Shown: positions 1 to 36,496 of the stretch, piece by piece | Numbering within the stretch: the first letter of the stretch is position 1 | Layout: the number at the start of each line of letters is the position of its first letter | Source: Acidobacteriaceae bacterium | GTDB lineage: Bacteria > Acidobacteriota > Terriglobia > Terriglobales > Acidobacteriaceae | Assembly: GCA_030039035.1 (NCBI GenBank) | Contig: JASHQQ010000292.1 | Location: forward strand, 1 to 36,496 | DNA: 36,496 nt | Direction of reading: 5' to 3' | Notes under the pieces: generated by a model | Told to the model about the DNA's origin: nothing | Databases searched by the model: none | The model's input: only the letters and a program-made list of their open reading frames with translations | Program-made: the position numbers and the translations under genes

Positions 1-205
1 CGATCTGTTCTAGCTGTTCCATCTTGGCCAGCGCAGTTCGCCCCGCCTTGCGTTCACCGCTTGTGAGCCAATAACGCCCGACGACAAACGCAATCCCCAG
101 TAGCAAAACCAAACTCCCCGAAGCAACCGCCGCCGGCCTCAGGATTCTCCAGATCTTGCGAGTGATTCTCCCTGAGGTCTCCTTGCTCCACAGTTCGTAT
201 CGCAA
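1..205 (-). CDS. Partial membrane-anchored protein of unknown function, N-terminal part only
   Basis: Reading the minus strand leftwards from 205 gives an open frame that runs off the window edge. It starts with TTG at 205, after an in-frame stop about 20 nt upstream. About 68 residues are visible: a short basic N-terminus, then a hydrophobic segment at about residues 26-43 (AVASGSLVLLLGIAFVVG), then a polar stretch rich in K, E and Q (GERKAGRTALAKMEQLEQ) that looks like the start of a helix or coiled coil. This is the pattern of a single-pass protein with a cytoplasmic N-terminus. GAGG lies only a few bases before the TTG, so the start is uncertain. A second frame opens at an ATG near 224 but closes within 60 codons and lacks a membrane segment. 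It follows atpG on the same strand where atpD would often sit, but it does not resemble the beta subunit. Function unknown. Confidence 0.45.
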   Translation of the reverse strand, partial: MRYELWSKETSGRITRKIWRILRPAAVASGSLVLLLGIAFVVGRYWLTSGERKAGRTALAKMEQLEQI

Positions 206-243
206 AAACCTCGCGGACGTTCATGGCAAGCTCGTCAAGACCC

Positions 244-350
244 AGCGCCCCTACGGGGCTGAGGGACCTTATTTCGTTCCTGTCCCAGGACTGCCCCTTC
301 GCTTCGCTCAGGGTTGTCCTGGGCTAACTTTCTGCGCTCCCTCCGGGAGC
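244..350 (+). repeat. Three-palindrome intergenic element, copy 1
   Basis: Three palindromes follow one another: GCGCCCCTACGGGGCT at 245-260, CCCAGGAC/GTCCTGGG arms at 284-291 and 316-323, and GCGCTCCCTCCGGGAGC at 334-350. The loop of the middle hairpin contains TTCGCTTCGCTC. The same three palindromes in the same order, inverted as a block, occur at 11583-11679, so this is a dispersed element and not chance structure. It lies downstream of atpG and just upstream of the partial gene at the left edge. No coding capacity is evident. Confidence 0.6.
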
Positions 351-379
351 TACAACTTTGCCGCTCGTCCTCGGCTCCC

Positions 380-410
380 TTAGTCCCGAGTCCCGTAGTC
401 CCTTAGTCCC
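380..410 (+). repeat. Octad repeat array after atpG
   Basis: About four imperfect copies of TTAGTCCC (380-387, 388-394, 395-402, 403-410) end six bases before the atpG stop at 417-419. In the atpG transcript they read as GGGACTAA-type units, so they form the first part of its 3' untranslated region. Confidence 0.75.
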
Positions 411-416
411 TGCCTT

Positions 417-1505
417 TCACAACGCCGCCGCCCCGCTCACAATCTCGATGATCTCCTTGGTGATGGCCGCCTGGCGCACGCGGTTCATGTTCAGCGTCAG
501 CGAGTCGATCATCTCCGAAGCGTTGTTGGTGGCCGAATCCATCGCCGTCATGCGCGCGGCCTGCTCGGCGGCGACTGATTCGGTCATCGCGTGGTACAGC
601 ATCGCGAAGATGTATTGCCGCAGCAGACCGTCGAAGAGTTCCTCGGCCGGCTGCTCGTAAATGTAGTCGACATTCGCCGTGCCGAACTTCTTCGCTTCCT
701 CGTCGGCCTCCTTTGTATCCGCTTCTTCCAGCGCAATCCCCGCACTGCGCGCGGCTTCGCCCGCGCGCTCGCGCTCTTCGACCGACGGCGCTTCCGCGCC
801 GGCAATCTGCTGCCCGCCAATCTCCATGATCGGCAGCAGCCGCTCTACCACCACGCGCTGCGCAATCACCGATTTGAATTCGTTGTAGACGATGTACGCG
901 GCGTCGATCTCTTCGTGGACGTAGCGATCGACGATGCTTTCGGCCAATTCGAAAACATCCTTCGTCTCCAGTTTGAGGAGCATTCCCGGATGGTCGCCGA
1001 CCACTTCGACCGAAGCCTTGCGCTCGTCGCGAACCTGGCGCTTTGCGCCGTCTTCCCCGCTCTCCTCGTGCCCGGTTTCTTCGTGAAAGACCGCCGCGGG
1101 ATAGCGCCGGCGCAACTGGTCGCGCCCCTTCTTGCCGATGGCTTCGAGGTCGATCTCGCGCTCCGCATTACCTGCGATGAACTTCAGCGCCATCTTGAGG
1201 ATGTTCGCATTGAATGCGCCGGCAAAGCCTTTGTCGCCGCTGACCACCACAAGCAGCACGCGCTTTTCTTCGCGCACGGCAAAGAGCGGATGGCGCAGGC
1301 GGCCGGTGGCCGGATCGTAGATCTCCACGCGGCGCGAGAGCGATTCGAGCACGCTCGAGATCATTTTGGCGTAAGGCCGCGCGGCCAGCGCCCGCTCCTG
1401 CGCGCGGCGCAGCTTGGCCGCGGCCACCATCTTCATGGCCCGGGTGATCTGGCGCGTGTTCTTCACGCTGCGAATGCGCCGGCGGAGATCGAGGACGTTT
1501 GCCAT
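417..1505 (-). CDS. atpG: ATP synthase F1 subunit gamma, enlarged
   Basis: Central rotor shaft of F1, coupling rotation of the c-ring to catalysis at the alpha/beta hexamer. The N-terminal helix (LRRRIRSVKNTRQITRAMKMVAAAKLRRAQ in two parts around residues 7-36) and the C-terminal helix with EQAARMTAMDSATNNA and AITKEIIEIVSGAAAL are unmistakable gamma signatures. At 362 residues it is about 70 longer than the usual 285-290. The excess lies in two charged insertions, at about residues 141-180 and 228-275. The second falls between the LLPI strand and the DYIYEQP segment, the region where plant and cyanobacterial gamma carry their regulatory insert, but there is no cysteine here. The ATG is at 1505, with GGAT about 8 nt upstream. 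A heptad repeat array ends 11 nt before the start. It is the last recognised atp gene on this strand; no beta or epsilon gene follows. Confidence 0.96.
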   Translation of the reverse strand: MANVLDLRRRIRSVKNTRQITRAMKMVAAAKLRRAQERALAARPYAKMISSVLESLSRRVEIYDPATGRLRHPLFAVREEKRVLLVVVSGDKGFAGAFNANILKMALKFIAGNAEREIDLEAIGKKGRDQLRRRYPAAVFHEETGHEESGEDGAKRQVRDERKASVEVVGDHPGMLLKLETKDVFELAESIVDRYVHEEIDAAYIVYNEFKSVIAQRVVVERLLPIMEIGGQQIAGAEAPSVEERERAGEAARSAGIALEEADTKEADEEAKKFGTANVDYIYEQPAEELFDGLLRQYIFAMLYHAMTESVAAEQAARMTAMDSATNNASEMIDSLTLNMNRVRQAAITKEIIEIVSGAAAL

Positions 1506-1515
1506 GTTCTATCCA

Positions 1516-1578
1516 GGAGTCAGGGGTCAGGGGTCAGGGGTCAGGGATCAGGGATCAGGGGTCAGGGGTCAGGGATCA
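1516..1578 (+). repeat. Heptad tandem array (9 units) between atpG and the four-helix-bundle gene
   Basis: Nine contiguous 7-mers: GGAGTCA, then GGGGTCA x3, GGGATCA x2, GGGGTCA x2, GGGATCA. The plus strand is G-rich with 3-nt spacers, a canonical G-quadruplex pattern; the atp mRNA carries the C-rich complement. The stop codon of the four-helix-bundle gene (1576-1578 on the minus strand) is the last repeat unit. The opposite orientation of the same repeat lies at 1962-2003. Confidence 0.95.
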
Positions 1579-1956
1579 GTTTTGCGATGCCTGATCTCTT
1601 ATGCGTTCCAGGATCCCGAAAATCATCTTTCCAATTTCGTGCGATAAACCTTCTGCTTCGCTGAGAAGTTTCGAGTCACCCTTCCCGAGCGCACGAGCAA
1701 TTTCAATTTGCGTTTGCAACTCGAAGTTCGAGCCCCGAGCTACGCCGAGGAACTGCCTGTATTCGCGGGTGCTCAGCCGTCCATGGCCTTCGGCGATGTT
1801 GCTCGAAATCGAAACCGCCGCGCGCCTCATCTGGCTGGACAGCCCATAGGTTTCTTCCCGTGGAAATCCTTCCGTTAAACGATAGACCGCAACCGCCATC
1901 TGAATCGACTTCTGCCAAACCACCAGATCCCGAAACGATTGGACCGCTTGCGCCAT
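1576..1956 (-). CDS. Four-helix bundle protein (23S rRNA intervening-sequence protein family) inside the atp operon
   Basis: 126 residues, starting MAQAVQSFRDLVVWQKSIQM. The FRDLVVWQK opening, the GLSSQMRRAAVSISSNIAEG core and the S-x-EYRQFLGVARGS segment are hallmarks of the small four-helix-bundle family (S23/IVP-like, related to the diversity-generating-retroelement accessory protein Avd). Family members are all-helical, form pentamers and may bind nucleic acid; the cellular role is unknown. The ATG at 1956 is chosen because everything upstream in frame is repeat array and the end of atpA in another frame. The gene sits between atpA and atpG on the same strand and is bracketed by heptad arrays in inverted orientation; its stop codon lies within one array. 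No ribosome-binding site other than the G-rich repeat is visible. This is not a normal atp operon member and looks like an inserted cassette. Confidence 0.85.
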   Translation of the reverse strand: MAQAVQSFRDLVVWQKSIQMAVAVYRLTEGFPREETYGLSSQMRRAAVSISSNIAEGHGRLSTREYRQFLGVARGSNFELQTQIEIARALGKGDSKLLSEAEGLSHEIGKMIFGILERIRDQASQN

Positions 1957-1961
1957 CGTCC

Positions 1962-2003
1962 TGACCCCTGACCCCTGACCCCTGATCCCTGATCCCTGAT
2001 CCC
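1962..2003 (+). repeat. Heptad tandem array (6 units) between the four-helix-bundle gene and atpA
   Basis: TGACCCC x3 followed by TGATCCC x3. It begins 5 nt upstream of the four-helix-bundle start and ends 5 nt after the atpA stop. In the transcript it reads GGGATCA x3, GGGGTCA x3, so it could form an RNA G-quadruplex. Alternatively it could pair with the array at 1516-1578: the central four heptads match perfectly and the outer two differ by one wobble and one mismatch. Confidence 0.95.
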
Positions 2004-2008
2004 TTCTC

Positions 2009-3667
2009 TTACGCTTTCGCTCCCGCCGGCGTCGGCTGCGCTTTCTTTGCTTCTGCCGGCGCGGGCTTCTTTGCGCCCGCGGGCCTGGCGCCGTCGCGAG
2101 CCGCCGGAGGCTGAGCACTGCCCGCGCTCTGGGCCTTGTCGGCCTTGGCCGCGTCCAGCTCGGCCTTGAAGTTCGCCTTGTATTCCTTGATGGCTTCGTT
2201 CAGGCGTTTTTTCAAATCGTCGTCGAGGGACTTCTTCTTTTCAAGGTCGGCCATCAGCGGGCCCTGCGCGGCGAAGTACTTGTGCAGGCCGGCCTCGAAA
2301 GCGACGATGTCTTCGACATTCAGGTCGTCAAGATGCCCCTGCGTTCCGGCAAACAGAGAAGTGACCTGCTGCTGCCAGGTAAGCGGCTGGAACTGCGGCT
2401 GCTTGAGCAGTTCGCTCAGGCGCTTGCCGCGATTGAGCTGCTTCTGCGTGAGCGGATCGAGGTCGCTGCCGAACTGCGAGAAGGCCGCCAGGTCGCGGTA
2501 TTGCGCAAGGTCCAGCTTGAGCGTCGCGCCTACCTGTTTGGTGGCTTTGATCGCCGCCGAAAATCCCACGCGCGACACGGAAAGCCCCACATTCACCGCC
2601 GGCCGCTGGCCGGAGTTGAAGAGATCCGTCTCGAGGTAGATCTGTCCGTCGGTAATCGAGATGACGTTGGTGGGAATGTACGCCGAAACATCGCCGGCCT
2701 GCGTTTCGATCACCGGCAGCGCCGTCAGCGAGCCGCCGCCGCGCTTGTCACTGAGTTTCGACGCGCGTTCGAGCAGACGCGAGTGGAGATAGAAGACGTC
2801 GCCGGGATAGGCTTCACGGCCCGGCGGACGGCGCAGCAGCAGCGAAATTTCGCGGTAGGCCATCGCGTGCTTGGAGAGATCGTCGTACATCACCAGCGCG
2901 TGCCGGCCCGAATCGCGGAAATACTCGCCCATGGCGCAGGCCGCATAAGGCGCGAGATAGAGCATCGGCGCCGGCTCCGACGCCGACGCCGCGACTACGA
3001 TCGTGTGTCCCATGGCGCCGTGTTCGGCAAGCGTTTGCACCACCTGCGCAATGGAGGATCGTTTCTGGCCGATGGCGCAGTAGATGCAGATCAGGTCGTT
3101 TTTCTCGTTGTTGATGATGGTGTCGAGCAGGACCGCAGTTTTGCCTGTCTGCCGGTCGCCGATGATCAGCTCGCGCTGCCCGCGGCCGATGGGGATCATG
3201 GCGTCGATCGCCTTCAGGCCGGTGGCCATCGGTTCGCGCACCGGCTGGCGGTCAACAATTCCCGGCGCCAGGCGTTCCACCGGCAGGGTGGTTGTAGTCG
3301 CGATCGGTCCCTTGTCGTCTATTGGCATCCCCAGCGAGTTCACCACGCGCCCGACCATGGCGTCGCCCACGGGCACGCTCAGGATTTTGCCCGTGCGCTT
3401 GACCTCGTCGCCTTCGCGAATCTCGGTGTAGTCGCCCATCACCACGGCGCCTACCTGATCCTCTTCCAGGCTCAGCGCCAGGCCCGAAACCCCGTGGGGA
3501 AAGCTGAGCAGTTCTCCGGCCATCACCTTGTCGAGCCCGTGAATGCGGGCGATTCCGTCGCCGAGCGACGTGATCGTCCCCACCTCGTCGACCTGCACCT
3601 TGGCGTCGTAGTTCGCGATCTGCTCGCGAAGAAGTTCCGTGATTTCGTCAGCCTTGATTTGAGCCAT
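2009..3667 (-). CDS. atpA: ATP synthase F1 subunit alpha
   Basis: Non-catalytic nucleotide-binding subunit of the F1 hexamer. It carries the Walker A loop GDRQTGKT at residues 170-177, the RELIIGD lead-in, the [11 protein letters not shown] segment and the alpha signature [13 protein letters not shown]. The N-terminal region [29 protein letters not shown] is typical of alpha. At 552 residues it is about 45 longer than usual. The extra length is a C-terminal tail rich in Ala, Lys and Pro (from about residue 505) that looks disordered. The ATG at 3667 is preceded by GAAGGA at suitable spacing. It lies in the atp operon downstream of atpH, with a 101-nt spacer that holds tandem repeats. Confidence 0.98.
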
Positions 3668-3680
3668 CTGCTTTCCTTCA

Positions 3681-3702
3681 GAGATCAGGGATCAGGGGTC
3701 AG
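3681..3702 (+). repeat. Short heptad array upstream of atpA
   Basis: Three heptads, GAGATCA, GGGATCA, GGGGTCA, in the same orientation as the array at 1516-1578. They lie in the 5' leader of atpA, ahead of its ribosome-binding site. Confidence 0.8.
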
Positions 3703-3753
3703 CATGTACGAATGGAATTCCCGTCCCGAATCCCTTTTCCCTCACCCGGTCCC

Positions 3754-3784
3754 TGGTCCCCTTGTCCCTTAGTCCCTCAGTCCC
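3754..3784 (+). repeat. Octad array overlapping the 3' end of atpH
   Basis: Units TGGTCCCC, TTGTCCC, TTAGTCCC and TCAGTCCC run from the atpH-atpA spacer into atpH. The atpH stop codon (TAA, 3769-3771) and its last residues (GLRD) are encoded by repeat units, so the repeat has replaced or extended the end of the gene. Confidence 0.8.
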
Positions 3785-4323
3785 TGCTCCGCCGCCAGCT
3801 CTTCCTTCAGTTTCTCCAGCCGGCCGCGCACCGAGCCGTCGTACACCGTGGAGCCGATGCGAACGATGGTGCCCCCGAGGATGGACTCGTCCAACTCGAA
3901 ATCGGCCGCAATGCGCGAACCAGCCAGCTTCGCCACTTCCGTTTCCAGCGATGACTGCTCCTGTTTGCCGAGCTGGCGTGCGGTCACAATCCGCACTTCC
4001 CGGATCCCCAGCCGCTCCTGCAGCGCCTTGCGCCAGGCCGTGGCCACCTCGTGCACCCCGGCGATGCGGTCGTTGTGGATGAGCACCGCAATCAGGTTGC
4101 GGAGCTCCTTCTGCATTCCCAGCTCAACGTTCATCCTGTCGAGAAATGCGATCTTCTGTTCCGAGGCGACGGCAGGATTGATGAAAAACTCGCGCAACTC
4201 CGCGCTGCCGTCCCAGGTACCGAGAAAATCGTTCCACTGCCTTTCCAGGGCGGCCGTGTCCAGTTTTCTCGACGTCACCACATCGAGAAATGCCTGTGCG
4301 TAACGATGCACGAAAGCGGCCAT
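3769..4323 (-). CDS. atpH: ATP synthase F1 subunit delta
   Basis: Peripheral stalk subunit that joins F1 to the b subunits. 184 residues, the usual size. The N-terminal helical domain (HRYAQAFLDVV, then FFINPAVASEQKIAFLDRM) and the C-terminal part (REVRIVTARQL, then FELDESILGGTIVRIGSTVYDGSVRGRLEKL) match the delta/OSCP family, including the characteristic DGSVRGRLEKL end. The ATG overlaps the atpF stop codon (TGATG), so translation is coupled to atpF. The last four codons and the stop lie inside an octad repeat. Confidence 0.96.
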   Translation of the reverse strand: MAAFVHRYAQAFLDVVTSRKLDTAALERQWNDFLGTWDGSAELREFFINPAVASEQKIAFLDRMNVELGMQKELRNLIAVLIHNDRIAGVHEVATAWRKALQERLGIREVRIVTARQLGKQEQSSLETEVAKLAGSRIAADFELDESILGGTIVRIGSTVYDGSVRGRLEKLKEELAAEQGLRD

Positions 4324-5060
4324 CAGTTCTTGCCCCCTTTGGCCACATCGCTGACGAACTCGGAAATCAGGGTGCGGTCGGTCTCGGGCGTGATGGTCAT
4401 CTGCCGGGCGGCCCGATCGATCGCCAGTTCGGCCGCAAAGCGGCGCAATCCGCGGCGCGCATGGGCGGCGGCTGCGCCGATCTCCTGCTCGGCAGCGGCC
4501 ACGATGCGCGCTTTTTCCGACTCCATTGCGGCCTGGATGCGGGCTTCATCCTGAACAGTTTCCACCTCGATCTCCGAGCGGAACCGGGCGATCTCCTGGT
4601 CGAGGTGGGCGAGCCTGGCCTCGATAGCGCTCAGCCGCGAGTTCGCGTCCTCGGTCTGCCGGCGCGCCGATTCGATGTCGGCGCCCAGCTTTTGCGATCG
4701 ATTGCGCAGGTAGCGGGGCAGGAATCGATAAAGCGGAATCCCGAGAGCGATGACCACAACGGCAATATTGATGAGCTCGAACGAGCGGGCCGTGGTCTCC
4801 ACCGACAAATGCAACAGGCGAGCCGCCGATTTGATGATCGTCGAGTGGCGAAAGGCATTGTCGCCCTCCTCTTCGGCTCTCTCTTCCCTGGCCCCCGGCG
4901 ACAGATCCCTGGCGTGGGTGCGCGGGGCGGCAGCCGTGGCGGCCGGCTGCTGTGCGAATGCCGGAGCCCGCAGGGGCACGGCTGCGACAGCCAGCAACGC
5001 CGCCCAGGCGGGCACAAGCACTCGCCTTGAAGAACGCCAATGAATCCCGAGGATGCTCAC
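4323..5060 (-). CDS. atpF: ATP synthase Fo subunit b with N-terminal signal-like extension
   Basis: Peripheral stalk subunit. 245 residues, compared with about 160-170 for a typical b. Residues about 12-36 form a hydrophobic segment ending in APAFAQ, like a cleavable signal peptide. A polar linker and then the true b-type membrane anchor follow (FELINIAVVVIALGIPLYRFLP, about residues 93-114). The rest is a long amphipathic coiled coil rich in E, A and R, ending in a region with TLISEFVSDVAKGG. The GTG start at 5060 overlaps the upstream gene's stop (GTGA), and the stop overlaps the atpH start. The extension implies that the N-terminus may be exported and cleaved; this is inference from sequence. 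Confidence 0.9.
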   Translation of the reverse strand: MSILGIHWRSSRRVLVPAWAALLAVAAVPLRAPAFAQQPAATAAAPRTHARDLSPGAREERAEEEGDNAFRHSTIIKSAARLLHLSVETTARSFELINIAVVVIALGIPLYRFLPRYLRNRSQKLGADIESARRQTEDANSRLSAIEARLAHLDQEIARFRSEIEVETVQDEARIQAAMESEKARIVAAAEQEIGAAAAHARRGLRRFAAELAIDRAARQMTITPETDRTLISEFVSDVAKGGKN

Positions 5061-5515
5061 CGGGCCCCCCCGGCCACGACCGGCAACACCGCCCGGACCA
5101 CCTGGCTGGCCAGATCCGCGGCGGAGGCCTGAATCGCCTCACGCGCCGTCGCGGCTTCGCCTTCCAGCCCCGCCCTGGCATCCTCGACCCTTGCGGATGC
5201 CGCCTTTCGCGCCGCGCCGAGAGCCGCCTCGCTCTCGGCATTGCGTTCCTGCAGGCGGTGCTCGCGGGCCCGATAGGCCTCGGCGCGGGCCTGGCGCAGC
5301 CGCCCGGCGTACTCGGCGGCCTCGGCTTCGGCCCGTTCGATCGCCCGGCGCGCGTCCTCGACCGCTCCAACGGTGAGAGCACGCCGCCTTTCAAATACCC
5401 GGGTCAGGGGGCCGTAAATCAGCCACCGGTAGGCGATCACCAACAGAATGAACAGCAGGATGGTCGGCACCGCATCGAGCAGAAGGTTCCCGAGTTGGTC
5501 GAAAGTTTCTTGCAT
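5057..5515 (-). CDS. atpF': ATP synthase Fo subunit b'-like
   Basis: 152 residues: an N-terminal membrane helix (AVPTILLFILLVIAYRWLIYGPL, residues about 15-37) followed by a long charged coiled coil with EDARRAIERAEAEAAEYAGRLRQARAEAY. This is the pattern of ATP synthase b/b' subunits; the YGPLTRVFERRR turn after the helix is typical. With the longer b subunit that follows, it would form a b/b' heterodimeric stalk, as known in photosynthetic bacteria and some other phyla. It is the first gene of the operon here. The ATG is at 5515. The stop overlaps the next start by 4 nt. It could be labelled plain b; the b/b' assignment of the pair is by length and order only. Confidence 0.88.
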   Translation of the reverse strand: MQETFDQLGNLLLDAVPTILLFILLVIAYRWLIYGPLTRVFERRRALTVGAVEDARRAIERAEAEAAEYAGRLRQARAEAYRAREHRLQERNAESEAALGAARKAASARVEDARAGLEGEAATAREAIQASAADLASQVVRAVLPVVAGGAR

Positions 5516-5564
5516 GCAGGTATAGCCGTGTGCTCAAATCCTTGCTTTTCGTACAGGACACTTT

Positions 5565-5594
5565 GTTGTATCAGGGGCGGAATACAATGGTCAA
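5565..5594 (-). promoter_or_regulatory. Candidate promoter of the atp operon
   Basis: On the minus strand TTGACC (5594-5589) is followed after 18 nt by TACAAC (5570-5565). The boxes lie about 50 nt upstream of the first atp gene, in a region more AT-rich than its surroundings. It matches sigma-70 consensus only in part. Confidence 0.35.
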
Positions 5595-5723
5595 CGAGGA
5601 CGGAGTCCTTTGAATGGAGGCTTGTGATAGCGGTCACGAATCGGGAATTTTGTGAAAAAAAGACTTGCTTTCCCGCCCAACAAGCCTAGACTAAAGATAC
5701 CACCTAGACCCGGTTCAGGGTCC

Positions 5724-5776
5724 AGCGGGCGGTCGGTTCCGGGATGCCCTTCCACTCCCGAAACCGATTGCCCGCT
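5724..5776. other. Long imperfect hairpin between hflX and the atp operon
   Basis: Arms at 5724-5744 and 5756-5776 are 21 nt each and pair at 18 positions; two of the other three pairs are G-U wobbles in a plus-strand transcript. The loop is 11 nt. This is the main structure in the 318-nt gene-free stretch 5516-5833. On the plus strand it is followed by a T-rich run (TTCTTGATTTTT), but no plus-strand gene lies upstream. On the minus strand, the direction of both neighbouring genes, no T-run follows, so it is not a textbook intrinsic terminator. It may still end hflX transcription or separate the two operons. Confidence 0.55.
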
Positions 5777-5833
5777 TCTTGATTTTTCGGCCCAGATTCT
5801 GATTTGCGGCGCGGCCCGGCCGTTCGCGCCAGC

Positions 5834-7282
5834 TCAATCGTCGTGGGACCGGTATTTCCGCAGCCTCCCCAGCAGCGAAGCCGGGCCGCTCACCCAGAGC
5901 CGGACCACGTTGTCTTCGTATTCCCTGCTGTGCACCACCGTGCCTGCCTCGAGCGCCGCCAGCACGGAGCCTTCCTGTTGCGGAACCCGCAAATGCGCCT
6001 CCACGATCGGATCCGACCGCAGAGCCTGGTCAATCGCCTTCAGGAGTGCTTCCATTCCTTCCCCGGTGAGCGCCGAGACCGGGACAGCGCCACGCGCAGC
6101 CAGCCCCTGCCGATGTTCTTCCGGCACGAGATCGATCTTGTTGAGAACCTCGATCCGGGGTTTGTCCAGCGCCCCCAGCTCGCCGAGAACCTTTTCCACC
6201 TGGACCCGCTGCTCGTCTCCGTAAGTTGAGGCTGCGTCCCGGACATGCAACAGCACTTCGGCCTGTTCCACCTCTTCCAGCGTGGCGCGAAAGCTGGTCA
6301 CGAGCGTGTGCGGAAGGTTGCGGATGAACCCCACCGTGTCGGAGACCAGAACCTTGCGTCGGCTGGGCAATTCGATGGCGCGGAGCTTGGGATCGAGCGT
6401 GGCAAACATCCTGGATGAGGAAAGAACCCGTGCCCCGGTAAGGCAATTGAAGAGCGTGCTCTTGCCGGCATTTGTGTAGCCCACCAGCGCGACCGTTGGC
6501 ACCGGCACGGCTTCCCGCCGCTGGCGCTGCTGGCGGCGGGTGCGCCGGACCGATTCCAGTTCCGATTTCAGGTGGTCGATGCGGCGCTGGATCTGCCGGC
6601 GGTCGGTCTCCAGTTGCGTCTCGCCCGGCCCCCGGGTGCCGATTCCTCCTCCGGGCTGCGACATCGCCTTGCCCCTGCCGGTCAGCCTGGGCAAAAGGTA
6701 TTGGAGCTGCGCCAGTTCGACCTGGAGCTGGCCTTCGCGCGTGCGGGCGTGACGGGCGAAAATGTCGAGAATGAGCTGCGTGCGATCGAGCACACGGCAC
6801 GGAATGGCGGCTTCGAGATTGCGCAACTGGGTGGGCGACAGGTCGCGGTCGAAGAGCACCAGATCGGCTTGAGTGGACGCGGCAACCGCCGCAATCTCTT
6901 CGACTTTTCCCTGCCCGACAAGCGTGGCCGGATCGGGGCGGGGACGCCGTTGCATGACTTCGGCGGCCGATTCGCCGCCGGCGCCGGCCACCAGTTCGCG
7001 GAACTCGGCGAGGGACTCTTCGGCATTGAGCGTCGGAGCCGCCAGTTCCGACGCCATCGCGGCGACGCCGGTCCGGGAACGTGGGAACTCCGGCGAGGCC
7101 GCGAAGCCAGCTTCGCCTGATAACGTTGTGATCCCGGCGGATTTCGGACACAACTCTACGCTGCGAGCGCTCCCGGCTGCCGACTGGCTGCCGCGCGCTC
7201 CGCCACCGAAATCCACACCGACCAGCACCGCGCGTTCCGGGCGAATTCCCGATCCGCCTTCCCGGCGTCGTTCGGTCCTCAC
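5834..7282 (-). CDS. hflX: GTPase HflX
   Basis: Ribosome-associated GTPase that splits stalled ribosomes in studied bacteria. Visible features: an N-terminal HflX domain with the glycine-rich [19 protein letters not shown] signature (about 211-229); G1 GYTNAGKS at 268-275; the switch-I threonine in FATLD (about 293-297); G3 DTVG at 315-318; and G4 NKID at 381-384. The length of 482 exceeds the E. coli protein (426). Part of the difference is a low-complexity stretch of about 50 residues (about 26-76) after the first strand, [10 protein letters not shown]. The GTG start at 7282 lies 19 nt after hfq, with GGAG upstream. Both the start choice and the insert are supported by the recognisable strand before the insert. 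It is co-directional with hfq, as in many bacteria. Confidence 0.95.
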
Positions 7283-7301
7283 CGCCGCAGGCTCCGCGGT
7301 T

Positions 7302-7613
7302 CTATCGCTGCTCCGCGGTCGCCGGCGCGGGGGCCGGCATGGCTACGGGAGCCGGGCCGATTCCGGTATGCACCGCAGCCGGACGGTGCTCGGCGTGGAT
7401 CACGCTGCGATTGCTGACCACGGTGGAAATGGCGTGTTTGAAGATCAACTGCTCCTGGCTGTTGTTTTCGAGCAGCACCGAATACTTATCGAAGGAGCGG
7501 ATTTTCCCGGTTAGCTTGACGCCGCTGACCAGATAAATCGTAATCGGGGTCTTGTCCTTTCGGACCGTGTTCAGGAAAGTATCCTGAATGTTTTGTGCCG
7601 GCTTGTTTTCCAT
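7302..7613 (-). CDS. hfq: RNA chaperone Hfq
   Basis: Hexameric Sm-like protein that helps small RNAs pair with mRNAs. 103 residues. Starts [20 protein letters not shown]. Sm1 spans [19 protein letters not shown] (31-49) and Sm2 covers LIFKHAIST (56-64), matching the YKHA-type pocket of Hfq with F in place of Y. After residue 75 comes a Pro/Ala-rich tail likely to be disordered. The ATG at 7613 is chosen because AGGAG sits 8 nt upstream and the family usually starts just before the QD motif; a longer in-frame ATG at 7667 lacks this support. It is followed closely by hflX. Confidence 0.97.
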
Positions 7614-7851
7614 TTGCCGATCTCCTACTTTCTCGATGGATTGAATGCAACCGCATGCCACCTTCACGAACCGCCAATTTGGCGGGGGCGGCTCCGAAAT
7701 GCCGGGGCCGTCAATTCCCGCAATGTGACAACATTATCGAAGATCGAGGATGTTTTCAACCTTGCGAGGGATGACAGCAGCCGTCGCCGGCGCGATTTTC
7801 GCCGTGACCGCTATTGCATCCCCCTTGTTTGACTGCTGCTAATCTGATCTG

Positions 7852-9039
7852 TTGACGAACGCCGCCACATCCCGCGCAGCCTTTCACCCGGCGCTTTCCG
7901 TTCCCATGCTGGACCTCAGGCGCCAGTACGAGCCCTTGCGGCAGGAACTGCTGCAAGCCATTGGCCATGTGCTGGAGACGCAGCATTTCATCCTGGGCGA
8001 GCCGGTGGCCGCGTTCGAGCGGGCCGCCGCGCAACAACTCGGCGTTGCCCACGCGGTGGGCTGCTCTTCGGGCACCGATGCTCTGTGGCTGGCGCTGGCC
8101 GGCGCCGGAATCGGCGACGGGGCTTCCGTCATCACCACGCCGTTCAGCTTCTTTGCCTCGATCAGCGCGATTCTCCGCGCCGGAGCCGCGCCGGTGCTCG
8201 CCGACATCGATCCCGCCACGTTGAACCTCAATCCCGCGGCTGTCGAGACCGTCCTCGAAGGCACGCGCGGCCCCGCGGTAAAGGCGATCCTGCCGGTCCA
8301 TCTTTACGGTCAATGCGCGGACTGGACCGGGTTTGAGCGCATCCGCGCCGCGAGCGGCCTGAAACTGATTGAAGATGCCGCGCAGGCGTGGGGCGCCGAA
8401 TGGCAGGGCGTAAAGGCCGGATCGCTTGGCGATGCCGCCGCATTCAGTTTTTATCCCACCAAAAACCTGAGCGCCGCGGGCGATGCCGGCATGGTGACGA
8501 CGAACGATGACGCGCTGGCCGAACGCCTGCGCACGCTGCGCCAGCACGGCATGCGCCGCCGCTACTTCCACGACGAGGTCGGCTGGAACGCGCGCCTCGA
8601 CAGCCTGCAGGCCGCCATCCTGCATGTGAAACTCAAATATGTCGATGGCTGGAATCGTGCGCGGCGGGCCCTGGCAAAGCGATATCACGCTCTCTTCCAT
8701 GCCGCGGGCCTTGTCGACTGCGGTCCCTGGCCGGAGCACGGAATCGTCCTGCCCCACGAATTCATCGGCAGCCGGCACGCCTGGCACCAGTACGTGATCC
8801 GCGTGCGCCGTCGCGATGCCCTGCGCGAATTCCTGTCGGAGCGCGGCATCGGGTCGGAGATCTACTATCCCGTTCCGCTTCATCTGCAGCAGGCGCTGAA
8901 AGGCCTGGGCTACGCCGAAGGCGATTTCCCCGAGGCCGAGCGCGCCGCCCGCGAAGTCCTTGCGCTGCCCTTCTTTCCCGAGCTGCGCGACGACGAGCAG
9001 CAGGCCGTGGTGGCCGCGGTTGCAGACTTCCTGAGCTGA
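7852..9039 (+). CDS. DegT/DnrJ/EryC1/StrS-family sugar aminotransferase
   Basis: PLP-dependent fold-type I enzyme that typically transfers an amino group to a keto-sugar nucleotide used in surface polysaccharides. Seen: MLDLRRQYEPLRQEL near the start, SSGTDALWLAL for phosphate binding (about 72-82), IEDAAQAWGAEW (about 173-184, Asp contacting the PLP ring), and the lysine in SFYPTKNLSAAGDAG (K204) expected to form the Schiff base. The C-terminal HQYVIRVRRRDALREFLSERGIGSEIYYPVPLHLQ is also typical. About 395 residues if the TTG at 7852 is used; an ATG at 7906 would remove 18 residues. Neither has a strong ribosome-binding site, so the start is open. No other sugar-nucleotide gene is nearby, so the substrate cannot be inferred. 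Confidence 0.9.
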   Translation: MTNAATSRAAFHPALSVPMLDLRRQYEPLRQELLQAIGHVLETQHFILGEPVAAFERAAAQQLGVAHAVGCSSGTDALWLALAGAGIGDGASVITTPFSFFASISAILRAGAAPVLADIDPATLNLNPAAVETVLEGTRGPAVKAILPVHLYGQCADWTGFERIRAASGLKLIEDAAQAWGAEWQGVKAGSLGDAAAFSFYPTKNLSAAGDAGMVTTNDDALAERLRTLRQHGMRRRYFHDEVGWNARLDSLQAAILHVKLKYVDGWNRARRALAKRYHALFHAAGLVDCGPWPEHGIVLPHEFIGSRHAWHQYVIRVRRRDALREFLSERGIGSEIYYPVPLHLQQALKGLGYAEGDFPEAERAAREVLALPFFPELRDDEQQAVVAAVADFLS

Positions 9040-9169
9040 AGCGCTTCGGAAAGATTTCGCACCGCGATATTCAGTGAGATTTCCTGGCCAAATATCATGC
9101 TCCCGGAAGAAAGAACATCTGCCGAAGGACACTCGCTGATCTCATTACCAAATACTTCCCGGCGCACTA

Positions 9170-9198
9170 TTGACACCTCGGCGAGCGGACGCTAGGGT
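9170..9198 (+). promoter_or_regulatory. Candidate promoter upstream of the large secreted protein
   Basis: A perfect TTGACA (9170-9175), a 17-nt spacer, then TAGGGT (9193-9198). The -35 box is consensus and the -10 box is weak. It lies about 70 nt before the ATG at 9268. Confidence 0.45.
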
Positions 9199-9267
9199 TG
9201 CCTTATCGAAAACTAACTGAATTTTGAGCTGAATGAACGATCCGGCTTGCCTGAAGAGGACTCCCCA

Positions 9268-11283
9268 ATGAGTTTCCATTCATTTCCTTCGCGCCGGCCG
9301 GTGGGCGAGCGCACGCTTTTCGCTCGCAGCTTGCCCGTTCTTGGGCTGGCGACACTATGCCTCGCGAGCATTGGCACGGCGTCGTCCCAGTACTCCACGC
9401 GGGAACTGACAAACAGCACCCTCTTCGCTGCGCCCTCGCAACACGGGTTCGGCAAGCCCATCGCGACCGATGGAACCTGGGTCGCCTACTCGACCGGCGT
9501 CTCGCTCTGGTCGCAGACCGTTGCCGGCAGCAAGCCGAAACGCATCTTCGCCAGCGGCGAGCTGCTTCCCGGCAGCAACATCGAGGCGACCCTGATCTAT
9601 CCGCAAGTCTTCGTTACCGATGGAACCGTCGTTTTCCTGGCCACCAACAACAAAGGCGAATCCGGGCTATTCGGCCTCTACGCGGTCAAGGCGAACGGCT
9701 CGGAGCCTGCGACGCGCGTCTTCGACAGCACCCAGGTGGCAAACGCCTACGACTGGTCCGGCGACATGGACCCCTACGCCTATGCGTGGCCCATCCAGGT
9801 CTCGCACGGTGTCGCGGTCATCGCGTTGCAAGGCGTACTTTACTCGGCCAATCTGAACGGCACCGATGTGAAGACGCTCTGGCAGACGTCGCCGTCCGGG
9901 TTCAAGGGCTGCAGCTCGGGCGGCGCCTATAACCAGATCTTCCTCGTCAATTCGGCCTATCTTCCCGCCACCAACGGAACCAATTACGCATTCGCGGGCG
10001 GCAGCACGCTCGAATTCACAGGGCTTTATCAGGGGCCTCTTTCGGTGGACAACTCGTGCAACGGCCTGATCAATTCGCAAATCAGCAATGACTTCGACCC
10101 GTCGCAGGAGCTGAAGACCCTGCCGGGTCAGCCCGCCAAGGCGGGACCTTTTGCATTCGCCAATACCTTTCAGTCCATCCAGATTGACGGCGACTACGTC
10201 TATTTCGGCGCATCCGTCACCAACGGCGTCTCATCCACCGAAGACTACACCGGCTTCTTCCGGATTCCGCTCAAAGGCGGCAGCGCCGAAGCCATCGTCA
10301 CCAACATCAGCCACATCCCGGGCATCACCGGCAAGGATGGAGCATTCGACGAAGTCGACCTCATGGGATTCGCCGTTTCCAACGGCAGGTTCGTCTTCAT
10401 GGCGCAGGATGCCGTATCCCCCAATCCCGTCATGTCGTTCTACATGATTGAGGGAACGAAGTTCGTCAAGCTGTTTACGAGCGGTTCAAGCGTGAGCAAC
10501 GTCTGCGCAGGCGCCCCCGATGCCGAATATGCAGCCCCCGGAGCGCTCGATCAAGTCTCGCTTTCAGCAAGTGGGTTGCTCGCATTCGGCGCGGAGATCC
10601 GCGTCGCAACCTTTCCCAATCAGTCCGGACCCTGCAGCTACCCGCAGGCGTATTACATCGACCAGCCGGTCGGCTACTTCCTCCTCGACACCACCCACCC
10701 GCTCATTGCCACCGAGACAGAGATCTCGCTCAGCGTTGCGCAGCCGGTTGTCTACGGCGAGAAGCCTTCTCTCAGGATCACTGTCATGCCTGCGGAGGGC
10801 GCCAGGAATCCCAGGGACCTGGTCCCCACCGGCACGGTGAGCGTGTATTACACGAATCCTTCCTACTTCGGCGACCAGCAGCCGACGATCAATACGGCAA
10901 ATCTCGATTCCGACGGCAAAGCGACGATTGCGCTGGGCGCGCAGCAGAACGGCACGTATTCGTACGTGGTTGCGTACGGCGGCGACACGAACTTCTCGTC
11001 CAGCGCCTCCGCGAAGCTCGTCTTCCCGCTGCACGTCTCGGCGCCCACGTTCTCGGTAACGCCAGGGAAGTACTCGACTGCCCAGTCGGTCTATATCACC
11101 GACTCCACTCCAGGGTCGACGATCTATTTCACGACCAACGGGAACACTCCGACCACCAGGTCGCCCGTCTTCGGGTCGACGCCGATCAATGTCAGCCAGT
11201 CCGAGACGATCAAGGCGATCGCCGTGGCCACCGGCGATGCGCCCTCGCCGGTCAGCGTTGGGACCTACAAAATCGTTCAATAG
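9268..11283 (+). CDS. Secreted protein with repeat-type domain, Ig-like domain and chitobiase C-terminal domain
   Basis: 671 residues, function unknown. The start ATG at 9268 has AGAGGA upstream and is preferred over an in-frame TTG at 9247. An N-terminal signal sequence (LFARSLPVLGLATLCLASIGTASSQ, about 19-41) predicts export. Residues about 45-490 contain recurring short strand motifs of the type GTWVAYSTG, DGTVVFLATN, DGDYVYFGA and NGRFVFMAQD, spaced as in a beta-propeller. Next comes a bacterial Ig-like segment (about 500-590; TGTVSVYYTN, then NGTYSYVVAYGGDTNFSSS). The C-terminal domain has FSVTPGKYSTAQSV followed by TPGSTIYFTTNGNTPT, the pattern of the chitobiase/beta-hexosaminidase C-terminal domain. 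Likely extracellular or cell-surface; no catalytic site is recognised. Confidence 0.8.
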   Translation: MSFHSFPSRRPVGERTLFARSLPVLGLATLCLASIGTASSQYSTRELTNSTLFAAPSQHGFGKPIATDGTWVAYSTGVSLWSQTVAGSKPKRIFASGELLPGSNIEATLIYPQVFVTDGTVVFLATNNKGESGLFGLYAVKANGSEPATRVFDSTQVANAYDWSGDMDPYAYAWPIQVSHGVAVIALQGVLYSANLNGTDVKTLWQTSPSGFKGCSSGGAYNQIFLVNSAYLPATNGTNYAFAGGSTLEFTGLYQGPLSVDNSCNGLINSQISNDFDPSQELKTLPGQPAKAGPFAFANTFQSIQIDGDYVYFGASVTNGVSSTEDYTGFFRIPLKGGSAEAIVTNISHIPGITGKDGAFDEVDLMGFAVSNGRFVFMAQDAVSPNPVMSFYMIEGTKFVKLFTSGSSVSNVCAGAPDAEYAAPGALDQVSLSASGLLAFGAEIRVATFPNQSGPCSYPQAYYIDQPVGYFLLDTTHPLIATETEISLSVAQPVVYGEKPSLRITVMPAEGARNPRDLVPTGTVSVYYTNPSYFGDQQPTINTANLDSDGKATIALGAQQNGTYSYVVAYGGDTNFSSSASAKLVFPLHVSAPTFSVTPGKYSTAQSVYITDSTPGSTIYFTTNGNTPTTRSPVFGSTPINVSQSETIKAIAVATGDAPSPVSVGTYKIVQ

Positions 11284-11320
11284 CCAGGGCGATTGGCCCG
11301 GCTTTCACGCTGACAATCGA

Positions 11321-11387
11321 GGGCACCCCATCCTCGCCGGGCCCGGCAGCGAACATCCGCGAGCAAGGGTGCCCCATCCTTGCCGGT
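11321..11387 (+). repeat. Direct repeat of a GGGCACCCCATCCTCGCCGG-type word
   Basis: GGGCACCCCATCCTCGCCGG and GGGTGCCCCATCCTTGCCGG occur about 46 nt apart, and a weaker copy (GTGCCCATCTTTGCCGGG) lies near 11711. Similar words, inverted, appear around 28954-28975 and 18265-18290. They belong to the repeat-filled, gene-free stretch 11284-11890. Confidence 0.5.
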
Positions 11388-11399
11388 CGCGACAGCTAG

Positions 11400-11509
11400 A
11401 GCGGTTTCGCTTCACTTCCCGGCATCTCGAATGTCCCCAAGGTGGCTTTTTCTCGAGGAAAAAGCCACTCGGGGCCCTCGATCCTGTCAACACTTGAATC
11501 GAAACCGCT
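11400..11509. mobile_element. MITE-like palindromic element, 110 bp
   Basis: Perfect 10-bp terminal inverted repeats AGCGGTTTCG (11400-11409) and CGAAACCGCT (11500-11509) enclose a strong internal hairpin, GTGGCTTTTTC (11442-11452) and GAAAAAGCCAC (11458-11468), with loop TCGAG. No coding capacity. This layout suits a non-autonomous mobile or repetitive intergenic element. No target-site duplication is obvious. Whether it is repeated elsewhere in the genome cannot be seen in this window. Confidence 0.55.
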
Positions 11510-11582
11510 GTAACGGCAAGGGTGGGTTGAACTTCGCTCAGGCCGCGATTCCCGCTATCCCACCCTCGGCGCTCCGCTGCAC

Positions 11583-11679
11583 GCGCTCCCGGCGGGAGCG
11601 CTGAGGATAGCCCAGGGTGGAGCGAAGCGAAACCCTGGGAAACAACGGACAAAATAACTGACAAGCCCCGGAGGGGCGC
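11583..11679 (-). repeat. Three-palindrome intergenic element, copy 2
   Basis: Contains the hairpin GCGCTCCC/GGGAGCGC (11583-11590 and 11594-11601), then CCCAGGGT/ACCCTGGG (11611-11618 and 11632-11639) with GCGAAGCGAA in its loop, then AGCCCCGGAGGGGCGC (11664-11679). Read on the minus strand, the order and sequences match the element at 244-350. Confidence 0.6.
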
Positions 11680-11769
11680 CCGATATCCACCATCTTTCCG
11701 GAGAATCGAACGTGCCCATCTTTGCCGGGCTCGATCGCCATGACATGCTCTCCTTGGCCGCTTGGTGTC

Positions 11770-11874
11770 TCAGCCCCTTAGCCCCTCAGTCCCTTAGTCC
11801 CTCAGTCCCTCAGCCCCTCAGCCCCTCAGTCCCTCAGTCCCTCAGTCCCTCAGCCCCTCAGTCCCTGCAGTCCC
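11770..11874 (+). repeat. Octad tandem array (12 units) upstream of nrdR
   Basis: Twelve contiguous 8-mers of the form T(C/T)AG(T/C)CCC from 11770 to 11865, then a degenerate ninth-type unit to 11874. The array ends 2 nt before a TACAAT box and 17 nt before the nrdR start, so it occupies the position of a -35 element. The complementary strand reads GGGACTGA repeated, a G-quadruplex-compatible spacing. Confidence 0.95.
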
Positions 11875-11875
11875 G

Positions 11876-11881
11876 TACAAT
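11876..11881 (+). promoter_or_regulatory. Candidate -10 box of nrdR, leaderless or very short leader
   Basis: TACAAT lies 9 nt before the ATG of nrdR. Transcription from such a box would start at or within a few bases of the ATG. No -35 box is recognisable, because the octad array fills that position. Confidence 0.4.
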
Positions 11882-11890
11882 CGACCCAGC

Positions 11891-12367
11891 ATGAAGTGTC
11901 CCTACTGCGGCTTCGGGCAGGATCGCGTCGTCGACTCGCGCGAGAGCAAGGAGGCCGACGCGATCCGCCGCCGCCGCGAGTGCGAACGCTGCAAGCGCCG
12001 CTTTACCACCTACGAGCGCGTCGATGAGATTCCCTACATGGTGGTGAAGAAAGACGGCCGGCGCGAGCGCTTCGACCGCCAGAAAGTGCTCAGCGGCCTG
12101 CTGCGCGCCTGCGAAAAACGTCCCGTTTCGTCGAGCCAGCTCGAATCGGTCGTCGACGCGGCGGAAAGCTATCTCGTCGACGCGGCCGAACGCGAGCGCA
12201 CGACGGCCGAGATCGGCGAGCTGATCATGGAGCACCTGAAAAAGCTCGACACCGTGGCCTACATCCGCTTCGCTTCGGTCTACCGCGACTTCAAGGACGT
12301 GAACGAATTCAAGGAAGAGCTGGAAGGATTGCTCGCCAGCCACGGACAGGGAAGAGCGAGGAAATGA
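11891..12367 (+). CDS. nrdR: Transcriptional repressor NrdR
   Basis: Zinc-ribbon/ATP-cone repressor of ribonucleotide reductase genes. 158 residues, the normal length. The zinc ribbon has C3, C6 (CPYC) and C31, C34 (CERC). The family signature FTTYERVDEIPYMVVKKDGRRERFDRQK leads into the ATP-cone (about 49-139). The ending VAYIRFASVYRDFKDVNEFKEEL is also typical. No ribonucleotide reductase gene is in the window, so its targets are elsewhere. The upstream region is an octad repeat array, and a TACAAT box sits just before the ATG; no Shine-Dalgarno sequence is visible, in line with leaderless translation. Confidence 0.97.
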   Translation: MKCPYCGFGQDRVVDSRESKEADAIRRRRECERCKRRFTTYERVDEIPYMVVKKDGRRERFDRQKVLSGLLRACEKRPVSSSQLESVVDAAESYLVDAAERERTTAEIGELIMEHLKKLDTVAYIRFASVYRDFKDVNEFKEELEGLLASHGQGRARK

Positions 12368-12375
12368 GCGACGGA

Positions 12376-12459
12376 CAGCTCTCAGCCGTCAGCTTTCAGC
12401 TTTCAGCTCTCAGCTCTCAGCCCTCAGCCATCAGCCATCAGCTCTCAGCCATCAGCTCG
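12376..12459 (+). repeat. Heptad tandem array (12 units) after nrdR, left arm of an inverted pair
   Basis: Twelve contiguous 7-mers of the form CAGC(T/C)NT, starting 8 nt after the nrdR stop. The segment 12393-12420 is complementary to 12530-12557 with two mismatches in 28. The array fills most of the first third of the 301-nt nrdR-asd spacer. Confidence 0.9.
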
Positions 12460-12529
12460 AGACCTTAACGGGATGTATGCCGGAGATCGTCGGGATGTGA
12501 ACGAAAGAGCCCCGCCTGCGAACCTCGAA

Positions 12530-12557
12530 CTGAAAGCTGATAGCTGAAAGCTGAAAG
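12530..12557 (+). repeat. Inverted heptad units, right arm of the pair
   Basis: Four units of the form AGCTGAA/AGCTGAT in the opposite orientation to 12376-12459. Pairing would give a 28-bp stem around a loop of about 110 nt. The rest of the spacer up to asd shows no gene, only the TACACT box near 12647. Confidence 0.8.
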
Positions 12558-12646
12558 CCCGGCCCATCCCAATGCCATCGCGCACGGCGCCGAATCCTGG
12601 AATGATCGCTCGAGTGCGCCATAGACGCAGAAAACCGCCCCTCCTG

Positions 12647-12652
12647 TACACT
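12647..12652 (+). promoter_or_regulatory. Candidate -10 box of asd
   Basis: TACACT lies 16 nt before the asd ATG, giving a leader of roughly 10 nt. No clear -35 box. Confidence 0.3.
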
Positions 12653-12668
12653 GGAAGAGTCCAGGACT

Positions 12669-13799
12669 ATGCGTTCCAAGATTCAGGTTGGGATCCTCGG
12701 CGCGACCGGCATGGTGGGCCAGCGCTTCATTCAACTGCTGGAAAACCATCCCTGGTTCGAAGTGGCGTGGCTGGCGGCCAGCGACCGGTCGAGCGGAAAA
12801 AGCTACGGCGAAGCCGCGAAGTGGCGGCTAGGCACGCCGCTGCCCGCGCGCATCGAGCGCATGACGGTTTCGCCCGCCGAGCCGGAAAGCGCGCCGAAGG
12901 TTGTTTTCGCCGCGCTCGACGCCGCCATCGCCCGCGAAATGGAGCCGCGCTTTGCCGAGGCCGGCTGCGCCGTCATCTCGAATTCCAGCGCCTTTCGCAT
13001 GGCGCCCGACGTGCCGCTCGTCATCCCCGAAGTCAACGGCGATCATCTCCGTCTCATCGAAGAACAGGCTTCGCGCCGCCGCACCGGCGGCTACATGGTC
13101 ACCAACCCCAATTGCTCGACCATCGGCCTGGTGCTGGCGCTCAAGCCCATCGAAGAGCGTTTTGGACTCGCGAAGATCTTCGTGGCGACCATGCAGGCGA
13201 TTTCGGGCGCGGGCTACCCGGGCGTGGCGTCGATGGACATTCTGGACAATGTGGTTCCCTACATCGGCAGCGAAGAGGAAAAGATGGAAGCCGAGACGCT
13301 CAAGCTGCTGGGCCGGCTCGAGTCGAGTCCGGCCTCGAGTCCGGCCGGCCGCGCTGTCGCTCCGCTCGCCGCGCGCATCAGCGCCAGTTGCAACCGCGTT
13401 CCCGTTGAGGACGGTCACACCGAAAGCGTCTCCATCCAGCTCGGCGGCAAGCTCGGCCGCCCTGTCACGCGCGAAGATATCCTCGGGGCGTGGGCGGATT
13501 TTCGTCCTCTCGCAGGCAAGAATCTGCCGTCAGCGCCCGACCAGCCGGTGGAATTTGCGCCGCAGAACGACCGCCCGCAGCCGCGTCTCGACCGCAATCG
13601 CGGCCGCGGCATGACCGTGACCGTAGGCCGGCTGCGCCCCTGCGGCCTGCTCGACTGGAAGTTCACGCTCCTCTCGCACAACACCATTCGCGGAGCGGCC
13701 GGCGCGGCCATTCTGAACGCGGAAATGCTGGCCAGCCAGGGAAAGCTCGTTCCCACGGCGCCGGAGACTGAAGCGGTCAGCGCGGCAGCGCGCGCCTGA
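12669..13799 (+). CDS. asd: Aspartate-semialdehyde dehydrogenase
   Basis: Converts aspartyl phosphate to aspartate semialdehyde with NADPH, the second step towards lysine, methionine and threonine. 376 residues. The nucleotide-binding loop GILGATGMVGQRF (8-20) and the active-site cysteine in VTNPNCSTIGL (C149) are plain. The GDHLRLIEEQ segment and the length suit the archaeal/fungal-like branch of the family better than the E. coli type. A short proline/serine-rich bulge (SSPASSPAG) around residues 218-226 is unusual. The C-terminus runs to 13799; lysC follows after 73 nt on the same strand. Confidence 0.95.
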   Translation: MRSKIQVGILGATGMVGQRFIQLLENHPWFEVAWLAASDRSSGKSYGEAAKWRLGTPLPARIERMTVSPAEPESAPKVVFAALDAAIAREMEPRFAEAGCAVISNSSAFRMAPDVPLVIPEVNGDHLRLIEEQASRRRTGGYMVTNPNCSTIGLVLALKPIEERFGLAKIFVATMQAISGAGYPGVASMDILDNVVPYIGSEEEKMEAETLKLLGRLESSPASSPAGRAVAPLAARISASCNRVPVEDGHTESVSIQLGGKLGRPVTREDILGAWADFRPLAGKNLPSAPDQPVEFAPQNDRPQPRLDRNRGRGMTVTVGRLRPCGLLDWKFTLLSHNTIRGAAGAAILNAEMLASQGKLVPTAPETEAVSAAARA

Positions 13800-13872
13800 A
13801 TCCCTGTTTGCGAAGTTGATTCGGCGGCGAGCCGCAAGGACCGAATCCGCACAAAATGAAATTGAGGGGATC

Positions 13873-15303
13873 ATGGGCCTGGTGGTGATGAAATTCGGCG
13901 GCACGTCGGTAGAGGATCCGGCAGCGATCGGCCGAACCGCGTCCATCGTGGCCGGACGGGTCGCCGCGGGCAAGCGCCCCGTGGTGATCGTGAGCGCCAT
14001 GTCCAAGGTCACCGACCAGTTGCTGCGCGCCGCGGGCGCCGCCGCGCAGGGCGACCGCACCGGGGCGCTCGCCATCGCCTCGCGGCTGCGTTCGCGCCAT
14101 CGCGACACGGCCTTTGCGCTGGTGAAGGATGCGGCCGCGCTTGCCAACTGGATCGAGCAGAAGTTCGACTCGCTGGACGAGATTCTGCGCGGCCTCGCGG
14201 CGATCCTCGAGCTCACGCCGCGCATCTCCGACCTGATCGTGAGCTATGGCGAGCAGATCTCCAGCCGCATGATCGCGGCGGCGTTTCGCGAGCGCGGCAT
14301 CGACGCGGCGCATGTGGACGCGCGCGAGATTATTGTCACCGATTCGCAGTACCAGAAGGCCATCCCCATCGACTCGGCCATCGACAAACGCTCCGCCGAC
14401 AAGCTGCCGCCGCTGATCAGGGAAAGCAAAGTGCCCGTGATGGGCGGCTTCATCGGCGCCAACGAGTCCGGCATTACCACCACGCTGGGTCGCGGCGGCT
14501 CCGACTTTACGGCCGCGCTGGTGGGCAGCGCCATGGGCGCCGAAGTGATCGAGATCTGGACCGACGTCGATGGCATCATGACCTGCGACCCGCGCGTTTG
14601 CGCCGACGCGCTGCGCGTCAAGGTCGTCAGTTTTGAAGAGGCGGCGGAGTTGGCCTACTTCGGCGCCAAGGTGCTGCATCCGGCCACGATTCTGCCGGCC
14701 GTGAAGAAGAACATTCCCGTGCTGGTGCTCAACAGCCGCAACGCCGCCTGCGAGGGCACGCGCATCATCTCGCTGCCGCCGCGCTGCAAGAGCCCGTTCA
14801 AGTCCATCGCGGTGAAGAAGAAGCTGAGCATTATCGATGTGGTCGCCAGCCGCATGCTGATGACGCACGGCTATCTGAAGCAGATCTTCGATATCTTCGA
14901 CAAGCATATGTGCCCGGTCGACATGGTTTCGACCAGCGAGGTTTCCGTTTCGCTCACCGTCGACTCGAACGAGAAGCTGCCCGCCATTGCCGCCGACCTG
15001 AGCCGCCTCGCCGACGTGAAATACGAGGGCCGCAAGGCGCTGGTCTGCCTTGTCGGCGATGACATCCGCGGCAAGAGCGGCATGGCCGCACAGTTATTCG
15101 CGGCCATCCGGCATATCAACGTGCGCATGATCTCGCAGGGCGCCAGCGAAATCAACATGAGCTTCATGATCGAAGAGGACGACGCCGACGAGGCCGTGCG
15201 CTCGCTCCACGCCGCATTCTTCCAGGATCCCGATCCGGATATCTTCGATGTGGAAGCGAGAAAGCAACTGACGCAAAGCGAACAGTTGACAGCGGGGAGC
15301 TGA
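13873..15303 (+). CDS. lysC: Aspartate kinase
   Basis: Phosphorylates aspartate, the first committed step of the aspartate pathway. 476 residues from the ATG at 13873, chosen because GAGGGG lies 8 nt upstream and the family starts just before the KFGGTS motif (residues 7-12). The kinase domain includes GGFIGANESGITTTLGRGGSD (in two parts, about 196-216) and EIWTDVDGIMTCDPR. Two ACT-type regulatory segments follow (MVSTSEVSVSLTVDS and ISQGASEINMSFMIEEDD), so feedback inhibition by an end product is expected. The last residues (TQSEQLTAGS) are encoded by GCTGACAGC-like repeat DNA, so the tail may vary between strains. Sits between asd and dapB. Confidence 0.96.
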   Translation: MGLVVMKFGGTSVEDPAAIGRTASIVAGRVAAGKRPVVIVSAMSKVTDQLLRAAGAAAQGDRTGALAIASRLRSRHRDTAFALVKDAAALANWIEQKFDSLDEILRGLAAILELTPRISDLIVSYGEQISSRMIAAAFRERGIDAAHVDAREIIVTDSQYQKAIPIDSAIDKRSADKLPPLIRESKVPVMGGFIGANESGITTTLGRGGSDFTAALVGSAMGAEVIEIWTDVDGIMTCDPRVCADALRVKVVSFEEAAELAYFGAKVLHPATILPAVKKNIPVLVLNSRNAACEGTRIISLPPRCKSPFKSIAVKKKLSIIDVVASRMLMTHGYLKQIFDIFDKHMCPVDMVSTSEVSVSLTVDSNEKLPAIAADLSRLADVKYEGRKALVCLVGDDIRGKSGMAAQLFAAIRHINVRMISQGASEINMSFMIEEDDADEAVRSLHAAFFQDPDPDIFDVEARKQLTQSEQLTAGS

Positions 15304-15325
15304 CAGCATGCAGCAGACAGCAAAG
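15295..15325 (+). repeat. Imperfect GCTGACAGCA-type units at the 3' end of lysC
   Basis: GGGGAGCTGACAGCATGCAG and following units overlap the lysC stop. They are roughly complementary to the segment 15443-15469 (GTCGGCTGTCTGCTGTAAGC) before dapB, giving another inverted pair around a spacer. Confidence 0.5.
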
Positions 15326-15385
15326 AGCTGACGACCACCAATCTCTGTTCCCTGTTCCCTTTCCTCAGTTCTCTGACCCTGCCCC

Positions 15386-15441
15386 TGATCCCTGATCCCT
15401 GATCCCTGCTCTCTGCTCTCTGCTCTCTGCTCTCTGAGCCC
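15386..15441 (+). repeat. Heptad tandem array (8 units) upstream of dapB
   Basis: TGATCCC x3, TGCTCTC x4, TGAGCCC. The first units are identical to those between atpA and the four-helix-bundle gene at 1983-2003. Confidence 0.9.
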
Positions 15442-15469
15442 TGTCGGCTGTCTGCTGTAAGCTGTCCCC

Positions 15470-16171
15470 ATGCTCCTTCTCGTCCTCGGCAAAGGCAAAA
15501 CCGGGAGCGTTGTCGCCGAAGTGGCGCGCGAGCGCGGCCACAGCGTGCGCGTTCTCGACCAGGCCGAGAACCGCGGCGCCGCGGCGCTGACCGCGCCGGC
15601 CGTGGCCGGCGTCGACGTCTTCGTCGATTTCACCAATCCTGACGCGGCTGTAGAGAACATGCGCGCCATTCTCGCCCTTGGCTGCCGCATCGTGGTGGGC
15701 ACCACCGGCTGGTACGAAAAGATCGACGAGATGAAAGCGCTGGCGCTGCGGCGCGGCGGCGGGCTCGTCTACGGCGCCAACTTCTCGCTGGGCGTGCAAC
15801 AGCTCTTCCGGCTCACCGAACAGCTCGCGCATCTCGATGGCTACAACTTCGGGATCGTCGAGACCCACCACGCCTCGAAGGTCGATGCGCCCTCCGGAAC
15901 GGCCATCACGCTGCGGCAGATCATCGAGGCTGTCCGGCCGGGAATGCACATCGAAGTCACATCGCATCGCGTGGGTGAAGTGGCTGGCGAGCACGTCGTC
16001 AAGGCGACGAGCGACTGGGACGCGCTCGAGCTCAAGCACGTCACTCACTCGCGCCGCGGCTTCGCGCTGGGCGCCGTGCGCGCCGCCGAGTGGCTCGCCG
16101 GCCAATCCGGCGTGTGGGACTTCCGCGAGATCTTCGATCAGTTGCAGGTCCGCAATAGACCTGGGAAATGA
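15470..16171 (+). CDS. dapB: 4-hydroxy-tetrahydrodipicolinate reductase
   Basis: Reduces the DapA product in the diaminopimelate/lysine pathway. 233 residues. N-terminal dinucleotide loop LGKGKTGSVV (6-15), and the family signature VETHHASKVDAPSGTA, with the two histidines at 133-134 and K137 as catalytic residues. VVGTTGWYEK and GANFSLGVQ are also typical. Slightly short for the family (usually 240-270). The ATG follows a repeat array without a Shine-Dalgarno sequence; TAAGCT 6 nt upstream could be a -10 box of a leaderless transcript. Its stop abuts the stop of the opposing sigma-factor gene with no gap. Confidence 0.95.
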   Translation: MLLLVLGKGKTGSVVAEVARERGHSVRVLDQAENRGAAALTAPAVAGVDVFVDFTNPDAAVENMRAILALGCRIVVGTTGWYEKIDEMKALALRRGGGLVYGANFSLGVQQLFRLTEQLAHLDGYNFGIVETHHASKVDAPSGTAITLRQIIEAVRPGMHIEVTSHRVGEVAGEHVVKATSDWDALELKHVTHSRRGFALGAVRAAEWLAGQSGVWDFREIFDQLQVRNRPGK

Positions 16172-17476
16172 TCAAAGCTCGCCTTCCACTTCAGCCAATC
16201 TCTTCGCCAGAAATCTCCGGTCCGCCTCCTGCGTCGCCAGCTTCAGCGCTTCCCGATACGCCTCGGCCGCCGGCCCCCACCGTTCAAGCCGCCGCAGCAG
16301 GTCGGCGCGCGCGGCGGGCAGCAGGTAGTAACCGCGCAGGTCGCCGCGCCGCTCGATCTCCTCGATCAGCCGCAAGCCCGCTTCGCACCCTGAGGCCATG
16401 GCCACCGCAGCGGCGCGGTTCAGCTCGATGACCGGCGATGGCTGCAATCGCAGCAGCACGTCGTAGAGCGCCACGATCTGCGCCCAGTCGGTTTGCCCGG
16501 CGCTCGCCGCCTGCGCGTGAACCGCGGCGATGGCGGCCTGCACCGAATACGCGCCCGGCGCAGCCCGCAGCGCCGACCCGGCGAGCGCCAGCCCCTCGCG
16601 AATCTTCGCCCGATCCCACGATCGCCGGTCCTGCTCTTCGAGCAACACCGGTTCGCCATCGCTCGATCTGCGCGCGTCGCGCCGCGCGTCGTGCAGCAGC
16701 ATCAGCGCCAGCAGCCCTCGCACCTCCGGCTCGCCAGGCAGCAGTTCGCCAAGCAGACGGCCCAGGCGGATGGCCTCGTCGCTCAGAGCGCGGCCTTCGC
16801 CGGCCGCGTTGTATCCCTCGTTGAAGACGAGATAGACAACCAGCAGCACGGCGGCCAGCCGCTCGGCGAGTTCGGCGCGCGGCGGTGTGCGATAGGGAAT
16901 GCCCGCATCGCGGATCTTCTGCTGCGCCCGCACCAGCCGTTGCGCCATGGTCGGTGCGGGCGTCAGGAATCCGCGGGCGATCTGCTCGGTCGTCAGTCCG
17001 CACAACGTGCGCAGCGTGAGCGCCACCTGCGCCTCGGTGGCCAGCGCCGGGTGGCAGCAGGTGAAGATCAGCCGCAGGCGATCGTCTTCGAGCACATTCT
17101 CCTCATCCTCGAATGCCGGCATCTGTTCAAGCGCCGCAAGCACGACGTCCGGGTCGCGCACGTCTTCCCATCGCGTCTTGCGGCGCAGCGCATCGATGGC
17201 CTTGTGGCGCGCGGTCAGCATCAGCCATCCCTGCGGATTCGGCGGCATGCCCTCGCGCGGCCATTGCTCCAGCGCCGCCGTGAACGCTTCCTGCGCCGCC
17301 TCTTCGGCGACCTCGAAGCTGCCGGCGACGCGAATCAGCGTGGCGACGATCCTGCCCCAATGTTCGCGATAAATCCGATCGAGGTTTTCCTGAGCGAACT
17401 CCACCGGCTGCGCCCCGACTCCAGCGTAGCCCGCCGCGGGCGTTCTTGGGAAAAGCCCGCGTCCTCCAGCGGTCAT
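16172..17476 (-). CDS. ECF42-type RNA polymerase sigma factor with C-terminal extension
   Basis: An extracytoplasmic-function sigma factor of the long class. The sigma-2 region (about 30-105) includes the helix GWLMLTARHKAIDALRRK. The sigma-4 region (about 150-200) has ALTLRTLCGLTTEQIARGFL and MAQRLVRAQQKIRDAG. A DUF6596-like domain follows (FNEGYNAAGEGRALSDEAIRLGRLL), then a helical TPR-like C-terminus with APGAYSVQAAIAAVHA and YDVLLRLQPSPVIELNRAAAV. Members of this group are usually encoded next to YCII/DGPF proteins, as here. ATG at 17476 gives 434 residues; GTG at 17404 gives 410, closer to the usual size, so the start is open. No anti-sigma gene is nearby. An octad repeat array fills the spacer before it. 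Confidence 0.92.
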   Translation of the reverse strand: MTAGGRGLFPRTPAAGYAGVGAQPVEFAQENLDRIYREHWGRIVATLIRVAGSFEVAEEAAQEAFTAALEQWPREGMPPNPQGWLMLTARHKAIDALRRKTRWEDVRDPDVVLAALEQMPAFEDEENVLEDDRLRLIFTCCHPALATEAQVALTLRTLCGLTTEQIARGFLTPAPTMAQRLVRAQQKIRDAGIPYRTPPRAELAERLAAVLLVVYLVFNEGYNAAGEGRALSDEAIRLGRLLGELLPGEPEVRGLLALMLLHDARRDARRSSDGEPVLLEEQDRRSWDRAKIREGLALAGSALRAAPGAYSVQAAIAAVHAQAASAGQTDWAQIVALYDVLLRLQPSPVIELNRAAAVAMASGCEAGLRLIEEIERRGDLRGYYLLPAARADLLRRLERWGPAAEAYREALKLATQEADRRFLAKRLAEVEGEL

Positions 17477-17494
17477 CAAGTCGCCGTTCTTCGC

Positions 17495-17566
17495 TGCGTC
17501 CCTTCGTCCCTCAGTCCCTCAGTCCCTTAGTCCCTCAGTCCCTTCGTCCCTTCGTCCCTTGTTCCC
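17495..17566 (+). repeat. Octad tandem array (9 units) upstream of the sigma-factor gene
   Basis: Nine contiguous 8-mers of the form T(T/C)(C/A)GTCCC. On the transcript strand they read GGGACGAA or GGGACTGA. They occupy nearly all of the 99-nt spacer between the AhpD-like gene and the sigma gene. Confidence 0.95.
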
Positions 17567-17575
17567 TCCGCAAGC

Positions 17576-18151
17576 TCAATGCGCGGTCGCCATCTCCTTC
17601 TGCCTCTTCCTGCTGAAGTCGCAAAGCATGTCGGAATGGATGTTCAGTCCGATGTTGGTCATGTTGTAGAAGTGCTCGCTGGCCACCAGCCACACGATCT
17701 CGCAGATGGCGCGCTCGGTGAAGTGTTTCTGCAGCCGCTCGAAGGTGCGCGGATCGACCTTCTTTTCCCGAGTCAGTTCCGTCGCGAATTCGAGCGCCGC
17801 CCGTTCCGCATCGCTGAAGAGCGGGCTGGTGCGGTATTCGCCTATCGCGTCGAACCTGGCTTCGTCCATGTGCGACTTGATGGCGATTGCGCGGCCTATA
17901 TCGATGCAGAACTCGCAGACGTTGATTCGCGCCACGCACTCGCGCACCAGAAACTGTGTCTCCTCCGGCAGCGTCAGCTTCTTGTCGAGCTTGCCGATCT
18001 GCCCGAAGAACTTTCCGAAAGCCAACGGCATGCGCGCGACAAAGACCTTGGCCGGCGTGAGCACCTTGCCGAACTGCCGGCGCATGGCCGAATACACCAT
18101 CTTCATCATGAGGCTGCCCGGGTTTTCAATGGGTGCGAGAAAGGTGTCCAT
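17576..18151 (-). CDS. AhpD-like/carboxymuconolactone decarboxylase-family protein
   Basis: 191 residues. The core RECVARINVCEFCIDIGRAIA holds a CxxC pair (C79, C82), followed by an acidic and helical segment with DAERAALEFATEL and AICEIVWLVASEHFYNMTNIGL. This is the AhpD-like fold, whose CxxC members act as thiol peroxidases or disulfide reductases. In the classic motif a histidine lies three residues after the second Cys; here that position is Ile-Gly, so peroxidase activity is doubtful. ATG at 18151 is chosen because AAGGAG lies 8 nt upstream. Middle gene of a YCII - AhpD-like - sigma operon; its role may be redox-related, which is inference. Confidence 0.85.
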   Translation of the reverse strand: MDTFLAPIENPGSLMMKMVYSAMRRQFGKVLTPAKVFVARMPLAFGKFFGQIGKLDKKLTLPEETQFLVRECVARINVCEFCIDIGRAIAIKSHMDEARFDAIGEYRTSPLFSDAERAALEFATELTREKKVDPRTFERLQKHFTERAICEIVWLVASEHFYNMTNIGLNIHSDMLCDFSRKRQKEMATAH

Positions 18152-18317
18152 GGCGCGACTCCTTGGGTTTTGCGTTCCCTGGCGCAGGGCTCCTCCGCCG
18201 CCAGGCTCGCGGCGGAAGCCCCGTTCCCTCATGTTGCCGGGTTGCCTCACTCTTTTTGCCCGGTGTCGGGCAAGGGGTGGGACCGCCGGTGTCAAAGTCC
18301 GATTCGTATCGGCAAAT

Positions 18318-18674
18318 TCACGGCCTTGGCATTTCGAAGACCGGCCGCACCTCGATCGAACCAAAGTGCGCCGAGGGAATCCGCGCCGCGATCGCCGTCG
18401 CCTCGTCGAGATCCCTGGCTTCGATCAGGTAGTAGCCGCCGAGCTGTTCCTTGGTCTCGGCGAAAGGTCCGTCCGTAGTCAGTGTCTTGCCGTTGCGCAC
18501 GCGCACCGTCGTCGCTTTGGCCACATCGTGCAGCCGGTTGCCGCCCTTGTAGTGGCCGCTGGCGACGATTCCTTGTGAGAACTCGCCGAAAGCCTTCGTC
18601 ATTTTGCCGGCTTCGGCCTCCGACAACTTGTTCCAGTCACTCTCCGCGCCGTAGATCAGTAGCAGATATTGCAT
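18318..18674 (-). CDS. YCII-related (DGPF domain) protein
   Basis: 118 residues beginning MQYLLLIYGAESDW. TTDGPFAETKEQLGGYYLIEARDLDEATAIAARIP (about 66-101, read in parts) is the diagnostic DGPF segment. The fold is a small ferredoxin-like domain; the biochemical role is not established. Genes of this family are classic partners of ECF42-type sigma factors, and it is the first gene of the three-gene minus-strand operon here. It might be a regulator or target of the sigma factor; this is inference from context. Confidence 0.93.
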   Translation of the reverse strand: MQYLLLIYGAESDWNKLSEAEAGKMTKAFGEFSQGIVASGHYKGGNRLHDVAKATTVRVRNGKTLTTDGPFAETKEQLGGYYLIEARDLDEATAIAARIPSAHFGSIEVRPVFEMPRP

Positions 18675-18777
18675 CGGTTCCAGGCCTCCTTTTGCCTGCT
18701 CTGTCCGGTTATCGAACAGCCGGCTGCGTTTTCGACAGCGTGGCGAAGAATTTTTCAGCGAATCTTCGCGTGCATGG

Positions 18778-19152
18778 CTATGGCCGGGCGGGCGCAGAGT
18801 GTTGCATCCCCAGCATGCCCGTCACTGCCGCAAGCCGCTTGTCCGTCGTCCACAGGGAAACCGAAGCAATCGCGGCAGCAGCCAGCAGGTGCGCGTCCAT
18901 GTAGCCGATGCCCCTTCCGCCAAGCCGATGCCGGTCGAGAAAGAAAAGCACCTCGTCTTCGCCGGCTGGGGCAACCTGCGGCAGAGCCTTCAAAAGACCC
19001 AGCACGGTCGCTCGCCGCGCCGGGTTCCCGCATGCAATCTCGCCAATGATGAACGGATGCGTCGCTGCCGAATTCGTCGTAAGCAGCGTGACGAGGTGAC
19101 CGTTCGATGAGCGGAGATGATCCATCCACACTGAAGAATCGACGAGAACCAT
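18778..19152 (-). CDS. vapC: PIN-domain toxin, VapC-like
   Basis: 124 residues. The PIN-domain acidic residues are visible: D5 in VLVDSSVWMDHL, E38 in IIGEIACG, D86 in GIGYMDAHLLAAA and D104 in WTTDKRL. These coordinate metal for RNA cleavage. VapC toxins cut tRNA or rRNA when their antitoxin is degraded. It starts 12 nt after the antitoxin gene on the same strand, the standard vapBC order. No feature suggests inactivation. Confidence 0.9.
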   Translation of the reverse strand: MVLVDSSVWMDHLRSSNGHLVTLLTTNSAATHPFIIGEIACGNPARRATVLGLLKALPQVAPAGEDEVLFFLDRHRLGGRGIGYMDAHLLAAAAIASVSLWTTDKRLAAVTGMLGMQHSAPARP

Positions 19153-19164
19153 CGCCAGTGCCGC

Positions 19165-19395
19165 TCAGTTCTCTCCGCCGCGCCGCCGCGCCGCGTCCTT
19201 CAGATCGGGCTGCGAGCCGCCGAGACGCGCCAGACGCAAAGCGCTCTCGCGCTGGATCAGGGCTTCGAGCGCCGATCTGATCAGGGGCCCGTTCTCGCTG
19301 ATGCCGCTCAACGCCTGCGCCTGGGCCAGCAGCGAGTCGTCGATAGTCACTGTGGTCCGCACGATCATGCTCCTGTTTCGCATCGAAGATACCAT
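19165..19395 (-). CDS. vapB: VapB-like antitoxin
   Basis: 76 residues if the first ATG (19395) is used. The core MIVRTTVTIDDSLLAQAQALSG with the following helix is a ribbon-helix-helix type DNA-binding start, and the C-terminal LKDAARRRG would bind the toxin. Internal ATGs at 19383 and 19368 are also possible; AGGAG lies only 1 nt before the latter, which is too close, so the start is uncertain. It is expected to bind its own promoter. The pair lies between the sigma operon and dapA, divergent from dapA. Confidence 0.82.
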   Translation of the reverse strand: MVSSMRNRSMIVRTTVTIDDSLLAQAQALSGISENGPLIRSALEALIQRESALRLARLGGSQPDLKDAARRRGGEN

Positions 19396-19474
19396 GGAAG
19401 ATGCTTATCATGATGCGCCGGCAACCGGTGGCGCTGAGGATATCCGGAACCCCGGCGCCGCGCTCCGACCGGTA

Positions 19475-19480
19475 TACACT
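19475..19480 (+). promoter_or_regulatory. Candidate -10 box of dapA, leaderless
   Basis: TACACT (within GGTATACACT) ends 8 nt before the dapA ATG, so the transcript would start at or next to the start codon. No Shine-Dalgarno sequence is present. Confidence 0.4.
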
Positions 19481-19488
19481 CTCCTTGC

Positions 19489-20415
19489 ATGAAAACGACA
19501 GGTTGCGGCACGGCTCTGGTCACGCCTTTTTGCGCCGACGGCTCGATCGACGAAGAGGCGCTGCGGGCGTTGGTGGACTGGCAGATCGACTCCGGCATCG
19601 ATTTTCTGGTGGCTTGCGGCTCAACAGGCGAAGCGGCCACGCTGGAAGAGGAAGAATGGCTGCTGGCGGTGCGCCTCGTCGTGGAAGCCGCCGACGGGCG
19701 CGTGCCGGTCTGGGCCGGCTGCACGCACAACTGCACACGCGCGCTTCTGCGCCAGGCCGTGCGGCTGCGCGAGATTCGCGGCCTTGCCGCCGTGCTCTCC
19801 GCCAACCCTTACTACAACAAGCCTTCGCAGGAGGGCCAGTTCCAGCACTTCCTGGCCCTGGCGCGGGCCGTCGATCCACTCCCCGTCGCGCTCTACAACG
19901 TGCCCGGGCGCACGGCAGTCAATCTCGAGCCGGAGACGGTGGCCCGCCTGGCCGCGGCCGCGCCCAATATCCAGGCCATCAAGGAAGCCGGCGGCAAGCT
20001 TCCACAGTTCGCCGCGCTGGTGCACAGCCTGCCGCGCGAGTTCAAGGTCTTTTCCGGCGACGACAACATGGCTCTCGCCGCCATCGGCATCGGTGCGCAG
20101 GGCCTCGTCAGCGTGGCTTCCAACGAGGCGCCGGCCGAGATCGGCGAGATGATCCGCGCGGCGCTCGGCGGCGACTGGCCCAGGGCGCGCGACCTCGAAC
20201 ACCGCTATATGCAGCTTATGGAAGCCAACTTCTGGGAGTCGAATCCGGCGCCGGTCAAAACCATGCTCAGCCTGATGGGCCGGTGCAATCACACGCTGCG
20301 TCTGCCGCTGGTTCCACCCTCCGAGGCCGTCCGCGCCAGGCTCGAAAGGCTGGCCGGAGAGCTTGGCCTGCTCAAGTACGCGCCGGCCCCTGCTGTTGAC
20401 CTGCACATGTATTGA
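19489..20415 (+). CDS. dapA: 4-hydroxy-tetrahydrodipicolinate synthase
   Basis: Condenses pyruvate with aspartate semialdehyde at the branch to diaminopimelate. 308 residues. Motifs: GSTGEAATL (44-52), the catalytic tyrosine in ALYNVPGRT (Y136, with R141) and the Schiff-base lysine in AIKEAGG (K165). The last turn GLVSVASNEAP is also typical. The family also includes N-acetylneuraminate lyase-type enzymes, but GSTGEA, YNVPGRT and the neighbourhood of dapB, lysC and asd favour DapA. Separated from dapB by the minus-strand sigma and vapBC block. A TACACT box directly precedes the ATG. Confidence 0.94.
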   Translation: MKTTGCGTALVTPFCADGSIDEEALRALVDWQIDSGIDFLVACGSTGEAATLEEEEWLLAVRLVVEAADGRVPVWAGCTHNCTRALLRQAVRLREIRGLAAVLSANPYYNKPSQEGQFQHFLALARAVDPLPVALYNVPGRTAVNLEPETVARLAAAAPNIQAIKEAGGKLPQFAALVHSLPREFKVFSGDDNMALAAIGIGAQGLVSVASNEAPAEIGEMIRAALGGDWPRARDLEHRYMQLMEANFWESNPAPVKTMLSLMGRCNHTLRLPLVPPSEAVRARLERLAGELGLLKYAPAPAVDLHMY

Positions 20416-20598
20416 TCGTTATTGGGAACGCCTTCCCTTTTCGCCTTCAAAGCGGTGTCACGATTCCTGCCACGAGGCTACATTTCCGTTGCGGTGCAAT
20501 TTCGCGCCGTGCTACGGTTCTGCGATCGGCGGAAGCGTGCGCCGCGATGCGAAACCCGCGCACCCTTCTTCGCCATCAGCTAAGGAGATCGAAAATCC

Positions 20599-21396
20599 AT
20601 GAGCAAGACCAGAATTCTATCGCTCGTATTGACCTTCGCCGCGAGCCTTTCCGCGGTCGCGCAGGCCCCCATTGGCCCCAACCCTGCCCTGTCCGGTCCT
20701 TGTAAAGAACTTCCCACGCACAAGGATTTGCAGACCGCGCTCACCGGCGCCGTTAACGTGGCAGGCGGCAACGGCGGCTTCGGCCTCAATATGTGGGCCA
20801 CGGTCGTCAATCGCGACGGCATCGTCTGCGCCGTCGCGTTCTCCGGCGCCAATCGCGGCGACCAGTGGCCGGGCAGCCGCGTCATCTCCGCGCAAAAGGC
20901 CAACACGGCCAACGCCTTCAGCCTGCCCAAGCTGGCGCTCTCCACCGCGCAGCTCTACTCTGCGGTCCAGCCCGGCGGCTCGCTCTACGGCCTGCAGGCT
21001 TCGAACCCCGTCAACACCGAAGTTGCCTACGGCGGCAACGCCACGAACTTTGGACAGGTCAACGATCCAATGGTCGGCGGACGCATCGGCGGCGTCAACG
21101 TCTTCGGCGGAGGCCTCGCGCTCTATAACAAGGCCGGCACGCTCCTCGGCGGCCTGGGCGTCAGCGGCGACTCTTCCTGCGCCGATCACAACATCGCCTG
21201 GCGTACGCGCCACACGCTCAATCTCGACTTTGTTCCTGCCGGGGTGGGGCCCGATTCCACGCGCCCCGATAACATCGTCTACGACATCACGCCGGCCACC
21301 GGACTCTTGATGGGCATCAGCGCCTCCGGCTGGGGACACCCGGTCTGCTCCCAGGCCGCCGAGACCATCGCCGGACAGTTGCCGGTGGTTCAGTAG
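20599..21396 (+). CDS. Secreted GlcG/HbpS-like heme-binding-family protein
   Basis: 265 residues with an N-terminal signal peptide (LSLVLTFAASLSAVAQA, cleavage near residue 22). The body contains GFGLNMWATVVNRDGIVCAVAFSG, SRVISAQKANTANAFS and GGLALYNKAGTLLGGLGVSGDSSCADHNIAWRTR (read in parts), which match the DUF336 family: heme-binding HbpS of Streptomyces and GlcG. Function in most bacteria is unknown; HbpS acts in heme and oxidative-stress sensing. It would be periplasmic here. AAGGAG lies 10 nt before the ATG. A complex inverted repeat follows the gene. Confidence 0.85.
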   Translation: MSKTRILSLVLTFAASLSAVAQAPIGPNPALSGPCKELPTHKDLQTALTGAVNVAGGNGGFGLNMWATVVNRDGIVCAVAFSGANRGDQWPGSRVISAQKANTANAFSLPKLALSTAQLYSAVQPGGSLYGLQASNPVNTEVAYGGNATNFGQVNDPMVGGRIGGVNVFGGGLALYNKAGTLLGGLGVSGDSSCADHNIAWRTRHTLNLDFVPAGVGPDSTRPDNIVYDITPATGLLMGISASGWGHPVCSQAAETIAGQLPVVQ

Positions 21397-21404
21397 ATTC
21401 CGAT

Positions 21405-21472
21405 CTCCGAGGCAGGCGATCCTGCTGACTCCTTCACGGTGAGTCGGCCTCCGATCTTCACTTGCCTCGGAG
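21405..21472. terminator. Nested inverted repeat between convergent genes
   Basis: Arms CTCCGAGGCA (21405-21414) and TGCCTCGGAG (21463-21472) enclose GCAGG/CCTGC (21412-21416 and 21421-21425) and GACTC/GAGTC (21427-21431 and 21441-21445). The first inner stem overlaps the outer arm slightly, so alternatives exclude one another. No strong T-run is seen. Its position between two stop codons suggests a bidirectional terminator. Confidence 0.45.
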
Positions 21473-21476
21473 GCAG

Positions 21477-23237
21477 CTACAGGCCGTAATAGAGCGCATA
21501 GAGAACGTTGTGCGCCACCAGTTCCGCTTCATGCGACGGATTGCCTGTCGCCGTCACGGTCTGCCGCGAGTTGGCAAAGACTACGACGGCGATGTCTTCG
21601 GATGGCATAAGCAGCACCTCCGTCGAGAATCCAGGGAGCCCGCCGTCCTTGCCCACGATCTCAGGTACATGGTGGTCGGAATCGGCGGGCAAGACGAACC
21701 AGGCGAGCGCGGACTGCTCGTCGTTGGGCGGGCAACTGGAGAGGTCGGGTTTTCCCACCGAGCAGGCATACGGGGTTTCGGCGATCTCGAATCCTTTGGT
21801 CACCTGCGCGGGCACCGGTCGCCCGTTCACCACCTGATTGCCCAGGGCTGCCGAAGCAAACGCGAGCATATCGTGCACGGAGGAGCCGATCGCTCCCGCG
21901 GGAGCCCAGACGGGAGTGTTTTCGACAGTATTGTTGCCGGGCGCGACGATGACCGACAAAGGCTGCACGTAGGCCAACCCGCCGCCTGTCACCTCGATGT
22001 ACGAGACACGGCCGTCATCCAGATGGGCGATTCCCGTCGCATCCCTGCCGATGAACTCGCGCCCGCCCGTCACCTGCACGCCCGGAGCTTGAGTGTATCC
22101 CGATCCCGTGGCGAGAATCTTGAAGGCGACCACCTTCCCGTTTTGGACGATCACCGCGGCCTTGGCCCCACCCGAGCCGAATGTCACCTCGGCCGGAGCA
22201 ATGTAATCGTCGCCCGCGTGCGTCACTTCGATCGATTTCAAAGTGCCGTCGGCCGTGAGCCTGGCGATCGCCGTTGCGCCCGACCCGCCCCCTCCGACAA
22301 TCGTCACGGCTGGCGCGGAAGCATACCCTGCCCCGGGACTGGTCAGCGCGATCGAAGTGATCTCTCCGTTGAGGACGGATGCCGTAGCCAGCGCCGGTTG
22401 AAAGCCTTGCACGATCTGCGGCGGATTCGGCGGGAGTGTATTTGTTCCCAGAGGATAGGTGTGCGTCATGCCCAGCGGCGTGAGAATCTCCGTCCTCACA
22501 TCGGCCGCCCAATTCTTGAGCGCAGCGTTGGTGAAAGGAGCGTTCGATGGGTCCCCGAGAAGCAATCCGAGCAGACCGATGCTGAAATCCGAATAGTGAT
22601 AGGGCACGGGGACCTGGGTCGCCGGCTTTGCCGGAGTCACGTGATAGTTCATGGGGACTGCGTGGTCAAAGTACGCGGCAAGATCCTGTGCCGTATAGGC
22701 CTGGTAGGTGGGCCGGACCGATGGGATGCACCCTGGCGACGGCGTGGGGGTGCACAGCGGAGGGTAATCGGGAAAACCGCCGGTAAAGTCGCCCAGATCC
22801 TGAAGAGTGACCTTGGCGGTGAGCGGCGGGAGGGTGCCGATCGCGGCCTCGAACGAAGAGAGCGGGTCGCTCAGTTGCAGAAGGCCTGCATCGACATTCT
22901 GGCCCAGCAGGTTGGTGGTAAACACCTTGCTGACCGAACCGATCGAAAACACCGCATCGGCCGTAAACGGCAGCGTCTCCGGATGATTGGGCAGGTGAAG
23001 AGGTATGAAATTTGCCACGCCCGCGTCGATGTACTGCGGAGGCAGGTTTTTGTAGATCACGCCGATCTCGATACCCACCGTGTCGCCGTTCTGGACGGCG
23101 TCCTGGGCGTAAGCCGCCGCGATGGCCTGGATCTTGGCCGCGGTGGGACCCCCCGCCCGCGCGGGCGGCGCTGCAAATTCCAGAACAATCGCGGCGAGCA
23201 GGCCGGTGGGCAAAACCAATCCGATGCGTTTCGACAT
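21477..23237 (-). CDS. Secreted beta-lactamase-fold serine hydrolase with an inserted beta-repeat region
   Basis: 586 residues. Signal peptide about 1-28 (LVLPTGLLAAIVLEFAAPPARA). The class-C beta-lactamase/esterase fold shows SVSK at 101-104 (SxxK), a YSD at 215-217 in the place of the usual YxN, and GLPGFST in the place of the KTG box (preceded by KDG). Between the two, about residues 285-430, lie four repeats of the type IALTSPGAGYASAPAVTIVGGG, each with a G-x-GY and an AP or similar element. Such repeats are not part of the catalytic fold. The gene is divergent from the winged-helix regulator gene, with AGGAGAT before the ATG. The substrate (peptidoglycan, ester or peptide) cannot be told; the degenerate motif residues make activity uncertain. 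Confidence 0.85.
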   Translation of the reverse strand: MSKRIGLVLPTGLLAAIVLEFAAPPARAGGPTAAKIQAIAAAYAQDAVQNGDTVGIEIGVIYKNLPPQYIDAGVANFIPLHLPNHPETLPFTADAVFSIGSVSKVFTTNLLGQNVDAGLLQLSDPLSSFEAAIGTLPPLTAKVTLQDLGDFTGGFPDYPPLCTPTPSPGCIPSVRPTYQAYTAQDLAAYFDHAVPMNYHVTPAKPATQVPVPYHYSDFSIGLLGLLLGDPSNAPFTNAALKNWAADVRTEILTPLGMTHTYPLGTNTLPPNPPQIVQGFQPALATASVLNGEITSIALTSPGAGYASAPAVTIVGGGGSGATAIARLTADGTLKSIEVTHAGDDYIAPAEVTFGSGGAKAAVIVQNGKVVAFKILATGSGYTQAPGVQVTGGREFIGRDATGIAHLDDGRVSYIEVTGGGLAYVQPLSVIVAPGNNTVENTPVWAPAGAIGSSVHDMLAFASAALGNQVVNGRPVPAQVTKGFEIAETPYACSVGKPDLSSCPPNDEQSALAWFVLPADSDHHVPEIVGKDGGLPGFSTEVLLMPSEDIAVVVFANSRQTVTATGNPSHEAELVAHNVLYALYYGL

Positions 23238-23464
23238 AAGTTATCTCCTGATTCCTGGCAGTTCTTGTTAAAAAACCCTTCCGAGGGATTCAATGCCGCT
23301 CTGATAGCGGATCGGAAAAGGCAGTGTCAATGGATCGGCGGAAATCTGTGAATGGTTTTCCGATAACCTTCCAGGCTTTTTACTTGCAGCGGGTTGCAGG
23401 CGGGAATAATCTGGATTGCATCCAATGGGCCCACCTTCGGAGTTCGGCTCGAGCCCCGGGAACT

Positions 23465-25612
23465 ATGGCCGCTCATGGCGCAACTTCCGCGCGCATCGTT
23501 CGCTTCGGCCTCTACGAGGCCGATCTCGACGCGCGCGAGCTGCGGCGCAACGGACTGGTCATCCGGCTGCAGGATCGTCCCTTTGAAGTGCTGGCGATTC
23601 TTCTCGAGCGCCCGGGGGAGGTGATCGCGCGCGAGGAGTTTCGCCAGAGACTCTGGTCCGCCGATACGTTTGTCGATTTCGACGCCAGCCTGAACACCTC
23701 GGTGAACAAGTTGCGGCAGGCTCTCCAGGACAACGCGGAGAATCCGCGGTTTATTGCGACGGCCGGCAGGCGTGGATACCGCTTTATTGCTCCGGCGAGC
23801 TTCACCGGGACCGGGACTGCGCCTGCCGATGTCCCGCTTCACGATCCCGGAGCGGGCTCTCCGGCCGGCACTGTTCCGCACCGGCGATGGATCTACACCG
23901 CCTTGCCCCTGGGTGCGGTTCTGGCAGCCGCAATCGCCGTTATTGCGTGGCTGGCGCCGGAGCCGACGCCGAGGGTGATCAGTGTCCGGCAGATCTCGCG
24001 CGACGGACTTCTCGATCCCTGGGGAAAGCTCACCACGGACGGCGCGCGGCTGTTTTACCTCGATCGCGCCGGCGGCCACTGGACCCTGATGCAGGTGCCG
24101 TTGGCCGGCGGTGAGGCCCAGCCGTTCCCGGCGCCGGCGCAGAATACGCGCGTCGTCGACATCTCGCCCGACCGGTCGGAGCTGCTGTCGTTCGGATTCG
24201 TCGGCCGCAGCTACGACCTTCCGCTGTCGTTGACGCCGGTCGTCGGAGGCCCGGCCAAACGCGTGGGAACCATCTTCGCCGACGACGCGGCCTTTTCTCC
24301 CGACGGCCAGAGAATCTTCTACGACCGGGCCGACGGAATCTACTCCTGCGCACGCGACGGAAGCCAGGTGAAGAAGCTTGTCAGCCTGCCAGGGCGCTCC
24401 GAAGATCCGCGGTGGTCCAGGGACGGGAGGCGACTGCGGTTCACGCTTCATGGGCGCAGTTCGGAAAGCGCCTCCATCTGGGAGGTGTCCGCCGATGGCG
24501 GAAATCTCCACGCCGTTCCGCTCAATTTGCCGATGAACAGCGACACTTGCTGTGGCCGCTGGTCCGCCGATGGCCGGTACTTCTTCTTCGAGGCGGTCAG
24601 CAATGGCGTTCGGACCATCTGGGCGGTGCGCGAGGGTGGCCGGTTCTGGCGCCGCGGCTCCGCAAGGCCGGCCCAGTTGACCTTCGGTCCCACCCACTAT
24701 GGAGGACTCGTCGCCGGCGAACAACCCTCTCGCGCGTATGTGTGGAGCGGCATTGAACATATCGGGATTGCCCACTACTATCCTGCTTCGGGAAGAGTGC
24801 AGCCCCTCATCCCCGACATCCAGTGGACGGGACTGGGCGAGTCGCGCGACGGCAACTGGCTGGCCTTTTCTGCCGGCGGAGAACTATGGCGCAGCAGGGC
24901 CGACGGCAGCCAGCGGCATTCGCTGGCTGCAGGTTATGCGCCGATTACAAGAGTTGTCTGGAGCCCCGACGGAAAGCGCGTCCTGTTTCGCACCGCCGAA
25001 CCCGACAGCTCGGAGAGATTCTTCATCGTTCCGGCCGAAGGCGGTCCGGCAACCGAAGTGCCGGCCGGGAACGGCTCGAGTGAGGTTGAATGGATGCCGG
25101 ACGGACAATCCCTGTTCCTCGTCAAGAGGGAATCCGAAGGCGCGGCGCCGGGAGCGCAAAGCGGAATCTACGAGATGGATTCGCGCAACTGGCGCGGAAC
25201 GAAAATTCCCGGTTCCGAAGGTCTTGTGCACCCCAGCATCTCGCCCGACGGACGCTTTCTGGCCGCCGTGACCCTCTTCGAGCGCGATCCCAATCAGCCG
25301 ACGCGAATCGAGCTCTTTGACGCGCGCAGTCAGTCATGGACCGCGATCGCGCAGGGAGCTCTCGTCAACCCCGTGCAATGGTCGCAGGATTCGCAGTTCC
25401 TGTATTACCAGGATCTTCTCGCCGAGGGCGAGCCGGCATTCCGGTACTCGGTGATTTCGCGCCGGACCGAGCCCTACGCGGATTTCGCCAGATTGCTCCA
25501 GGCCGGGTTTTCCCGCTGCTCCTTTTTCAGCTTCGCCGCGGATGGCGCCTTGATGGTGAACCTGCGCCGAAACGAAGTGAACGTATACCGGCTCGATCTC
25601 GATCTGCCCTAG
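23465..25612 (+). CDS. Winged-helix DNA-binding, membrane-anchored beta-propeller regulator (CadC-like)
   Basis: 715 residues. Residues 11-108 form an OmpR/CadC-type winged helix (RFGLYEADLDARELRRNG, then RPFEVLAILLERPGEVIAREEFRQRLW and FIATAGRRGYRF). A membrane helix follows (IYTALPLGAVLAAAIAVIAWLA, about 143-164). The rest is a TolB/PD40-type beta-propeller with repeated blocks such as DISPDRSELL, FSPDGQRIFY, WSRDGRRL and SPDGRFLAAV. This one-component design is widespread in Acidobacteriota and suggests that an extracytoplasmic signal is passed to the DNA-binding domain; the ligand is unknown. ATG 23465 is chosen over an upstream GTG at 23324, because the upstream residues do not belong to the domain and a possible promoter (TTGCAG 23384, AATAAT 23405) lies between. 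Confidence 0.9.
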   Translation: MAAHGATSARIVRFGLYEADLDARELRRNGLVIRLQDRPFEVLAILLERPGEVIAREEFRQRLWSADTFVDFDASLNTSVNKLRQALQDNAENPRFIATAGRRGYRFIAPASFTGTGTAPADVPLHDPGAGSPAGTVPHRRWIYTALPLGAVLAAAIAVIAWLAPEPTPRVISVRQISRDGLLDPWGKLTTDGARLFYLDRAGGHWTLMQVPLAGGEAQPFPAPAQNTRVVDISPDRSELLSFGFVGRSYDLPLSLTPVVGGPAKRVGTIFADDAAFSPDGQRIFYDRADGIYSCARDGSQVKKLVSLPGRSEDPRWSRDGRRLRFTLHGRSSESASIWEVSADGGNLHAVPLNLPMNSDTCCGRWSADGRYFFFEAVSNGVRTIWAVREGGRFWRRGSARPAQLTFGPTHYGGLVAGEQPSRAYVWSGIEHIGIAHYYPASGRVQPLIPDIQWTGLGESRDGNWLAFSAGGELWRSRADGSQRHSLAAGYAPITRVVWSPDGKRVLFRTAEPDSSERFFIVPAEGGPATEVPAGNGSSEVEWMPDGQSLFLVKRESEGAAPGAQSGIYEMDSRNWRGTKIPGSEGLVHPSISPDGRFLAAVTLFERDPNQPTRIELFDARSQSWTAIAQGALVNPVQWSQDSQFLYYQDLLAEGEPAFRYSVISRRTEPYADFARLLQAGFSRCSFFSFAADGALMVNLRRNEVNVYRLDLDLP

Positions 25613-25710
25613 CAGGTTGCGGAAAGACTCTTTGGAGCCCGGAAAAGTGTCAGGGCGCGACTTCGCCGGGGTCCCCGGCAAACCGGTTTTGCTTGTTGGG
25701 GTGGCCCGGG

Positions 25711-25757
25711 TCGTGCCGCAAACGGCGCAAGATCGACGCAGGCGTTAGCCCCGGCAC
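25711..25757 (+). repeat. Degenerate copy of the GCGGCTTTAGCCGC-type intergenic repeat
   Basis: CGTGCCGCAAACGGCGCAAG followed by ATCGACGCAGGCGTTAGCCC aligns with CTGCCGGATTCAGCGCAAAA and CATCGAGGCGGCTTTAGCCG at 31270-31309. The hairpin symmetry is partly lost here. Confidence 0.45.
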
Positions 25758-25907
25758 AATGCTTCCTGCTCCAATTCGTCTGCGCCTCGCCCTTTTTCCG
25801 CAGCCTGTCCAGCCCGTACATTTTCTGCCGAAAGAAAGCTCCTCGGGCTTTGGCCCTTGATGGAAAATACTCCAGCGCCCGATCTTTCTGCTGGCGAACC
25901 GCAGTTG

Positions 25908-25913
25908 TACAAT
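25908..25913 (+). promoter_or_regulatory. Candidate -10 box
   Basis: TACAAT lies 63 nt before the ATG at 25977. The matching -35 position holds no strong box. Confidence 0.3.
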
Positions 25914-25976
25914 GTGGACGCGTTCTTTCCACCTGCTGGTTGGGAACGCATTCGCTCGCGCGTGAGGTCGAGGAAG

Positions 25977-26702
25977 ATGAAGGGGCTCACATTCCTTCTT
26001 CTCGCTTCTGTTTCCGCGATGGGACAGGCCCCCGGCAAGGCTAAAGTGATCGCCTTCGATCGTGCCGATGCGGAACATTGCAGCGTCGCGACGATCGAGG
26101 GCAGACCGATGCTGCAAACGGTCTACGCCGGGACGAGCGTAGCCGTCGGATTGCCTGCCAGCACGGCCAACGGGGATTTTCGCGTCTTCGTGGTTGTACG
26201 GCAGACCGGCCCCGGCAAGGCGCAAGTCAATCCGGGAGAATTCTCCGCATTGTATTCGGATCCTGCGCACACGCGGTTCCTGACCTACGACAAGGCAGCC
26301 GAGGTGGCCAGGCGTGCGACCGGCACGGAGACACAGCAAGACGGTGTGATGGCCGCAAGCTCGCAGCAAGATCCCGGGATGCAAGGTACGGTTCCCACTC
26401 CGGGCCCGATGGACGACAAGGACCGGCAGGCAAGGTTGCAGCGAATGACCAACGAGGACCCGGACGCGCCGGCAAGAGAGCAGGAAGAGGCGCTCGAGGA
26501 CAAACAGGGGAATTCATCGCCCGGCACCACGGTGACGCCGGACGAGCTTTATCTTCGCCGCGTGACCTTGCGCCGGGGAAACTTTGCCGAGGGCTTCGTC
26601 TACTTCAGAAGGCCGAAGGGATCGAAGCTGAACGTCGGTTCGCGCGACCTGTTGTTTGAGATCGACATCCCGGTGAACGGCGTCGTCTTCCGTTTCAGCT
26701 AA
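25977..26702 (+). CDS. Secreted protein of unknown function
   Basis: 241 residues from the ATG at 25977, preceded by GAGGAAG and followed directly by a signal peptide (LTFLLLASVSAMGQAPG). A longer frame upstream lacks these features. After cleavage the protein has a beta-rich N-terminal part (DGRVFVVVRQTGP-like strands), a disordered middle (about 120-190) rich in Q, D, E, P and T, and a second beta-rich part with VTLRRGNFAEGFVYFRRPKG ending in FEIDIPVNGVVFRF. No catalytic motif is recognised. The stop codon overlaps the stop of the opposing alcohol dehydrogenase gene. Confidence 0.75.
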   Translation: MKGLTFLLLASVSAMGQAPGKAKVIAFDRADAEHCSVATIEGRPMLQTVYAGTSVAVGLPASTANGDFRVFVVVRQTGPGKAQVNPGEFSALYSDPAHTRFLTYDKAAEVARRATGTETQQDGVMAASSQQDPGMQGTVPTPGPMDDKDRQARLQRMTNEDPDAPAREQEEALEDKQGNSSPGTTVTPDELYLRRVTLRRGNFAEGFVYFRRPKGSKLNVGSRDLLFEIDIPVNGVVFRFS

Positions 26703-27688
26703 GGCATGGTCAGGACGGCGCGGAACCGGGCCTTGCCCCGCACCACGCGATCGTAGGCATTCGCCGCCTCCGCGAGGGGGTACGTCTCCACCATCGTTTT
26801 CACTTTTCCCTGCGCCACGAAGTCCAGCGCTTCATAGAGATACTCGGGGCCGTTTTGCTGGCTCCCGATGATCCGGATGCGCTTCGCAATAAGATCGATC
26901 AGCGGGATTGAGATCGGCTCCGCGTCGGCTCCCATGGTGACGAGCCGGCCGTCGGGCCGCAATCCCTGGATGCAGTCCATCATCGCCGCAGTCGAATTCG
27001 AGGTGCTGAGGATGACATCGGCGCCTCCCATCGCCGCGAGGCCCTTGCCGTCGCGGACCACTTCGTCGGCGCCCAGATCCCGGATCATCTTGTCCTTGTC
27101 GGGAGAGTGCGAAACCGCGATGGTCTCGAAGCCGGCGGCCTTGGCGTATTGCACGGCGAGGTGCCCAAGTCCGCCGATCCCGAGCACGGCCACGCGCTCG
27201 TGTGGCCGCGGATCGGCCCAGCGCAGCCCGCCATACACCGTATAGCCGGCGCAGAAGATCGGCGCTGCCTGCTCATAGGAAACCTGGTCGGGAATCAGGT
27301 ACGTCGCGTCGGCATTCATCGGCATGTATTCGGCGTGTCCGCCCTGTGTGTGAATTCCTGTGGCTTTCATATCGGGACAAAACATCTTGCGGCCGCGCTG
27401 GCACCATTCGCAGCGCCCGCATGTGGATTGAATCCAGGCGGTGCCCACGCGGTCGCCGACCTTTCGCGTGGTGACGTCGGGAGCCACGGCGACAATCTCG
27501 CCGACCGGTTCGTGGCCGAGGATCCGGGGGAACGGCCCGGGAAAGTGTCCGAGCGTCTGATGAACGTCGGTATAGCAGATGCCGCTGGCGTGCATCTTGA
27601 CGAGCACCTGATTCGGTCCGGGCCGGGGTTGCGTAACTTCTTCGATCTGCCACGCACTGTTCGCGGCGGGAACAACTGCGGCTTGCAT
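26699..27688 (-). CDS. Zinc-dependent alcohol dehydrogenase
   Basis: Medium-chain NAD(P)-dependent dehydrogenase, 329 residues. Catalytic zinc ligands C38 (SGICYTD), H59 with E60 (LGHEPVGEI) and probably C146 (APIFCAG). The structural zinc cysteines are C90, C93, C96 and C104 (CGRCEWCQRGRKMFC). The Rossmann motif GIGGLGHLAVQ lies at 170-180. It resembles the alcohol-preferring AdhP/AdhT group. A strong ribosome-binding site (GGAGGTATTC) precedes the ATG at 27688. Convergent with the secreted-protein gene on the left; divergent from the peptidase gene on the right. The natural substrate is not determinable. Confidence 0.94.
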   Translation of the reverse strand: MQAAVVPAANSAWQIEEVTQPRPGPNQVLVKMHASGICYTDVHQTLGHFPGPFPRILGHEPVGEIVAVAPDVTTRKVGDRVGTAWIQSTCGRCEWCQRGRKMFCPDMKATGIHTQGGHAEYMPMNADATYLIPDQVSYEQAAPIFCAGYTVYGGLRWADPRPHERVAVLGIGGLGHLAVQYAKAAGFETIAVSHSPDKDKMIRDLGADEVVRDGKGLAAMGGADVILSTSNSTAAMMDCIQGLRPDGRLVTMGADAEPISIPLIDLIAKRIRIIGSQQNGPEYLYEALDFVAQGKVKTMVETYPLAEAANAYDRVVRGKARFRAVLTMP

Positions 27689-27810
27689 GAATACCTCCTC
27701 CTGGCGCGATCTCTGCCAAACCAGATCATATCGTCAGTTATGCCCGGCAGGAAATCTTGCATACCGTGAAACGCCGCGCGGTCCGGTTCCACTATCCAGG
27801 CAGTTACCCA

Positions 27811-27829
27811 CTCTGATTCGCGATCAGAG
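27811..27829. promoter_or_regulatory. Palindrome upstream of the glutamic peptidase gene
   Basis: CTCTGAT and ATCAGAG arms (7 bp each) are separated by TCGCG, 30 nt before the ATG of the peptidase. It may be an operator or an mRNA leader hairpin. No regulator has been matched to it. Confidence 0.35.
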
Positions 27830-27858
27830 AATCCCCCCTGTAAAGGAATAGAAGCAAT

Positions 27859-28926
27859 ATGAAGAACGTTGCGTCCGCCCTTGCGGCGGCCATGGTCCTT
27901 GCTGCGCCTTTGGCCGGCATCGCCCAGAATACACGCCACCTGCAACCCAACGAGCATGCGCTCAATCTGCCTGGCGCCACCACCATCGAAGCTCCCCCCG
28001 CCGGCTTCGATCCCATCGCCGCATCGGACGAAGAGCTCGCGTATTATGGCTTTCCTCCGCGCCCCGACCAGTTCACGCAGGCCAAAGCCTACGCCACCTG
28101 GTTCAGGGCCATGAAAGCCTCCAAGGTCCGCGTCGTTCCCACGCTCGAGCAGACCGCGATCTTCCATGGTCCCGTCAAGCCCGGCAAGGTCGCCGATCCC
28201 ACCGCGGTTGAAAGCAATCCGTTACTCTCGACGCAGGCGAAGGACACCTCCTATTCGTCCAACTGGAGCGGCTACGTCGACTTCAGCGGCGCCGCCAGTT
28301 ACGGATCCTCCTCGTTCTATTTTCTCGTCAACGACTACACGGTTCCCGTTGCCCAGCAGGCCTTCGGCGCCTGCACCGGCGGCTGGGACTGGGGTTCGGC
28401 ATGGAACGGCATCGACGGCTGGGGATCGCCCGACGTATTGCAGGCCGGCATCGAGTTCGACGCCTATTGCTCCGGCAGCACCCGCTCGTCCTACTACTCG
28501 GCCTGGTATGAGTGGTATCCCTACGGAGAAGTGCGCATCGGCAGCTTCCCCATCGCGCCGGGCGACGACCTTTTCGTCGAGGTGTGGCACACTTCTTCCA
28601 CGCAGGGATATGCCTATCTCGTGAACTACAACAACGATCAGGCCGTGGAAGTGGGCTTTACGGCGTATCCGGGATATCCGCTGGTGGGTAACTCCGCCGA
28701 GTGGGTGGTCGAGCGTCCTGCGGTCAACGGCAGCCTGGCCACACTCACCAACTACATCATGGATCCCTTCTGGGACGCCTATGCCTACACCGAGTCGTAT
28801 GCTTTCTTCGAAGTCAACGGCGCCACGCCCGTCGATATGGAAGACAACAACGGCAACGTGATCTCCTATCCCGAATACCTCGGGGTGGAATCTTTCGTCA
28901 TGCACGATACCGGCTCGGCATATTGA
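27859..28926 (+). CDS. Secreted G1-family glutamic peptidase (eqolisin-like)
   Basis: 355 residues. Signal peptide about 1-22 (ASALAAAMVLAAPLAGIAQ). Residues about 25-128 are a putative propeptide. The mature domain starts around SSNWSGYVDFSG (about 132-144), typical of the peptidase A4/G1 family, followed by WNGIDGWGSPDVLQAGIEFDAY (Q195 as catalytic Gln) and SAEWVVERPAV (about 279-289, holding the catalytic Glu). The Tyr/Trp-rich strands in between also fit. Family members are acid peptidases first known in fungi; bacterial versions occur in several phyla. It would act outside the cell at low pH. AAGGA lies 11 nt before the ATG. A GC-rich hairpin follows the stop. Confidence 0.9.
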   Translation: MKNVASALAAAMVLAAPLAGIAQNTRHLQPNEHALNLPGATTIEAPPAGFDPIAASDEELAYYGFPPRPDQFTQAKAYATWFRAMKASKVRVVPTLEQTAIFHGPVKPGKVADPTAVESNPLLSTQAKDTSYSSNWSGYVDFSGAASYGSSSFYFLVNDYTVPVAQQAFGACTGGWDWGSAWNGIDGWGSPDVLQAGIEFDAYCSGSTRSSYYSAWYEWYPYGEVRIGSFPIAPGDDLFVEVWHTSSTQGYAYLVNYNNDQAVEVGFTAYPGYPLVGNSAEWVVERPAVNGSLATLTNYIMDPFWDAYAYTESYAFFEVNGATPVDMEDNNGNVISYPEYLGVESFVMHDTGSAY

Positions 28927-28962
28927 GTTGCCCCTCACTCTGCCCAGCCAGGGCCGGCAAAG

Positions 28963-28992
28963 GACGGGGACGGCGAAACCGCCGTCTCCGTC
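28963..28992 (+). terminator. Hairpin after the glutamic peptidase gene
   Basis: GACGGGGACGGCG (28963-28975) pairs with CGCCGTCTCCGTC (28980-28992) with one wobble; the loop is AAAC. It begins 37 nt after the stop. No T-run follows, so termination is plausible but not certain. An AT-rich segment around 29015-29037 (TCAATATTCCCTTTACATAAAT) may hold a promoter for the next gene. Confidence 0.45.
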
Positions 28993-29147
28993 TGCTGGTT
29001 CGCGGGTCCGGTTTCAATCAATATTCCCTTTACATAAATGCCCGCCGGACCGTACGATGCCTCCACCAGCCAAAGAGCACGCGCGTTTCCACCCCTTCGG
29101 TTCCCCCAACCGCGAGCGCCCTCTGAGCACGTCACGGAGGAACACCC

Positions 29148-30053
29148 ATGAAAATCAGTCCAGTCCTGCTGGCGCTGACCTTCGCGGTCGCCGGGAATTT
29201 GCCGGCCGCGGCGCAAGATTCATCCACCTCATCCATTCCCATGGTCCTGCAGATCACGCGGGAATACCTCAAGCCCTACAAGAGCGGAATGGGACACGAC
29301 AAGACCGAAAGCGCCTTTGTCGCGGCCTTCGCCAAGGCCAAATCCCCGGCTTACTACATCGCGCTGAACTCGATGTCCGGCCGGTCGCGGGCTCTCTACC
29401 TGACCGAGTATCCTTCTTTCGCGGAGTGGGAGAAGATCAACAAAACTCTCGATAAGAACTCCGTGTTGCAGGCCGATCTGGAGCGCGCGGGCGCCGCTGA
29501 CGGAGACTTGCTGGACCAACTCGACAACGTGGTCCTCACCTACGATGCCGAACTGAGCTACCATCCGCACGCCGACGTTTCGCACGCGCGCTACTTCCAG
29601 TTCGCGGTCTTTCACGTGCGTCCGGGCCAGGACACGGAGTGGCAGACGGTCTCGAAGATGTATCGTGACCTGATGGACAAAGCCAATCCCGGCGCGCACT
29701 GGGCCACGTTCGATGTTGCTTTTGGGGCCGACGCGGGCACCTACGTTTCCCTGATCGCGTACAACTCGATGGCGGAAATCGATCAGGAGATCGCAAGCGG
29801 ACCGAAGATTCTCGAAGCCGCGGGCGGTCCCGATGGAATGGACAAACTCATGAAGGTGTTCGGGGCCGCCGTCGACACCTCGCACTCCGAGTTGTTCTCG
29901 GTGAATCCGAAGCAAAGCTACGTGAGCGACGATTGGATCAAGTCCGACGTGGATTTCTGGAAGCCCAGGCCGGCCAAGCCAGCTTCCGAGAGCGCGGCGA
30001 CAAAGCCTGCTGCCAGGCCGGTTGCCGCTGCAGCCAAACCCGGGTCGCGTTAA
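29148..30053 (+). CDS. Secreted protein with two related alpha/beta domains, function unknown
   Basis: 301 residues. GGAGG lies just before the ATG. Signal peptide about 1-23 (LLALTFAVAGNLPAAAQ). The remaining sequence is an internal duplication: residues about 30-135 (TESAFVAAFAKAKSPAYYIALNSMSG, then ALYLTEYPSFAEWEKI) resemble residues about 145-250 (TEWQTVSKMYRDLMDKANPGAHWATF, then YVSLIAYNSMAEIDQEI). The pattern of strand-helix-strand with an aromatic/Asn end suggests ferredoxin-like, dabb/NIPSNAP-type domains. The C-terminal tail is rich in K, P and A and probably disordered. No active site is recognised. Confidence 0.75.
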   Translation: MKISPVLLALTFAVAGNLPAAAQDSSTSSIPMVLQITREYLKPYKSGMGHDKTESAFVAAFAKAKSPAYYIALNSMSGRSRALYLTEYPSFAEWEKINKTLDKNSVLQADLERAGAADGDLLDQLDNVVLTYDAELSYHPHADVSHARYFQFAVFHVRPGQDTEWQTVSKMYRDLMDKANPGAHWATFDVAFGADAGTYVSLIAYNSMAEIDQEIASGPKILEAAGGPDGMDKLMKVFGAAVDTSHSELFSVNPKQSYVSDDWIKSDVDFWKPRPAKPASESAATKPAARPVAAAAKPGSR

Positions 30054-30122
30054 TCATCCGGGAATCGCTGAATCACTGGAAACGCTGACTCGCTTGCCGC
30101 TTTGAAAGGTCATGGCCTGCCG

Positions 30123-30149
30123 GGGCGCCTGGCAACTTGCCGGGCGCCC
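30123..30149 (+). terminator. GC-rich hairpin downstream of the duplicated-domain gene
   Basis: GGGCGCCTGG (30123-30132) pairs with CCGGGCGCCC (30140-30149) with one wobble; the loop is 7 nt. It begins 70 nt after the stop at 30053. No T-run follows. Confidence 0.35.
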
Positions 30150-30282
30150 AGGTCCCGGCGACCGGATTTGGCAGGCGATGGAAAAACCGTGCTTTTGGAA
30201 CGGGAATCCCGGCCGCGCTGTATGCTTTCGATTGCGATGGCAAGTTCCTTTGCAATCGATCGCATCCGTCGGAGAACTCCCT

Positions 30283-31170
30283 ATGCATCGTCACCTCATC
30301 GGTCGTCGCACGGTACTCTTCCTCTCGGCGACAGCATCGCTTCTTGCTGTCCCTCCGGCTTCGCCGCAGGCGCAGCCGGGCAGCCAGCCGGAGCCCAATC
30401 GCGCTGAACTGCTCAAAGTGAAACCGGACATCGCCGGCATTCGCAACGGGCACTTCCTCGAGCCCGATCCGATGGACTTCGCCGATCACACCGGCTACAC
30501 GGCGATCTTCGACGGCAAGACGCTCAGGGACTGGGACGGCATGCCCGGCGTGTGGAGCGTGCAGGATGGCGCGATCGTGGGCGTATCCACCAGGGATCGC
30601 AACGCCGGCAACAGCTTCATCGTCTACCATGGCGCCGAAGCGAAGGACTTCGACCTGAAGCTCGAGATCAAGGTCGAGTGGGGCGGCGGCAGCGGCATCC
30701 AGTATCGCAGCAGCACCGGGATTCCGCCCGGCCGCGTCGCCGGCAAAGGCGAGGCGCCGCTCAATCCGCGCTGGGTCATGATCGGCCCGCAAGCCGATTT
30801 CTGGTACCCGGTCAACGACGCGGCGAAACAATACAGCGGCCAGCTCTATTCGCAAAACACTTCGCGGGGCATCGTCGCGTGGCGCGGCCAGGTGGTGCAA
30901 ACGCTCCCCGACAAGCTGCCAAGCCTCGTCGGAGTCATCGGTGACCGCAAGCAGCTCGGCGCCTATGTGAAAGACGGCGAGTGGAACCAGTACCTGATCA
31001 TGGCGCGCGGCGGCACGATCATCCACATCCTCAATGGACAATTGATGGCCGTGCTCGTCGACGACGATCCGGCCTCGTCGAACAACGTCTCCGGCCTCAT
31101 CGGGCTGCAGATCGAGGGCATCCCCTGCAAGGTTTCATTCCGCAATCTGTGGCTGAAGAAGATCGACTGA
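30283..31170 (+). CDS. DUF1080 (3-keto-disaccharide hydrolase-type) secreted protein
   Basis: 295 residues from the ATG at 30283, with GGAG 9 nt upstream; an earlier start lacks a signal sequence. Export signal about 1-30, with an RR pair before a hydrophobic segment (IGRRTVLFLSATASLLAVPPA), so Tat export is possible. The DUF1080 core is clear: AIFDGKTLRDWDGMPGVWSVQDGAIVG (about 74-100) and the later DGEWNQYLIMARGGTIIHILNGQLMAVLVDDDP (read in parts), ending in GLIGLQIEGIPCKVSFRNLWLKKI. The fold is a concanavalin-like lectin/glucanase; some family members hydrolyse 3-keto-glycosides. The substrate is unknown here. Confidence 0.9.
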   Translation: MHRHLIGRRTVLFLSATASLLAVPPASPQAQPGSQPEPNRAELLKVKPDIAGIRNGHFLEPDPMDFADHTGYTAIFDGKTLRDWDGMPGVWSVQDGAIVGVSTRDRNAGNSFIVYHGAEAKDFDLKLEIKVEWGGGSGIQYRSSTGIPPGRVAGKGEAPLNPRWVMIGPQADFWYPVNDAAKQYSGQLYSQNTSRGIVAWRGQVVQTLPDKLPSLVGVIGDRKQLGAYVKDGEWNQYLIMARGGTIIHILNGQLMAVLVDDDPASSNNVSGLIGLQIEGIPCKVSFRNLWLKKID

Positions 31171-31507
31171 ACTTTGACCGCGGAGGAAGCAGTGGCCTTC
31201 AGAGTATGCGTGAGGACTCGATTCGGAGATTCTGGACGCGCGAATTGGAGGGAGCAGCAGCCTTTAGGCTGCCGGATTCAGCGCAAAACATCGAGGCGGC
31301 TTTAGCCGCGGGCCTTCTGAAGCCGGTTTTATGGCGCTGGGCTCGAGTTTCCACGCAGTCCCTTCAGGCCCCTGAATGAAGCCTCCCAGGCCTTCAGACT
31401 CGGAACGTCCTCGTTCCCACAGGTGCACAGGTGCCCCTGGTCCCGATTCCGGGACCCGGGATCCGGGTGCCAGGCACTAACTTCCACTGTCAGAGATCAG
31501 GAACCCA
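31171..31507 (+). other. Gene-free stretch with palindromic repeats
   Basis: No gene supported. Holds the hairpin pair at 31257-31309 and a strong stem GGTCCCG/CGGGACC (31439-31445 and 31450-31456, loop ATTC). Confidence 0.6.
31257..31309 (+). repeat. Double-hairpin intergenic repeat
   Basis: Hairpin 1: GCAGCC (31257-31262), loop TTTA, GGCTGC (31267-31272). Hairpin 2: GCGGCT (31296-31301), loop TT, AGCCGC (31304-31309). They are joined by CGGATTCAGCGCAAAACATC. The related degenerate copy is at 25711-25757. Confidence 0.6.
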
Positions 31508-32449
31508 TCAGAAGTGCATCCTGCCCGGCGGCCCATGAAACATCGCCTGCGGAGCGCTGCCCTTGTCATCTCTCTTGTCGTCGGGCTTGCCTTTGTCCTT
31601 GCCCCACGTCCAATACATCCCGGCATAGGCGTAATTCTCGGTCTGTCCGGCGACGGAGTGTCCGTAGCAGAAGAGAAACTGCTCGCCATCGTGATGCTTG
31701 AAGTGGTAATAACCGCCAAGGTCGATCATCGCCGAGCGTTCGGTCTGCGCTGTGGCATACCCCTCGCGCCCATGCGCGAAGAGTTCGGCTCCCAGCTCCC
31801 ACCGCTCGCTGAGCTCCCGCTTCACCAGCCATCCCGTGTACGGAAAGTCGCGGTAATTTGTCTGCGGAACCACCTCGTAGCCGCCGCCGCCGTCGAAGAG
31901 CCATTTCCCGCTGTTTTTTTGCAGCCAGAGAGGCAGCTTGTACCAGACTTTGCCCACGCCCAATCCCTTCGTGTAACTTCCCGTGGGCATTTCGAACATG
32001 GTGAAACTGCCGATCTGGGGAATGTGCTTGCCTTCCTTGATGAAGGCGATCTTCGCGCCCAGTTCCATGTCAGTCAGGCCGAAATAGGTGGCGCCGGCGC
32101 CGCCGGGGAGATACGCCGGGTTATTCGACGGCGCGGCCACGCCCCAGGGAAGAATGGCGTGAAGCTGCACGCGTGGAATCGCGCCCCAGTTGAACTCGAA
32201 GGCCGGTCCCTGCGAGTCCATCTCGGCCGGCGTGCCGTCGGCGCCGCCGAAGATGTAGAACTCGTAGTGCCCATAGTCCACCGGTACTGGATCGTCGGTC
32301 TGGTATGGTGGCCCTTGCGCCAGCAGCAGCGGCGCAAGAAACAGCCAGAGCAAAAGAAATACCGGTCTCGTCCAGGCATTGCGCCCGGACCGGTACGAAG
32401 CCTCGCCAGCGATCTCCGTGCGGTCGACAGTTTGTCCCGGGTACCTCAT
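31508..32449 (-). CDS. Outer-membrane beta-barrel protein, transporter-like
   Basis: 313 residues from the ATG at 32449; an ATG at 32512 is also possible. The hydrophobic segment (VFLLLWLFLAPLLLAQG, about 29-45) is an export signal with a long N-region. The body shows alternating hydrophobic/aromatic strands, for example GHYEFYIFGGADG, FGLTDMELGAKIAF, QIGSFTMFEMPTGSYTKGLG, WLFDGGGGYEVV and WELGAELFAHG, ending in AMFHGPPGRMHF. This is consistent with a 12-16 stranded barrel like the MetA-pathway/phenol-degradation outer-membrane family; the exact family is uncertain. There is no nearby operon partner. Convergent with the DUF1080 gene across a repeat-rich gap. Confidence 0.65.
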   Translation of the reverse strand: MRYPGQTVDRTEIAGEASYRSGRNAWTRPVFLLLWLFLAPLLLAQGPPYQTDDPVPVDYGHYEFYIFGGADGTPAEMDSQGPAFEFNWGAIPRVQLHAILPWGVAAPSNNPAYLPGGAGATYFGLTDMELGAKIAFIKEGKHIPQIGSFTMFEMPTGSYTKGLGVGKVWYKLPLWLQKNSGKWLFDGGGGYEVVPQTNYRDFPYTGWLVKRELSERWELGAELFAHGREGYATAQTERSAMIDLGGYYHFKHHDGEQFLFCYGHSVAGQTENYAYAGMYWTWGKDKGKPDDKRDDKGSAPQAMFHGPPGRMHF

Positions 32450-32534
32450 CCTTGCGGCGCCTTTGTTGTTACCGCAAGGGCGGGAGGTCCGAAACCACTC
32501 CGTCAAAAGCATGAGGTTTTCTCGACGAGCTGTC

Positions 32535-33017
32535 CTACCCCGCCAGCTCCGCTTTGACCAGTTCGCTCACCGCTTTTCCATCGGCTCTGGCGCCCGTCGC
32601 CTGAATCTTCGCCTGCGCGGCTTTCATCGCCGGGCCCATGTCGCGCGCTCCTGGCTTGTGTCCCAGCGCGCCTTCGAGCTCCGCCATTGTCTCCTTCACC
32701 AGCGCCCGCAGCCCGGCCTCGTCCAGCGCCTTGGGCAAAAACTCCTCGATCACCACGATCTCGGCCGCCTCGATCGCCGCCAGCTCCGGCCGGTTGCCCT
32801 GGTTGAACTGCTCCATCGAGTCGCGCCGCTGCTTGATCATGCTCTGCAGCGCCTGCTGCTCCTCGGCAGGTGTCAGCGGCCCGCGCTTTTCGATCGCCTT
32901 GTTTTTGAGCGCATTCTTGATCAGCCGCAGCGTTCCCGTGCGGACCTTGTCGCCCGCCTTCATGGCGGCCACGATCTGCTGGCCCATCAGCGCATCCAGT
33001 GCTCCCGCTTCAGCCAT
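32535..33017 (-). CDS. yqeY: GatB/YqeY domain-containing protein
   Basis: 160 residues. Family signatures are present: IVAAMKAGDKVRTGTLRLIKNALKNKAIEK (about 15-44, read in parts), MIKQRRDSMEQFNQGNRPELAAIEAAEIVVIEEFLP, and the C-terminal KAAQAKIQATGARADGKAVSELVKAELAG. YqeY is a stand-alone homologue of the tail of the GatB amidotransferase subunit; its function is not established, though a link to tRNA or translation is suspected. Same strand as the barrel gene, 85 nt away. Confidence 0.92.
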   Translation of the reverse strand: MAEAGALDALMGQQIVAAMKAGDKVRTGTLRLIKNALKNKAIEKRGPLTPAEEQQALQSMIKQRRDSMEQFNQGNRPELAAIEAAEIVVIEEFLPKALDEAGLRALVKETMAELEGALGHKPGARDMGPAMKAAQAKIQATGARADGKAVSELVKAELAG

Positions 33018-33107
33018 CCCATCCCTTCCCTTCCATTTCCTTGAGCGAGTTTAATAGAGACCCCGGCGCACGCCATAAGTTTCGCTCCGTCCGGCGCTCC
33101 CGGAATT

Positions 33108-33121
33108 CCTGTATTTACAGG
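33108..33121. promoter_or_regulatory. Palindrome upstream of the FecR-like gene
   Basis: CCTGTA and TACAGG arms with a 2-bp centre. About 85 nt upstream of the FecR-like gene and between divergent genes. It may be an operator; no regulator can be assigned. Confidence 0.3.
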
Positions 33122-33206
33122 GCGAAATCGAACTTCTCCGCGGCGGCTTCCATCCCGGATCGTTCGCGCTCCACGCCCATCTGTTGTTTCGGGGTGAAAG
33201 AAAAGA

Positions 33207-34229
33207 ATGGACAACATCCTCAAAATGGTCGCATTGCTTGGTCTGGCGGCGGGCGTTCCCGCGCTCCCTGCCCAGCAGATCGCACAACCGGCTCGCCCGG
33301 GGACCGTGAATTATGTCGAAGGTTCCGCTTTTCTCGATGGCGGCGCCATCGATCCGCATAACATCGGCAACGTCGACGTCGATGCCGGCCAGGTTCTCTC
33401 CACCGCGCAGGGCAGGGCTGAAATGCTCCTCACGCCCGGCGTCTATCTGCGCCTCGATGACAACAGCTCGGTCAGGATGATCTCGCCCGATCTCACCCGG
33501 ACGCAGGTCGAAATCGCCAAAGGCAAAGCCGGCGTCGAGGTCGACGAGATCTTTAGCCAAAACAATATCCAGGTCATCGTGGATAACATTCCCACGCAGT
33601 TGCTCAAGGACGGATACTACGAATTCAACGCCGGCGCCGGAACCGCGATGGTCTTCCGCGGCAAAGCCGCAGTCGAGCTCGGCGACGGCCGTATCCGCGA
33701 GCTCAAGGACCATCACGAGTTCACGCTCTGGGAACCCGATGACGGGGGCCAGCCGCTCAGCAGGGAAAAGCCCGTCAGCTTCGACGCGTCGGCCTCGCAG
33801 GACCCGCTCTATGACTGGAGCAGCCTGCGCTCAGAGTACCTGGCCGAGGCCAACAACCAGATCGCCGGCGACTACGCGGGCGGCCCTGGCTTCTATCCCG
33901 GCTGGTACTGGGACCCCTACGCCTGGGACTACACCTTCATCGGCTTCGACCCGTTCTTCAGCCCCTTCGGCTGGGGCTTCTACCCCTTCGGCTGGTACGG
34001 CTGGGGCGGATATCCGGGCTGGGGCTGGTATGGCGGCCGCGGCTGGTACGGCGGACACCCGGTCCGCACTCCCCTGCGCGGTCATCCTGGCATCGCGCCT
34101 GGCTACGCTGGAGGCGGATTCCATGATGGCGGCGCCGTCCATGGAGACTTTGCCGGTGGCGGAGGATTTGCGGGCGGTGGTTTCCACGGTGGAGGCGGGT
34201 TTGCAGGCAGTGGCGGCGGACGCCGCTGA
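33207..34229 (+). CDS. FecR-like domain protein with aromatic/glycine-rich C-terminal tail
   Basis: 340 residues. Signal peptide about 1-22 (MVALLGLAAGVPALPAQ). The N-terminal part reads like a FecR-type domain (VDAGQVLSTAQGRAEMLLTPGVYLRLDDNSSVRM, read in parts, then IAKGKAGVEVDEI). The central part (TAMVFRGKAAVELGDGRIRELKDHHEFTLW) continues the beta-rich pattern. From about 225 the sequence becomes Trp/Tyr/Gly/Pro-rich (GWYWDPYAWDYTFIG, FYPFGWYGWGGYPGW) and then Gly/His-rich (GGGFAGGGFHGGGG), likely a disordered or surface-associating tail. FecR domains often bind a sigma factor or ligand in the periplasm; no sigma factor or TonB receptor is adjacent. Confidence 0.8.
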   Translation: MDNILKMVALLGLAAGVPALPAQQIAQPARPGTVNYVEGSAFLDGGAIDPHNIGNVDVDAGQVLSTAQGRAEMLLTPGVYLRLDDNSSVRMISPDLTRTQVEIAKGKAGVEVDEIFSQNNIQVIVDNIPTQLLKDGYYEFNAGAGTAMVFRGKAAVELGDGRIRELKDHHEFTLWEPDDGGQPLSREKPVSFDASASQDPLYDWSSLRSEYLAEANNQIAGDYAGGPGFYPGWYWDPYAWDYTFIGFDPFFSPFGWGFYPFGWYGWGGYPGWGWYGGRGWYGGHPVRTPLRGHPGIAPGYAGGGFHDGGAVHGDFAGGGGFAGGGFHGGGGFAGSGGGRR

Positions 34230-34293
34230 TCCACGGATCTTCTGATCCAGAGTCAGTCCCGGCCCTGGAAAGCCCGGGAGCGCATCCAACTTG

Positions 34294-34320
34294 CCCGGCG
34301 GTCAGCCAACTCCCGCCGGG
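34294..34320. terminator. Hairpin between convergent FecR-like and PadR genes
   Basis: CCCGGCGG (34294-34301) and CCGCCGGG (34313-34320) form an 8-bp perfect stem with an 11-nt loop. Lies between two stop codons; plausible bidirectional terminator without a T-run. Confidence 0.4.
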
Positions 34321-34374
34321 ACCCTCGTTTCAGTTCAAAACGCACGAAACCGGCGCTCTCTCGAACACTGCCGC

Positions 34375-35016
34375 TTATTCCTTGCCCTCTTCGATCGACC
34401 GGGCTGCCGCATTCACAATTTCGGCGATCTTCCTCACCTGCTCCGACGTGATGCTGCGCCTCCACATCCGCCCCATCACCGCGTGACGCAGGTTGGCAAA
34501 AGCCTCCAGAAGCTCCGGCGACCGGCGCCGCTCGAACCGCTCGCCCACCGCTTCGATGCGCTCGAAGACCTCGCCGATCCGTTCCTTGTTTGCCTCGACG
34601 AACTGCCGACCTTCGTCCGTGAGCGAATACACCTTCTTGTTGCCCTCGGAAATCGACGATGCCGCCAGCCCTTCTTCCTCGAGCAGCGTCAGCGTGGGAT
34701 AAATCACGCCCGCGCTCGGCGTGTAACCGCCCGAGAGCCGTTCCTCCATCGCCTTCATCAACTGGTATCCATAGCTCGGCTGTTCGCCCAGCAGCTTCAG
34801 AATCACCAGCTTCAGTTCGCCGGAATCGAACAGCCTTTCCCGGCCGCCGGATCCATAACCAAATCGTCCGTGGCCGAAGCCTCCGAATCCCTCATCAAAC
34901 GGCCTGCCGTGCCTTCCCGCTGACCGCGCCGCAAACCACGCCTGGCGGCGTCCGCACGCGTGGCGAGCAAATTCCGCTTCTTCCGCTTCCCAACCTGTTC
35001 GTTCTCTGTGAAACAT
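34375..35016 (-). CDS. PadR-family transcriptional regulator
   Basis: 213 residues. A winged helix at about 66-145: SGELKLVILKLLGEQPSYGYQLMKAMEERLSGGYTPSAGVIYPTLTLLEEEGL (read in parts), which is the PadR signature. The C-terminal part forms the dimerising helices (FERIEAVGERFERRR). An N-terminal extension of about 60 residues is Gly/Arg/Phe-rich (GFGGFGHGRFGYGSGG) and probably disordered. It has a strong ribosome-binding site (AAGGAGG) 9 nt before the ATG. A palindrome overlaps its promoter, so autorepression is likely. Effector unknown. Divergent from the aminotransferase gene. Confidence 0.93.
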   Translation of the reverse strand: MFHRERTGWEAEEAEFARHACGRRQAWFAARSAGRHGRPFDEGFGGFGHGRFGYGSGGRERLFDSGELKLVILKLLGEQPSYGYQLMKAMEERLSGGYTPSAGVIYPTLTLLEEEGLAASSISEGNKKVYSLTDEGRQFVEANKERIGEVFERIEAVGERFERRRSPELLEAFANLRHAVMGRMWRRSITSEQVRKIAEIVNAAARSIEEGKE

Positions 35017-35051
35017 GGACTTTCGTCCTCCTTTTCTAAAACATAGCTTAT

Positions 35052-35080
35052 GATATATCTTAAAATATATCGAATGTCAA
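35052..35080 (-). promoter_or_regulatory. padR promoter with overlapping palindromic operator
   Basis: On the minus strand a consensus TTGACA (35080-35075) is followed after exactly 17 nt by TATATC (35057-35052). A perfect palindrome with arms GATATAT (35052-35058) and ATATATC (35065-35071) covers the -10 box and most of the spacer. The AT-rich palindrome fits PadR-type operators. The ATG is 36 nt downstream. Confidence 0.7.
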
Positions 35081-35126
35081 GAAACTGGCTTCAAGAGCGT
35101 TTCTCGGATGAAAAATCGATGGGCAA

Positions 35127-35157
35127 TGGACACATTTTCCACTTTTCTGTGTATTCT
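35127..35157 (+). promoter_or_regulatory. Candidate promoter of the class-V aminotransferase gene
   Basis: TGGACA (35127-35132) and TATTCT (35152-35157), spacer 19 nt. Forty-five nt before the ATG at 35202. Spacing is longer than ideal. Confidence 0.3.
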
Positions 35158-35201
35158 GTGATTTCATCAAGACCAAGATCGCCCGTCCAAAACGAGGAAA
35201 A

Positions 35202-36380
35202 ATGATCCGCAAAACCCGCCTTTTTACTCCCGGACCCACGCCCCTGCTGCCCGCCGCCCAGTTCGCCATGGCCGCAGCCGACATCCACCACCGCACCGCC
35301 GAGTTTCGCGCCCTGTTTCTCAAGGTCCTGGCGCAGTTGAAGATCTTTGTCGGGACGAAGAACGACGTGCTGCTGCTTTCCTGCTCGGGCACCGGAGCCA
35401 TGGAGGCTTCCGTCTCGAACCTGACCTCTCCGGGCGACCGGGTACTGGTCCTCACCGCCGGCAAATTCGGCGAGCGTTGGGTCGAGCTGGCCAAGGCCTT
35501 CAACTGCCAGGCAGACGTGGTAAAAGCTCCTTACGGGCAAACCTTCGATCCGGGCCAAGTCCGCGAGGCGCTCAAGCCTGATGCCCGGGCCGTGTATATG
35601 CAGGCCACCGAAACCTCGACGGCGGTGCGGCACGACGTCGAATCCATCGCCAAACTGATCCAGGAGTCAAACAGCGGAGCTTTGCTTGTCGTCGACGGCA
35701 TTACCGGCCTGGGCACGACGCATTTCGACGTGGACGGCTGGGGCATCGACGTGCTGATCGGCGGCTCGCAGAAGGCCGTGATGATTCCGCCGGGCCTCGC
35801 CTACCTGAGCGTGAGCGAAAAAGCCTGGGCGGCCATGGAAAGCGCCAAAAATCCGCGCTATTACTTCGACCTCCGCAAAGAGCGCAAGAACGCCGTGAAA
35901 GGCGAGAGCGCCTACACGCCGGCCGTGGCGCTCGTCGCCGGCCTTGGCGCGGCGCTCGACTACATCGCCGGGCAAGCCGGCGGCGATCTCGGGAAAGGCC
36001 GCATCGCCCTTGTCGACAACGCACAGATCAACGCGGCGGCCACGCGCGCCGGCCTCACCGCGCTGGGATTCACACTCTTTGCGCCGGCCGCTCCCGCGGC
36101 CGCAGCCACGGCAGTCGCTGTTCCGGAAGGCATCGATTCAGGCGTCGTGGTCAAGGCTCTGCGCAATCGCTTCGGCCTCATCGTCACCAACGGCCAGGGC
36201 GAGATGCAGGGCAAGATCTTTCGCGTCGCCCATCTGGGCTTCTTCGACTGCCTCGACACCATCGCCTTGCTCGGCGCCATGGAACACATCGCCAAGGACA
36301 CTCTCGGCTTGCCGGTGACGTATGGAAGCGCGGTGGCCGCGGCGCAGAAGGTGTTCGCAGAAGCAGCTTCCAGCTCTTAG
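35202..36380 (+). CDS. Class-V aminotransferase, alanine-glyoxylate/serine-pyruvate type
   Basis: 392 residues, PLP-dependent. Motifs: FTPGPTPLLP at the start, SCSGTGAMEASVSNL (about 60-74, phosphate binding), VVDGITGLGT (D165 in the PLP-ring contact) and the Schiff-base lysine in IGGSQKAVMIPPGLAYL (K191). The C-terminal VKALRNRFGLIVTNGQGEMQGKIFRVAHLGFFD fits as well. It belongs with alanine-glyoxylate, serine-pyruvate and archaeal phosphoserine-type aminotransferases; the exact substrate is open. The C-terminal AASSS and the stop codon come from an AGCTCTTAGC-type repeat. Divergent from padR and sharing its control region. Confidence 0.92.
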   Translation: MIRKTRLFTPGPTPLLPAAQFAMAAADIHHRTAEFRALFLKVLAQLKIFVGTKNDVLLLSCSGTGAMEASVSNLTSPGDRVLVLTAGKFGERWVELAKAFNCQADVVKAPYGQTFDPGQVREALKPDARAVYMQATETSTAVRHDVESIAKLIQESNSGALLVVDGITGLGTTHFDVDGWGIDVLIGGSQKAVMIPPGLAYLSVSEKAWAAMESAKNPRYYFDLRKERKNAVKGESAYTPAVALVAGLGAALDYIAGQAGGDLGKGRIALVDNAQINAAATRAGLTALGFTLFAPAAPAAAATAVAVPEGIDSGVVVKALRNRFGLIVTNGQGEMQGKIFRVAHLGFFDCLDTIALLGAMEHIAKDTLGLPVTYGSAVAAAQKVFAEAASSS

Positions 36381-36489
36381 CTTCTAGCTGCTAGCTAACC
36401 CAGAGCGCGGCCCGCGGCTTCGGGTCAGCGCGTACAAATTCGGCAGCAATGTCTCGAAGCTAGAGGCTAGAAGCTGACAGCTAGGAGCT
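36368..36489. repeat. Inverted AGCT/CTAG-type arrays at the right edge
   Basis: Left arm near 36368-36398 (units such as AGCTCTTAGC, AGCTGCTAGC) and right arm near 36455-36489 (GAAGCTAGAGGCTAGAAGC) are imperfect inverted arrays with a spacer of about 55 nt. The left arm includes the aminotransferase stop codon. Confidence 0.7.
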
Positions 36490-36496
36490 GCATTTC

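Follow-up and report, generated by a model that had tools for sequence, protein, structure and literature searches.

Positions 1516–2003 of the window—the whole stretch of 36,496 nt of Acidobacteriaceae DNA analyzed here, which is one contig of a host assembly of 5.9 Mb in 404 contigs—are likely a small mobile element. It would consist of a four-helix-bundle gene and of inverted arrays of short repeats as its ends, which the encoded protein most likely recognizes, presumably as a ring. The arrays and the gene appear to travel as a unit and to diverge in step. The gene belongs to the PF05635 family (23S_rRNA_IVP), for which framing by inverted short arrays is confirmed as the usual arrangement; the architecture is general.

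The element between atpA and atpG

The element occupies the gap between two open reading frames on the minus strand, 2009–3667 and 417–1505, which we take to be atpA, the upstream operon neighbor, and atpG, the downstream one; both served as queries in relatives. The four-helix-bundle gene (1576–1956, minus strand) starts with an ATG at 1956 and comprises 126 codons and a TGA stop. Its 3′-side array (1516–1578, minus strand) features nine heptads, which in the plus reading are GGAGTCA followed by eight exact GGG(A/G)TCA units at 1523–1578 and in the sense of the gene read TGAYCCC. The 5′-side array (1962–2003, minus strand) features six heptads, GGGRTCA in the sense of the gene, and is inverted with respect to 1516–1578.

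The original prediction had described these inverted arrays around the gene, a pairing over 42 nt with one wobble and one mismatch in the outer units, and a stop codon in the last repeat unit. All of this can be appreciated in the sequence. The best pairing extends over 44 nt, with the arms 1536–1579 and 1961–2004 enclosing a 381-nt loop (element core 1536–2004, minus strand); the arms differ at two positions, which as RNA are, judged by eye, one A–C mismatch and one G–U wobble in the outer units. The TGA stop is the complement of 1576–1578, inside the last unit of the array. As judged by eye, the last unit of the 5′-side array could act as the Shine–Dalgarno sequence of the gene. The RNA fold of 1506–2008 has a free energy of −236.6 kcal/mol (z −8.5), and none of 100 shuffles was equally stable. 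The loop carries the PF05635 gene only; it contains no transposase gene and has no space for a second gene. An Rfam scan of the window gave no match, and the element is not inside an rRNA gene. Excision is not required here since the element lies between genes and not within one. The AtpG of the window (417–1505) has 362 residues, which exceeds the usual length, and apparently carries internal insertions.

Protein family and fold

The window protein matches PF05635 with an E-value of 2.7e-36 and 124.4 bits (cut-off 33.8) and TIGR02436 with 117 (cut-off 24). Its closest named relatives are from Acidobacteriaceae, including Terracidiphilus, Occallatibacter, and Granulicella. The AF2 monomer model (pLDDT 94.9) features the fold of XCC0516, with a TM score of 0.86 to 2gsc_B; it also matches 2rld (TM 0.72–0.77) and, more weakly, the Avd structure 4dwl (Foldseek TM 0.74, E 7.5e-3). 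The solved family member 2gsc comes from Xanthomonas campestris, and the Xanthomonas protein is described as a homopentamer in the accessible part of PMC4990558 and in a reference title of PMC3936711. Across 201 proteins, a set that includes some duplicates, the residues Q34, N45, E48, and E71 (core numbering) reach at least 99% conservation.

Bracketing by inverted arrays across the family

The host genome holds six PF05635 matches, two of which are interrupted by a stop (L005 and L006). As judged from the flanks, inverted arrays surround five of the six copies, each with its own unit: GGGATCA in the window, AGCTTCT between genes resembling sucC and sucD, the 9-mer AGCGGAGTT between genes resembling pheS and pheT (all named by eye), the octad AGGGACTG, and GTTCATG. 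In the sixth copy, L006, the array is found chiefly on one side. In 35 loci of the host genome and 29 relatives, the arm match averaged 22.8 within a locus and 9.9 across different loci, and the upstream flank's own partner outscored every other in 25 of the 35.

A search for other four-helix genes between inverted arrays, as had been suggested, was carried out with a fixed arm detector (ungapped inverted arms on either side of the gene, +1/−1.5). After removal of duplicates, the set contained 212 distinct PF05635 loci (134 from Acidobacteriota and 78 others), and 180 of these are bracketed; among the shifted control windows, 25 of 389 are. With the score threshold raised to 16, the numbers are 155 of 212 and 2 of 389. 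By group, 116 of 134 Acidobacteriota loci and 64 of 78 other loci are bracketed. The individual sets agree with this tally. In the first set, 32 of 35 loci had arms, compared with 5 of 66 control windows at a shift of 850 nt; in a further set, 54 of 62 loci had them (controls 4 of 114). In 80 genome contigs and eight plasmids, they occur at 50 of 57 Acidobacteriota loci (controls 4 of 103) and 25 of 31 others (controls 4 of 57); in twelve whole genomes of other groups, they occur at 23 of 30 loci (controls 3 of 56), some of which overlap earlier sets. Among Gammaproteobacteria, 77 of 369 genomes have a PF05635 match, 71 of them above the cut-off; 25 of 29 loci are bracketed (controls 4 of 51), as are 9 of 11 additional copies outside the tally of 212. 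About 30 loci per set were taken from the matches of the twelve genomes and of the Gammaproteobacteria, and weaker or partial matches of the relatives were left out.

The loci are not independent, since several derive from the same genome or the same ancestral site; loci from beyond Acidobacteriota answer this point, although they were mostly chosen as best family matches. Chance pairing is ruled out by the shifted-window and cross-locus controls and by shuffles, and an oddity of one genus by the bracketed loci outside Acidobacteriota. Detectable arms are absent from 32 of the 212 loci; in some loci scored as misses (L236, L243, L250, and L315), short inverted heptads are visible by eye. Eleven arm-less loci, scanned against Rfam with up to about 1.5 kb on each side, gave no match and hence no rRNA-gene location. 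No PF05635 match was found in phages.

Array anatomy

In the 180 bracketed loci, the unit measures 7 nt in 141, 8 nt in 31, 9 nt in 7, and 6 nt in one, with a median loop of 411 nt and a median arm of 31 nt. The stop codon of the gene lies within the downstream arm in 68 of them. The word of the unit varies between loci and agrees between both arms of one locus; the heptad consensus is YAGKKRY (upstream arm, in the sense of the gene). A phased AG that occupies at least 75% of the units was scored in 54 of the 60 heptad loci from relatives, compared with 43% of column-permuted arms, and in 19 of 21 heptad loci from other groups, compared with 39%; the phase was chosen to maximize AG in real and permuted arms alike, and only heptad loci were used. 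An automatic label assigned 149 of 181 loci to an AG-type, 10 to a GAA-type, and 22 to neither. In a set that includes some duplicate loci, stops in all three frames occur in 50 of 207 upstream arms, compared with 13.6 in shuffled arms. A separate observation concerns L367 (1500–3646, genome G199, of the class of G064), where a distance of 1.5 kb separates two four-helix elements; the heptads of one are AG-type and those of the other GAA-type.

Array type tracks the protein

As judged by sequence comparison, arrays and proteins diverge together. Over 3655 pairs of 86 loci, the share of alike arrays climbs with protein identity. At unrelated sites—locus pairs without detected flank homology—arrays are alike in 10 of 14 pairs at 80% identity or more, 21 of 60 at 75–80%, 25 of 109 at 70–75%, 10 of 126 at 65–70%, 11 of 607 at 55–65%, and 12 of 2638 below 55%. 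Since some flanks reach contig ends and copies of one site are counted many times, the analysis was repeated on the 81 of the 86 loci in which each arm is followed by 500 nt or more of flank, and the copies of one site were merged. Alike site pairs then number 7 of 8 at 80% or more, 16 of 37 at 75–80%, 15 of 53 at 70–75%, 5 of 56 at 65–70%, 4 of 207 at 55–65%, and 6 of 1006 below 55% (11 of 2386 when counted as pairs). Since 21 of 37 site pairs are unlike even at 75–80% identity, the arrays change faster than the protein.

Within genomes, only two of 104 pairs attain 80% protein identity; the arrays of these two, at 80–81%, are alike, but those of the two pairs at 78–79% are unlike. For unit length (177 loci), 18 changes are required on a FastTree protein tree, whereas none of 300 shuffles needs fewer than 29; for the AG/GAA type (159 loci), the signal is weak, with 7 changes compared with at least 8 in shuffles. 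Units also drift at one site—TAGCTTC and CAGCTTT types both occur among the copies at the sucC–sucD-like site.

Site occupancy and gene-less hairpins

In 30 genomes of the genus, host included, the four-helix gene is present between atpA and atpG in 5 and absent in 25. The junction hence exists in both states, and the view of the gene as a cassette is borne out at this site. In the material examined, the gene is not fixed at the site without repeats (at genus level), nor do the repeats lie at random around such genes, the two outcomes that had been named as speaking against a cassette. Of the gene-bearing loci, L043 has an internal stop, and the upstream arm of L057 lies beyond the contig end. 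Among the gene-less gaps, 5 are bare (8–9 nt), 2 measure 30–31 nt, and 18 are longer. An inverted pair scoring at least 10 is found in 16 of these 18, mostly formed by heptads of other types with loops of 3–83 nt; two of the 16, L051 and L061, are no clear heptad pairs, and L052 and L062 are below the score. One gene-less gap, L046, carries the GGGATCA-like type of the gene-bearing gaps. Four-helix matches are also found about 1.7 kb from atpG in two genomes (G001:C13:93600, that is L012, and G015:C24:51220-51533), a distance that would put them on the far side of atpA, probably a second spot in the operon; L012 has arms, and the G015 match is split in two pieces. G015 also has a second atpG match, which was left out of the comparison.

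Two further sites were followed in 10 genomes each, yielding 9 orthologous loci for site A and 7 for site B. By eye, relatives of the gene-bearing genome show short bare gaps of about 6–30 nt at both sites, other relatives hold gene-less hairpins of different types at that position, and three relatives carry arrays with other long sequence at site A. Both occupied and empty orthologous sites, as looked for in a mobile element, were found at all three sites. The closest pair of genomes shares 94% DNA identity at atp, so that no insertion was caught between near-identical genomes and the polymorphism could be an old insertion followed by loss; no target-site duplication was resolved at the junctions compared, which are too diverged. 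Array-bearing gaps with additional inserted inverted repeats or long unrelated spacers are seen in L266, L267, L269, and L061.

The elements occupy tight intergenic gaps, mostly in sense orientation. According to codon-model gene calls in 97 loci, 79 of 88 upstream neighbors and 77 of 93 downstream neighbors share the direction of the gene, and the arm starts a median of 7 nt past the upstream stop codon. Outside Acidobacteriota, a rougher method gave 42 of 55 upstream and 51 of 59 downstream, with the rest of the 78 loci uncalled. Antisense orientation with respect to both neighbors is seen in three of the seven annotated copies on cyanobacterial plasmids.

Gene-less hairpins of periodic arrays are widespread in these genomes. 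Hairpins of periodic arrays, gene-bearing ones included, were counted in three samples: 10 in 267 kb of the host genome (four contigs picked for carrying the gene), 4 in 400 kb of G009, and 7 in 20 stretches of relatives with a total of 396 kb. Shuffled sequence contained none. Outside the atpA–atpG gaps, gene-less hairpins occur at about 1–2 per 100 kb. Loops longer than 300 nt were found in four of the hairpins, each of them a four-helix locus, and the loops of the others measure 21–191 nt; in the surveyed stretches and for loops up to 700 nt, no other cargo was found. The window itself carries a gene-less hairpin of CAGCTTT-type heptads with a loop of about 109 nt (12376–12558) and a gene-less TAGCTTC-type hairpin with a 61-nt loop at the contig end (36363–36491). 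At 15287–15466, mixed heptad arrays of CAGCAGA and CTGATCC types are inverted in part, and at 376–411, 3678–3790, 11769–11874, and 17498–17570, short tandem arrays, mostly of GTCCCTYA-like octads, have no clear inverted partner.

Alternative origins of the arrays

The abundance of gene-less hairpins, in most of the longer atp gaps as well as elsewhere in the genomes, would also be expected if array hairpins pre-existed independently in intercistronic gaps and the four-helix gene entered the loops of those arrays that match its protein, and L046 with its shared type would fit this as well. This reading is unlikely. At sites A and B, the relatives show other array types or bare gaps and, by eye, no same-type hairpin; array type tracks the protein across unrelated sites; and the long loops surveyed hold the four-helix gene and no other cargo. 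Insertion at pre-existing heptads, as the original prediction had it, is for these reasons, and in view of the bare 8–9-nt gaps at the atp site, not favored over arrays that arrive with the gene.

Slippage occurs in bacteria, and the arrays might have arisen in place around a gene acquired by ordinary gene transfer, with the arms matched by template switching and with selection for an insulating stem and for stops in all frames. The variation of unit copies inside arrays, the drift of units at the sucC–sucD-like site, and the excess of all-frame stops in upstream arms agree with such a course. It is improbable all the same, as it leaves unexplained both the alike arrays at unrelated sites with alike proteins and the phased AG in distant phyla.

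Reverse transcriptases

No RVT_1 match was found in the host genome (86% complete). RVT_1 is present in 20 of 44 genomes with a PF05635 gene and in 6 of 16 without one, and G057, which is 96% complete and has 10 PF05635 matches, has none. A reverse transcriptase as the partner was rejected on this lack of association across the 60 genomes. A distant Avd-like gene occurs in ten copies in genome G400 (L357–L366), with 299–300 of 300 nt identical in the core, and is followed by an apparent reverse transcriptase gene (by eye, one copy); no bracketing arms were found in the single copy checked. This set is perhaps a multi-copy retroelement. That the unit of the window is an RNA element, cut from the operon transcript at the stem like rRNA intervening sequences and possibly spread via a reverse transcriptase in trans, would suit the family and stem architecture shared with these sequences (PMC4990558, accessible part), the sense orientation in operons, and the very stable stem, but it is highly improbable given the RVT_1 counts, the ten matches in G057 without RVT_1, the antisense copies, and the arm-less G400 gene.

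Proposed mechanism

For a mobile element with its own array ends, the following course can be envisaged. The four-helix protein most likely recognizes the arrays, one subunit per unit; we infer this from the way arrays and proteins covary and from the ring that the five subunits of the solved relative XCC0516 form. A precedent for one subunit reading one repeat is TRAP. The protein would read a phased YAG followed by a variable N4, and its substrate would be either the DNA ends or a hairpin formed by RNA or by a single strand. The element would settle a few bases past an operon gene's stop codon, mostly in the sense direction, and would thus be transcribed along with the operon while every gene stays intact. 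In slightly more than a third of cases, the stop codon of the element's own gene comes from the array. The gene-less hairpins probably arose from complete elements by deletion, or are relatives mobilized in trans.

Extended to the family, the reading is tentative, and we hold it with less than even confidence: PF05635 genes across bacteria may be the cores of an unrecognized class of transposase-free mobile elements. The class would be marked by a ring that reads inverted YAG-N4 heptad arrays and by array words that each lineage retains along with its protein; rRNA intervening sequences, Avd, and orphan heptad hairpins would descend from it. If the arrays are element ends, many phyla host a minimal element that moves between operons and has no known transposase, and its binding code, the correspondence of array word and protein, might be legible from sequence alone. 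This would give a testable meaning to a family named merely after some rRNA genes and to heptad arrays reported separately in several bacterial groups.

The neighborhood of cas genes is a case in point. PF05635 genes have been listed as cas companions, with 18 in cas loci in the accessible part of PMC3936711. Insertion into operon gaps would explain cas neighbors, and the published co-occurrence may reflect insertion, which is a warning on guilt by association. On a plasmid of Pseudanabaena galeata (L229, 1513–1872), the genes cas6 and cas4 enclose a four-helix gene that has heptad arms.

Comparison with known systems

Two parts of the picture are already in print, namely the inverted heptad pairs of Xanthomonas (PMC4692102) and the stems of rRNA intervening sequences (PMC4990558), both as given in the accessible parts of these papers. 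A link between PF05635 and inverted arrays was not found among the matches listed for the open-access literature, a scope outside which most subscription journals and bioRxiv lie. The class of putatively mobile elements is judged new, since the unit lies outside rRNA genes and neither a transposase nor a reverse transcriptase was found.

The rRNA intervening sequences (S23 or IVP frame) share with the element the PF05635 family, a unit of about 0.4 kb, and complementary, stem-forming ends, as far as described in the accessible part of PMC4990558, where the intervening sequence is termed a selfish element. In contrast to them, the unit of the window lies between protein genes, and its ends are tandem short units of a locus-specific type that tracks the protein. 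Excision from the transcript by RNase III is a further mark of intervening sequences.

The heptad arrays of Xanthomonas and Nostoc (GGGAATC and GGGGAYT) resemble the element arrays in consisting of heptad tandem units between aligned genes, with inverted pairs, 70 of which are reported in Xcc (PMC4692102). In the accessible part of that paper, they are stated to be generally not associated with mobile elements, and S23 or a helix bundle goes unmentioned. A link of the element to the GGGAATC repeats was not found, and among the 29 Gammaproteobacteria loci none encodes a protein near 2gsc (best 54 of 87 residues). Comparable heptad tandem units are the STRRs of cyanobacteria.

Avd of diversity-generating retroelements has a similar fold, as judged by the match to 4dwl, and the similarity of Avd and PF05635 is noted in the accessible part of PMC10053308. 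The element differs from these retroelements in that its host genome is without an RVT_1 match and its protein scores far below the cut-off of the DGR Avd profile (16.1 bits, cut-off 80).

A parallel in layout is found in the RAYT/REP/REPIN systems, in which a protein gene is framed by inverted repeats and abundant gene-less copies occur in the genome. The element likewise features a protein gene within inverted repeated ends and many short gene-less copies. It differs in having no HUH/Y1 transposase, the four-helix bundle being its sole protein, and in having ends that are tandem arrays of 7–9-nt units instead of REP palindromes.
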